From NCBI GenBank assembly GCA_023052935.1, contig CM041297.1, positions 87,043,021 to 87,107,020 of the forward strand: a stretch of 64,000 nt of DNA, written 5' to 3'. This document shows positions 1-64,000 of this stretch, one piece after another (the first letter of the stretch is position 1; every line of letters begins with the position of its first letter). This DNA comes from Piezodorus guildinii (Eukaryota > Arthropoda > Insecta > Hemiptera > Pentatomidae). The notes beneath the pieces were generated by a model. The model was not told the DNA's origin. It made no database searches and worked only from the letters and a program-made list of their open reading frames with translations. Both the position numbers and the translations under genes were made by a program.

Positions 1-1243
1 ATATTAGCGGCATAACGAGGGATTTGATTTCAGTGATGAAGGATGTCATCAAACTTGTAAGGTCTGAGACATTTGATGGAGGAGGAATATGAGAAATTTG
101 ATGCGGATGAGGTTTTTGAGGGTTGGGTAAATTTTGAGGAATAGCTGGTTGTGGAACGGTTTGAGGATTTTGAAGTGTGCGTTGTTCCGGCAGGGCCTCG
201 GCCTCTTTGTTCTGGTTCCCACCTCCAAGTAGATGGGCAAATGTAACATTGGAATCAATTGTTTTTGAAGGTTGTCTTCTGCTTCTGATAGGTTCAGCTG
301 TTTCATCCAGATTCTGAGGTTTTTGGTATCTGCTTTTGAGGTTCTTGTAGATTTGACATCCCTTGTAGCTAGCCGGGTGGTCCTTGAGGCACAGAGCACA
401 AACAGCAGGTGTTGATCTTGGTCTTGTACATTCTTCTGACTTATGTTGTTCACCGCATTTCACACAGAGTGGTATGTGGTGACAATAACTTCTAGTATGA
501 CCATATGCCTGACAATTGTGGCACTGTACTATTTCTTTCTTAGTGTAAGGTTTTTCAACTCTTACACTAGTATAGTATAATCTATTGAGGTCATAAATTT
601 TTTCGACTCCTGCTGATGGTTCCAAGTCCACAAAGAATAGAGGCAGTGGAATTTTATCTTTTAGGACGTTGGTGACTTGTCGCACTTTATAGCCTATCTC
701 CGTCAGTTCTTCTTGGATAGCTGCTGCTGGTGTCGAAGGGTGTAGGTTTCTAATTACAACCCTTAAAGCTCTCTCCTGGCGTAACTGATATGTATGAAAA
801 TCAGCTTTGGTCTCCGTCAGATATTTTACTATTTTTCTGTAGGTTTCGGCGTTAGTCGGGGATATTTTAGTATCACTGGTTCTACTTATACAATAATAAC
901 TGTTAGGATCGGTTAATTTATTTAGATGCACACACAGTAGTTGAAAGTTTTTAATATTTTTAACAAATATTGGTGGAGGTTGTGGTTCTTTTGGTATAGG
1001 AGAAGATTCCATTGTTTCTTTTTCAATTTGAAGGATCTGAAATGGGTTCGGTGTAAAAAACGGCGATTCTTCAGATAATCCTTGTGATGATGTGCTAGGC
1101 TGTGGTTCAGATCCTAAAGAGGTAGCTGAAGCAGTCGCTGGTGGAATCATTTTTTTATTATTATCACGGCGAGGTCTCTGTTTTGTGGGAGACGAGTTTG
1201 AACCTGCAGATCTAGATCTTTTACTTGTAACTTTCGAGGACAT
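1..1243 (-). CDS. Jockey-type non-LTR retrotransposon ORF1 (Gag-like nucleic-acid-binding protein), 3' end beyond window
   Basis: The minus-strand frame opened by the ATG at 1243-1241 stays open for 414 codons to the window edge, so the protein is partial at its C-terminus. Residues 1-90 are Ser/Pro-rich with a basic start. Residues ~160-235 match the domain that precedes the zinc knuckles in Jockey/TART Gag proteins. Three Cys/His knuckles follow: C241-C244-H249-C254, C260-C263-H267-C272 and C282-C285-H289-C296. That triple array is typical of Jockey and I-type ORF1. A Pro/Gln-rich tail runs from ~355 to ~390. In the family this protein packages element RNA. No stop or frameshift interrupts it, so this copy is young or still functional. 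ORF2 (endonuclease/RT) would lie to the left, outside the window. An overlapping 134-aa frame at 49-453 is a shadow. Confidence 0.88.
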   Translation of the reverse strand, partial: MSSKVTSKRSRSAGSNSSPTKQRPRRDNNKKMIPPATASATSLGSEPQPSTSSQGLSEESPFFTPNPFQILQIEKETMESSPIPKEPQPPPIFVKNIKNFQLLCVHLNKLTDPNSYYCISRTSDTKISPTNAETYRKIVKYLTETKADFHTYQLRQERALRVVIRNLHPSTPAAAIQEELTEIGYKVRQVTNVLKDKIPLPLFFVDLEPSAGVEKIYDLNRLYYTSVRVEKPYTKKEIVQCHNCQAYGHTRSYCHHIPLCVKCGEQHKSEECTRPRSTPAVCALCLKDHPASYKGCQIYKNLKSRYQKPQNLDETAEPIRSRRQPSKTIDSNVTFAHLLGGGNQNKEAEALPEQRTLQNPQTVPQPAIPQNLPNPQKPHPHQISHIPPPSNVSDLTSLMTSFITEIKSLVMPLI

Positions 1244-1610
1244 CACTTGATGAAAATATCGCATTGTTTAAAAAAATAAATAGGAATAAATATGTAATGG
1301 AATAAGAATAAGAAGGAAAAAAAAATAAATAAAAGAAAGATAAGGAAAATAAAAGCAAGCCCGAGCTTGCCGAGCTAGCGGCAATCAGCTGATCAGTGAC
1401 CCTCCTTTCACTTTTTCGTGATTTTACAAAGTAAATTATAACTTTGCTTACCGAAATTTCTCCAATATTCACTGCTGTAGTATTCCTGAGGTCTAGTGAT
1501 GTTTTCCAGACTGAACTCAAGCGAATTCCTACTGAAAAAAGCAAAAATCTGAGAGACGAAGTAACGTATGACTGTTATCATCGAGCGCATCAGCTGATCT
1601 AAATGTTAAA
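1244..1610 (-). promoter_or_regulatory. Probable 5' UTR / internal promoter region of the Jockey-type element
   Basis: This lies immediately 5' of the ORF1 ATG on the minus strand. Jockey-clade elements carry an internal RNA polymerase II promoter in their 5' UTR. The segment holds two CAGCTGATC motifs (about 1387-1395 and 1590-1598) and ends near a change in composition at ~1600. I cannot place the transcription start, and no target duplication is visible because the 3' end is outside the window. The small ORFs in this stretch look like chance frames. Confidence 0.3.
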
Positions 1611-2506
1611 TAATGATGGACTTTTGTTTTGTGTTGGACTTACCATACTTCTTCTTTTTTCTCTACCTCGATGTTGCTATAAGGCGTCGAGGTTTAGACT
1701 CGGATCGTATTTTCCACTTTTAGCAATCATTCAACATTTCCTTCATTTCGTTAAGAAAACAGCTTGTTTCTCTTCTTAGCTTGGCAATATAGTCTGTTAA
1801 CATTGTTCGATCTTGTGGGCGCTTACCTTCTGGTCCATCTACCATTTTATTTTTCCTTCGTCGCCCATTCCTCTCAGGTAACTATACTACTTCATTTTTC
1901 GCTGTTTCACAACTTCTTCACCGGGCACAATACCAAGGTTCACTCATATTCTTTCATTGCAAATTCGGTCCCTTCCGTTTATACCTTGGATCCTTCTCAG
2001 GAATCTGATTTCTGATACTGTAACTTTGAATGGAATGTCGATCAGCAACTGTCCAACTATTTGCAGAACAGATAGGAATGTAGTTTTAAATAGTAGATGT
2101 TTTGTTCGGTTACTTATTTCATGTATTCCTATCATTCAGGAGCATATTAGTTCAACACAAACCAAAATATGAGCCCCATAACCGGTTTATAAAATTTATG
2201 ATAATTTATAATTTAATTATCTATTGGATGAACATTAGACATCATTATAATTATAGAGTTCCTTAAAATATCTATTAGCTGAAAAATGAAATTTCTCAAC
2301 GATGATTCTGAATGCCTAAGAAAAGTAAAATGAAAGGCTATTAAAAATATATTATTTTTCTCCTACTCTACCTAAACAAAAGTCAACTTTCTCATAGATC
2401 CACCACTGGTCAGAAACAAATTTTATTTTTTATTTTGTACTCATCTGAAAGCTAGTTATTTCCATTTTGCGCTAGTTGCGAAATCTTTCCATTCATCTTG
2501 GACGGT
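1611..2506. other. Intergenic stretch, nothing recognised
   Basis: AT-rich sequence with several short overlapping frames on both strands (1764-2172). None resembles a known family and none has convincing codon structure. I see no RNA gene or repeat shared with the rest of the window. Confidence 0.5.
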
Positions 2507-2530
2507 TAAAAAAAAAAAAAAAAAAAAAAA
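2507..2530. repeat. Poly-A tract
   Basis: Uninterrupted run of about 22-24 A. It may be the tail of an unrecognised retroposon lying to its left, but no target duplication was found. Confidence 0.8.
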
Positions 2531-3280
2531 GTAAGAGCTTAGGCAAGTAAGGTAGCGGACAGACTAACCACAACCTGATGCCATGAATACTAAAGAGAAA
2601 CCATAACAACCGTAAAACCAAACGGACAGGAGTCAACAAAGGAGCAACCGATAACTTGGAAGACTTGCCTAACCTTTTGTTCTTGACCGAGCCTTTGTTG
2701 CTTGGATTTATTATCCTAGGGCCTGGTTTATTGGGTCCCCTCCCTCTGCAATATGATGGATCTTCTCTATCTCCGAGGGCTATAATTAAAAACCAGTTCT
2801 CTATCCCGGTTCTCTATTGTTCCCTCACTGAGTTATAGTCCTAGGTCAGCCATTTAAATATACATTTGATGTTCTCGCCTACCCCCACCTCTAAATATAT
2901 ATATTTGTAACCGAATCCCTTCTCACTTTCTCTATAGCTAGTTTGATTTATTGCGTCAGGACAGGCTAGAAGTCGGTCTAGGCTTCTTCAACGAACATCT
3001 GTTGTCTGGTCCTGGGTTGTGTAGTCCGTGAGAAATATAAGTATGCGTAGAAATGAACTCTGTACATTCTTATTACGTTTTGTGGATACTGAATATTGGC
3101 ACTGCAGTTTGCTCATAAAGGATTCTGTAAGATTCTGCCATCTTGCCTGTCATCATGAAGCGTACCGAGTTATGTGAGGTAGCAAAAGAAAATTTAATTT
3201 TAATATGAATTTAGGGAAAATTTGTCGAGGAATAAACATAAATACAAATTAAAAGGAAGCAGTAAGTTCAAAAAAGTACA
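2531..3280. other. Unassigned stretch
   Basis: Slightly more GC than its surroundings between ~2640 and 3000. The 60-codon frame at 2656-2838 has no recognisable domain. Nothing else is supported. Confidence 0.4.
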
Positions 3281-4380
3281 AATTAAGAATTTTATTGTTC
3301 ATATCTTTTTCCAGAGACAATTTTTATTGAGTAATATTATAATCTGTCCTAATTAGGACATTTATAATAGTTAACAAGTGCATAATTCATACTACATTCA
3401 CACAATATATACAAAACAATAAAGTTATAAAATAACTTGCTGACCCGGCATACGTTGTTTTGCCATAAAAACTATTTCTATTATAGACAAAAAAAAACTA
3501 ACTGATTATAAGTGTGTAAGCATATGAGTGAAAAAGGCATGGAATGCTCGTATAAGGGAATATAAAAATAACAAAACACCAATCATTAATTTATTCCTTA
3601 AAATTATATATATATATATCAGTAATTAATTACGACAGACACTAACAAACAATATCAATCTCTTAATGTTATAGCCTGAACAATATTTTTTGTCAGCCCA
3701 TCTTTAGCGACACACAAACAAACTGGATGGTTTACCCACTCGAGAGCATGCCGCGTATAATTGTCCATATGAAAAACATAAGTTTCACTGAGATATAAAG
3801 TGATAATTCATCAGTTATTGATTACAAATTATTTTGTTTAAAATATTTATTTATTCGGATATATTACAATCTGTCACAATGGACAATAATAATATTGCTA
3901 TAAGATTACATTCATACAATATTTACAATATACACACAAAAGAAAAGACAAATTACATAAAATGAAACTAAAATAAATAAAGGTATATAATAAAAAAATC
4001 TATAAATTAAATAAATATTACGGTTAACAGAGAAATGAATAAAACATGAACACACTCATACTTATATATAAAATTTACAATTTGCTGGGAAACCCCGGAA
4101 AGGAGTCCGCCTTCCTCCCACTTGTGGAAGGACACAAATTATTAAATTACTAAAATGACTATTAAAAAATAGGGATTGGTGATAGAAGGTTTGTATGTAT
4201 TTTTAATGCAAAATTTAAAAAAAAAAATAATTTTAGGGGTGGACAACCTTTATCACTTAGGGGTATGAAAAGTAGATCCTCAGACTTATTGAATATGCAT
4301 ATAAAATTTCAGAAAAATCGGTCAAGCCGTTTCGGAGGAATAACATTGTGACACGAGAATTTTATATATTAGATAATACA
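3281..4380. repeat. Retroposon remains: two related 3'-UTR-like segments and a tail module
   Basis: Two segments resemble each other: ~3335-3430 (AATCTGTCCTAATTAGGACA ... ACATTCACACAATAT) and ~3865-3960 (AATCTGTCACAATGGACAAT ... ACATTCATACAATAT). Both look like old LINE 3' ends. The stretch 4236-4375 contains the phrase AAAATCGGTCAAGCCGTTTC and ends GAATTTTATATATTAGA, a tail seen in many arthropod repeats. The phrase GACCCGGCATACGTTGTTTT near 3443 is also repeat-like. I cannot name the family. Confidence 0.4.
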
Positions 4381-4655
4381 ATATGCATATATAAAATTAA
4401 GAATATGTACAAAGGTCACTCATAATTATATAAAATCCTCAAATATACATCACGTGAGTGGAGAATCTAGCCGATGCTAAACTCCTATAACATGTCTACA
4501 AGAGGTCCGAGGCACTGTGTTTCAACCTTCTAGGGAGATGATAAGAATGTGTGGAGTTGGGTAGGGATTGAGTTAAAGGATTGGGGTGATGGGTAAAGTT
4601 CTGATGGAATATTGAGAATTTAAATGGAATATAGGTCTAATTTAAATGATTTTAG

Positions 4656-4659
<4 letters not shown>

Positions 4660-4710
<51 letters not shown>
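4660..4710. repeat. Poly-T tract (~50 bp)
   Basis: A nearly pure T run of about 50 bases. It could be the poly-A tail of a minus-strand retroposon. Its length makes assembly or sequencing error likely. Confidence 0.85.
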
Positions 4711-4712
<2 letters not shown>

Positions 4713-4859
4713 GGTGGTGACATAATATGGAGCCTTAACTATTGTTCGGGGGACTTCGGATTGAATGCATTGAGGCGTGTTAGAAAATTTGACTGCCTAT
4801 AGGAAAATACTCTAAGAATTGATATATTACCAGAAAATAATTAAATCCATAGTCAAATA

Positions 4860-5680
4860 TAAAAAATCCGGTGCGGGCAACACACGACTTTCACTAACCT
4901 CCGTTTTTAAAATCGATTAAAGAATTTTCAAATACGGTTAGATATAACAATGAGTGAAACCATTAAAGAATTAATTAAATTGAATTAATATAGAAACATG
5001 TTTTTTATAAAAAACTCTATTATATTATTATCTAAAATAATCAGTTACTTTTATCGGCGTTTTATCACTCTTTATTCAATTTTACAAGCTTGTATATAAG
5101 ATAATATATTTTCTAAAGAATTTCTTTTTCAAACGGTATATTATACGTCTATATTACAATTCTTATGTTCAAAAACTAAATTGGCGCGCTGTGCTTCATT
5201 GACAAGCCGCCAGGTTGCAGTACGGTCAACATGAATTTCCCTTTTCGGGAACCCATACAACAGTTAGTTTTATCGTATTAGTATTAGTTTATCGGCTTTT
5301 CACTACTCTCTATCATATTAAAGCCCATTTAATTTTACATCCATATAGCGAGTTTAATCAAAATCGTCAGAGGCGTTTTTGAGAAAATATTAAAAAGGTG
5401 CTAAATGCATAGTATAAAGTAGCACTTCCGGTCAGCCGAATTTATTAAAAAAGTTGTTGTAACATCTCCGGTGTATAGCAGTCTTAAATATGAAATTTCA
5501 GTTCCGTACGACTCTTCGTTTTTGTGCTATAGTTACCACACACAGACCTTTTTGCAGGACTTCGTTATTTAGACTCAGGGGACCCTGTATTTCCGTTGAA
5601 AACTGGAATTCGAAAATTTTCACTATCGCAATACTTTCCCTTACTATATATTTCATATATACTAAGTGAAAGTAACTGGT
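4860..5680 (+). mobile_element. Family B dispersed element, copy 1 (near complete)
   Basis: Starts in CCGGTGCGGGCAACACACGA, followed by ACTTTCACTAACC at 4887-4899. It ends in a hairpin (5640-5666, arms CTTACTATATAT / ATATATACTAAG) followed by TGAAAGTA. The start and end motifs are inverted relative to each other. Just before the 3' end is a short CA run (~5536), the site that is expanded in other copies. The same order of segments recurs at 14.6, 18.1 (inverted) and 46.0 kb. There is no coding capacity: the 65-codon minus frame at 5498-5695 is chance. The layout recalls non-autonomous helentron/DINE-1 elements, but this is inferred. Confidence 0.65.
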
Positions 5681-5769
5681 GTGTACCATATTCACTTATC
5701 TCCATTATTAGAACCTATTTAAGAACTTTTGAATGAAGTTAGAGCAAAAAAAATTCAAAGAATTACATT

Positions 5770-6060
5770 GAACTTCGATAGAATCATTTATTTTAGATTA
5801 AATAATTCAATAGTAGAAATTATTATCTAGAACAATTAGATAGTTTTATCTGATTTTCATTGCTTCCTATTACCGTATACTGCTTTGTGTATACGATAAG
5901 ATTTTTTCTAAAATCTTTAGCTGTACAACGGTATATTACACATCTATATTCCTACTATGTTATACAGTCAGTTATCAAATTTTTAAATATCTTAAATTTA
6001 CCTATTTATTATCAACGTTAATAACAAGGAATGGTCAATTTTTCCTAATCTACAAATATT
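5770..6060 (+). repeat. Family B fragment, diverged
   Basis: Contains the family-B inner segment (TTTTTCTAAAATCTTTAGCT then CAACGGTATATTACACATCT at ~5902-5955) in the same order as full copies, with a degraded left part and no 3' hairpin. It is separated from copy 1 by ~90 bp and may be a second truncated insertion. Confidence 0.4.
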
Positions 6061-6070
6061 GCTAAACATA

Positions 6071-6071
6071 T

Positions 6072-6131
<60 letters not shown>
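6071..6131. repeat. (AT)n microsatellite
   Basis: About 60 bp of pure TA dinucleotides. Confidence 0.95.
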
Positions 6132-6134
<3 letters not shown>

Positions 6135-7290
6135 TTCATCCATAATTTTAATTATTAGTTAATTATGCTCCTTTTGTCTGTTGGCCAGGCATGTTGTAAA
6201 TTTCAACTGTTCAAACTTGTTATTCTCAACTGACCCAGTCCTGGAATAAAAATTTTAACAATTATATCTTACATACTGGTGTAAAAATCAATTAAAAAAA
6301 TATATAATATATATCTTAAACAAATGCTTATTTACAGTCTGGTAGAGAAACCCCAAGCCAGGCTTGTCCCTTCACGTATAGAGAAAAAAATAGTCCGAGA
6401 GATCCCGGTACCACTCGTCCTGTTTGATATGGTTGAGCTACAGTCTTCTAAATGTACAGAAATAATAAATAAATTTGATTAGTATATTATTTCTTTGCCT
6501 TCCATAAGTAATCAATCCACCAGTCCGTTCACATACTCTATTTCTCACTGACCGGAAAAATCAGTAGATTTTAAATAAATATATCGATAGCCTATTGTTT
6601 TTCCTAGTCAAAGAAAAAAAATTGGATTTTGGATGAGCCCTGGCAGTGGACAGGAGAAAAGTGCAAGATAGGATGAGATGCAGCTAGAAGCGGGGAGACA
6701 ATGCAAGGATTAGAGTAGGGTGCATCGAGAGCTATATGCAACGGCTATTGCTGCAGTTCTCTCCTGCAGTAGTCGTCCATAGCTCTCGGGGTCCCAGAGT
6801 AAAATGTTATCGATATAGTCTTCTTTATTAAACACAGCTCCTCTAGTATCACATATTGAACATCGCATAATATTTATCTTTTAATTTTTTTTTTTTTAAA
6901 TATTTTAACGTATTACCATTGATTGATATTCTCTAAAATTAACAAATAAAGATAAGTATAATTCTATTTATAGTGAAAAAACTGAGAATCTAATGTAAAT
7001 ATCTAAAACGTGCAATTTCATTTAGAAAACTAAAGAGTTTTTTTTTGTTTTTCTCTATTACCTTCTATGGAATTATCTATACTAATATTATAAAGCTAAA
7101 CAGTTTGTTATAACGCGCTAATTTCAAAAACTACTGGTCAGAATTGAAAAATTCTTTTGTGTTGAATAGTGCATTTATCGAGGAAGGCTTTAGGGTATAT
7201 AACATCACGCTGCGACCAATAGGAGTGAAGAATAAGTGGAAAATGTGGAAACAAACGGGAAAAATTAACCTTGCATCACAATGATTCCAA
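6132..7290. other. Unassigned, probably old repeat remains
   Basis: AT-rich with poly-T (6886-6897). The patch 6640-6800 has higher GC and a local inverted similarity (GAGAGCTAT ... ATAGCTCTC at ~6727 and ~6780). No ORF or family could be named. Confidence 0.35.
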
Positions 7291-7299
7291 ATAATTTAC

Positions 7300-8021
7300 T
7301 TATTTTTTTTTTAAATATTTTTATTGAAATTTACAACTGTATTTTTTAATACAAAAAGTAAATATGCTGGTAATGATAAAATTCATAAAAAAAAAACATT
7401 AAGATAAACTGCCCATTGGCAGCACTCTAGAAGTCAATCTAAACAAGAAGGTCTCGAGGCCATCTTCTTTTCAGACGCCTCGGAGGGTTATCAGGGATCG
7501 AAGAGGCAGCTAGGCTAGAAACTGGTGGGTTAGAGTGGGAATGGAGTTTTTCATGGAAGGATTCATACCTAGTTCGGACCAAAACAGTAACATAGGGAAC
7601 ATCAAGGTCTATGTGGATGAGTTTATTCGTGACAAAGTAAGGAGCGTTGAGGATTTTAGATTGTAAGGATTGATACGAGAGGAATTAGATGGTTTGGTAG
7701 AGCCCCATAGCTCAATTCCATGAGCCCAGAAAGGTCTTATAATAGTGTATAATAGTCATGTAGATGAGCATTTTTTAATTAAGAGGAAGGTTTGATCGTT
7801 TGTCTAGAAAGTATTGAAGTAGTCGCAAACGGCGAGCGGTTTCTTGCCGTTTTATACTTGTATGAGGGTTCCAAGTCAGACGTTTGTCAAGGTGGAGTTC
7901 TAGACATCTGATCTGTTCAACAGGAACTAGTTGAGTGTTATCAAAGGCTACTGCAGGGTAGGAAGATTCAACATCTATTTTTATTTTCTCTAACGCTTCG
8001 ATCATTTTCGGAGAATTCGTA

Positions 8022-8024
<3 letters not shown>
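7300..8024 (-). pseudogene. 5'-truncated Jockey-type LINE: C-terminus of ORF2 and 3' UTR
   Basis: Read on the minus strand, ~8013-7780 encodes a stretch with LDKRLTWNPHT, the post-RT region of Jockey-clade ORF2. After frame breaks near 7690-7775, another frame encodes VPYVTVLVRTRYESFHEKLH and later PPRRLKRRWPRDLLV, ending at a TAG at 7441-7439. That is the usual end of Jockey ORF2. The T-rich stretch at 7301-7320 on the plus strand would be the A-rich tail. The element is therefore only its last ~0.7 kb, broken by at least one frameshift and stops. It joins directly to an (AT)n(GT)n microsatellite at its truncated end. Not functional. Confidence 0.82.

Positions 8025-8116
<92 letters not shown>
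8025..8116. repeat. Compound (AT)n(GT)n microsatellite
   Basis: About 57 bp of AT followed by ~35 bp of GT. It sits at the 5' truncation point of the LINE fragment. Translated in the same frame it gives a His-Thr/Ile-Tyr run, which is not a gene. Confidence 0.95.
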
Positions 8117-8118
<2 letters not shown>

Positions 8119-9280
8119 GTAGATCATAATACAAAAAACACTCCTTAGGTTGAACTACCCCTTTTGAGCTTTTATTAAATTAAGCATAACAAAAAAAACC
8201 CTGCACCTCTACGAATCTTGAAGGGTCTTTGCTTCAGTACTTATTGATATTTGTGCTGTTTCTTTTTAAAGCCGTGCAAAGAGATGGTCGCTTGCAGATT
8301 TCCTCTTCTCTTGCGGGGCAGGTAACAAGGAAGCACTCCTCCTATCCACTTGAGACTGACAACGGTTCGGAACACCTTGCAGCCACTCAGCGGTCTCTGT
8401 GGGAAAAAGCGAATCTAATGAATACTTAAAAGGTACTTGAAACTTAAGTTGTCTAAGGGGGGTCTCCCTTCCAGTGGCTAAATGGTAATGAGGGGTAATT
8501 AAAGTTTCATTGAACGGTCGTACATAAACCGAAACTGGGGCTGACTTACCCTCGCACAGTGGGGAATATTAACAAGCTCTCAGCCTGTCCCGAGGAATAT
8601 TCTTCGGATCGTCAGAGCCCCCGATCGAATAAGTAAGATCTGGAATGAAATTGGATCGACGGGTTTTACTGGTTAAACATATTAAGAAGAAGGCAAAAAA
8701 AAAATGGGATTACTGAATAAAACATATAGACCTATGGCAAAACATATAGACAAAATAAAACATATAGACTACTCCCAGCTACTTAAAGGTGCAGTAGTGC
8801 TGTAGTTCTATGCCTACAACATAGGAGTTCCAATTTCATCTCACAGGCTCAAACCCAGACTTCTACAAGACATTATATCGTAAATATTATTATTTTGTTT
8901 TATGATCCTCGTGTAATTATTTTTTCCAAACTTATATTGATTTATTATTTTTATTATTAATATTTTTTTTTTTTTTTTAGTCTAATATCGATTTTACTTT
9001 TATATTATATATATTCTTGCACCAAACTTTCTATTGTTTTGTATATTTATAACTTTTCTTTCTTTCTTCAGTTTTTATTATCTTTAGTTGTGATGTTATC
9101 AAATTGTTTCATTATTTAATTCTCATGAATAATTATAAACGTATAATCGTTAGGGGTGTCTTTTATACGAGACTACACTTTCCATTGTTACGAGTTGTAA
9201 ATATTATTCTTTTATGTTAGAAAAAAATAATTTATGGCCGACGCAGTCGATCTTGAAATAAAGAAATTTTTAAAAAAGTT
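8117..9280. other. Unassigned; possible retroposon 3' end at its right
   Basis: 8230-8640 has more balanced base composition but no recognisable protein or RNA. Three near copies of AAACATATAGAC lie at ~8718-8771. The right end (~9235-9280: GACGCAGTCGATCTTGAAAT then AAAGAAATTTTTAAAAAAG) resembles an A-tailed retroposon terminus. Confidence 0.35.
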
Positions 9281-10005
9281 ACAATCTGAATTTTGAATAT
9301 TTATTCACTTAATGAACAATCACTACATGTTTTAAATACATCCAGTTCGTTAGTAATTTTAAAACCAATAGTTTTTATAAATAGAAAGAGTATAATTTGA
9401 ATAAGCCTGCAGAGCAGGATCCTTAAACCCCCGATGACTCAAACACCTACTAACCGATATATATTTAAGATTATGAGACATAAAAAGGAAGATCAGCCGA
9501 TGGGATCTAACAATCGAGGAGAATCACGGCAGGAGATGGAAGAAGACGGGGAGGGAATAGAAGAAGGAAATAAGAAGAAGGAATAAAGACAGAAGTTGGG
9601 AGTGAGAAAGCCTTTATCCGGGGGCCGTAACTTGGGCCGGCTCCTTGAATAGTAATGCAGGTTAGCATTTACTCCTTTACCAGTATTTATTTTTAAGTCT
9701 GCTTTATTTACACCTTCAACTTTCTCTACTCTTCCAAATGCGCTTCTTTAGTTACTCCTTCTGTAATTCCCTCCCCGGGTCTCCAGTTTATGTCCGGTCC
9801 GAGGGCGGAATGAATCCGGCTATTTATTATGCTTCGTGCTCCAGGATTTAAGAATCCCTGTCTCCTTTAATGAGGAAACTCTGCTAGAAATAAATTGGGA
9901 GGGGAATCCATTCCCGGAGTTAATTTCGATACTGATTTTATTTTAACTGATACTGCTGAAAATCAAAGTTTCGTTGTAGGACGATTATTTAATTCACTGA
10001 ATAGA
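9281..10005. other. Unassigned; includes a purine-rich patch
   Basis: 9480-9600 is strongly G/A-rich on the plus strand. The ORF at 9895-10080 begins in unassigned sequence and ends inside a family-B fragment, so it is not a gene. Confidence 0.35.
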
Positions 10006-10080
10006 CAAAAAAATCTGGTGCGCGCAACATACGACTTTCACTTATCTCCGTTGTTAAAGTCAATTAATTTTTTTTTTTAA
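10006..10080 (+). repeat. Family B left-end fragment
   Basis: Carries CTGGTGCGCGCAACATACGA then CTTTCACTTATCTCCGTTGT, the first ~70 bp of family B, and stops at an oligo-T run. The rest of the element is missing. Confidence 0.7.
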
Positions 10081-10118
10081 ACTAGATATCTCTTTAATTA
10101 TATTGGGTTTCTATTCAG

Positions 10119-10345
10119 GGAGCGGCATGGTCTAGTGGATAGAGAATAAGTCTAATGGTTTTCGGGTCCTGGGTTCGAATTCCAGCTGTGGCAGAATATT
10201 ATTAATAATGTTAATTCAGTCGGGGGTGACCCCAGGATATGGAGACCCTCCTGGAGCAGACCCAGCCTCTATGAAGTGGGTACCTAAAAAATGGGGAGGA
10301 AAATCTGGCGGCTGAGCGTGATCAAGGCCTTATCAACCCATTGTA
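10119..10345 (+). mobile_element. tRNA-derived SINE
   Basis: The head holds an RNA polymerase III box A-like element (GGTCTAGTGGATAGAG, 10129-10144) and, ~33 bases further, a box B (GGGTTCGAATTCC, 10170-10182). This is the spacing found in a tRNA. The acceptor ends pair poorly, so it is not a working tRNA gene. The body after 10193 (GGGGGTGACCCCAGGATATG and following) has no tRNA match, as expected for a SINE. Its 3' end is not sharply defined; I stop where the distinctive sequence fades. Confidence 0.65.
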
Positions 10346-10557
10346 GGTGGGCATTTGAATGATTCGCGTAAGGTGATATACTGCATCGTCTAAATCATAT
10401 GGTGTCCGAATATTAGTACTAAGCGACAATGAATTTTTAATGCATAATCTAAAATTTCACCAATCAATTTTCCAGGCGTTAATGTTGGTTGCGGAGTTTA
10501 AATAAGCGGTTTAAAAGAAGGGGGTAGTGATCAGAAGATAAGTCCCGCAAAATTTTC

Positions 10558-10558
<1 letters not shown>

Positions 10559-10602
<44 letters not shown>
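10559..10602. repeat. (GT)n microsatellite
   Basis: About 44 bp of GT dinucleotides. The 65-codon frame starting here is a Cys-Val translation of the repeat. Confidence 0.95.
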
Positions 10603-10604
<2 letters not shown>

Positions 10605-10689
10605 ATGTGGTCTGTCCGTCTCGTTCAAAAACAGTAAGTTGTATAAAACAAAGTTTCATATTTCTGGAGTATATATGACATATATATTA

Positions 10690-10985
10690 CAGCAATTTAT
10701 TTTTTTTTTCCGGATTTGGCAAACCAGATTCAACTCGCCATATACATGGAGATTTTAATGTGCTTTAATATAATGCAGGTTTTATTCTGATTGAAAAAGT
10801 CAGGCAGGGCTTCAATGAAGAAATGTATATTTTGTTCCTATAAAGTATGTTTAATTTTGTGGATTTGAAAAAAAAAAGAAAAAAAAAAAGAAGAAATAAA
10901 CATACCATCTTATTAGCATTGATAAAAAAACGGCTTAATACAGAAGCTGGACGAATTTTATATACAACTAAAGAAGAAAAGAGCA
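10690..10985 (-). repeat. Family B internal fragment
   Basis: In reverse orientation it holds the family-B inner module: CATTTAAGCCCTGTCAGACT-like sequence, the AT-rich link and TAATGCTAATAAGATGGTAT. Neither terminal motif is present. An A/G tract at 10868-10897 interrupts it. Confidence 0.55.
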
Positions 10986-11205
10986 CATATATTGTATTTT
11001 AAGGTTTTCTTTTTCTCAAACAAAGTAAATATAAATGTATATAATAAGTGTACACAGTTGTAATTGAGAGAAAACGTTCTCTTATATAAATGGCTGTAAA
11101 ACGCAATGCAGAAAGACGAAAATGAAATAAACATATGTGATTATTATAGATAATAACTTCTAATATTTGATTATTTAATTTGAAATACGACGATGGAAAC
11201 ATAAA

Positions 11206-12372
11206 ACTCAATAGTGCTACGCTTATATTATTTTGGTTTATTATTTTCAATAATCAACCTATGTAATCGACCAAAAAAAAAAAAAAAAAAAAATTACCCC
11301 AGCACAAAATTTGAGGGTTTACGTTTCAAGATGCGTAGAATTCGAATAACGAATAAAAAAAAAACCGTTTGTCCGCCGTCCAATGTACGCCTTCCCCCCT
11401 CCGCGGCATATCTCCGAAACTACTTGACCAATTTTTTTGAAATTCGCCACAAATATACTAGTACCTTCAACGATGATCCTAGCACCTAGGCGTTTATATA
11501 AGCTGGTCAGTTTTAAAATGGCGGCTGATTAAAACAATTTTATTCAATAACTCAGTTATTTTTGGCGATAGAGAAAAGTATGTAGAGAGTTTTAGAATCA
11601 GTAAAGCGCGATAAACAAAAAAAAAAAAGGAATAATGAAGAAAATTGAAATTTCGCTTATATATATGCTTGTAACTACGTTATTTCCGAGGATAGAAAAA
11701 AAAATTCTTTAATGGTTTTTAACCGAAAAACCGCGAATAATTGTATAAAAGAGAAAAATTGAAATCTCACTTATAAATACGCTTGTAACTACGTTTTTTT
11801 TTTTTTTTGGAAGATAGATAAAAACAAGGGTAGAGGCGGATAAACACAAATAAAAAAAAAATATTCATTATTTTTTTTAAATAAATATATAATGAGAAAA
11901 AATTGATATTTTTCACATAAATAAGCTTATAACTCAGTTATTTTTGAAGATAGAGAAAAGTGTGTATAGAGTTTTAGAATCAGCAAAGCGCGATAAACAA
12001 AAAAAAAAAAAAAGTATTACATGTCAATAATACAATGAAAATGAATAGAAACTTCATCAGCATCAAAACAATTATCTTGAACTAATGATTGACGTTATAC
12101 AGTCGGTAACGACAAACTAAACTTTCCATTCACAAGTAGATAGCAAATCAAGGTTCCAGGAGATCCCAGTGTTATTCTCCAAAAACGTTTTGGACCAAAT
12201 AAAAAAAGACTCATTGAATTTGGTTTACAACTAGCTTAGATATTGCGTGTTGAAATCAGTGGTAGTATTATGATATATTCTATTACTTAATTGCCTATCA
12301 ACAGCCATATAAACAGTTATACCCCAATATTGTTATTTGGAAATAATAAACCATTGTGTAATAATTTGCAGC
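11206..12372 (-). repeat. Family A dispersed repeat, copy 1
   Basis: Reverse-oriented relative to the copies in the tandem array. From left to right it has the GGTTTATTATTTTCAATAAT edge, a poly-A run, CGTTTCAAGATGCGTAGAAT, a GC-richer patch (TCCGCCGTCCAATGTACGCC), then at least three ~120-bp subrepeats. The subrepeats share ACTCAGTTATTTTTG-type and AGTTTTAGAATCAGYAAAGC phrases (11540-12000). The copy ends in the ATTACACAATGG/CGCTGCAAA edge. The same blocks occur in every tandem unit and at 16.0, 16.9, 44.2 and 48.4 kb. No coding capacity; class unknown. Confidence 0.65.
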
Positions 12373-13141
12373 GTTTTTATTACTATTAACAACCAAAAAT
12401 AATTCATTAATTCTAATAAACAATATGAGAGAAAGGCGTTTCAATAATTCGGTATTTTTCCCTGTCATCATATTTCGATGAGCATAAAGTCCACATGAGG
12501 TTTAAAAATATTTTATTACCTATTAATATAAAGCTTTTAATCAAATTCGTTCAAACTGTAAGGTTAAGGAATATTGGTGAATAACTTATCGTGATTACAA
12601 ATAATATCTTTCCAGTGTTTTTTATGAATGACATACTTAGGAATGAATATATATATATATATATATTGATTCATTTTTATTTTCTTTATCCTTCTTCAAA
12701 TGCACTTAATGAGTTGGATATTATTCATCATCCTGTTAAGCCTATGGGCAAGTTACGTCATCTTGGAGGATTTTCAACAAGGGTTGTCACTCAGGATGGA
12801 TCCAAGCTAAGGCTAAGAAAGACGAACGCCAGACGCTAATACTCGACCCGATGACGATATAGAAGTGGTCCTATTTGTTCCTAATCTGTAATATATAGCG
12901 GGAGAAGAGAGCTATAAATATATCTTGTGTTTAAGTCGGATCCTGACAAGGGATAGGCGGTGTCAGTCGGTCCGTCTGTCTGCTGCGGCACATAAATCTG
13001 CCAGCGGAGCCGATATTTCACTCTTTAGCGATAATTTATCGTTCATCAGCTCTTGTTATTCTTCCTTTCTTCCTCATAATTCATCGGCTTACCGATAGAG
13101 GTCGCCCTCTCGTGCTTTAGAAAATCCCACACTATTCTACG

Positions 13142-13142
<1 letters not shown>
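12373..13142. other. Unassigned; GC-richer patch 12,840-13,120
   Basis: A plus frame at 12591-12839 ends in a basic, well-mixed 45-residue stretch, but it opens in an (AT)n run and matches nothing I recognise. The following 280 bp are the least AT-rich of the area and could be an exon or an old element. No splice or start signal settles this. Confidence 0.3.
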
Positions 13143-13199
<57 letters not shown>

Positions 13200-13207
13200 A
13201 TATATAC
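13141..13207. repeat. (AT)n microsatellite
   Basis: About 65 bp of alternating TA with two single-base interruptions that make it locally palindromic. Confidence 0.9.
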
Positions 13208-13324
13208 TTAAATTATTTTGGAGAAATTTGAATTCAGCTATATTAAATGGGTCTTTGAATGATAAAACTAAACGGAATTTATTTACAAATAAGCTCAGTC
13301 ATTATTCAATAAGTCAAATCTCCA

Positions 13325-13840
13325 ATATATTAAATATAAATTAATTCTAAATTTTAAATAGCAAAAAAAGGGAAGCATAAATCTCAGCCAATCAAATAGA
13401 TTTCGTACTCTGTAATTTGTTATGCATTAAGTTTAACCGCATTGACACAGAGATGAATATACAACAGAAATAATTCTATAAAATATTTTATAGCTTTTAT
13501 ACAATTTATTTAAAACACTAACAATTTGTATGTAAACGCTCAGATAAAGACTTTAAATAAAGCTCAGCTCTTAAGAATCAAGTCTGTATCTAGTCCTCAT
13601 TTAGTCTCTGTAGTGATAATTAATTATAATCAATGAGATATATTTATCTATGAGGAATAGTATAGAAATCATTGGCTTACAACATCATCTAGCCATAAAG
13701 CCTGGCCTATGACTATGTATGACATAATAAAGTAATATAATAACATAATGATTGTAATGGTAATACGTATATATATACACTAATTACGCTGATACATATA
13801 TCAAAAACGTAAGTCTACTTATAGCCAAACAAATATATAG
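13325..13840 (+). repeat. Left arm of a large imperfect inverted duplication
   Basis: The reverse complement of 15497-15945 matches this arm in order along its whole length. Shared landmarks are TTATGCATTAAGTTTAACC (13420), TAAAATATTTTATAGCTTTT (13479), GCCATAAAGCCTGGCC (~13693) and TATGACATAATAAAGTAA (13717). I estimate ~80-85% identity with several indels. The arms enclose ~1.65 kb that includes a family-B element. The arm contains no ORF. Confidence 0.75.
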
Positions 13841-14617
13841 AACAAAACATTGATCACCCCTAGGGTTCTGCCTCATATGCCTAATGTCTTGATTTCGAAT
13901 CTGGTAGTTGACCCGACCCTAAATCCATTTTTATGCCATCTTCAGAGGGAATATAATGGTGGTCCCGAGCCTGTGTGATGTCAGGTACCCTTAAAGATCA
14001 CTATATTAATAAAACCCAGATAGGAAACATTTCGGACTCTAACTGTACAATTATCTAATTAGCCTCAGCAGCATAAAAAGGACGTTAAATCAATTAACGA
14101 ACTGTGATCAATTACCTCTTGATATCGATAGCCCGTATTTTTAAATTCGATTTTTTGTTATAATAATCAAAGTTTCGTAAGTCATGTTTTAATAATGTTT
14201 AGAAATTAAATTTAGAATATTTATTTTTAATATATTTTTATTTTGTGGTCTTAAAATGTTATATACGATATGATTCTAGAAGTATACAATGTTTATTTGA
14301 TCACTAATTTGCAATTTTATACGAAAATTAAATTCATTAACAATATTATTATTACTTGGCAATAATCTCCTATAACGCCAGATTAATGATTATGAAAAAT
14401 AATTGGGTACTTTTTACTTCTAATTATGTTTTATTCCGTTAACAATTTCATAAATAAATGCTGTTCGGGATTTTGTTTCATTTTCAAGACTTTTAATTAA
14501 TATGTCATATATACGTGTATATGAAAAGCCACTACTATATCTTACTTTTAACGATGTTATTAATAATTATGACACATAATTTAAAAGTATTTAAAATGTG
14601 GCAAAAACATTTTAAAA

Positions 14618-15507
14618 AATCTGGTGCGGGCAACACACGACTTTCACTTACCTCCATTTTAAAAATGAATGAAAGAATTTTCAAATACAGTTAGAGATAA
14701 AAATACGTGAAAATATTGAGGAATTAATTAAATTTAATTTATATAGAAACATGTGTTTTATTAAAAAATCTATTATATAATTATCTAAAATAATCAGTTA
14801 GTTTTATATTCATTTCATCACTCTCTATTTACTTTTAAAAGCTTATGTATGAGATAATATATTTTCTGAAATCTTTAGCTTTCCAACGGTATATCATACA
14901 TGTATATTACTACTCTTATTTTCAAAAACGAAATATTGCATTAAAAAAATATTTTTTCTGTTTTCTCCTTTAGTTGGGTATCGAATTTATTCAATTTATA
15001 TATTTCCCTGTTTTTCATCAGCCTTAACAAGATAATGTAGTTATTTTTATTGAATATACAAAATTAAATGTACTTTAGAGGAACAAAATATCGGCATTTA
15101 AGCCCTGTCAGACCATTTTAATCAGAATTAAACTTACACGATATTAAAGACCATTAAATTTTACATCGATATAGCGAGTTTAATCAAAATCGTCCGAACC
15201 GTTTTCGAGAAAATCGAAAAAAGGTGCAAAATGCATTGTATAAAGTGCCTCTTCTGGTAAGCTCATTTCGATGAAAAAAGTTTTGTCACGTCTCGGGCGT
15301 ATAGTTGTATTAAATATGAAATTTCAGTTTTATAGGACTTACCGTTTCCGCCCGGGAGTTACCACAAACACACAGACCCTTTTGCGAGACTTGGTTATTT
15401 GGACTCAGGGGACCCAAAAACGCGTATTTCCGTTGAAAACTGGAATTCGAAAATTTTCACGATCGCAATACCTCCCCTTATTATATATTGTAAGTGAAAG
15501 TAAAAAT
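14618..15507 (+). mobile_element. Family B dispersed element, copy 3 (near complete)
   Basis: Opens with TCTGGTGCGGGCAACACACG and CTTTCACTTACCTCC. It keeps the full internal order, including GTTTAATCAAAATCGTCCGA and ACGATCGCAATACC, and closes with GTAAGTGAAAGTAAAAA. The 3' hairpin is shortened (TTATATATTGTAAG). Its right edge abuts the right arm of the inverted duplication, whose similarity to the left arm starts within a few bases of 15507. The 95-codon frame at 15271-15558 is chance. Confidence 0.65.
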
Positions 15508-15945
15508 GTATGTTTGGCTATAAATAGACTAATATACAATAATACGTATTACCATTAAAATTATTATGATATTATATTTACTTTATTATGTCATACATAG
15601 TCCATGGGCCAGGCTTTATGGCTACATGATGTTGCAAGCCAATAAACTCTATTCCGTTCCTCATAGATTAATCTATTTCATTGATTACAATTATTTATCA
15701 CTACAAAAACTAAATGATTACTTAAGTACACCCCTTATGATTTAGCGCTATCTAAGCTTTTTAAGCTTTTACACAAAAGTATATAAAAGCTATAAAATAT
15801 TTTGTATGATTATTTCTATTATAAATTCATCTCTCTATCAATTTGGTTAAACTTAATGCATAATAAATTATAGAGTACGAGATTTATTTGATTGACTGAG
15901 CTTCATGATTCTCTTTTATTGTTAATTAAAATTTAGAATTAATGT
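15497..15945 (-). repeat. Right arm of the large inverted duplication
   Basis: Inverted counterpart of 13325-13840, shorter by ~65 bp because of indels. Matching landmarks run in reverse order: TTACTTTATTATGTCATA (15577), GGCCAGGCTTTATGGC (15608), AAAAGCTATAAAATATTTTG (15785) and GGTTAAACTTAATGCATAAT (15846). Confidence 0.75.
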
Positions 15946-16023
15946 ATACTTCATTTTTGAGGTTCGACTTTTTTTAGATACACAAATTCATGAAAGCAAA
16001 TTAAAAAAAAACAAAAAAAAAAA

Positions 16024-16395
16024 TCGCTGCAAATTGTTACAGAATGGTTGATTATTTCCAAATAACAATATTTGGGAATACATGTTTATATAGCTGTTGA
16101 TAGACAATTAAGTTATATGAAATGCAATAATTCAAAGGATAATGGCACATCACTACTGCTGATTTCAAAACGCTATATCTCTGCTTGTTCTTAACCAATT
16201 CCAATGATTCTTTTTTCATTTTGCAGGAAATTAAATTGGTATTTATTTATTAGGAGAAACGGATTTTTTTATTCGTTATTTGGATTCTACTCATCTTGAA
16301 ACGTAAGCCCTCAAATTTATAGGAGCATAATTGTTTTTTTCTGGTCGATTACAGAGGTCAATTATTGAAAAGTAATAAACCAAAAATTAAATACA
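16024..16395 (+). repeat. Family A fragment, copy 2
   Basis: Same orientation as the tandem array. It has CGCTGCAAATTGTTACAGAA, then the GCTGTTGATAGACAATTAAG and CACTACTGCTGATTTC landmarks, then TTGAAACGTAAGC and the ATTATTGAAAAGTAATAAAC edge. The subrepeat block is missing. Confidence 0.6.
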
Positions 16396-16805
16396 TGTTC
16401 TTATGATATATAACTGTAAACATGTTACTTTCGAATAGAAAAATTCATCTTTGAATTCAAGTAAAAAGTTACTTGCCTGGTTCATTCCTCAAACTCTTGA
16501 AATTTAACTTCTCCATAGATTGCTTATTGTTGTAACATATCCATTTGTTTGAGTATCTTGCCCCCAAAACAACATTTAAGATCTTTCCATCCCCCTTTGG
16601 TCTAGTGGGATTTGCGACGGATCTAGAAATCAATGAAGCATGCCAGGACCAGTAGTATATTCTCACAGTTAGTCAGTAAGCTGTACGTTAGAGATCATAG
16701 AGCTAGATAAGGTGCTTGTCCCCTTCTTCTGGATTCTAGGGTCAGGTACAATCAGCCATTGGTAATTCTAGTCGGTGATTGATAGTCTCATGGGAAGTCA
16801 CTTCC
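16396..16805. other. Unassigned stretch
   Basis: No supported gene. The 65-codon minus frame at 16469-16666 has no recognisable features. Confidence 0.4.
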
Positions 16806-16925
16806 ATTTAATTACATTTTTACTTACACTTACCTATATATGATATATTACGATCATAAAAATTGTCGAATGCGTGTTTTCACTGGAAATACACGTTTTA
16901 GGATCGCCTGAGTCGATCCTGAAAG
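16806..16925 (-). repeat. Family B 3'-end fragment
   Basis: Carries the reverse-oriented terminal block: CTTACACTTACCTATATATG, a decayed hairpin, the GGAAATACACGTTTTAGGAT stretch and a change to unrelated sequence after 16925. Confidence 0.6.
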
Positions 16926-16933
16926 AAATCTCG

Positions 16934-17930
16934 CCTATATACTTGTATACGCTTGTAACTACGTTATTTTTGAAGATAAAGAAAACATTTATTAGTCTTT
17001 TTTAACCCAAATACCGCGAATAATTATAATAAAGAGAAAAAATTATAGGTGGTATAGTCGGGAATCAGTCATTTTTTGAAAAGTTTTTTAATTTTGCCGA
17101 CGTTTCGGCTCAAGCTTGTGAGCCATCACCAGGGCATTACTGAGCCTTGTCCAAGCATAAAACGTTTGCCGAAACGTTGGCAAAATTAAAAAACTTTTCA
17201 AAAAATGACTGATTCCTGACTATACCACCTATAATAGTTTCTACAGTCGACTATACATCCTCAATATAAAGAGAAAAAAGAAAAGAAAAGAACTGAAATT
17301 TCACCCATGAATACGCCTATAACTCTGTTATTTTTTAAGATGGAGAAAAATATGTATAGAGTTTTAGAATCAGTAAAGCACGATAAATAAATTAGAAAAA
17401 AAAAAACGATCTCTTTATTCATATCGTGAAAAATCGATGTCTTTTAGGTCAAGACAATGAAACGAACAAAGAGAAGAAAAAAAAGTTTTGATCTGTACAT
17501 TTAATTCACAAATTATAGTAGTTGTGATTCCACCAAAAATCGAATACAGAAGATAGAGAAAAATCGAGACCAAGACAACGCGGTGAACAAAGAGAATTTT
17601 TTTTAAAAATTTATTTATCTTATATGGCCAAGCCACAACTTATTAGAGATGTGTTTCCCTGATAACTTGGTTATTATTGATTATGAAGATAAAATGTAAG
17701 GTATTCTGGAATCAGGAAATTTTATTGGAATTATTTGAATGAAAATCGAAAGAAAAGAAAAGGAAATAGTAACACAGTCCTGTAAAAATGGTTAATTATT
17801 TTCAATAATCAACCTTTGTAATCGACCAAAAAAAAAAATAACTACCCCTGCTCAAAATTTGAGAGCTTACGTTTCAAGATGCGTAGAATCCATATAACGA
17901 ATAAAAAAAAAAAAATCTGTACATATGAAT
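16934..17930 (-). repeat. Family A dispersed repeat, copy 3 (interrupted)
   Basis: Contains the subrepeats (CTTGTAACTACGTTATTTTT and GAGTTTTAGAATCAGTAAAG), then the CCACAACTTATTAGAGATGT block, the AGGTATTCTGGAATCAG block and the GCTTACGTTTCAAGATGCGT edge. This is the reverse of the order in the tandem units. It is split at 17043-17265 by a fold-back insertion flanked by a 14-bp duplication of family-A sequence. Confidence 0.65.
17043..17265 (-). mobile_element. 223-bp fold-back element with hammerhead-like core (Penelope-type pLTR remnant?)
   Basis: Two ~67-bp arms (17042-17108 and 17168-17234) are near-perfect inverted repeats containing GCCGACGTTTCGGC / GCCGAAACGTTGGC. On the minus strand, CTGGTGA (17132-17126) is followed by a 6-bp stem GGCTCA/TGAGCC and then GAAACGTC (17106-17099). 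Hammerhead ribozymes have CTGATGA, stem II, GAAA and a cleavable NUH, so this is one base off in the first core. Such motifs are known in the terminal repeats of Penelope-like elements. The 14-bp direct repeat ATAAAGAGAAAAAA (17029-17042 and 17266-17279) marks insertion into family A. No ORF. The fold-back and duplication are seen directly; the ribozyme and Penelope link is inferred. Confidence 0.55.
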
Positions 17931-18117
17931 GTTTTTCACTCTATTACTCCAAATATAACCTTTTAGATTTAGTATAATAATAATTATAATAAATCTATAT
18001 AAAACTTAGTGATGAGAGTACAAACATGTCACAATATCAATTCGTAAAAAATATCCTTTAATACCTTTAGAAATTAACTTCACAATTGATCCTATACTTA
18101 CTAGTTAGGTTTAATTT

Positions 18118-19015
18118 CCATTTTTACTTTCACTTACCTATATATGAAATATATAGTAAGGGAATTCAATGCGATAGTAAAAATTTTCGAATTCCAGTTT
18201 TTAACGGAAATACACGTTTTATTTTCCCCTGACTTCAAATGACCAAGTCCCGCAACAAGGACTGTGAGTCTGTGTGTGTGAGGGTGGTAAGTCTAGCGCA
18301 AAAACAAAAAGTCATACGGAACTGAAATTTCATATTTAAAACAAATATACGCCCGAGATGTTACAGTAACTTTTTCATCAAAATCAGTTTACAATAAGAG
18401 CCACTTTATACCATGCATTTTGCTCCTATTTACTATTTTCTCATAAACAGCTCTAACGATTTTGATTAAACTGCTATATCGAAGTAAAATTTAATGGGCT
18501 TTAATATCATGATGGTTTCATTCTGATTGAAATAGTCTGATAGGGCTTAAATGCCGATTTTATTCCTCTAAAGTACCTTTAATTTTGTAGATTCTATAAA
18601 AATAAAGATATCATCTTGTTACCATTAATAAAAAACAGGTAAATATATAAGTTGAACGAATGTAAATATATAAATAAATTACAAAATATTTATTAATGCA
18701 ATTTTTTATTTTCAACATAATAACGGTATTATACATGTATAATATACCGTTAGATAGCTAAAGAGTTAAAAAAAGAATTATTTAATACACAAGCTTGTAA
18801 AAGTTATTTATGGGTGATTAAAAGCCGATAAAAGAAAGTAATTGTCGTGGATAATATTATAGATTATTTAATAGAACACATAATTCTATTAAAATCCAAT
18901 GTAAATAATTCTTTAACAATTTATTTCGTTTCTAAATTTGTTTAAAAATTTTTAATTTGATATAAATAACGGAGGTAAGTAAATGTCGTGTGTTGCACGC
19001 ACCAGATTTTTTTTT
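18118..19015 (-). mobile_element. Family B dispersed element, copy 5 (near complete, inverted)
   Basis: Left to right this is the reverse complement of the family. It starts with TTTTTACTTTCACTTACC and the hairpin at 18133-18160 (arms CTTACCTATATAT / ATATATAGTAAG around GAA). A short GTGTGTGTG run near 18271 follows, then the inner block. It ends with GGAGGTAAGTAAATGTCGTG and GTTGCACGCACCAGA. This copy shows the hairpin most clearly. Confidence 0.68.
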
Positions 19016-19340
19016 TCTGCTTTGAAATTACGGTCATAATAAATTGCGTACATTGCACATTTAGCAATATGAAAAAAAAAATCTTACTAAGTGAACATAA
19101 TAATAACCCATTATTTTCAAGGTGATATTTTAATATGTAATTGATTTTGCGTGGGCGGATGGATCTGAGCTGTGTTTTCCTTTATCGTTAATTACAACTT
19201 TCACCTTCTTTATTTATAATGCCTTGATTTATTTACAACGGGGAAAATATCAATGAAGGGAAATGGAAACATGCCATTTACACGGCATCCATCGCGATGT
19301 AAATCAGCCCTGCCTCGTCGGGTACTCCCTCTTCAAGTCC
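19016..19340. other. Unassigned flank of the tandem array
   Basis: No gene or repeat recognised between the family-B copy and the LINE trace that precedes the array. Confidence 0.4.
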
Positions 19341-19450
19341 AAGGAAGTCTTACATAATTGCACATTTTATGAGAGTACCCCGAAGCCATTTATTAGTGGA
19401 CAAGGGGTCCCCCAAGGATGAGCGCTAGGACTGTTACTGCATTAATTATT
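19341..19450 (+). pseudogene. Decayed non-LTR reverse transcriptase fragment
   Basis: In one plus frame, 19380-19440 reads FISGQGVPQG, stop, ALGLLL. This matches the conserved RT motif (GVPQGSxLGPLLF) with a stop where Ser is expected and another stop soon after. Upstream codons give only a weak continuation. It is a dead relic adjoining the array, whose units carry a different LINE C-terminus. The 63-codon frame at 19418-19609 is unrelated to it. Confidence 0.4.
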
Positions 19451-19555
19451 CTCGGTACTCTTGCCTGGGAGCTATATCTCATCCTTAGGGCTGCGTCTCT
19501 AGGAATATATCACTCCTCCTGGCACCGATCAATGTTTCGATTCTCTCCCCGATTT

Positions 19556-21789
19556 GAATATTATTCTCGGGTTCGAGTCATCAGAAAGATCTTGGTTGAC
19601 GTTAGGTAATTACAAAGTCGGTTATTATCCACTGTTTTACCCCACTTTTCGAAGGATATGCCCGATTTAAATGTGTTTTTTTTTTCGTCATTCTCGTTGA
19701 AAGGATTCAAAACAATCGACCCATCTGGTAACCAACGAAATAACAAAAGTGATGTAAATGGAAACATTTTATCTATATTTAGAAAAGAATGTATCATTTT
19801 AACTCGATTTTCTAGTTATCGCAGTATCTCAAAAACGCTGCAAATTATTACACAATGGTTTATTATTTCCAAATTACAATATTAGGGTTTAACTGTTTAT
19901 ATGGCTGTTAATATGCAATTGAGTAATATGAAAAGCAATAATTCAAAGCATCATATAATAGCACTACCACTGATTTCGAAACGCAGTATCTAAGCTATTT
20001 GTTAACAAAATCCAATGATTCATTCGTCATTTGGTCCAAAATTTAATTATCTATCAAATGACACTAAAAGCAAAAATTTGGTATTTATTTATCAGGAGAA
20101 TATTTTTTAAAATATTTTTTTTATTCGTTATTCGGATTCTACGCATCTTAAAACGTAAGCTCTCAAATTCTGAGCAGGTTTATTTTTTTTTTGGTCGTTT
20201 AATTTAATGAAAATAATAAACCAAAAGCATTTATACAGGACTGCGTTACTCTGTCCTTTTTTTTCTTTCGATTTTCATTCAAATAATTCAAATAAAATTT
20301 TCTGATTCCAGAAAACCTTACATTTTATCTTTATCATCAATAATAACCGAGTTAGCAGGGAATCACATCTCTAATAAGTTGTGGCTTGACCAGATGAGAT
20401 GATTTTTTATTTTTTTGTTTTAACCCATTTTTGGTGTAATTACATCTATAATAATCTGTTACTTGATTATACATATATATATATTTTTTTTTATTTATTT
20501 ATCGCCCTTTACTGAATCTATACACACTTTTCTCTATGTTCAAAAATAACTGAGTTATAAGCGTATTTATGATAAAAATTTCAATTTTTTTTTCTTTTCT
20601 TTTTTTCTCTTTTATGTAATTGTTCGCGGATTTTTGGTTAAAAAACAATAATGAATTTGTTTTCTATCTTTGAAAATAATTGAGCTATAAGTGTATATAA
20701 GCAAGATTTCAATTTTTTCCTTTATTTTTTTTTTTGTTTATCGCGCTTTCCTGATTCTAAAACTATATACATACTTTTCTCTATCGTCAAAAATAATGAG
20801 TTATGAGCGTATTTATGTGTAAAATTTCAATTTCTTTACTTTTCTTTTTTCTCGTTTATATAATTTTTCGCATTAAAATAATAATGAATTTATTTTTCTA
20901 TCTTAAAAAATAACTGAGTTATTGAATAAAATACTTTTAATCGGCCGCCATTTTAAAATTAACCAGCTAATATCAACGTCTAGGTGTTAGGATCATCGTT
21001 GAATGAATTAGTATTTTTGTGCCGAATTTAAAAAGAAATGGTCCAGTAGTTTCGGAGAACTATCGGAGAACCCGGACGGGGGACGGCATACTGCGGACGG
21101 CGGAGAAACGGATTTTTTTTTTATTCGTTATTCGGGTTCTAGGCATCTTGAAACGTAAGCTTTCAAATTTTGAGCAGGGGTAATTTCTTCTTTTTTTTTT
21201 TTTTTTATTACAAAGGTTGTTGAAAATATTAAACCAAAATAATTATGAAGCTGGATTAAATGATCCTGGAGATTCCTATTACCGTCTAGATTTGCAATAA
21301 GGGCTGAAAATTCTTGTTCGAAGTGGTTGATTTTTTTTTTTTTTTTTCACAAACTTAAAACAAAATTAGTTTTTGAATAACTCAAAAACTATACATCTTC
21401 TGAAAAATATTAGGTACCCATTTTAAGCATTAAAAATATGCTGTTTCCCAGTTTGTAAGGTTGCAACGGATTAGGTGGTTGGGCCACATAATCAGAATGG
21501 GTGAGGAAAGGACATTAAGAAAACTGTACTATGGAAAGCCCGACGGAAGAAGGCCTCGTGGAAGACCGAAGGGGAGATGGAAGGACGGCGTCTCCGAGGA
21601 TCTGAAGAAAGTGGGAGTATCTGTGAAGCGTTCTACTGACAGTGAGGACTGGTGAAGAGAAGTTTGAGCTGGCAAGGTGCCGCTTTATCCGTCTGTCACG
21701 CCGATAATGAATAATGAATTTGAACCATAATTGAATTTCTCACAGCATAAAAACAAAGCCATCTTAATCTGACTAGTATCAGAGAGTAG
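19556..21789 (+). repeat. Array unit 1
   Basis: 2234 bp; LINE fossil at 21461-21655. Diagnostic bases: G at 20243 and T at 20988 (haplotype G/T). It shares GATTCATTCG (~20016) only with unit 3; the other units have GATTCTTTCG. Its left edge adjoins unrelated sequence after the shared GAATATT. Confidence 0.93.
21461..21655 (+). pseudogene. RTE-like LINE ORF2 C-terminal fossil (repeated in all nine units)
   Basis: The 64-codon frame encodes QRIRWLGHIIRMGEERTLRK, then GRRPRGRPKGRWKDGVSEDL and KKVGVSVKRSTDSEDW. This is the conserved tail of RTE-type ORF2 proteins, often annotated in insects as craniofacial development protein 2-like. Upstream the frame stays open only nine codons, to a TAA. Downstream it meets TGA after W, then continues in frame as REV, stop, AGKVPLYPSVTPIMNNE, so the true C-terminus went on and is broken by two stops. 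There is no ATG; the track start is TTG. It is an identical ~195-bp block at 23705, 25942, 28177, 30409, 32642, 34875 and 37118; unit 9 (39275) has two changes. It is a fossil kept uniform by array homogenisation, not a gene. Confidence 0.85.
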
Positions 21790-24033
21790 GAATATTATTC
21801 TCGGGTTCGAGTCATCAGAAAGATCTTGGTTGACGTTAGGTAATTACAAAGTCGGTTATTATCCACTGTTTTACCCCACTTTTCGAAGGATATGCCCGAT
21901 TTAAATGTGTTTTTTTTTTCGTCATTCTCGTTGAAAGGATTCAAAACAATCGACCCATCTGGTAACCAACGAAATAACAAAAGTGATGTAAATGGAAACA
22001 TTTTATCTATATTTAGAAAAGAATGTATCATTTTAACTCGATTTTCTAGTTATCGCAGTATCTCAAAAACGCTGCAAATTATTACACAATGGTTTATTAT
22101 TTCCAAATTACAATATTAGGGTTTAACTGTTTATATGGCTGTTAATATGCAATTGAGTAATATGAAAAGCAATAATTCAAAGCATCATATAATAGCACTA
22201 CCACTGATTTCGAAACGCAGTATCTAAGCTATTTGTTAACAAAATCCAATGATTCTTTCGTCATTTGGTCCAAAATTTAATTATCTATCAAATGACACTA
22301 AAAGCAAAAAATTTGGTATTTATTTATCAGGAGAATATTTTTTAAAATATTTTTTTTATTCGTTATTCGGATTCTACGCATCTTAAAACGTAAGCTCTCA
22401 AATTCTGAGCAGGTTTATTTTTTTTTTGGTCGTTTAATTTAATGAAAATAATAAACCAAAAGCATTTATACAGGACTGCGTTACTCTGTCCTTTTTTTTC
22501 TTTCGATTTTCATTCAAATAATTCAAATAAAATTTTCTGATTCCAGAAAACCTTACATTTTATCTTTATCATCAATAATAACCGAGTTAGCAGGGAATCA
22601 CATCTCTAATAAGTTGTGGCTTGACCAGATGAGATGATTTTTTATTTTTTGTTTTTTTGTTTTAACCCATTTTTGGTGTAATTTACATCTATAATAATCT
22701 GTTACTTGATTATACATATATATATTTTTTTTTTTATTTATTTATCGCCCTTTACTGAATCTATACACACTTTTCTCTATGTTCAAAAATAACTGAGTTA
22801 TAAGCGTATTTATGATAAAAATTTCAATTTTTTTTTCTTTTCTTTTTTTCTCTTTTATGTAATTGTTCGCGGATTTTTGGTTAAAAAACAATAATGAATT
22901 TGTTTTCTATCTTTGAAAATAATTGAGCTATAAGTGTATATAAGCAAGATTTCAATTTTTTCCTTTATTTTTTTTTTTGTTTATCGCGCTTTCCTGATTC
23001 TAAAACTATATACATACTTTTCTCTATCGTCAAAAATAATGAGTTATGAGCGTATTTATGTGTAAAATTTCAATTTCTTTACTTTTCTTTTTTCTCGTTT
23101 ATATAATTTTTCGCATTAAAATAATAATGAATTTATTTTTCTATCTTAAAAAATAACTGAGTTATTGAATAAAATACTTTTAATCGGCCGCCATTTTAAA
23201 ATTAACCAGCTAATATCAACGTCTAGGTGTGAGGATCATCGTTGAATGAATTAGTATTTTTGTGCCGAATTTAAAAAGAAATGGTCCAGTAGTTTCGGAG
23301 AACTATCGGAGAACCCGGACGGGGGACGGCATACTGCGGACGGCGGAGAAACGGATTTTTTTTTTATTCGTTATTCGGGTTCTAGGCATCTTGAAACGTA
23401 AGCTTTCAAATTTTGAGCAGGGGTAATTTCTTCTTTTTTTTTTTTTTTTATTACAAAGGTTGTTGAAAATATTAAACCAAAATAATTATGAAGCTGGATT
23501 AAATGATCCTGGAGATTCCTATTACCGTCTAGATTTGCAATAAGGGCTGAAAATTCTTGTTCGAAGTGGTTGATTTTTTTTTTTTTTTTTTCACAAACTT
23601 AAAACAAAATTAGTTTTTGAATAACTCAAAAACTATACATCTTCTGAAAAATATTAGGTACCCATTTTAAGCATTAAAAATATGCTGTTTCCCAGTTTGT
23701 AAGGTTGCAACGGATTAGGTGGTTGGGCCACATAATCAGAATGGGTGAGGAAAGGACATTAAGAAAACTGTACTATGGAAAGCCCGACGGAAGAAGGCCT
23801 CGTGGAAGACCGAAGGGGAGATGGAAGGACGGCGTCTCCGAGGATCTGAAGAAAGTGGGAGTATCTGTGAAGCGTTCTACTGACAGTGAGGACTGGTGAA
23901 GAGAAGTTTGAGCTGGCAAGGTGCCGCTTTATCCGTCTGTCACGCCGATAATGAATAATGAATTTGAACCATAATTGAATTTCTCACAGCATAAAAACAA
24001 AGCCATCTTAATCTGACTAGTATCAGAGAGTAG
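21790..24033 (+). repeat. Array unit 2
   Basis: 2244 bp; fossil at 23705-23899. Haplotype G (22478) / G (23231). It carries an 8-bp GTTTTTTT expansion near 22650, shared with units 8 and 9. Confidence 0.93.
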
Positions 24034-26270
24034 GAATATTATTCTCGGGTTCGAGTCATCAGAAAGATCTTGGTTGACGTTAGGTAATTACAAAGTCGGT
24101 TATTATCCACTGTTTTACCCCACTTTTCGAAGGATATGCCCGATTTAAATGTGTTTTTTTTTTTCGTCATTCTCGTTGAAAGGATTCAAAACAATCGACC
24201 CATCTGGTAACCAACGAAATAACAAAAGTGATGTAAATGGAAACATTTTATCTATATTTAGAAAAGAATGTATCATTTTAACTCGATTTTCTAGTTATCG
24301 CAGTATCTCAAAAACGCTGCAAATTATTACACAATGGTTTATTATTTCCAAATTACAATATTAGGGTTTAACTGTTTATATGGCTGTTAATATGCAATTG
24401 AGTAATATGAAAAGCAATAATTCAAAGCATCATATAATAGCACTACCACTGATTTCGAAACGCAGTATCTAAGCTATTTGTTAACAAAATCCAATGATTC
24501 ATTCGTCATTTGGTCCAAAATTTAATTATCTATCAAATGACACTAAAAGCAAAAATTTGGTATTTATTTATCAGGAGAATATTTTTTAAAATATTTTTTT
24601 TATTCGTTATTCGGATTCTACGCATCTTAAAACGTAAGCTCTCAAATTCTGAGCAGGTTTATTTTTTTTTTGGTCGTTTAATTTAATGAAAATAATAAAC
24701 CAAAAGCATTTATACAGGACTACGTTACTCTGTCCTTTTTTTTCTTTCGATTTTCATTCAAATAATTCAAATAAAATTTTCTGATTCCAGAAAACCTTAC
24801 ATTTTATCTTTATCATCAATAATAACCGAGTTAGCAGGGAATCACATCTCTAATAAGTTGTGGCTTGACCAGATGAGATGATTTTTTATTTTTTTGTTTT
24901 AACCCATTTTTGGTGTAATTACATCTATAATAATCTGTTACTTGATTATACATATATATATATTTTTTTTTATTTATTTATCGCCCTTTACTGAATCTAT
25001 ACACACTTTTCTCTATGTTCAAAAATAACTGAGTTATAAGCGTATTTATGATAAAAATTTCAATTTTTTTTTCTTTTCTTTTTTTCTCTTTTATGTAATT
25101 GTTCGCGGATTTTTGGTTAAAAAACAATAATGAATTTGTTTTCTATCTTTGAAAATAATTGAGCTATAAGTGTATATAAGCAAGATTTCAATTTTTTCCT
25201 TTATTTTTTTTTTTGTTTATCGCGCTTTCCTGATTCTAAAACTATATACATACTTTTCTCTATCGTCAAAAATAATGAGTTATGAGCGTATTTATGTGTA
25301 AAATTTCAATTTCTTTACTTTTCTTTTTTCTCGTTTATATAATTTTTCGCATTAAAATAATAATGAATTTATTTTTCTATCTTAAAAAATAACTGAGTTA
25401 TTGAATAAAATACTTTTAATCGGCCGCCATTTTAAAATTAACCAGCTAATATCAACGTCTAGGTGTGAGGATCATCGTTGAATGAATTAGTATTTTTGTG
25501 CCGAATTTAAAAAGAAATGGTCCAGTAGTTTCGGAGAACTATCGGAGAACCCGGACGGGGGACGGCATACTGCGGACGGCGGAGAAACGGATTTTTTTTT
25601 TTATTCGTTATTCGGGTTCTAGGCATCTTGAAACGTAAGCTTTCAAATTTTGAGCAGGGGTAATTTCTTCTTTTTTTTTTTTTTTTATTACAAAGGTTGT
25701 TGAAAATATTAAACCAAAATAATTATGAAGCTGGATTAAATGATCCTGGAGATTCCTATTACCGTCTAGATTTGCAATAAGGGCTGAAAATTCTTGTTCG
25801 AAGTGGTTGATTTTTTTTTTTTTTTTTTCACAAACTTAAAACAAAATTAGTTTTTGAATAACTCAAAAACTATACATCTTCTGAAAAATATTAGGTACCC
25901 ATTTTAAGCATTAAAAATATGCTGTTTCCCAGTTTGTAAGGTTGCAACGGATTAGGTGGTTGGGCCACATAATCAGAATGGGTGAGGAAAGGACATTAAG
26001 AAAACTGTACTATGGAAAGCCCGACGGAAGAAGGCCTCGTGGAAGACCGAAGGGGAGATGGAAGGACGGCGTCTCCGAGGATCTGAAGAAAGTGGGAGTA
26101 TCTGTGAAGCGTTCTACTGACAGTGAGGACTGGTGAAGAGAAGTTTGAGCTGGCAAGGTGCCGCTTTATCCGTCTGTCACGCCGATAATGAATAATGAAT
26201 TTGAACCATAATTGAATTTCTCACAGCATAAAAACAAAGCCATCTTAATCTGACTAGTATCAGAGAGTAG
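24034..26270 (+). repeat. Array unit 3
   Basis: 2237 bp; fossil at 25942-26136. Haplotype A (24722) / G (25467), the only unit with this combination. One extra T near 24150 shifts the frame that is 75 codons long in other units. Confidence 0.93.
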
Positions 26271-28505
26271 GAATATTATTCTCGGGTTCGAGTCATCAGA
26301 AAGATCTTGGTTGACGTTAGGTAATTACAAAGTCGGTTATTATCCACTGTTTTACCCCACTTTTCGAAGGATATGCCCGATTTAAATGTGTTTTTTTTTT
26401 CGTCATTCTCGTTGAAAGGATTCAAAACAATCGACCCATCTGGTAACCAACGAAATAACAAAAGTGATGTAAATGGAAACATTTTATCTATATTTAGAAA
26501 AGAATGTATCATTTTAACTCGATTTTCTAGTTATCGCAGTATCTCAAAAACGCTGCAAATTATTACACAATGGTTTATTATTTCCAAATTACAATATTAG
26601 GGTTTAACTGTTTATATGGCTGTTAATATGCAATTGAGTAATATGAAAAGCAATAATTCAAAGCATCATATAATAGCACTACCACTGATTTCGAAACGCA
26701 GTATCTAAGCTATTTGTTAACAAAATCCAATGATTCTTTCGTCATTTGGTCCAAAATTTAATTATCTATCAAATGACACTAAAAGCAAAAATTTGGTATT
26801 TATTTATCAGGAGAATATTTTTTAAAATATTTTTTTATTCGTTATTCGGATTCTACGCATCTTAAAACGTAAGCTCTCAAATTCTGAGCAGGTTTATTTT
26901 TTTTTTGGTCGTTTAATTTAATGAAAATAATAAACCAAAAGCATTTATACAGGACTACGTTACTCTGTCCTTTTTTTTCTTTCGATTTTCATTCAAATAA
27001 TTCAAATAAAATTTTCTGATTCCAGAAAACCTTACATTTTATCTTTATCATCAATAATAACCGAGTTAGCAGGGAATCACATCTCTAATAAGTTGTGGCT
27101 TGACCAGATGAGATGATTTTTTATTTTTTTGTTTTAACCCATTTTTGGTGTAATTACATCTATAATAATCTGTTACTTGATTATACATATATATATATAT
27201 TTTTTTTTATTTATTTATCGCCCTTTACTGAATCTATACACACTTTTCTCTATGTTCAAAAATAACTGAGTTATAAGCGTATTTATGATAAAAATTTCAA
27301 TTTTTTTTTCTTTTCTTTTTTTCTCTTTTATGTAATTGTTCGCGGATTTTTGGTTAAAAAACAATAATGAATTTGTTTTCTATCTTTGAAAATAATTGAG
27401 CTATAAGTGTATATAAGCAAGATTTCAATTTTTTCCTTTATTTTTTTTTTTGTTTATCGCGCTTTCCTGATTCTAAAACTATATACATACTTTTCTCTAT
27501 CGTCAAAAATAATGAGTTATGAGCGTATTTATGTGTAAAATTTCAATTTCTTTACTTTTCTTTTTTCTCGTTTATATAATTTTTCGCATTAAAATAATAA
27601 TGAATTTATTTTTCTATCTTAAAAAATAACTGAGTTATTGAATAAAATACTTTTAATCGGCCGCCATTTTAAAATTAACCAGCTAATATCAACGTCTAGG
27701 TGTTAGGATCATCGTTGAATGAATTAGTATTTTTGTGCCGAATTTAAAAAGAAATGGTCCAGTAGTTTCGGAGAACTATCGGAGAACCCGGACGGGGGAC
27801 GGCATACTGCGGACGGCGGAGAAACGGATTTTTTTTTTATTCGTTATTCGGGTTCTAGGCATCTTGAAACGTAAGCTTTCAAATTTTGAGCAGGGGTAAT
27901 TTCTTCTTTTTTTTTTTTTTTATTACAAAGGTTGTTGAAAATATTAAACCAAAATAATTATGAAGCTGGATTAAATGATCCTGGAGATTCCTATTACCGT
28001 CTAGATTTGCAATAAGGGCTGAAAATTCTTGTTCGAAGTGGTTGATTTTTTTTTTTTTTTTTTCACAAACTTAAAACAAAATTAGTTTTTGAATAACTCA
28101 AAAACTATACATCTTCTGAAAAATATTAGGTACCCATTTTAAGCATTAAAAATATGCTGTTTCCCAGTTTGTAAGGTTGCAACGGATTAGGTGGTTGGGC
28201 CACATAATCAGAATGGGTGAGGAAAGGACATTAAGAAAACTGTACTATGGAAAGCCCGACGGAAGAAGGCCTCGTGGAAGACCGAAGGGGAGATGGAAGG
28301 ACGGCGTCTCCGAGGATCTGAAGAAAGTGGGAGTATCTGTGAAGCGTTCTACTGACAGTGAGGACTGGTGAAGAGAAGTTTGAGCTGGCAAGGTGCCGCT
28401 TTATCCGTCTGTCACGCCGATAATGAATAATGAATTTGAACCATAATTGAATTTCTCACAGCATAAAAACAAAGCCATCTTAATCTGACTAGTATCAGAG
28501 AGTAG
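26271..28505 (+). repeat. Array unit 4
   Basis: 2235 bp; fossil at 28177-28371. Haplotype A (26957) / T (27704). The (TA)n run near 27185 is one of the longest in the array. Confidence 0.93.
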
Positions 28506-30737
28506 GAATATTATTCTCGGGTTCGAGTCATCAGAAAGATCTTGGTTGACGTTAGGTAATTACAAAGTCGGTTATTATCCACTGTTTTACCCCACTTTTC
28601 GAAGGATATGCCCGATTTAAATGTGTTTTTTTTTTCGTCATTCTCGTTGAAAGGATTCAAAACAATCGACCCATCTGGTAACCAACGAAATAACAAAAGT
28701 GATGTAAATGGAAACATTTTATCTATATTTAGAAAAGAATGTATCATTTTAACTCGATTTTCTAGTTATCGCAGTATCTCAAAAACGCTGCAAATTATTA
28801 CACAATGGTTTATTATTTCCAAATTACAATATTAGGGTTTAACTGTTTATATGGCTGTTAATATGCAATTGAGTAATATGAAAAGCAATAATTCAAAGCA
28901 TCATATAATAGCACTACCACTGATTTCGAAACGCAGTATCTAAGCTATTTGTTAACAAAATCCAATGATTCTTTCGTCATTTGGTCCAAAATTTAATTAT
29001 CTATCAAATGACACTAAAAGCAAAAATTTGGTATTTATTTATCAGGAGAATATTTTTTAAAATATTTTTTTTATTCGTTATTCGGATTCTACGCATCTTA
29101 AAACGTAAGCTCTCAAATTCTGAGCAGGTTTATTTTTTTTTTGGTCGTTTAATTTAATGAAAATAATAAACCAAAAGCATTTATACAGGACTGCGTTACT
29201 CTGTCCTTTTTTTTCTTTCGATTTTCATTCAAATAATTCAAATAAAATTTTCTGATTCCAGAAAACCTTACATTTTATCTTTATCATCAATAATAACCGA
29301 GTTAGCAGGGAATCACATCTCTAATAAGTTGTGGCTTGACCAGATGAGATGATTTTTTATTTTTTTGTTTTAACCCATTTTTGGTGTAATTACATCTATA
29401 ATAATCTGTTACTTGATTATACATATATATATATTTTTTTTTATTTATTTATCGCCCTTTACTGAATCTATACACACTTTTCTCTATGTTCAAAAATAAC
29501 TGAGTTATAAGCGTATTTATGATAAAAATTTCAATTTTTTTTTCTTTTCTTTTTTCTCTTTTATGTAATTGTTCGCGGATTTTTGGTTAAAAAACAATAA
29601 TGAATTTGTTTTCTATCTTTGAAAATAATTGAGCTATAAGTGTATATAAGCAAGATTTCAATTTTTTCCTTTATTTTTTTTTTTGTTTATCGCGCTTTCC
29701 TGATTCTAAAACTATATACATACTTTTCTCTATCGTCAAAAATAATGAGTTATGAGCGTATTTATGTGTAAAATTTCAATTTCTTTACTTTTCTTTTTTC
29801 TCGTTTATATAATTTTTCGCATTAAAATAATAATGAATTTATTTTTCTATCTTAAAAAATAACTGAGTTATTGAATAAAATACTTTTAATCGGCCGCCAT
29901 TTTAAAATTAACCAGCTAATATCAACGTCTAGGTGTTAGGATCATCGTTGAATGAATTAGTATTTTTGTGCCGAATTTAAAAAGAAATGGTCCAGTAGTT
30001 TCGGAGAACTATCGGAGAACCCGGACGGGGGACGGCATACTGCGGACGGCGGAGAAACGGATTTTTTTTTTATTCGTTATTCGGGTTCTAGGCATCTTGA
30101 AACGTAAGCTTTCAAATTTTGAGCAGGGGTAATTTCTTCTTTTTTTTTTTTTTTTATTACAAAGGTTGTTGAAAATATTAAACCAAAATAATTATGAAGC
30201 TGGATTAAATGATCCTGGAGATTCCTATTACCGTCTAGATTTGCAATAAGGGCTGAAAATTCTTGTTCGAAGTGGTTGATTTTTTTTTTTTTTTTCACAA
30301 ACTTAAAACAAAATTAGTTTTTGAATAACTCAAAAACTATACATCTTCTGAAAAATATTAGGTACCCATTTTAAGCATTAAAAATATGCTGTTTCCCAGT
30401 TTGTAAGGTTGCAACGGATTAGGTGGTTGGGCCACATAATCAGAATGGGTGAGGAAAGGACATTAAGAAAACTGTACTATGGAAAGCCCGACGGAAGAAG
30501 GCCTCGTGGAAGACCGAAGGGGAGATGGAAGGACGGCGTCTCCGAGGATCTGAAGAAAGTGGGAGTATCTGTGAAGCGTTCTACTGACAGTGAGGACTGG
30601 TGAAGAGAAGTTTGAGCTGGCAAGGTGCCGCTTTATCCGTCTGTCACGCCGATAATGAATAATGAATTTGAACCATAATTGAATTTCTCACAGCATAAAA
30701 ACAAAGCCATCTTAATCTGACTAGTATCAGAGAGTAG
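28506..30737 (+). repeat. Array unit 5
   Basis: 2232 bp; fossil at 30409-30603. Haplotype G (29193) / T (29937), as in unit 1. The T-run at ~30280 is shorter than in its neighbours, which is why a minus frame of 73 codons appears only here. Confidence 0.93.
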
Positions 30738-32970
30738 GAATATTATTCTCGGGTTCGAGTCATCAGAAAGATCTTGGTTGACGTTAGGTAATTACAAAGT
30801 CGGTTATTATCCACTGTTTTACCCCACTTTTCGAAGGATATGCCCGATTTAAATGTGTTTTTTTTTTCGTCATTCTCGTTGAAAGGATTCAAAACAATCG
30901 ACCCATCTGGTAACCAACGAAATAACAAAAGTGATGTAAATGGAAACATTTTATCTATATTTAGAAAAGAATGTATCATTTTAACTCGATTTTCTAGTTA
31001 TCGCAGTATCTCAAAAACGCTGCAAATTATTACACAATGGTTTATTATTTCCAAATTACAATATTAGGGTTTAACTGTTTATATGGCTGTTAATATGCAA
31101 TTGAGTAATATGAAAAGCAATAATTCAAAGCATCATATAATAGCACTACCACTGATTTCGAAACGCAGTATCTAAGCTATTTGTTAACAAAATCCAATGA
31201 TTCTTTCGTCATTTGGTCCAAAATTTAATTATCTATCAAATGACACTAAAAGCAAAAATTTGGTATTTATTTATCAGGAGAATATTTTTTAAAATATTTT
31301 TTTATTCGTTATTCGGATTCTACGCATCTTAAAACGTAAGCTCTCAAATTCTGAGCAGGTTTATTTTTTTTTTGGTCGTTTAATTTAATGAAAATAATAA
31401 ACCAAAAGCATTTATACAGGACTGCGTTACTCTGTCCTTTTTTTTCTTTCGATTTTCATTCAAATAATTCAAATAAAATTTTCTGATTCCAGAAAACCTT
31501 ACATTTTATCTTTATCATCAATAATAACCGAGTTAGCAGGGAATCACATCTCTAATAAGTTGTGGCTTGACCAGATGAGATGATTTTTTATTTTTTTGTT
31601 TTAACCCATTTTTGGTGTAATTACATCTATAATAATCTGTTACTTGATTATACATATATATATATTTTTTTTTATTTATTTATCGCCCTTTACTGAATCT
31701 ATACACACTTTTCTCTATGTTCAAAAATAACTGAGTTATAAGCGTATTTATGATAAAAATTTCAATTTTTTTTTCTTTTCTTTTTTTCTCTTTTATGTAA
31801 TTGTTCGCGGATTTTTGGTTAAAAAACAATAATGAATTTGTTTTCTATCTTTGAAAATAATTGAGCTATAAGTGTATATAAGCAAGATTTCAATTTTTTC
31901 CTTTATTTTTTTTTTTGTTTATCGCGCTTTCCTGATTCTAAAACTATATACATACTTTTCTCTATCGTCAAAAATAATGAGTTATGAGCGTATTTATGTG
32001 TAAAATTTCAATTTCTTTACTTTTCTTTTTTCTCGTTTATATAATTTTTCGCATTAAAATAATAATGAATTTATTTTTCTATCTTAAAAAATAACTGAGT
32101 TATTGAATAAAATACTTTTAATCGGCCGCCATTTTAAAATTAACCAGCTAATATCAACGTCTAGGTGTGAGGATCATCGTTGAATGAATTAGTATTTTTG
32201 TGCCGAATTTAAAAAGAAATGGTCCAGTAGTTTCGGAGAACTATCGGAGAACCCGGACGGGGGACGGCATACTGCGGACGGCGGAGAAACGGATTTTTTT
32301 TTTATTCGTTATTCGGGTTCTAGGCATCTTGAAACGTAAGCTTTCAAATTTTGAGCAGGGGTAATTTCTCTTTTTTTTTTTTTTTTATTACAAAGGTTGT
32401 TGAAAATATTAAACCAAAATAATTATGAAGCTGGATTAAATGATCCTGGAGATTCCTATTACCGTCTAGATTTGCAATAAGGGCTGAAAATTCTTGTTCG
32501 AAGTGGTTGATTTTTTTTTTTTTTTTTTCACAAACTTAAAACAAAATTAGTTTTTGAATAACTCAAAAACTATACATCTTCTGAAAAATATTAGGTACCC
32601 ATTTTAAGCATTAAAAATATGCTGTTTCCCAGTTTGTAAGGTTGCAACGGATTAGGTGGTTGGGCCACATAATCAGAATGGGTGAGGAAAGGACATTAAG
32701 AAAACTGTACTATGGAAAGCCCGACGGAAGAAGGCCTCGTGGAAGACCGAAGGGGAGATGGAAGGACGGCGTCTCCGAGGATCTGAAGAAAGTGGGAGTA
32801 TCTGTGAAGCGTTCTACTGACAGTGAGGACTGGTGAAGAGAAGTTTGAGCTGGCAAGGTGCCGCTTTATCCGTCTGTCACGCCGATAATGAATAATGAAT
32901 TTGAACCATAATTGAATTTCTCACAGCATAAAAACAAAGCCATCTTAATCTGACTAGTATCAGAGAGTAG
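30738..32970 (+). repeat. Array unit 6
   Basis: 2233 bp; fossil at 32642-32836. Haplotype G (31424) / G (32169), as in units 2 and 8. Units 5-6 repeat the G/T then G/G order of units 1-2. Confidence 0.93.
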
Positions 32971-35203
32971 GAATATTATTCTCGGGTTCGAGTCATCAGA
33001 AAGATCTTGGTTGACGTTAGGTAATTACAAAGTCGGTTATTATCCACTGTTTTACCCCACTTTTCGAAGGATATGCCCGATTTAAATGTGTTTTTTTTTT
33101 CGTCATTCTCGTTGAAAGGATTCAAAACAATCGACCCATCTGGTAACCAACGAAATAACAAAAGTGATGTAAATGGAAACATTTTATCTATATTTAGAAA
33201 AGAATGTATCATTTTAACTCGATTTTCTAGTTATCGCAGTATCTCAAAAACGCTGCAAATTATTACACAATGGTTTATTATTTCCAAATTACAATATTAG
33301 GGTTTAACTGTTTATATGGCTGTTAATATGCAATTGAGTAATATGAAAAGCAATAATTCAAAGCATCATATAATAGCACTACCACTGATTTCGAAACGCA
33401 GTATCTAAGCTATTTGTTAACAAAATCCAATGATTCTTTCGTCATTTGGTCCAAAATTTAATTATCTATCAAATGACACTAAAAGCAAAAATTTGGTATT
33501 TATTTATCAGGAGAATATTTTTTAAAATATTTTTTTTATTCGTTATTCGGATTCTACGCATCTTAAAACGTAAGCTCTCAAATTCTGAGCAGGTTTATTT
33601 TTTTTTTGGTCGTTTAATTTAATGAAAATAATAAACCAAAAGCATTTATACAGGACTACGTTACTCTGTCCTTTTTTTTCTTTCGATTTTCATTCAAATA
33701 ATTCAAATAAAATTTTCTGATTCCAGAAAACCTTACATTTTATCTTTATCATCAATAATAACCGAGTTAGCAGGGAATCACATCTCTAATAAGTTGTGGC
33801 TTGACCAGATGAGATGATTTTTTATTTTTTTGTTTTAACCCATTTTTGGTGTAATTACATCTATAATAATCTGTTACTTGATTATACATATATATATATT
33901 TTTTTTTATTTATTTATCGCCCTTTACTGAATCTATACACACTTTTCTCTATGTTCAAAAATAACTGAGTTATAAGCGTATTTATGATAAAAATTTCAAT
34001 TTTTTTTTCTTTTCTTTTTTTCTCTTTTATGTAATTGTTCGCGGATTTTTGGTTAAAAAACAATAATGAATTTGTTTTCTATCTTTGAAAATAATTGAGC
34101 TATAAGTGTATATAAGCAAGATTTCAATTTTTTCCTTTATTTTTTTTTTTGTTTATCGCGCTTTCCTGATTCTAAAACTATATACATACTTTTCTCTATC
34201 GTCAAAAATAATGAGTTATGAGCGTATTTATGTGTAAAATTTCAATTTCTTTACTTTTCTTTTTTCTCGTTTATATAATTTTTCGCATTAAAATAATAAT
34301 GAATTTATTTTTCTATCTTAAAAAATAACTGAGTTATTGAATAAAATACTTTTAATCGGCCGCCATTTTAAAATTAACCAGCTAATATCAACGTCTAGGT
34401 GTTAGGATCATCGTTGAATGAATTAGTATTTTTGTGCCGAATTTAAAAAGAAATGGTCCAGTAGTTTCGGAGAACTATCGGAGAACCCGGACGGGGGACG
34501 GCATACTGCGGACGGCGGAGAAACGGATTTTTTTTTTATTCGTTATTCGGGTTCTAGGCATCTTGAAACGTAAGCTTTCAAATTTTGAGCAGGGGTAATT
34601 TCTTCTTTTTTTTTTTTTTTATTACAAAGGTTGTTGAAAATATTAAACCAAAATAATTATGAAGCTGGATTAAATGATCCTGGAGATTCCTATTACCGTC
34701 TAGATTTGCAATAAGGGCTGAAAATTCTTGTTCGAAGTGGTTGATTTTTTTTTTTTTTTTTCACAAACTTAAAACAAAATTAGTTTTTGAATAACTCAAA
34801 AACTATACATCTTCTGAAAAATATTAGGTACCCATTTTAAGCATTAAAAATATGCTGTTTCCCAGTTTGTAAGGTTGCAACGGATTAGGTGGTTGGGCCA
34901 CATAATCAGAATGGGTGAGGAAAGGACATTAAGAAAACTGTACTATGGAAAGCCCGACGGAAGAAGGCCTCGTGGAAGACCGAAGGGGAGATGGAAGGAC
35001 GGCGTCTCCGAGGATCTGAAGAAAGTGGGAGTATCTGTGAAGCGTTCTACTGACAGTGAGGACTGGTGAAGAGAAGTTTGAGCTGGCAAGGTGCCGCTTT
35101 ATCCGTCTGTCACGCCGATAATGAATAATGAATTTGAACCATAATTGAATTTCTCACAGCATAAAAACAAAGCCATCTTAATCTGACTAGTATCAGAGAG
35201 TAG
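32971..35203 (+). repeat. Array unit 7
   Basis: 2233 bp; fossil at 34875-35069. Haplotype A (33658) / T (34403). Confidence 0.93.
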
Positions 35204-37446
35204 GAATATTATTCTCGGGTTCGAGTCATCAGAAAGATCTTGGTTGACGTTAGGTAATTACAAAGTCGGTTATTATCCACTGTTTTACCCCACTTTTCGA
35301 AGGATATGCCCGATTTAAATGTGTTTTTTTTTTCGTCATTCTCGTTGAAAGGATTCAAAACAATCGACCCATCTGGTAACCAACGAAATAACAAAAGTGA
35401 TGTAAATGGAAACATTTTATCTATATTTAGAAAAGAATGTATCATTTTAACTCGATTTTCTAGTTATCGCAGTATCTCAAAAACGCTGCAAATTATTACA
35501 CAATGGTTTATTATTTCCAAATTACAATATTAGGGTTTAACTGTTTATATGGCTGTTAATATGCAATTGAGTAATATGAAAAGCAATAATTCAAAGCATC
35601 ATATAATAGCACTACCACTGATTTCGAAACGCAGTATCTAAGCTATTTGTTAACAAAATCCAATGATTCTTTCGTCATTTGGTCCAAAATTTAATTATCT
35701 ATCAAATGACACTAAAAGCAAAAATTTGGTATTTATTTATCAGGAGAATATTTTTTAAAATATTTTTTTTATTCGTTATTCGGATTCTACGCATCTTAAA
35801 ACGTAAGCTCTCAAATTCTGAGCAGGTTTATTTTTTTTTTGGTCGTTTAATTTAATGAAAATAATAAACCAAAAGCATTTATACAGGACTGCGTTACTCT
35901 GTCCTTTTTTTTCTTTCGATTTTCATTCAAATAATTCAAATAAAATTTTCTGATTCCAGAAAACCTTACATTTTATCTTTATCATCAATAATAACCGAGT
36001 TAGCAGGGAATCACATCTCTAATAAGTTGTGGCTTGACCAGATGAGATGATTTTTTATTTTTTTGTTTTTTTGTTTTAACCCATTTTTGGTGTAATTACA
36101 TCTATAATAATCTGTTACTTGATTATACATATATATATTTTTTTTTTTATTTATTTATCGCCCTTTACTGAATCTATACACACTTTTCTCTATGTTCAAA
36201 AATAACTGAGTTATAAGCGTATTTATGATAAAAATTTCAATTTTTTTTTCTTTTCTTTTTTTCTCTTTTATGTAATTGTTCGCGGATTTTTGGTTAAAAA
36301 ACAATAATGAATTTGTTTTCTATCTTTGAAAATAATTGAGCTATAAGTGTATATAAGCAAGATTTCAATTTTTTCCTTTATTTTTTTTTTTGTTTATCGC
36401 GCTTTCCTGATTCTAAAACTATATACATACTTTTCTCTATCGTCAAAAATAATGAGTTATGAGCGTATTTATGTGTAAAATTTCAATTTCTTTACTTTTC
36501 TTTTTTCTCGTTTATATAATTTTTCGCATTAAAATAATAATGAATTTATTTTTCTATCTTAAAAAATAACTGAGTTATTGAATAAAATACTTTTAATCGG
36601 CCGCCATTTTAAAATTAACCAGCTAATATCAACGTCTAGGTGTGAGGATCATCGTTGAATGAATTAGTATTTTTGTGCCGAATTTAAAAAGAAATGGTCC
36701 AGTAGTTTCGGAGAACTATCGGAGAACCCGGACGGGGGACGGCATACTGCGGACGGCGGAGAAACGGATTTTTTTTTTATTCGTTATTCGGGTTCTAGGC
36801 ATCTTGAAACGTAAGCTTTCAAATTTTGAGCAGGGGTAATTTCTTCTTTTTTTTTTTTTTTTATTACAAAGGTTGTTGAAAATATTAAACCAAAATAATT
36901 ATGAAGCTGGATTAAATGATCCTGGAGATTCCTATTACCGTCTAGATTTGCAATAAGGGCTGAAAATTCTTGTTCGAAGTGGTTGATTTTTTTTTTTTTT
37001 TTTTCACAAACTTAAAACAAAATTAGTTTTTGAATAACTCAAAAACTATACATCTTCTGAAAAATATTAGGTACCCATTTTAAGCATTAAAAATATGCTG
37101 TTTCCCAGTTTGTATGGTTGCAACGGATTAGGTGGTTGGGCCACATAATCAGAATGGGTGAGGAAAGGACATTAAGAAAACTGTACTATGGAAAGCCCGA
37201 CGGAAGAAGGCCTCGTGGAAGACCGAAGGGGAGATGGAAGGACGGCGTCTCCGAGGATCTGAAGAAAGTGGGAGTATCTGTGAAGCGTTCTACTGACAGT
37301 GAGGACTGGTGAAGAGAAGTTTGAGCTGGCAAGGTGCCGCTTTATCCGTCTGTCACGCCGATAATGAATAATGAATTTGAACCATAATTGAATTTCTCAC
37401 AGCATAAAAACAAAGCCATCTTAATCTGACTAGTATCAGAGAGTAG
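35204..37446 (+). repeat. Array unit 8
   Basis: 2243 bp; fossil at 37118-37312. Haplotype G (35891) / G (36644). It has the 8-bp GTTTTTTT expansion (~36063), and TGTATGGTTG instead of TGTAAGGTTG just before the fossil. Confidence 0.93.
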
Positions 37447-39602
37447 GAATATTATTCTCGGGTTCGAGTCATCAGAAAGATCTTGGTTGACGTTAGGTAA
37501 TTACAAAGTCGGTTATTATCCACTGTTTTACCCCACTTTTCGAAGGATATGCCCGATTTAAATGTGTTTTTTTTTTCGTCATTCTCGTTGAAAGGATTCA
37601 AAACAATCGACCCATCTGGTAACCAACGAAATAACAAAAGTGATGTAAATGGAAACATTTTATCTATATTTAGAAAAGAATGTATCATTTTAACTCGATT
37701 TTCTAGTTATCGCAGTATCTCAAAAACGCTGCAAATTATTACACAATGGTTTATTATTTCCAAATTACAATATTAGGGTTTAACTGTTTATATGGCTGTT
37801 AATATGCAATTGAGTAATATGAAAAGCAATAATTCAAAGCATCATATAATAGCACTACCACTGATTTCGAAACGCAGTATCTAAGCTATTTGTTAACAAA
37901 ATCCAATGATTCTTTCGTCATTTGGTCCAAAATTTAATTATCTATCAAATGACACTAAAAGCAAAAATTTGGTATTTATTTATCAGGAGAATATTTTTTA
38001 AAATATTTTTTTTATTCGTTATTCGGATTCTACGCATCTTAAAACGTAAGCTCTCAAATTCTGAGCAGGTTTATTTTTTTTTTGGTCGTTTAATTTAATG
38101 AAAATAATAAACCAAAAGCATTTATACAGGACTACGTTACTCTGTCCTTTTTTTTCTTTCGATTTTCATTCAAATAATTCAAATAAAATTTTCTGATTCC
38201 AGAAAACCTTACATTTTATCTTTATCATCAATAATAACCGAGTTAGCAGGGAATCACATCTCTAATAAGTTGTGGCTTGACCAGATGAGATGATTTTTTA
38301 TTTTTTTGTTTTTTTGTTTTAACCCATTTTTGGTGTAATTACATCTATAATAATCTGTTACTTGATTATACATATATATATATTTTTTTTTATTTATTTA
38401 TCGCCCTTTACTGAATCTATACACACTTTTCTCTATGTTCAAAAATAACTGAGTTATAAGCGTATTTATGATAAAAATTTCAATTTTTTTTTCTTTTCTT
38501 TTTTTCTCTTTTATGTAATTGTTCGCGGATTTTTGGTTAAAAAACAATAATGAATTTGTTTTCTATCTTTGAAAATAATTGAGCTATAAGTGTATATAAG
38601 CAAGATTTCAATTTTTTCCTTTATTTTTTTTTTTGTTTATCGCGCTTTCCTGATTCTAAAACTATATACATACTTTTCTCTATCGTCAAAAATAATGAGT
38701 TATGAGCGTATTTATGTGTAAAATTTCAATTTCTTTACTTTTCTTTTTTCTCGTTTATATAATTTTTCGCATTAAAATAATAATGAATTTATTTTTCTAT
38801 CTTAAAAAATAACTGAGTTATTGAATAAAATACTTTTAATCGGCCGCCATTTTAAAATTAACCAGCTAATATCAACGTCTAGGTGTTAGGATCATCGTTG
38901 AATGAATTAGTATTTTTGTGCCGAATTTAAAAAGAAATGGTCCAGTAGTTTCGGAGAATGAACGTAAGCTTTCAAATTTTGAGCAGGGGTAATTTCTTCT
39001 TTTTTTTTTTTTTTTATTACAAAGGTTGTTGAAAATATTAAACCAAAATAATTATGAAGCTGGATTAAATGATCCTGGAGATTCCTATTACCGTCTAGAT
39101 TTGCAATAAGGGCTGAAAATTCTTGTTCGAAGTGGTTGATTTTTTTTTTTTTTTTTTTTTTCACAAACTTAAAACAAAATTAGTTTTTGAATAACTCAAA
39201 AACTATACATCTTCTGAAAAATATTAGGTACCCATTTTAAGCATTAAAAATATGCTGTTTCCCAGTTTGTAAGGTTGCAACGGATTAGGTGGTTGGGCCA
39301 CATAATCAGAATGGGTAAGGAAAGGACATTAAGAAAACTGTACTATGGAAAGCCCGACGGAAGAAGGCCTCGTGGAAGACCGAAGGGGAGATGGAAGGAC
39401 GGCGTCTCCGAGGATCTGAAGAAAGTGGGAGTATCTGTGAAGCGTTCTACTGACAGTAAGGACTGGTGAAGAGAAGTTGAGCTGGCAAGGTGCCGCTTTA
39501 TCCGTCTGTCACGCCGATAATGAATAATGAATTTGAACCATAATTGAATTTCTCACAGCATAAAAACAAAGCCATCTTAATCTGACTAGTATCAGAGAGT
39601 AG
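37447..39602 (+). repeat. Array unit 9 (edge unit, with internal deletion)
   Basis: 2156 bp; fossil at 39275-39469. Haplotype A (38134) / T (38887), with the 8-bp expansion. About 85-95 bp are missing at ~38959, removing the GC-rich patch with CGGACGGGGGACGGCATACT. The fossil has two G-to-A changes (two Glu to Lys), and one T is lost just after it. It is the most diverged unit, as expected at the edge of an array homogenised by unequal exchange. Confidence 0.93.
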
Positions 39603-39651
39603 GAATATTATTCTCGGGTTCGAGCCATCAGGAAGATTTTGGTTGACGTTA
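39603..39651 (+). repeat. Partial tenth unit at the array's right edge
   Basis: 49 bp matching the start of a unit with three substitutions (GAGCCATCAGGAAGATTTTG), then unrelated sequence after GACGTTA. Confidence 0.85.
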
Positions 39652-39834
39652 CATATAATCAAATATTATATAATAAATTTATAATAAATGTATTTAAGCA
39701 TATTGATAATCGTGTCCATCTTTCGTGTGTAGGATCCCATAAACATATGTTCAACTGTTATTAGTTTTTTAAAAATAATTCAAGGTGACTAAAAAACATT
39801 TTGTTTCAAGAAGATAGATTGTTTATTTATTTAA
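39652..39834. other. Unassigned right flank of the array
   Basis: No similarity to the left flank and nothing recognised. Confidence 0.4.
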
Positions 39835-40065
39835 CGTCACTTTATGCTACTATGGCTAATCGGACAATGCTATAGTGGGAGTTCTAAATTTTGCCTATTC
39901 AGGTTTTATCAGAATAGGGATCATTAACGAGTAACTGACATCGCACAGGCGCGGGACCACCTTTTAACGTCCCCTCCGAAGGACGGCATAACTAAGGATT
40001 TTTACTCCCATTAACAAAATCCTAGGACCACCTGCGGGTTTGAACCCATGACCTTGAATACGATT
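39835..40065 (-). repeat. Dispersed repeat C, copy 1 (possible SINE)
   Basis: Shares an ordered set of phrases with 50221-50440: CTAATCGGACAATGCTATAG, a TTTATCAGAATAGGGA-type stretch, ACATCGCACAGGC, CGTCCCCTCCGAAGGACGGC and AAGGATTTTTACTCCCATT. On the minus strand it carries GGTCATGGGTTCAAACCCGC, which contains a good pol III box B. No box A is visible, so the SINE assignment is tentative. Confidence 0.5.
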
Positions 40066-40840
40066 TATATCTGGCATGAAATAATAATCATTTATTTAAC
40101 TTACCCAGAGTAATTCATTGCTATGCGGATTTTTTAAAACATTTCTTTATTTTGAGATCGGCTGCATGAGCCATACATAGGTTGTTTAAAATAAAAGAAT
40201 TATTATTGCAACTGGTTACAAATGAAGGTATAGTTTTATACAAAAGACATCGCTAAACAACATAGATTTATAATTATTCATAAGAATTGAATAATGAAAT
40301 TAAATTTATAACAGAACGTAAAAATAATTTTTTAAAAAATTAAGGAAGAAGAAGAGTAATGATATCTAAAATAATAATAAGTTTGGAACAAGAATAGAAA
40401 GTATAAAAGTAATGGTTCTCCACGGCGTTGATAAAATAAAAATATTCTGCTACAATCGAATTCGAAATCCAAAGAAATCGGGGAATCCTCAGATTACTAT
40501 TCCAGTGAACTACCAAAAATATGTAAAGGAAAATAATTATTAGTGAGGGAAGCCGTAACAGGTTTTTTTTTTTTTTTTTTTTTTTGGTAGAAAGCTTCAC
40601 TGATTATAGTCATTAATACAAACGAAATTAGCAAAAGCTAAAAGGTATTTAGTAATTATGGGTTTGTCTCCTAATATTGGTATGTTATTGTAAACTTGAC
40701 TGAATAAAATGAAATCGCCATTAAATAATTGACCATTATATGTCATAGTTACTACACCTCAATATTGCTTTCTATTTCATAATTTAAGCTCATAAGAATC
40801 CAAAGTGTGTGGCGTACTCAAAATATATATTTTTTTTAAA
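40066..40840. other. Unassigned; contains a poly-T tract
   Basis: Poly-T of ~24 bases at 40562-40585. The 86-codon minus frame over it is a low-complexity chance ORF. Nothing else seen. Confidence 0.4.
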
Positions 40841-40841
40841 T

Positions 40842-41500
40842 GTGGTGCGGGTAGAACACGACTTTCACTTACCTAGACTGTTAAAATAAATTTAAAAACT
40901 ATCAAATATACTTCAATTTGAAAAATATTTGAAGTTGATTTTAATAAAACATAATAGAAGCAATATGATTTAGATTAAATAATATAACTATAATTAATTG
41001 TTAATCAGTAATAAGTTTATTTCCCATTAGTTATTTTATATTACCTTTTACAGTTTTGTGTGTCAGATAATATTTTTCTAAAATCTTTCTCTTTCCAACG
41101 GTTTATTATACATATATATTACTGTTCTTATCATCCAAAAACAAAAATTACATAACAAATTATTTTGGTTTTTTATCCTTTTGTTGATCATCAAATTCTC
41201 CCAACTTGTATGTTTAGCAGTCCTTCATTAATGTCATTAAGTTGATATGGTTAATCGTTTGGAATGTTCAAAATTGAAGGTAGTTTAAAAGTTTAAAATT
41301 TCGGCATTTAAGCCCTGTCAGACTATTTCCATCAGAATGAAACTTAAATCATATTAAAGCCCATTGAATTTTACATCTATATAGAGAGTTTAAACAAAAT
41401 CGTTTCAGTGGTTTTTGAGAAGATCGTAAAAAGGAGTAAAATGCACTGTATAAAGTTGCTCTTCTGGTGGTTAGCTGATTTTGATAACGCTGTAACATCT
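40842..41500 (+). repeat. Family B element, 3'-truncated copy 6
   Basis: Starts GTGGTGCGGGTAGAACACGA and CTTTCACTTACC. It runs through GGCATTTAAGCCCTGTCAGA and GAGTTTAAACAAAATCG to about the TTTGATAACGCTGTAACATC point, then stops without the hairpin end. Confidence 0.58.
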
Positions 41501-41640
41501 TTGGCAATATATAATTTAGTTGAACTTTAAGAGAATTTAGAAAACTAATTAAAGATCTTTTTATTTTTATTATTTAGCCGATACCATTAAATTCTTTTAG
41601 GTTAGAATTTATTTTTAGTGTATTTACCTTTTGTTTTTTT

Positions 41641-41775
41641 TTCTCTAATTTTATTACTTTCACTTATCTACAAATGATATATTTGGTAAGGGAAAATATT
41701 TTGATCGTGAAAAGTTTCAAATTCCGGTTTTCAATGGAAATACACATTTTAGGGTCTCCTGGGTCCAAATAACAG
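41641..41775 (-). repeat. Family B 3'-end fragment, inverted
   Basis: Begins TTACTTTCACTTATC, with a decayed hairpin, then GGAAATACACATTTTAGGGT. Orientation is opposite to the flanking B pieces on both sides, so this is a small nest of insertions or a rearranged copy. Confidence 0.55.
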
Positions 41776-41849
41776 TTTATTTTACATCTCATATTAATGT
41801 CTTCTTGTTCAAAAAGTGCACAAAATATTTTATTGCTCTTTTCAATTTT

Positions 41850-42287
41850 AGTTTCATATTGAATCCGTTCTGAATGCATATTTAGCAGTTTTTTTTTTTT
41901 TTTATCGATGCTCATAAGATGACATATTTTATTTTTTTCGAATCTACACAATTAAAGCTACTTAAGAGGAAGAAAATTTAAAATATCAACATTAAGGCCA
42001 TTTCAGACTCTTCTAAACAGATTGAAAACTACATGAAATTGAAGTCTACTAAATTTTAAATCTATAAAGTGAGTTTAATCAAAATTGTTAAGAGCCTGCT
42101 TTAACATCCCTGGAGTATATTTGTCTTAAAAATGAAATTTCATTTTCGTACTCCATTTCGTTTTCGGAGACACTCACTTTTTACGGGACTTGGTTATTTG
42201 TACTCTAAAAAGTGTATTTCCGTTGAAAACTGGTATTCGAAATTTTTTACGATCGCAATACTTTCCCATACTATGAAACTAAAAGTT
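41850..42287 (+). repeat. Family B internal-to-right fragment
   Basis: Shows GAATCCGTTCTGAATGCATA, then ATCAAAATTGTTAAGAGCC, the GGACTTGGTTATTTGTACTC block and ACGATCGCAATACTTTCCC. It stops just short of the 3' hairpin. Confidence 0.55.
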
Positions 42288-43335
42288 TGTTTACGGTTTT
42301 GAAGGATGGCCGATTGATGTCATATTAATTTGGAGCAGTGTTCCTCACGTACCGTGCCTCCAACGAAGAAATTAGCATTATATCGGCAATACATCAGAAA
42401 GATAAGGAGCTACCCCTCTAAGCGAAGGACCTCCACGAGCCTTCTCAGTGAGGGTTTCACCCCTAATGACTTACCCTCCTTAGCTGAGTATTTATAGCGA
42501 CTTGGCTAATTCAGCCGAGGATTTCCTGCGAGATCCTGAGGGGGGCAGTCAAATTCTACTCAGCCATAGCTCAAGATGATCTACGACCCTGGGCGATAAT
42601 TCTTTCCCATGGATAGTGAGCTCTAAGCAGGCTACAAATCAGCCGGCACCCTCCGACCGTTCGCTGAGGGCTCATAGGGGGCAACTATTTATATAGTCCT
42701 ATGTAGTCAGCTTAGCTATATACACCATCCCGCTATGTATAAAAAATACACAGGCTAAACCAAAAGTTTGCGAAATTGTAAAGATGTAATTGCGATTCTT
42801 TGTTTCCGCGAACTCCTTCAAAACCACGCGACGAATTTTGATACGGTTTTTACTATAATTTAGGGCAACGACAAGTGGTTTCAAACGCACTTTTTCGGGA
42901 CAAAAGTCTGCACTGGCTGTTCTATTTAAGATATATCAATCATTTTAATGCCATTTTGTTCCTTATTTAATTCGCTTTCAAAGGTATGATTGGCATAGTT
43001 TTAGCTCATTTTCATTTTATGAAAATATGTAAGTTTTGTCAATAATTTCAGGGAAATGTCTCTTTATCTAATTATTCTTATATATATATATTAATATTTC
43101 CTGCATTTAACTTTGTTTTGAATCGTTATTAAAGAACTTTGAGTAAGCTTAAGGTTTCATATATATGACTTGGAGATTTTTTAAGAATTTACAAACATTT
43201 GTAAAATAATTAAAATTATTTAAAATATCTCAATATATAACCAACATAACGAAATGCAAATTATTTTAAAAACTTTACTTTTTTTTCTAGTTTTTACGGA
43301 CAAAATTTGAAAACTGTAAATTGATTTCCACACTT
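42288..43335. other. Unassigned; GC-richer island 42,300-42,720
   Basis: The first 420 bp are clearly less AT-rich than the surroundings, with stop codons in all frames I followed. They resemble no repeat elsewhere in the window. The rest is AT-rich without features. Confidence 0.35.
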
Positions 43336-43339
43336 TTGG

Positions 43340-43992
43340 TAAATGAAATGAAATGAAAAGAAATTTTATTCTGGGACAGCTAGTCCCCTAAGAATAATAT
43401 AAATGTACAATAAAATATTTAAATTATGGCTATATAAATTTTAGCAACATGGTATCAAATTATATAGCATATGGTATATACATGCATGCACACACACAGA
43501 CATACACACACACATTCATTTATATACCTACATATTTATACACATATTCACAAACACAAACACATATATATATACATATATAAGGTCATATTACCTCAAA
43601 GAAGTACAGATATTAAAACAAAAAATAGTGAAAATTAAGATAAAAATAAAGAGGCAAAACAATTAAGTTTATAAAGGCACGGAAGATTGATGTTCGAGGA
43701 GATGGATAAATAGGTGATGTTTGAAGGAGGCTAAGGATTGGCATGTACGAATCGACATGGGTAAGGAATTCCAAAATGAAGATGCACGTATGACAAAGGA
43801 TCTCTTAAAGGAAGCAGTTCTGTGGGATGGAATGAGCAAGTTCGAGGGCTGGGATCTTGTGTTGATAGAGTGGACAGAGGATAGGGGGGTGAAAATATTG
43901 TAGATATAAATGGGTTTTTTGGTTCTAAAGGATTGGTAAAGGTAAGTTCCTAAGAAGTATTGCCGTCGGAATTTTGGGTAAAGCCACTTCAA
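43340..43992 (-). pseudogene. CR1-like LINE: ORF2 C-terminus and 3' UTR, copy 1
   Basis: On the minus strand an open 107-codon frame (43992-43669) reads IPSHRTASFKRSFVIRASSF then WNSLPMSIRTCQSLASFKHH. This is the conserved end of CR1/L2-type reverse transcriptases (a ...RTxxF..SF..R....WNSLP... pattern). The 3' UTR continues to ~43340, where the minus strand ends in CATTT repeats, as CR1-like elements end in short tandem repeats. Most of ORF2 is missing, so it is a 5'-truncated dead copy. It shares sequence with 47140-47495 and its UTR with 45816-45905. The opposite 60-codon frame is a shadow. Confidence 0.78.
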
Positions 43993-44154
43993 CTCTGCAT
44001 ACCAGGTGGAGACATGAGAGCGCCTGGGAATTCCGAAGATGAATCTAATGAATAAGTAAAGTAGAACGAATTGTTGGCTATAGAAATATATTTAATGGAG
44101 ACCAGAAAAAAATTGACATATAAAGTTGTTTTGATGTCTAACTTTTTTCCAAAT
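43993..44154. other. Short unassigned link
   Basis: Sequence between the CR1-like truncation point and a family-A copy; nothing recognised. Confidence 0.4.
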
Positions 44155-45190
44155 GATGAACTATAATGAAGTACTACTCAGTTTTTTTGACGATAGAGAA
44201 AAGTGTGTATAGTGTTCATTTTTATATGATTATATGGTGTACAATCAGTATATCACGTTAAATAAAAAGAAAGAAAAATGAAAAAATTGAAATCTCGCCT
44301 ACGTAAACTTGTAGCTACGTTATTTTTGAAGATAGAGAAAACATTGATGATTGTTTTTTAACCAAAATACTGTGTATAATTAGAAACAAATTGAAATTTT
44401 ACTCATAAATATGCCAATGACTCAGTTATTTTTGAATAATAGAAAAAACATGTATAAAGTTTTAGAATCAGTAAAGCGCGATCAATAAATAAATAAATAT
44501 AAACCAAAACGACGATTTTTATATTCAAGTAACAAATTATAATAGATGTTATTCCACCAAAAATCGGTTATTATTGTAAATAGAGAAAAATCGAAAAGAT
44601 TTTTGAGATCAAAACAACGCAATGAACAAAGAGCAAAAAAATGGAAAAAAAAAATCATCTTATATGGTCAAGCCACAACTTATAAGAGATGTAATTCCCT
44701 CATAACTTAGTTATTATTGATGATAAAGAAAAAATGTAAGGTGTTCTGGAATCAGAAAATTTTATTTGAATGAATATCGAAAGAAAAGAAAAGGAAATAG
44801 TAACGCAGCCTAGTATAAATGCTTTTGGTTTATTATTTTCAATAAATTGTAATCTATGATAAAAAAAAAATCATCCCCTCTCCCTCAAAATGTAAGGCCT
44901 TATATTTCAAGATGCGTGAAATTCGAAATAACGAATAGAAAAAAAAATCCGTTTCTCTTAATGAGAGGATTAAATGTTCTACAAAATGAAAAAAGAATCA
45001 TTGAAATTGGTTAAGAACTAGTAGAGGTATACATCAACTGTTGAAATCAGCAGTAGTGATGTGCCATTATCCTTTGAACTATTGCTTTTTATATTACTTA
45101 ATTGCCTATCAACAGCTATATAAACAGATATAACGTAATACTGTTATTTGGGAATAATAAACCATAGTGTAATACTTTTCAGCGTTTTTT
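44155..45190 (-). repeat. Family A dispersed repeat, copy 4
   Basis: Same order as copies 1 and 3: subrepeats with GATAGAGAAAAGTGTGTATA and TTTTAGAATCAGTAAAGCGC, the CCACAACTTATAAGAGATGT block, the TTCAAGATGCGTGAAATTCG block, GCCTATCAACAGCTATATAA, and the AATAATAAACCATAGTGTAA edge. No ORF. Confidence 0.65.
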
Positions 45191-45815
45191 AAAAATTTAT
45201 TATAGTAATAAATATAATTAATAGCGTGTGAAAAGTGTTAAATAGTCAATGAAGTTTTCAATTGATCACTCTAAATCGTATTTTGAAACAATAAATCTGT
45301 AACAACTGGATTGCTTGGTTTGGAGATGGTTTCACTGCTCCGGGATATCAGCAGGAGTCAGATTTATCATAATCGTTTTATAGGCGTTTTAGCTACGAAG
45401 GGACAGCGACGCAGGGCAAACTCCTTCCAGAAAGTTGGTCCTCCCGAGGAAGGATGGACAAGAAGACAAAGTCCTCGGCTATTCTCCGCATCGAGATAAA
45501 TCAGTTTTTCAATTACACTTGGGTTGGAGATAAGAGGAGACATATTTATGTTGGCTATGAGAAATAACTGGCGATATCTTGGGTAGGCTTTCTATGCTCC
45601 AGGTGAAATATCATCTCCATTCGATTTCTTTCTTTGAGTTTATCTTCCTCCAGCTTCTGAAATATATATTAAAATTATTGCTTTTTCCTATACACCCAGG
45701 ATATTGCATCTCGATTTGACCCTGACACCGTTGTGTGGGCTTGGGAAGTTTCGATAAGTCGCTACAGATTGAAGAAAGATCTATCATACAATCTCTCAGT
45801 CGGGAATATATATAA
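45191..45815. other. Unassigned stretch
   Basis: The 62-codon plus frame at 45311-45499 lies in slightly GC-richer sequence but shows no domain. Nothing else. Confidence 0.35.
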
Positions 45816-45958
45816 TAATAAAAAGCTTTATTCTGGGACTATGTCCTTTAAGAATTACAAAAATGTACAGCAAATATTAATATTTATGTCTGGCCGAGAA
45901 AACAATAAAATAAATTTGTATTTACGAATGTGGCAAAAAAAAAAAAAAAAAAAAAAAA
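45816..45958 (-). repeat. CR1-like LINE 3'-UTR fragment and poly-A tract
   Basis: TTTATTCTGGGACTATGTCC and the following AAGAATTACAAAAATGTACA match the 3' UTR of the LINE at 43,340 (TTTATTCTGGGACAGCTAGT). Only ~90 bp are present. A run of about 26 A follows at 45933-45958. Confidence 0.55.
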
Positions 45959-46029
45959 GGATTAAACGCTTAGACTTAAATACATTTATTTACAAAAAAT
46001 GTGGATAGTAAAAACCCACACAAAAAAAA

Positions 46030-46782
46030 AAAATCTGGTGCGGGCAACACACGACTTTCACGTACCTCTATTTTTAAAATCAATGAAACAATTTTCAAAA
46101 ACAGTTAGAGATAAAAATACGGGAAATTATTAAAAAATTAATTAAATTATATTTCTATAGAAACGTGTGTTCCATTAAAAAATCTATTATTTTATTATCT
46201 AAAATAATCAGTTAGTTTTATGTTCATTTCATCACTCTCTATTAACTTTTAAAAGCTTGTGTATGAGATGATATTTTTTCTAAAATCTTTAGCGTTCGAA
46301 CGGTATATCATACATATATATTACTGCTCTTATGTTCAAAAACGAAAAATTGCATTAAAAAAATATTTTTTCTGTTTTCTCCTTTAGTTGGGTATCGAAT
46401 TTATTCAATTTATATATTTACCTGTTTTTCATCAGCGTTAACAAGAAAATCGAGTTATTATTATTGAATCTACAAAATTGAAGGTACTTTAGGGGAAGAA
46501 AATTTAAAATATCGGCATTTAAGCCCTGTCAAACCATTTTTATCCAAATAAAACCTACATGATATTAAAGCCCATTAAATTTTACATCGATATAGCGAGT
46601 TTAATCAAAATTGTCGGAACCGTTTTCGAGAAAATCGAAAAAAGGTGCAAAATGCATGGTATAAAGTGCCTTTTCTGGTAAGCTCATTTTGATGAAAATA
46701 GTTTTGTCACGTCTCGGGCTTATAGTTGTCTTAAATATGAAATTTCAGATTCATAGGACTTACCGTTTCCGCCCGGGAGTTA

Positions 46783-46813
<31 letters not shown>

Positions 46814-46816
46814 ACA

Positions 46817-46857
<41 letters not shown>

Positions 46858-47015
46858 ACACACACACACACACAGACACACACACACACAGACCTTTTTG
46901 CGGGACTTGGTTATTTGGACTCAGGGGACCCTAAAACGTGTATTTCCGTTAAAAACTGGAATTCGAAAATTTTCACGATCGCAATACTTCCCCTTACTAT
47001 TTATAGTAAGTGAAA
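46030..47015 (+). mobile_element. Family B dispersed element, copy 7 (with expanded CA repeat)
   Basis: Complete order from TCTGGTGCGGGCAACACACG to GTAAGTGAAATTAAAAA. At the place where other copies have 2-5 CA units (~5536, ~15370), this one has ~110 bp of CA with sparse interruptions (46783-46892). The hairpin is reduced to CTTACTATTTATAGTAAG (46993-47010), which is still self-complementary. The 81-codon frame over the CA repeat is not a gene. Confidence 0.68.
46783..46892. repeat. (CA)n microsatellite inside family B
   Basis: About 110 bp of CA with a few single-base changes, in the family's conserved microsatellite position. Confidence 0.95.
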
Positions 47016-47139
47016 TTAAAAAGGAAAAAAAGAAAAAAATATCTTAAAGGCTACTAGGGTTCAGGGAATTATATATTAAAAAAAACAACTAATTATTCTA
47101 AAGCGCTAGGGTCTGGATAAAATAGATTATAACTTGTAT

Positions 47140-47495
47140 TGAAATTAAGATAAGACGATTGCAGATTCACATTTGTTGTGCATATATTTGAGGTGCCAAA
47201 ATATGTTGAAAAAGGTGGAATTTAAATGAGAGAAGGGAAGAAGTATGGCGAATATGAGCAGGTAGGGAATTCCAGAGGGTAGCAGAGCGGCTATAAAAGG
47301 AGTGATCAAAATATTTAGTTCTATCGTTGGGAATGTAAAGCTCAGAATGGCAGGATCTTGTTTCAAGAGAGTGGACCGAGTGACTTACATTTAAGGATAC
47401 TGTGAATGTATGGAGGGTGGTGGGAGTTGATGATTTGGTAAAGATATGATCCGAAAAAATATTGTCTACGTATAGAAGGTAGTAGCCACTTCTTA
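47140..47495 (-). pseudogene. CR1-like LINE ORF2 C-terminus, copy 2 (frameshifted)
   Basis: The minus strand reads RTKYFDHSFYSRSATLWNSL then PAHIRHTSSLLSFKFHLFQH, aligning with copy 1 (RTASFKRSFVIRASSFWNSL...). The preceding part (FGSYLYQIINS) is in another frame, so at least one frameshift is present. The 73-codon frame listed here is the wrong frame. Dead copy of the same family. Confidence 0.72.
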
Positions 47496-47512
47496 TATAT
47501 ACTTATATAAAG

Positions 47513-47520
47513 TATATATA

Positions 47521-47555
<35 letters not shown>

Positions 47556-47562
47556 CTTTAAT
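47513..47562. repeat. (AT)n palindromic microsatellite
   Basis: AAAGTATATATATATATTAT ... ATATACTTTA: the ends are complementary, so the run can fold into a hairpin. Confidence 0.85.
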
Positions 47563-48369
47563 AAAAATAAAAAGAGAAAGAGTGACAGAGAGAGAATAAA
47601 TACATAGATAGATAAACTTATGTGTGATGATACGAAAAATGTTTTGGTTGAGCGTGATCTCATCTTGTAGAACCCTTGGTTTAGGAACTGTGTTTAGCAT
47701 AACTTCAAAAATAAATATACTTATTTTATATTACTGCTATCCACTAAACAGCACTAATTCAAGTGAAAACATGAGGTAAAACCATTTTCACTAAAATGAA
47801 AAGTTTTTAAAGACGAATTTTTAAAAGTTTTACTTTCTCGCCTATTCCATTTATTGTGTTTAAAACAACAATATAATATATTTAACTCTTCAGCCGAACA
47901 CAGGAGATGGTATCATACTCATTTTATAGATAAAAGTTCTTTAACCAAAATAACTATTAATAAGTAATGACATGCAGCTAAAAGGTATAATTTTAAATAA
48001 TATTGCTAAAACCTTTAACTAAACGTAAAACTTCCGTACTTAAAACTTTAGACATAAGGGGTTTCTAGATGTAGCCGCGTCCTTTTTTTATCTTTTTTTT
48101 TTTTCATTTATTTTTCTTCAGCCCAAATGACAATAAATGTATAATTTCCGATAACGCTTGTAAAAACTTTCTTTGATATTTTCGATTTTATTTTGAATCA
48201 ATGTTCATATAATACTATGGCGAAGGAATGTGAATTTGAGATCATATTCATAACACCATTTTATTGAGTCGCTGGTCAAGTAGTATTGTTTATAATCTTT
48301 ACTCATATGTATATTAAAAATGAGTTACAATCATATTTTTTAACAACTATTTAATATATGCGTAACCTG
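47563..48369. other. Unassigned AT-rich stretch
   Basis: No ORF, repeat or RNA gene recognised. Confidence 0.4.
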
Positions 48370-50170
48370 TGAAAAAATCCCTCCAAATTATTACACAATG
48401 GTTTATTATTTCCAAATAACAATATAAGGCTGTTGATAGGCAATTAAGTATTTTGGATATTTATTCATTTATTTATTAGAAGAAACGAATTTTTTTTATC
48501 CGTTATTCGGATTATACGCATCTTGAAACGTAAGCTCTCAAATTTTGAGCGAGGGTCATTTTTTTCGATTACAAACGTTGATTATTGAAAATAATAAACC
48601 AAAAGCATTTATACAGGACTACGTTATCCTTTTCTTTCCTTTCGATTTTCATTAAAATAATTCAAATAAAATTTCCTGATTCCAGAAAACCTTACAATCT
48701 TTTTTTATCATCAAAAATAACCGTCTGTAATAAGTTGTGGCCTTACCATATAAGATACTTTTTTAATTTTAATTTTCTTTTTTTTTGCCCTAACTCAGCC
48801 TCCACTGGTTCAAACAAGTGATGCGGCTGAAATAAAGGCGCTGGGATCTCTTGGATTCTGCGCAGTCTAGGGTCCCTTTAGCAGTTGTATATATTGTATA
48901 TAGTTATGATTTTTATTTATTTGCCAACTTTTTATTGATCTCAATTATAGGTTGTTGTTTTGATATTTTTTTTTATTATTATTTTATTGTATATATATGA
49001 ATTTATTTATTTTCTATTTTATGTAATTTGACTATTATTATTATTTTCTGTATAAATTGTATGAATGTGGTCTTATATCACTATTACTATTGTTCATTTT
49101 GTAACAAATTGTAATATATGTCAATGAATAAAAAATATATGGAAAATTAAAAAAAAAAAAATTTTCGCACTTTGTTAATAGCGTTGTCTTCATCACGATT
49201 TTTTTTTTCGATTTTTCGCTATCTTCAATAATAACCAATTTATGGTGTAATTAGATCTATTATAATCTGTTACTTGATTGAATGAATACGAATTTTTTTG
49301 TATGATGAATGAACACATATGAAATTTTTTTTTTTTTTTTGCTTTACTGATTCTAAAACCCTGTACACACTTTTCTCTATCTTCAAAAATAAATGAGTTA
49401 TAAGCGTATTTAAAAATATTATTTTTTTCTATTCTTTCTTCTCTTTTTATAATTATTAATAAACAATAATGATTTTTTTCGATCTTCGAAAATAACATAG
49501 TTACAAGCGTATATATAAGTGAGATTTCAATATTTTTTTATTTTTCCTTTATCTATTATTATTTTATTTATTTTTATTTTATTTTATTTTTTTTTTGTTA
49601 TCGCGCTTCACTGATTCTAAAACTCTCTACACACTTTTCTCTATCTTCAAAAATAACTAAGTTATAAGCGAATTTCTGTGAAAAATATCAATTTTTTCCT
49701 TTCCTCTTTTCTCTTTTATATAATTATTAACAAACAATAATGAATTTTTTGTCTATCTTCGAAAATAACGTAGTTTCAAGCGTATACATATGCGAGATTT
49801 CAATTTTTCATTTTATTGTTTTCTTTTTTCGGTATAACAATTTATACCGTACAGCAATACTGTCAATTTACGTGTAGATAACAGGAAAATGGCTAATCAC
49901 GACTATTAAGTTTAAAACGCTATTTCTTAACCGGTTTTAATAGTTATATTTTGTAGGGAAGGTAATTAGGACATCAAAGGTATTTATTATTTATAGTGAA
50001 GATTTATTTAATTATTTTTCCTTTTATTATTTACTGTGTCGTGGTTTAAAAAGTCATTACATTTTTTTCTCTATCACAAAAAAAAATACTGAGTCATTGA
50101 ATAAAAACATTATTAATTTGTCACTGATTCAAAACTAATCAGCTGACATCAACATCAAGGAGTTAGATCA
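48370..50170 (+). repeat. Family A dispersed repeat, copy 5 (longest dispersed copy)
   Basis: Begins CCAAATTATTACACAATGGT and GGCTGTTGATAGGCAATTAA. It continues with TTGAAACGTAAGCTCTCAAA, the GTCTGTAATAAGTTGTGG block, a retroposon insertion (48790-49160), then three or four subrepeats (49330-49830). It ends in CAGCTGACATCAACATCAAG, the same phrase that closes the subrepeat block in the array (CAGCTAATATCAACGTCTAG). Confidence 0.62.
48790..49160 (+). mobile_element. A-tailed retroposon 3' end inserted in family A
   Basis: This block is absent from other family-A copies. It starts CCTAACTCAGCCTCCACTGG, has a GC-richer first 100 bp (GGGATCTCTTGGATTCTGCG) and ends CAATGAATAAAAAATATATG, then poly-A. 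This fits a 5'-truncated LINE. No clear target duplication, because both flanks are T- or A-rich. Confidence 0.5.
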
Positions 50171-50220
50171 TAGTCAAATGATCTCGTGCTATATTTGGGC
50201 AAAATTTCGGAAAATTCGTC

Positions 50221-50440
50221 ATGTTTGTGTATCTAATCGGACGATGCTATAGTGGGGTTCATACATTTTATATTGAATTTATTAGGACAGGGACCTTTAA
50301 CGATTTCTTTACATCACATAGACTCTGTCACCACCATTTTATGTTCCCTCCGTATGACAGCCAACCAAGGATTTTTACTCCTATTCAACTCACAGGGTCA
50401 CCTTCTACTGCACCACAGACGAACCGTAGATCTTTATTTT
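50221..50440 (-). repeat. Dispersed repeat C, copy 2
   Basis: Same ordered phrases as 39835-40065: CTAATCGGACGATGCTATAG, TTAGGACAGGGACCTTTAACG, CCCTCCGTATGACAGCC and AAGGATTTTTACTCCTATT. The box-B end is missing. Two overlapping plus frames (50221-50469) are chance. Confidence 0.5.
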
Positions 50441-50645
50441 ATTTACTAAACGTTATGTCATATAATTGAATTTGATACAATAGTCAAATAAAATAATTAA
50501 CATATGAAATCAAAATTATAGTTAAAATATTTTAAAAAATGTTTCTCACATTCTATTTTTTTTTTTTTTTTGAAAAAGGATTTTTTCAGAGTCGTTAGTT
50601 ATTGAGCAACAACGCTTAAATCTATGTTAATAATAATGATATAAG
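50441..50645. other. Unassigned AT-rich link
   Basis: Two poly-T tracts (50552-50570 and 50648-50666) border it. Confidence 0.4.
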
Positions 50646-50649
50646 ATTT

Positions 50650-51272
50650 TTTTTTTTTTTTTTTTTGGCTTTTTATCTATGTATTATACATCTATACATA
50701 CTACCATTGTTATGTTCCGAAAAAAATTAACTTAAAAACAAAAAACATTTTTGATCTTTTCTCCTTTAGTTTATTATCGAATAGATTCGTTCGACTTGTA
50801 TATTTAGCTGTTTATTATTATCAATGCTAAGAAGATGATATGATTATTTTTTTTGGAAATAAAAAAAATTAACGGAACTTTAGAGGAAGGAAATTTCGAA
50901 TGAACCTACACGATATTAAACTTTACATGAATATACCATATTTAATCAAAAACGTTAGAGCCAAAATGCATGGTATTAAGTTGCTCTGTAAAAATTTGCT
51001 GTAACATCTCGGGCGAATATTTGTCTTACCCATGAACTTTCAGTTTCATAAAATATCGTTTTCGAGCTAGACTTATCACACACACACACAGGTTACTTAA
51101 AACGGACACACATACCTTTTTGAAGACTAGCTCATATGGATTCCTAAGGGATGCAGACTAAAATAATTATAAATAATATTAATATTAATAAATTCCTAAA
51201 ACGTATATTTCCGGATAAAATTCGAATTCGAAAAATTTCACGATCTTTCATATAGAGGTAAGTGAAAGAAAA
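50650..51272 (+). repeat. Family B element, 5'-truncated and diverged, copy 8
   Basis: Enters the family at TTATACATCTATACATACTA, keeps GGTATTAAGTTGCTCT and ACATCTCGGGCGAATATTTG, and has a short CA run (51080). It ends TTTCATATAGAGGTAAGTGA then AAGAAAAAG. The hairpin is mostly lost. The left end is absent. Confidence 0.52.
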
Positions 51273-51720
51273 AGTAAGTGTCACATTTTATTTTTAAAAA
51301 ATGTAAATAATATTCAACAAGAATAAACTGCGGTTGTTTCAAAAGCGACATCTATAGAGACGATAAGGCTATGAGGCAGTGGTTGACAAATTGTCTATTG
51401 GATGGACTCAAGTAGGGGCTAATATACATCTAAATAGATCTAGATTGCTAACACCATTAGTCAAAAATCTACCCTCTACTTCACTTGTAGAGAAGCACCC
51501 TCCTACCTCCCCGCAGACTGGGACTCATTGCGGAGGCTATTGTTGCCAGGGTGTACTCCCCATGTTCGGCTAACGATCCGCCAGGTAGCCCAACGTCCTC
51601 ATCCAGGACAATGCCTTACCGGAGGAGCGAAGTTGTGGGAAACCTATATAGTAATCTTACAGACAGTATTATTAAAATTAAAAGTTTATAATAATTAATT
51701 AATCAATAATTCAAAAGGGT
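51273..51720. other. Unassigned stretch
   Basis: 51360-51650 is moderately GC-rich with an unremarkable 64-codon plus frame. Not identified. Confidence 0.35.
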
Positions 51721-51721
51721 A

Positions 51722-53071
51722 CTAACGCGTTCACACCGGGGCGAATGAATATCTACGTTTTTCCGCTTGAGGCAAGACTGTGTTACCTACTTACTATCGT
51801 GCGGCGGGGCAGTGAACTATTGCTAGTTCCAACTCAATGCGAGATCACAACAGTTCCAGGCTTCCAGCGCGCTAAACGCGAGATAGTAACAGTTTTGCCA
51901 TACACATATAACGTGAAGGAGTAGTTATGGAAATATTTAAAAAAAAATTCTTATATTATTATTTATAATTAAAAATGATTCTTATATTATTATTATTATA
52001 TATTATATTCTTATATCATATTATGGGAATAAAAAATGAAAGGAAATCACGCACAGCTAAATAAAATTCTTGAAGAAGAGTAATCAAGTAAAATTAACCG
52101 ATAAGAGTCCTTTGAGGGAGGATGTTGAAAGTTAAAAAATATTTAATAAATAAACCCTTAAGCTTCTTAATTCCTACAACATGTAATGTTGAGAAAAAAA
52201 TAAAATAAACTTATTTTCTGAAAACAAGTGACTCATATGTGATGCACTGCTGTGTTTTTGATCGGCTGCTTTTCTAATGCAGCGGTAGCTTCAAAAACTA
52301 GCTTATTTGATATATTTAAAGTAGATATAGACTAATATTTAATGAAATCATTGGATTTCCTTTTCAAAGGTTTCGTGTTTATCAATCCCAGTAGGTGGCA
52401 TGCAGAGTAAGATTAAATTCGACGTGTTTTAATAAATGACATTATTATTTACATTAACTTAAACATATATAATATATTTACACAATGGTTGAGAATACTG
52501 AGGGATTTATTATAGTTGATCTTGCCAAACAATATTACAATAAAAGATTACCTTCTGAAACTTTGTCGGCTGGCGGAGGTGGAAATTGTCTCAGGCGTTC
52601 GTTCTAGGCTCTCAGATCTCCAGCCGCTCCCTCTGACCCCCAGACGGACATCTCTTCTTCTAGATGGAACCCTACTATGGAGGATGGAATAAGACTGCCT
52701 CTTCTTGAGGATAAAACTTGAATGCCCTTTTCGAATCTTCTCCACATCGTCGTCACCTCGTGCGGAGCTGATCTGGGAAGTGTCCCATGCCGGGGATCCT
52801 TTGTTCTAGTGTCTAGGAAGTTTCCCGAGTTACATATAGCTGAGGGGCCCATGGAGGTAAACGTCTTTTGATATTTTGCCGACAAAGGTTACTTAATCTT
52901 TTATTGTTTAATATTAAACTTATTTAATAATGAACTCCCCTCAGTGTCCTCAATACATTACAGCACGACACCCCACGGGATAGTTAAGCGTGACCCACCG
53001 GTGGATCACCCTGCTCCATGGAACAGTCTAGTGTGACCCACCGGTGAGTCACCACGGCGTTAACGTGTTAA
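51722..53071. mobile_element. Possible piggyBac-like non-autonomous TIR element (1.35 kb)
   Basis: The left end CTAACGCGTTCACACCGGGG (51722) and the reverse complement of the right end, TTAACACGTTAACGCCGTGG (53071), align with about 15-16 identities in 20. TTAA stands at the right edge and CTAA at the left. piggyBac elements insert at TTAA and often carry subterminal repeats. Here GTGACCCACCGGTG occurs twice near the right end (~52990 and ~53035), each part of a small palindrome. No transposase frame: two overlapping minus frames at 52548-52885 in GC-rich sequence match nothing I know. The superfamily is inferred from the ends alone. Confidence 0.35.
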
Positions 53072-53240
53072 GGAATGTTTCGTACACGCCTATTAGTTTT
53101 ATACACTAGCTACTCATCAGAAGTGATTTAATGGTCCGTTAAAGGTTACTGGGCGATTGTTTTGTGTGATGGGTGTTGTCTAGGCCCAACAAGACTTTAA
53201 ATTTATTTATTATAGTATTTTAAACATTAAATGTAACAAT
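53072..53240. other. Unassigned link
   Basis: Nothing recognised between the possible TIR element and the tRNA-like sequence. Confidence 0.4.
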
Positions 53241-53243
53241 ACC

Positions 53244-53316
53244 ACAATTATAGCTCAATTGTTGAAACAAAAAATACGGTTTGCAGCTTCGTATTCACGT
53301 TCGAGTCTCGCCCAGT
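53244..53316 (+). pseudogene. tRNA-like sequence (relic or SINE head)
   Basis: TAGCTCAATTGTTGAAA (53251) resembles the box A/D-arm of many tRNAs. GTTCGAGTCTCGC (53299) resembles the box B/T-arm, at tRNA-like spacing. The acceptor stem does not pair well, so it is not called as a working tRNA. Confidence 0.35.
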
Positions 53317-53845
53317 CTTTGTCCCAGCAAGATCTCTTCAATATTTTAAATTAGTACATATGCAGTGTGTTACTTTTTAATATTGCGGCAGTAAAGCCAA
53401 CCCCTCCGAACGCGGAAATCTACAATATATTGTACATCGCCACAGCAACCTTTCCGAGATCAGCGAGTGAGCCACCAACCACCTGGATTAACACTGGTCA
53501 TCTTTGATCAGTATAGAAATATTTTTCTCTGTCTTATTTTTGTTTCATTTCTTTTTTTTTTTTTTTTTTTTTTCTTTTTTTTTTTTTTTTATTCAACTCC
53601 ATTTAGTTAAAGAGTATTACTTTTTTTTGTTTATAAGTATATTTTCAAAAGTGTTTAACAATAATTTATATTTATATTAATATTATTTTAATTATAACTT
53701 AATTATTAATTAATGAATAATTATAAATCCTATTAATTATTCTTCCGATTGAATTAGCGACTCTTCTAGAGAAAAATTATAGCGTTTGATATTTTGACGT
53801 CGGTCCTTTTACAGGTGTCTTTTCCTTACAAAATATAGTATTTTT
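53317..53845. other. Unassigned; contains a ~50-bp poly-T tract
   Basis: Poly-T with a single C interruption lies at about 53547-53590. The rest is AT-rich without features. Confidence 0.4.
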
Positions 53846-53847
53846 AG

Positions 53848-53992
53848 TTTCACTTACTTATATATGAAATATATAGTAAGAAAAAGTATTGCGATCGTGA
53901 ATTTTTTTTATTTCTAGTTTTCAAAGTAAGTACACGTTTTAGGGTCCCCTGTGTCCAAATAACTAAATCCCGCAAAAAGGTCTGTCTGTGAG
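53848..53992 (-). repeat. Family B 3'-end fragment
   Basis: TTAGTTTCACTTACTTATAT then the hairpin (ATATATGAAATATATAGTAAG), GCGATCGTGAATTTT and AGTACACGTTTTAGGGTCCC, all reverse-oriented. It ends soon after the GTCTGTCTGTG site. The minus frames over it are chance. Confidence 0.65.
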
Positions 53993-54990
53993 GGAAAGCA
54001 AGTTCCATTGAACAGGAATGAGGATTGAGTCGTATTGCATAGGATACGCTTGAGTTTTGCTTCGAATTCACTTGAAATCCGCTGTACATCACACAACCTT
54101 AGTCAAAGACGAGGGAGGAAACAAGGAGTTAACGAGTGTTGAATGGTAGGAGACGAAAGTAGCGACGGGTTACTATGTTTCGGCGAGCAATTTGGAAGAT
54201 GTGCTATTTCCAGGAGTGAGTTTGATTAAGAGTAACTCCCAGATTCTTGACAGATGATTAAAAAGAAAGAGAGATAATTTAAATTTTAAATATCAGAAAC
54301 ACCAACATAACTTTTTTGACACAGAGCGTGTCAATAAAGCCCCAACACTTAATAAATGTAGTTAAACGTAGCTTTTTTAATTCTGACTAATAAAACTAAC
54401 TAATATAACTCCAAAAAATAAGAAGTGTGTCATAAGAAGGATGTAAAATGTTACACAATGAAAGTTAAAGACCCTTCCCCATAAGACATATCCATTTCAA
54501 TGTTTAAATGGTTATTCTGAATAATAATATTCTCACTCGTATTTGCCATACTTAAATTGGGCTGGTTATTTTTCCAATCAGAGGATACCTATCATGATTC
54601 AAAAATTTTCCCATGGTCTCGCCCCGCGATACCCCGCTGACTTACTTTCCGATTTCTCGGATCAGTCCCTGTGGAGATCTGAGGAAGGGCACACGATCAG
54701 CGGAGTCGTGGAGGTGTCGGCAGAGGCGCTAGTTAAAATATTATGAAGTGGGAGTGTCTTTTCACACCGAGAGGCACTTTATTAGTCCTTCGGTATCTGA
54801 GCACACGAGCGGAACCTCACGACCCTCCGGCTCTTCAATAACTCAGGGCCAGCTAATGAGCTACCCGGGTCTCTGCGCTTCATTCTCCGAGTACAAAAGT
54901 AGGGAAATGGAAAAAGGTAGGGGTTGTATTTGAACGGAAGGCGTTGAAGGTGTGATTACGGAAGGATGTATGTGGTACTTGTAAGGCAAG
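53993..54990. other. Unassigned; GC-richer segment 54,580-54,910
   Basis: Two consecutive plus frames (54543-54746 and 54748-54933) lie in less AT-rich sequence. The first contains HGLAPRYPADLL, faintly like a phrase found in non-LTR RT C-termini, but flanking residues do not support it. No gene called. Confidence 0.3.
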
Positions 54991-54994
54991 TACC

Positions 54995-55155
54995 AATCAT
55001 TGAAGAATATGAAAAGGAACCGAGACAGGCAAAGAAGGAGATGGGTAGATAGAATAAAAAAGATAAAAGGAGTACTGTGGTCACATAAAGCCAAGGACAG
55101 AAAATATTCGAAGATGAAGATGCGCGAAGCCTTAAACCAAAGTCCGGGTAGTCAC
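54995..55155 (+). pseudogene. RTE-like LINE ORF2 C-terminal fossil, second type
   Basis: The plus frame from 55000 reads RNRDRQRRRWVDRIKKIKGV then LWSHKAKDRKYSKMKMREAL. It fits the family pattern RW.D.I.KI.G..W...A.DR..W..M.EAL.Q of retrotransposon C-termini common in insects. It is a different subfamily from the array fossil. Only ~50 codons are recognisable. The frame then runs on into unrelated sequence, so this is a truncated relic. Confidence 0.6.
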
Positions 55156-58091
55156 CGTTTACGACTTTCATCTCCTAATGGAAGGACAATGTTCATATAT
55201 GTATGTATATAAAGAAACAAAAACAATGTAAAAAATATATTATAAATTTGTATATTATTATTATCCGACAGACAATGTCCTGTCTAAACTGTCTTAGCGA
55301 AATCGGTCAAGCTGTTGCGATGACCAAGGAAATAGTAGATTCTTTTTTATATATGTAGATAAAGAAATTACCTTAGTAAATTAAAAAATTAATAACCTAT
55401 TTACCCAAGTAACGTTTATTTTTTATTCTTTCATAAAATCCTTCTCCTGACTAATATAAACATAAAATGAATAATAAAATAGAGAATTTGGTCAAGCCGT
55501 GATGTGATCCCAAGGGAAAAGACGATTCATTTTTATTTATATAAATAAATAAAGACTATAATTATTATTGTTTTTCCTTTTTTTTTTTCTCATATTTCGC
55601 TTTCATTAGTATTTACCCGGGCCAAAGTTAAAGGTGAAGCCAGGGAATGATAATCCTTAATGTTCATTACTTCATTATTTATTTATTTAATGAAAATGGC
55701 TATATTGTTGATGCTTTAAGGAAGTTAAGATTCGGGATGTGCTATTGGGAGAAGTACAAAGTATTGGGGCATGGATAAGGAATTATATAAAGAAGGAGCT
55801 TTTTTTTTTAATTTTGGCACTGTATGTAATTATGAAGCTTGTTTTCAGCTTTTATTTATTATTTATATTAATATAGCTAATGTATTAATATTATTAACTA
55901 TGCATAAGCAACATTTAACTATATAGACTGATAAATTTTTAAGACTTTATTTTAGTCTTTTTACGTTTTCCAATTTTTTACTTTTTATTTTTCTATTAGG
56001 TTAGATCCCGCATGGTTTTTCTTTCCACATGACAAGTAATGCCAGGGAATGCGGATTCTAACCATTTTCTGGATCAAATGCCATTATTATATTAAAATGC
56101 GAGTTTCTGAAATTTTTTAAACCAAATTTATATCTCTGCAAGAAGAACTACTATGAAAATTCTTAATTTTATGTAGAACCTGCATGAACAAAGGGACGTA
56201 AGTGAGAAGTATAAAACAACCTAAAAACTTATTATTCGGTCAAAACCATTGATCAAAATATTAAGGGTGAATCAAGACGTGCTGAATAAACCAATAAAAT
56301 GGCACAAAATAAAGAAAAAATAAATTAATTGTATTATATACAGAAAGATATGTCTCGGAAATAATTTGGTTTCTGTTAGGACAGATAAAAGAAATACGTT
56401 TTTTTGTAGTAAACGATTCTAGAATACGAATAATAAGAATAATACATCACGGAAATTAGATTTGATTGTTTCTGATTTTTTAAATAATTTGGTGCACAGC
56501 ATATATGCTTGTTAGAAACTTAATAATTTGGGGTAGGGTTGACAATTGACTGGGTTAGCAACTACAAATGACCAAAACGACAAAAAATAATTACGAGTTC
56601 GCATATCGGCTTTAGGGGGCTCTTATCTCGGCATTTATCCCCACTCTCACCCCCTGGCCCGCAAAACCCACGGATACCCTTCAAAGGCGAGGCAGGGGTG
56701 AACAAAAAAAAAAGTGCTTGTGTTTTGTTATAGGAAATACAGTATCTTTGGGGAGGAAAAGCAGGAAAGATTATCTGTTTAGAAACTATGTACGTTTTAG
56801 AATAAAATGAATCCGGATTTAGTACCTCTTGTAATGAACTACAATTTTCAAATAGGTTTTTATAGGATTTATATTAAAAATCTAATGACGGATTTAGACA
56901 AAACTAAACCATTGGAATAAAATATGTCAAATATCATTTTTGAAAGAACCGTCTTTCAGTAATTTTTGGAAATCAAAGTCATAATTTTCTATTGGCTGAT
57001 GAACCGGAAACAGTCGACTTTGGTAGAATACCCTTGCTGAAGACTTGGTTGGCTTAGAGGGACCTCGCTCGTAGAGTATTATGGATAATGTAGAGCACTA
57101 TATAACGACTAACCACGACTACTTAGCGAACTGCTAATGGTGCAATGTCTTCAGGGCCTAACTGCATTCCTCCAACGGCGACAATTCTCCTAGATAAATG
57201 TCCTCCCTGCGGCCGTCAGGGTAGCCGGCGGAGGATTGCTCTTCATGACAAACTAAACCGTTTTGGAAGTTCGTTGTCACATTGTGGACACATTTTAATT
57301 TTTATTAAATGTGATGGAATCAGTACTACCTGACCTGTAATATTATTTCTTTGACATGTGAATCATTTATTCTTTTAAACAATCTGTGTATCGATCCTGA
57401 GGTCAAGATAGCCTCAAGGCGCTAATTGAGAATGTAAAAATTATAGTGTGACATCGAAAAAACCTACCTCTGTAGCCGCTGTTCTCTAATCAGTGTCGTT
57501 TCCTCGCTAAAAAGAAAGAAGGCAGTAAATGGCCCTCTGATATTAAATGTTTATTGGTTATACACACTTTTTTTTATAAATTTAAATTTAATATGTTTAT
57601 CTTGCTATAATTCTTACGTAATGTTTGATTGAAACTCAATTCTATTAGTGTTTTAAAGCAGACCAGAACAGTTATATTTTGTATTGGATTTTTCAGGAAT
57701 TAATTTGTTTGTAAACAAAGACATACGTTTATTATGGTTTATTTAGTAGTTTAAATAAAAGTTTTAGAACTTAAAATGTTAGACATTTTTCTTGTAGTTG
57801 TATTTTGTATTTTTTTTAATGACTTTATTTTGTTCACTAATGAGTTTATCAATAAATAAGGTTTCAAAAAAGCATTTGGTACTATATTTGAACTTCCTTT
57901 CACATTTTATTTTATTTTCCAATAGATTTGAATATTCGAGCAGCTAAGTTTCTACAATGATAAATTAATTGAGTCATTTTTAAAAACTCGTGATTTCCCA
58001 GAGTCATGAAAGATTTCGATGCATCAGACTATGTTGAAAAAAATCATCAAAAACTAATTGCATTATCTAGGAGGTTTTACACCAAAGTAAT
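55156..58091. other. Long unassigned stretch
   Basis: About 2.9 kb of AT-rich sequence. The phrase AAATCGGTCAAGCTGTTGCG at ~55301 and GGTCAAGCCGTGATGTGATC at ~55490 recall the retroposon tail at 4.3 kb, suggesting old related insertions. The frame at 57145-57333 lies in a GC-richer patch (57130-57260) but has no recognisable domain. I see no RNA gene. Confidence 0.35.
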
Positions 58092-58095
58092 ATAG
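58092..58095. other. Target-site duplication ATAG, left
   Basis: ATAG directly precedes the left LTR and recurs directly after the right LTR (61794-61797). A 4-bp duplication fits Ty3/gypsy integration. Confidence 0.8.
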
Positions 58096-58651
58096 TGTTA
58101 CGGGCTACGGGGTGTGCGAAATGAACTACTCCAGTTTACAAATTACAAATATTTATTAATACAGAAAACACAAAATACAAAGGGATTACTAACCACTATA
58201 TTAACAATAATAATGGAATTACCAGCTTACTACTAAACAGTATACATATAAAATCAGGTATTCCTAACAATTAAACTACTTACGTAAATTTATACAATAT
58301 GCTAGATTTATTCTAAAACTTACAACTATAAGTTATATATAAACTACAGTCTTCTAATTTCCCACCGACCGGTTATCACAATACTGACACACAGTTTCAC
58401 TACACTATCACACTGTCACGAACGGTTCACTGTTCACTGATACATCCCAGATGCTTGTTGAGCCGGATTAAGACTGACTCACCTAGACTCAGGGGACCGC
58501 TATTTAAACCACCGCCGAATCTTCTAGACCCGGGCGCAGGTAGGGTGGTGGGCCTTTCCAGGCACTTCGAGGACTGTCCAGGTCCAGAAGTCTCTAGCCT
58601 CATCTAGGCCCCTCCAGGCGTGGTCCACCCGTCATTGTCTTGACCGTAGCA
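58096..58651 (-). repeat. 3' LTR (556 bp)
   Basis: Begins TGTTACGGG and ends CCGTAGCA on the plus strand, giving TG...CA ends with short inverted termini (TGTTACGG / TGCTACGG). I found no difference from the other LTR on reading through. On the minus strand AATAAA occurs at 58157-58152, a candidate polyadenylation signal. A TATA-like TTTAAATAG lies near 58500-58508. The last ~6 codons of ORF2 and its TGA stop (58634-58632) lie inside this LTR. Confidence 0.95.
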
Positions 58652-60440
58652 CTACCCCCTCCTTAGACGTGCTCTGCCCCAGAGCACAGATTGCAGAAGC
58701 TGAGCGATGCTGATCTTCCTCCGATGTAGGTGTTTTGTCTTTCCAGGGGTTGAACGTGCATACCATTATGATGACTCCAGAGTTGGCGAACGTCTCTTCT
58801 ACAATGTTCCTGACAATCCTCCACTCCAGGCCATCGTATCCACAACCCAACTTCGGGATGGCGAGCTTGGTGACACGCAGTTCCAGAAGCTTTCTCCGCA
58901 GGTCGTCAAGACTCCGGCGCAGTGTGTCGTATGTCGGCTTCTGCTCTGATGAACTCTTGGTAACCAAGTAAAACAGGTGCCGGCCTTCATGCTCTTGATG
59001 GAGAGTCTTCCCAACTCTTGGTCCCTGGCGTTCCAGCTCTTCAATTCCAGCGAACTTCTTCCTGAAGACCGTCGCAATCCCCCGGGAATTCCTCAGATGT
59101 TCGGCGACACAATGTGCTAGAGCATAGTCTACCGGTAACGAGAATATGTCTCTGTAAACTGTCTGCGTTACCCTAAGGGAGTCTGGCGCCTTAGGATGGG
59201 GAGTTAGGTCCTTGTCGGTGAGGTTCCTCACTTGCTGTTCCTCTGTAGGGCCATGGTTTCCCTTGTATGGAGCCAATCGGTTGAAATGGACTACCTTGGG
59301 TTTTCCTTTGGGCTGCTTCCTGATCCTATAGATGACATCATTGATCCTCTTGATGACCTCATACGGTCCGTCCCAGGAGTTTTGAAGTTTCGGTGAGTAG
59401 CCTTGCCTTCTTCGAGGATCGTGTAGCCAGACCAAGTCTCCAGGTTGGAAGCCACCTTTCTCTGCCTTGATGTCGTAACGCTCCTTCATTCTGTCACTTG
59501 CTCCCTGGATGTTTGTGCGAACCTTCTCGTGAATAGTGTTCATTCGCTTCCGTAGGTTCGTGACGTAGTCTTCTCCGGCGACCTCCTCATCAGGCTTGAA
59601 ACCGAATTTCAGATCGCAAGGCAAGCGTAGTTCTCTACCGAACACGACATTGGCGGGGGTCTGCCCTGTCGTTTCATTGACTGAACTACGATAGGCTAGC
59701 AGGAACAGATGAAGATATTGGTCCCAGTCTCGCTGATGGTCAGAAACTACCTTGGCCAAATATCGACCCATCGTCCTGTTCATGCGCTCTACCATGCCAT
59801 CGGACTGAGGGTGAAGAGGCGTCGTTCTGGTCTTCCGTATTCCTAGAGCCTCGCACATCCTGGTGAAGACTGCCGACTCAAAGTTTCTTCCTTGGTCAGC
59901 ATGAAGTTCCATGGGCACCCCAAACCGACTGACGAGCTGCTTCACGAGAACATCTGCAACCGTGGCGGCCTCCTGATTCGGAAGGGCGTAAGCTTCCACC
60001 CACTTTGAAAAATAATCCATGGCCACGAGAATGTATCGGTTGCCATTATCTGTCACAGGAAAAGGGCCAGCGATGTCTACCGCTATTCTCTCGAATGGTG
60101 CTCCTACGTTGTATTTCTTCATAGGTGCCTTCTTTTTCCTTATCGGTCCATTAGAGGCGGCACAAGTTGCACACCGCCGGCACCAATCTAACACATCGTC
60201 CTTGAGGTTTGCCCAGTAAAAGCGTTCACGAACCTTTTCTAATGTCCGGTGAACTCCAAGGTGGCCACCAGATGCTCCATCATGTAATTCCCTCAGTACT
60301 TCGGGCACTTTAATCTTTGGTACGATGAGCTGTAGTCTCCGCTGATCTCCCTCTGTGTTCTCCAATGCTCGTTTCAGCAGACCTTTGTCCAGTAGAATGG
60401 AGTTCCATTGAGCCCAATAGGTTTTTATATTTTTCGACAT
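58632..60440 (-). CDS. Ty3/gypsy integrase fused to a TARG1/OARD1-type macrodomain (602 aa)
   Basis: Residues 47-95 form the HHCC zinc finger (H60, H64, C90, C93). Residues ~110-270 are the integrase core with D122 (VDIAGP), D182 (HADQGRNFES) and E218 (GMVERMN); D182 to E218 gives the D,D35E spacing. Residues 330-394 are a GPY/F module (LVWLHDP ... WDGPYEVIKR ... VVHFNRLAPY). No chromodomain is seen. Residues ~424-563 are a macrodomain of the ALC1-like class: LAHCVAEHLR, GIATVFRKKF, FYLVTK, KPTYDTL and LGCGYDGLEW. Human TARG1 uses K84 and D125 to cleave ADP-ribose from acidic residues; the equivalents K495 and D536 are present. One oddity is Arg430 where the family has Gly before the conserved Asp (D431). 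A ~40-residue tail follows. The frame is open upstream to 60557, overlapping ORF1 in the -1 frame, so it was part of a longer Pol. The ATG at 60440 is only the first Met. No break. Confidence 0.93.
   Translation of the reverse strand: MSKNIKTYWAQWNSILLDKGLLKRALENTEGDQRRLQLIVPKIKVPEVLRELHDGASGGHLGVHRTLEKVRERFYWANLKDDVLDWCRRCATCAASNGPIRKKKAPMKKYNVGAPFERIAVDIAGPFPVTDNGNRYILVAMDYFSKWVEAYALPNQEAATVADVLVKQLVSRFGVPMELHADQGRNFESAVFTRMCEALGIRKTRTTPLHPQSDGMVERMNRTMGRYLAKVVSDHQRDWDQYLHLFLLAYRSSVNETTGQTPANVVFGRELRLPCDLKFGFKPDEEVAGEDYVTNLRKRMNTIHEKVRTNIQGASDRMKERYDIKAEKGGFQPGDLVWLHDPRRRQGYSPKLQNSWDGPYEVIKRINDVIYRIRKQPKGKPKVVHFNRLAPYKGNHGPTEEQQVRNLTDKDLTPHPKAPDSLRVTQTVYRDIFSLPVDYALAHCVAEHLRNSRGIATVFRKKFAGIEELERQGPRVGKTLHQEHEGRHLFYLVTKSSSEQKPTYDTLRRSLDDLRRKLLELRVTKLAIPKLGCGYDGLEWRIVRNIVEETFANSGVIIMVCTFNPWKDKTPTSEEDQHRSASAICALGQSTSKEGVVLRSRQ
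58655..58664 (-). other. Polypurine tract
   Basis: The minus strand reads AAGGAGGGGG, then TAG and the 3' LTR start. This is the expected place and composition for the plus-strand primer of an LTR retrotransposon. Confidence 0.8.
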
Positions 60441-60493
60441 TGGAGCAACATCCTGCCAGCTTGGTCTCCTTTGGCCTGATAGCTTCCATTCCC

Positions 60494-61153
60494 TTATTTG
60501 TTGTGTGTTGGTGGCATCCCAGCATTGGCGGAGGGAATGGTGTTGTGAGGGCTTCTCTCAGAGGGTTGGTCGGTGTCGATTGTCGGTGGGTTGCTCATAC
60601 GTTCTTCTAGAGCTTCTATTCTTACCCTAAGTTCATTTTCTACTGAATCGACTTTTTCTCCTAATCTAGATTCTACATCAGCTAACTTATTATCTACACT
60701 TTCCATTAACTTAGTTTCTAAATTGCCTAACTTAGCCTCCAATGTATTTTTAACAGTACTTAATTCATTACCTAACTTCTTTTCTACATTACCTAACTCA
60801 TTTTTAACAGTACTTAACTCATTACCTAACTCATTTTTAACAGTACTTAACTCATTACCTAACTCATTTTTAACAGTACTTAACTCATTACCTAACTCAT
60901 TTTTAACAGTACTTAACTCATTACCTAACTCATTTTTAACAGTGCCTAATTCAGTTTTAAAAGTTGCAGACAACTTACTGAAGTCATTTTCAAACGTAAT
61001 CTCGTCTGGATTTTCCCCTGAATCAACAAAAAATTGGCGCAAGCGTTGTTGCAGTACCGATTTCGTTCCGGAAGTATCCAGATCTCGTTCTTCTAACTCC
61101 CGTCTTAAGTCTGCAACTTTTAAATCATTCAGTCTAACACTCTGAGAAGTCAT
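60494..61153 (-). CDS. ORF1: SAP domain plus 11-residue-repeat coiled coil (truncated Gag, 219 aa)
   Basis: The ATG at 61153-61151 is the first after the primer binding site, with a 63-nt leader. Residues ~9-42 (LKVADLRRELEERDLDTSGT, then KSVLQQRLRQ) fit a SAP motif, a helix-turn-helix that binds DNA, often at A/T-rich scaffold regions. Residues ~60-186 are a long charged coiled coil. Residues ~68-140 contain about six copies of an 11-residue unit (ELGNELSTVKN) encoded by a 33-bp tandem repeat. Hendecad repeats favour a straight, nearly untwisted coil. Residues 187-219 are a Pro/Ser-rich linker ending at TAA. No capsid fold or zinc knuckle is present; both would have followed and are lost in the internal deletion. 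It may still oligomerise and bind nucleic acid, but cannot form particles by itself. The 190-codon plus frame opposite is a shadow. Confidence 0.82.
   Translation of the reverse strand: MTSQSVRLNDLKVADLRRELEERDLDTSGTKSVLQQRLRQFFVDSGENPDEITFENDFSKLSATFKTELGTVKNELGNELSTVKNELGNELSTVKNELGNELSTVKNELGNELSTVKNELGNVEKKLGNELSTVKNTLEAKLGNLETKLMESVDNKLADVESRLGEKVDSVENELRVRIEALEERMSNPPTIDTDQPSERSPHNTIPSANAGMPPTHNK
60774..60945. repeat. 33-bp minisatellite within ORF1
   Basis: About five near-identical 33-bp copies (ACAGTACTTAACTCATTACC then TAACTCATTTTTA). Period 33 keeps the frame and encodes the 11-residue coiled-coil unit. Little divergence between copies suggests recent slippage expansion. Confidence 0.9.
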
Positions 61154-61216
61154 TTTTCACACAGTAGCCCAATAATTACAAAAACAAGAAAACCAAAATT
61201 ATAACCATTTACAATG

Positions 61217-61234
61217 ATCCCACTTCTGACACCA
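61217..61234 (-). other. Primer binding site, tRNA-Leu
   Basis: The plus strand reads ATCCCACTTCTGACACCA, identical to the 3' end (with CCA) of animal tRNA-Leu(CAA) as I recall it. The minus-strand RNA would therefore pair with all 18 bases. It lies 3 nt inside the 5' LTR, the normal position. Confidence 0.88.
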
Positions 61235-61237
61235 AAT

Positions 61238-61793
61238 TGTTACGGGCTACGGGGTGTGCGAAATGAACTACTCCAGTTTACAAATTACAAATATTTATTA
61301 ATACAGAAAACACAAAATACAAAGGGATTACTAACCACTATATTAACAATAATAATGGAATTACCAGCTTACTACTAAACAGTATACATATAAAATCAGG
61401 TATTCCTAACAATTAAACTACTTACGTAAATTTATACAATATGCTAGATTTATTCTAAAACTTACAACTATAAGTTATATATAAACTACAGTCTTCTAAT
61501 TTCCCACCGACCGGTTATCACAATACTGACACACAGTTTCACTACACTATCACACTGTCACGAACGGTTCACTGTTCACTGATACATCCCAGATGCTTGT
61601 TGAGCCGGATTAAGACTGACTCACCTAGACTCAGGGGACCGCTATTTAAACCACCGCCGAATCTTCTAGACCCGGGCGCAGGTAGGGTGGTGGGCCTTTC
61701 CAGGCACTTCGAGGACTGTCCAGGTCCAGAAGTCTCTAGCCTCATCTAGGCCCCTCCAGGCGTGGTCCACCCGTCATTGTCTTGACCGTAGCA
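61238..61793 (-). repeat. 5' LTR (556 bp)
   Basis: Same length and, by eye, the same sequence as 58096-58651. On the minus strand a TATA-like TTTAAATAG lies near 61650-61642, the candidate promoter. The GC-rich 150 bp upstream of it (61651-61793) would be the U3 region. Confidence 0.95.
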
Positions 61794-61797
61794 ATAG
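61794..61797. other. Target-site duplication ATAG, right
   Basis: Matches 58092-58095. Confidence 0.8.
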
Positions 61798-62000
61798 TCA
61801 TTATTAAAGAAATTTCATTTACCAACAGATTTATTTATTTTAGCAAAATAGTACTATCTGCCGAATAGGGCAATAAATATTAAAGTTTTTTTTATTCCTC
61901 ACCTTATATTGAGTATAAAACAACAACATAAATATGGATGAAAAAGTCGGCAATTTCAATATTCCATTCTCTTTTGAAACAAAACGAAAAAATCATAAAA
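61798..62000. other. Unassigned link
   Basis: AT-rich sequence that continues the left flank of the LTR element; nothing recognised. Confidence 0.4.
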
Positions 62001-62002
62001 TT

Positions 62003-62560
62003 TTAAAAAATCTGTTGCGCGCAACACACGGCTTTCACTTACCTCCGTTGTTTACATCAATTTAAGAATTTTCAAACAAATTTAGAAACGAAAATAAATT
62101 GTTAAAGAATTATTTACATTGGATTTTAATAGAAACGTGCGTTTTATTAAATAATCTATAATATTATCTACGACAATCAGTTTTTTTTTTTTTTTTTTTT
62201 TTTTTTGCATGTGGGGGGGGGGTCTCATCACTCTCCGTCAACTTTTACAATAGTATATATAAGATAATATTTGTTTTTCAAATCTCTAGTATTCTAACAG
62301 TATATTATACATGTATATTACTGTTCTTAATTTCAAAAACAAAAAAATGCATTAAAAATATGTTTGCAGATTTCTCCTTTATTTGGATATCGAAGTCGTT
62401 CAACTTATATATTTATGTGGTTTCTTTTAGCAATACTAACAAGATGATATGGTCAATTTCATAAAAACTAATAAAAATAAAGGTACTTTAGAGGAAGAAA
62501 TTTTGATATATCGGCTTTTCCTTACCATATATTCCATATATAGATAAGTGGAAGTAAAAA
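62003..62560 (+). mobile_element. Family B element with internal deletion, copy 10
   Basis: Both ends are present: TCTGTTGCGCGCAACACACG with CTTTCACTTACCTCC on the left, and CCTTACCATATATTCCATAT then ATAGATAAGTGGAAGTAAAAA on the right (decayed hairpin). The middle goes straight from the TTTAGAGGAAGAAATTTTGA block to TATCGGCTTTTCCTTACC, so ~350 bp of the usual right half are missing. A T-run followed by ten G (62181-62222) interrupts the left half. Confidence 0.62.
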
Positions 62561-63685
62561 ACAACACTTTTTCCTGAAACAACTTGTATTATATGATAAA
62601 TATTAAGGAAAACTAGCACATAAAATCACTTCTAAGCAAAGTCTACTGATTTTCAGCTAGAAGCAGGTATTCAAAGAGCACTATTTAGTCAGTAAAAAGA
62701 ATGGTTCTCCAGTATCCCTATAATCTAACCATCTTTCAGCAAACTGTGAAGAAGCTGGTACCTTAATGATCTTCTCTGTTACCTACAAGATATTTTGAAG
62801 TTGTGAGTTATCAACACTAAGTGTAGATGTCTTGGGAGATAATCATGATAGATCTAAGTCTGAAGGACAATTTTTTGTCTCACCTACCTATCCTCTATAA
62901 CCGTATGGATATATCTAATGTTTTATCAAAGGTCATATTACATTATGTAATACCTTGACCAAGGAGTTGGAACGAAATCAGAAGAGCGGACCGGTTCGTG
63001 GTCTATTTACTATAGCGCTGGAGACCCCTCATTACTGGAGCTGGAGAGCCGAAATCGATTCTATCTCGATAGCTACAGAGAATCGAATTAATAACCAGAC
63101 GGACGTGGGCCCCTCTGATATCCAAATTATATAGATTAGAGACATACCAATCCTTACATTTTTCATTAATCGTGTCGGAAGGTTGAAGCCGTCTGTATCC
63201 TGAGGTGCAACTATTAGTCTGAAGAGAGCAGTGTAATTCCATTGCGTTGAGATTCTCAACAAAGATGTGAGGGGGTAGTGTAGTCTTTGAAATATGTGGA
63301 TGGAAAATTATTATTGTTCTTAATCCTTAATATTAATAATTCTTCTCACTTCTTATTTTTCTTAAACCGCAATCGTCTCAACAGATATGTTTTACCATTA
63401 AACAGATAAAGAAATTAACCTCGTAATATGTATCTTTTTTTTTTTTTAATTTTAAATTTTTTTTATCTTAACTCAATTACCTTCTTAAATGATATTAAAG
63501 TCAAATAAATTATGATTAAGGCCGGATAGGTAGAGAACAACACACATTAATCTGCAGTGACGCCCCACATCACTCTACTCCTAAACCACAATGAACAGTT
63601 AGCAGTCCAATAGATCAGTCAATGCTCTAGCTTCTTCATACAAAACTCGCCAGTACATTTCATGGGTAGAAAAACGGCTCACAGG
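62561..63685. other. Unassigned stretch
   Basis: Two overlapping minus frames (63003-63262) of under 80 codons share a moderately GC-rich patch; neither has a recognisable domain. Poly-T at 63432-63446. Nothing else supported. Confidence 0.35.
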
Positions 63686-63689
63686 ATTT

Positions 63690-64000
63690 TGATCAAACTC
63701 GTACTAAGTAAAATTTTATGGGCTTTAATACGATGTAGATTTCATTTTGATTGAAATAGTCTGATAGGGCTTAAGTTTTTTTCCTCTGAACTACCTCCAG
63801 TTTTGTAGATTTCCAAAAATTAGGCACACCATCATATTAGCATTAATATTAGCGGCTAAATATGCAGGTTGAATAAATTTGATAAACAACTGAAAGAGTG
63901 TAATAAAAGTGCAAACGTATTTGTTTATGCAATTTTTGTGTTTTTTAACATAAGAATAATAAGATAGATGTATATTATAGCGTTGGATAGCTGAAGATTT
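63690..64000 (-). repeat. Family B element, copy 11, running off the right edge
   Basis: Reverse-oriented inner block: GGGCTTTAATACGATGTAGA, GAAATAGTCTGATAGGGCTT and a decayed ACCGTT-type stretch at the window end (TAGCGTTGGATAGCTGAAGA). The 3' hairpin end is missing; the left end would lie beyond 64,000. Confidence 0.6.

What the first reader, a model, noticed from the sequence alone, without database searches (positions are those of the whole stretch)
58632..60440. Retroelement integrase carrying an apparently active TARG1/OARD1-class macrodomain
Seen: one uninterrupted 602-codon frame holds a complete Ty3/gypsy integrase (H60/H64/C90/C93; D122, D182, E218 with D,D35E spacing; GPY/F module) followed by ~140 residues that follow TARG1 from end to end. 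The residues equivalent to the TARG1 catalytic Lys84 and Asp125 are K495 and D536. Known: TARG1 (ALC1-like macrodomain class) removes ADP-ribose from acidic side chains, and PARPs mark DNA breaks with ADP-ribose. Inference: the domain could erase ADP-ribosylation at integration sites, on the integrase or on antiviral targets, analogous in principle to viral macrodomains that counter host PARPs. I am not aware of this fusion as a standard Ty3/gypsy architecture but cannot check the literature.
Basis: partly seen in the sequence, partly recalled or inferred. Interest (0 to 1): 0.88.

Follow-up and report, generated by a model that had tools for sequence, protein, structure and literature searches.

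The report
Retroelement integrase with built-in ADP-ribose eraser
A recently active, many-copy jumping gene, probably of an insect, carries, fused to the enzyme that pastes it into chromosomes, a domain that matches the human enzyme TARG1 and is predicted to remove ADP-ribose tags, which would likely help the element finish its insertion despite the host's DNA-break alarm.

Summary
On the minus strand, 58632-60440 is an open 602-codon frame: a complete Ty3/gypsy integrase followed by a TARG1/OARD1 macrodomain. The predicted domain matches human TARG1 over 141 gap-free residues at 1.0 Å; K495 and D536 fall on catalytic K84 and D125. The window copy is an internally deleted element with two identical 556-bp LTRs. 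All 150 scored genomic matches of the domain are at least 99% identical and stop-free, many inside frames of 1444-1860 codons, so the fusion is the normal end of Pol. Relatives occur in records from eight named insects; K is kept in 25 of 25 and D in 24 of 25 macrodomains of the lineage. A distant Ty3 Pol (P0137) carries a TARG1-like domain between RNase H and integrase. My reading: a hydrolase that travels with the integrase and clears PARP1-type marks from integration complexes and DNA ends; exons of a PARP1-like gene and a tankyrase were found in the host. Hydrolysis and role are inferred. Within the family the macrodomain varies more than the integrase. My paper searches showed no such fusion; macro-domain ORFs in fish endogenous retroviruses are a precedent.

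The parts
61238..61793 (-). 5' LTR, 556 bp, TGCTAC...GTAACA
   Evidence: identical over 556 of 556 bases to the 3' LTR
58096..58651 (-). 3' LTR, 556 bp; its first 20 bases hold the last codons and the stop of the Pol frame
61794..61797 (-). target-site duplication CTAT, 5' side
   Evidence: read
58092..58095 (-). target-site duplication CTAT, 3' side
   Evidence: read
61216..61234 (-). candidate tRNA primer-binding site just inside the 5' LTR
   Evidence: read; assignment inferred, not tested
60494..61153 (-). 219-codon frame, likely the start of Gag: SAP domain and a repeated stretch that looks like coiled coil
   Evidence: Pfam SAP E 1.8e-12; the same start in a long-frame copy (L041)
60499..60502 (-). 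junction of the internal deletion: Gag start joined to Pol just before the integrase; middle of Gag, protease, RT and RNase H missing
   Evidence: the gag piece of L041 ends and the pol piece of L002 begins here
58632..60440 (-). 602-codon frame: integrase plus TARG1-class macrodomain (P0001); in long-frame copies this is the end of Pol
60150..60323 (-). integrase H2C2 zinc-binding domain, residues 40-97
59808..60098 (-). integrase catalytic core (rve), residues 115-211
59265..59441 (-). integrase C-terminal SH3-type module, residues 334-392
58740..59186 (-). TARG1/ALC1-class macrodomain, residues 419-567
58956..58958 (-). codon of K495, equivalent to TARG1 catalytic K84
58833..58835 (-). codon of D536, equivalent to TARG1 catalytic D125
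58652..58664 (-). candidate polypurine tract, inside the Pol frame next to the 3' LTR
   Evidence: read; assignment inferred

Best explanation
The Pol protein of this Ty3/gypsy family ends in an integrase fused in frame to a TARG1-class macrodomain that keeps both catalytic residues, and the macrodomain is predicted to be an active ADP-ribosyl hydrolase that likely clears PARP1-made ADP-ribose from the integration complex and its DNA ends. Shown by sequence and model: the fusion, the TARG1 fold, the D-K pair, the recent spread of the family, and exons of a PARP1-like gene in the host genome. Inferred: (1) the domain hydrolyses Glu/Asp-linked and DNA-end-linked ADP-ribose as TARG1 does; (2) it stays with the integrase and so reaches cDNA ends and target-site gaps, where PARP1 would be switched on; (3) removing the marks keeps the integrase, its DNA ends or nearby histones usable and dampens the break signal until insertion is finished.
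Against: No biochemical test exists here. The review PMC10789625 (section on ALC1-like macrodomains read) says some relatives hydrolyse without the D-K pair, so the pair is not a perfect marker. Within the family the macrodomain is less constrained than the integrase: 4 silent and 8 changing variants against 24 and 8 (Fisher p 0.016); this could mean relaxed need as well as conflict with a host factor. Pol may be cleaved so that the macrodomain leaves the integrase; cleavage sites are unknown. In P0137 about 200 residues separate the macrodomain from the integrase zinc domain. The model of the whole 602-residue protein is poor outside the macrodomain (pTM 0.34), so the geometry is unknown. The macrodomain tree does not show that P0137 captured its domain independently. 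Two PARP exon matches hold stop codons, so intactness of the host genes is not shown.
Confidence: 0.5

Rival explanations
1. Reader, not eraser: the macrodomain binds ADP-ribose or poly-ADP-ribose and tethers the integrase to PARylated chromatin or breaks, choosing integration sites as chromodomains do in chromoviruses.
For: The C-terminal place is where chromodomains sit (recalled). ALC1 of the same class is a reader (PMC10789625, section read).
Against: Catalytic K and D are kept in 25 and 24 of 25. ALC1 is listed as lacking hydrolysis of ADP-ribosylated DNA, whereas TARG1 had it (PMC5725667, passages and a figure legend). The P0137 domain lies before the integrase, not at its C-terminus.
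Confidence: 0.2
2. Counter-defence away from integration: the domain removes ADP-ribose from Gag, Pol, RNA or host defence proteins in the cytoplasm or particle, as viral macrodomains do.
For: Similar folds occur in arthropod-associated viruses: Kadipiro virus VP8 (35% identity) is the top BFVD row, and thrips flavi- and virga-like viruses are ranks 3 and 4. Seven of the 25 lineage proteins match a CCCH zinc-finger pattern behind the macrodomain; such fingers often bind RNA (recalled). The greater variation of the macrodomain would fit conflict.
Against: Only PARP1-like and tankyrase exons were found in this genome, none nearest to PARP7/12/13/14 (an exon-level search, so divergent genes may be missed). 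The domain lies next to the integrase end of Pol in two lineages rather than in Gag.
Confidence: 0.2
3. Passenger: a captured host gene piece kept without a function of its own.
For: Higher pN/pS in the macrodomain (0.63) than in the integrase (0.10) (Fisher p 0.016).
Against: The active site is kept across a lineage whose macrodomains are only 49-82% identical to ours, in records from eight named insects, and a second Pol lineage has such a domain too.
Confidence: 0.07

Closest known systems
Human TARG1/OARD1/C6orf130 (ALC1-like macrodomain hydrolase)
   Same: Same fold (1.0 Å over 141 residues, 38% identity) and same D-K catalytic pair
   Different: TARG1 is a free cellular protein of about 150 residues; here the domain is the end of a retroelement Pol
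Chromoviruses (Ty3/gypsy elements with a chromodomain after the integrase)
   Same: Extra chromatin-linked module at the integrase C-terminus (recalled)
   Different: No chromodomain found in P0001 at E up to 1; the module here is a predicted enzyme
Macro-domain ORFs of fish epsilon-like endogenous retroviruses (Basta et al. 2009, seen only as cited in a passage of PMC4977317)
   Same: Retroelement with a captured macrodomain
   Different: Described there as additional open reading frames in vertebrate retroviruses; class and active site not stated in the passage; no integrase fusion mentioned
Virus-type SF1 helicase fused upstream of the integrase core in a Ty1/Copia element of a wasp (PMC5563155, passage)
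   Same: Insect LTR element with a foreign enzyme domain fused next to the integrase
   Different: Helicase, not macrodomain; Ty1/Copia, not Ty3/gypsy
DarG macrodomain of the DarTG toxin-antitoxin system
   Different: Bacterial antitoxin, 21-26% identical
Macrodomains of RNA viruses (alphavirus nsP3, coronavirus Mac1)
   Same: Mobile parasite with an ADP-ribose eraser

Membership tests
Ty3/gypsy LTR retrotransposon | two LTRs with short target-site duplication | tested here: met
   556-bp LTRs, 100% identical, CTAT on both sides
Ty3/gypsy LTR retrotransposon | Pol order protease, RT, RNase H, integrase in the family | tested here: met
   pieces of two long-frame copies: aspartyl protease in L041, RT and RNase H in L002, integrase in P0001; the window copy itself lacks the first three
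Ty3/gypsy LTR retrotransposon | integrase H2C2, D,D35E and C-terminal GPY-type module | tested here: met
   residues read; the GPY label is recalled
TARG1/ALC1-like macrodomain hydrolase | macrodomain fold nearest to TARG1 | tested here: met
TARG1/ALC1-like macrodomain hydrolase | D-K catalytic pair | tested here: met
   K495 and D536
TARG1/ALC1-like macrodomain hydrolase | removal of ADP-ribose from Glu/Asp or DNA | not testable with these tools
   needs purified protein
Chromovirus | chromodomain after the integrase | tested here: not met
   no chromodomain among the 7 Pfam families of P0001 at E up to 1
Errantivirus / infectious retrovirus | envelope gene downstream of pol | tested here: not met
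   looked at in two copies: in the window copy the Pol stop lies inside the 3' LTR, and the 602-codon match of L002 likewise runs into its 3' LTR, which leaves no room
MacroD-type viral macrodomain | closest match among MacroD-type viral structures | tested here: not met

The most novel reading that the evidence does not exclude
Ty3-type retroelements have, in at least two Pol lineages and on either side of the integrase, taken up a TARG1 hydrolase, giving an integration machine with its own ADP-ribose eraser; removal of PARP marks from integration intermediates would then be an unrecognised step of retroelement insertion in these hosts.
Probability: 0.4. Interest if true: 0.88.

Novelty: new variant of a known kind. 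Interest (0 to 1): 0.76.

Why it matters
PARPs respond to DNA breaks and modify proteins and DNA ends, yet their effect on retroelement insertion seems little tested. An element with a predicted eraser joined to its integrase gives a natural handle: the isolated domain can be assayed, the substrate traced, and the host PARP removed. It also suggests that some insect genes annotated OARD1-like (Macrosteles, Nilaparvata), which fall in the retroelement lineage of the tree, are pieces of retroelements and not host repair genes.

Tried and rejected
Chance or readthrough: rejected by 150 of 150 scored genomic matches and ten Pol records with the domain behind the integrase.

Host OARD1 gene as a yardstick: searches with a lancelet OARD1 (150 of 506 candidates scored) and a 73-residue mussel OARD1 piece (150 of 486 scored) listed rows of 38-50% identity. 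Of these I compared 16 fetched loci (L031-L040, L042-L047); all 16 match the element's own DNA at 89-99.6%. The other rows were not examined one by one. This does not show that the host lacks OARD1, because element copies fill the list and introns split genes.

First selection test (30 loci): nearly all changes silent, but the loci had been ranked by protein score, so I discarded it. The replacement used 19 copies picked through their LTR (40 of 1652 candidates scored): all 17 with paired LTRs and 2 of the 6 unpaired; the other 4 unpaired were left out.

Tree: 43 rows; 15 longer and 10 short lineage proteins, 16 cellular OARD1, P0137 and P0006. The short rows were picked by eye from the 120 listed of 2872 hits, the cellular rows likewise; P0007 and P0008 were dropped for internal repeats. 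Neither a group with P0137 nor one with P0137 and P0006 is rejected.

IMG/VR scan with the macrodomain alignment: 96 of 115 pattern matches confirmed, 80 kept; in none of the 80 did tblastn find our integrase or the P0137 RT piece. Whole-protein model: too poor to use outside the macrodomain. A third architecture, P0006 (macrodomain at the end of a 585-residue protein that seems to start in an integrase tail), is suggestive only: Pfam finds no integrase at E up to 0.1 and its branch is very long. P0004 (Callosobruchus) has RT and RNase H but no integrase among its listed Pfam domains. Erysiphe pulchra and Klebsiella pneumoniae labels on P0128, P0132 and P0134 are taken as contamination (inference; contigs of 5.4-6.5 kb). 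PMC7729036 and PMC10221186 (passages only) showed nothing on retroelement macrodomains.

Full report
What is there. The reported frame is real and lies on the minus strand: 602 codons, 58632-60440. It sits inside an LTR retrotransposon that runs from 61793 to 58096, bounded by two LTRs of 556 bases that do not differ at a single base, with CTAT on both sides. Behind the 5' LTR comes a 219-codon frame with a SAP domain and a repeated stretch that looks like coiled coil, likely the start of Gag. It breaks off at about 60500, where the sequence jumps to Pol just before the integrase. The middle of Gag, the protease, RT and RNase H are missing from this copy. Among the 30 loci, 27 have Pol sequence over all 1500 bases upstream, and three do not: the window copy (L011) and L008 and L022, which share another junction.

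The same family in the host genome. The genome (1.2 Gb, 434 contigs, unnamed) gave 73 matches to the 602 residues, all 73 without stops (73 of 5949 candidates scored), and 150 matches to the macrodomain alone, all 150 at least 99% identical and without stops (150 of 550 scored). These are the best-scoring copies. Many lie in open frames of 1444 to 1860 codons. Pieces of two such copies show SAP and aspartyl protease (L041) and RT and RNase H (L002) upstream. Of 17 elements with both LTRs, 15 are 6.5-6.7 kb long, one is 4.3 kb and the window copy 3.7 kb. Older copies exist too: L042, L045 and L043 are 97, 92 and 89% identical over the parts that align. The fusion is therefore the ordinary end of Pol in a family that spread recently. 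The Pol stop lies inside the 3' LTR in the window copy, and L002 looks the same, so there is no room for an envelope gene.

Relatives. Three searches, each limited in protein length, found ten Pol proteins of 1132-1826 residues with the domain behind the integrase (P0127-P0136; positions), fragments (P0002-P0005), and short records annotated OARD1-like, macro domain-containing or hypothetical from Macrosteles, Nilaparvata, Brassicogethes, Gonioctena, Pyrocoelia, Callosobruchus and Aromia; a Holotrichia record (P0005) adds an eighth insect (that these are insects is recalled). The short records are not shown one by one to be fused. Integrases of 11 records are 69-93% identical to ours, macrodomains of the longer records 49-82%. 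The 25 macrodomains stand on one side of a branch with support 91/87, not starred, against 16 cellular OARD1 and two outliers. K is kept in 25 of 25, D in 24 of 25 (N in Holotrichia); a few rows are near-duplicates. Seven of these proteins match a CCCH zinc-finger pattern behind the macrodomain; the window family does not. The host is probably an insect, judged only from these relatives.

A second architecture. P0137 (1437 residues, six member sequences, three contigs) has RT and RNase H at 331-686, a TARG1-like domain at 724-869 and the integrase zinc domain from 1076. Its integrase is 23% identical to ours and its RT 44% to P0134, against 72-80% within the main lineage, whereas its macrodomain is 46% identical to ours. 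A TARG1-like domain is thus present at two sites in two Pol backbones. Whether both came from one captured copy is open: neither grouping is rejected.

Selection. In 19 copies chosen through their LTR, none has a stop and all keep K495, D536 and the integrase D, D, E. Variants: integrase 24 silent and 8 changing (pN/pS 0.10), macrodomain 4 and 8 (0.63); Fisher p 0.016. The macrodomain tolerates or favours more change. This speaks against strong constraint across the domain, and I cannot tell relaxation from conflict with so few sites.

Host side. The PARP domain search scored 7 of 7 candidates and found four exon-size matches at two places; one piece is nearest PARP1, the other tankyrase. Two of the four matches hold stop codons, at intron edges or through decay, so intact genes are not shown. 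No host OARD1 was found, but those searches were filled by element copies. A survey found TARG1 only occasionally in invertebrates (PMC4245714, section read); it also found TARG1-like homologues in many viral genomes, few with all the catalytic residues (passage).

How it would work. TARG1 removes ADP-ribose from Glu/Asp (PMC8501950, passages) and from phosphorylated DNA ends modified by PARP3 or mutant PARP1, the latter shown to need D125 (PMC5725667, abstract and passages); K84 is needed against thymidine-linked ADP-ribose (PMC8501950). Integration leaves free ends and gaps that should activate a PARP1-like enzyme. A hydrolase tied to the integrase would act exactly there. The fusion, fold and active-site residues are shown by sequence and model; activity, substrate and benefit are inferred.

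What is known. Ten paper searches listed no paper that, by its title or abstract start, reports a macrodomain fused to a retroelement integrase; some returned many more papers than were listed. The nearest precedents are a sentence in PMC4977317 (passage) that some fish epsilon-like endogenous retroviruses carry extra ORFs for macro domain proteins, and a helicase fused before the integrase core of a wasp Ty1/Copia element (PMC5563155, passage). The library holds only open-licence papers, so absence there is weak evidence. I file the finding as a new variant of a known kind.

Noticed in passing
P0137, residues 724-869: TARG1-like macrodomain between RNase H and integrase in a distant Ty3 Pol.
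   Followed up: yes
P0003, P0019, P0045, P0132, P0133, P0134, P0135: CCCH zinc-finger pattern behind the macrodomain, absent from the window family.
   Followed up: partly
window 60494-61153: Gag start with a SAP domain followed by an array of near-identical repeats (spacing 33 bases, or 21 and 12); its length may vary between copies.
   Followed up: partly
L008 and L022: Two copies share one deletion junction with open frames of 1070 and 1080 codons, suggesting a deletion lineage that keeps most of Gag, integrase and macrodomain in one frame.
   Followed up: partly
BFVD hits: Folds like this domain in Kadipiro virus VP8 and in thrips flavi- and virga-like viruses, a possible parallel capture by arthropod-associated RNA viruses.
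   Followed up: no
window 2-1264, minus strand: Frame of 421 codons, open at the window edge, that looks like the first ORF of a non-LTR retrotransposon.
   Followed up: no
P0128, P0132 (Erysiphe pulchra), P0134 (Klebsiella pneumoniae): Retroelement proteins of this lineage filed under a fungus and a bacterium, probably contamination.
   Followed up: no
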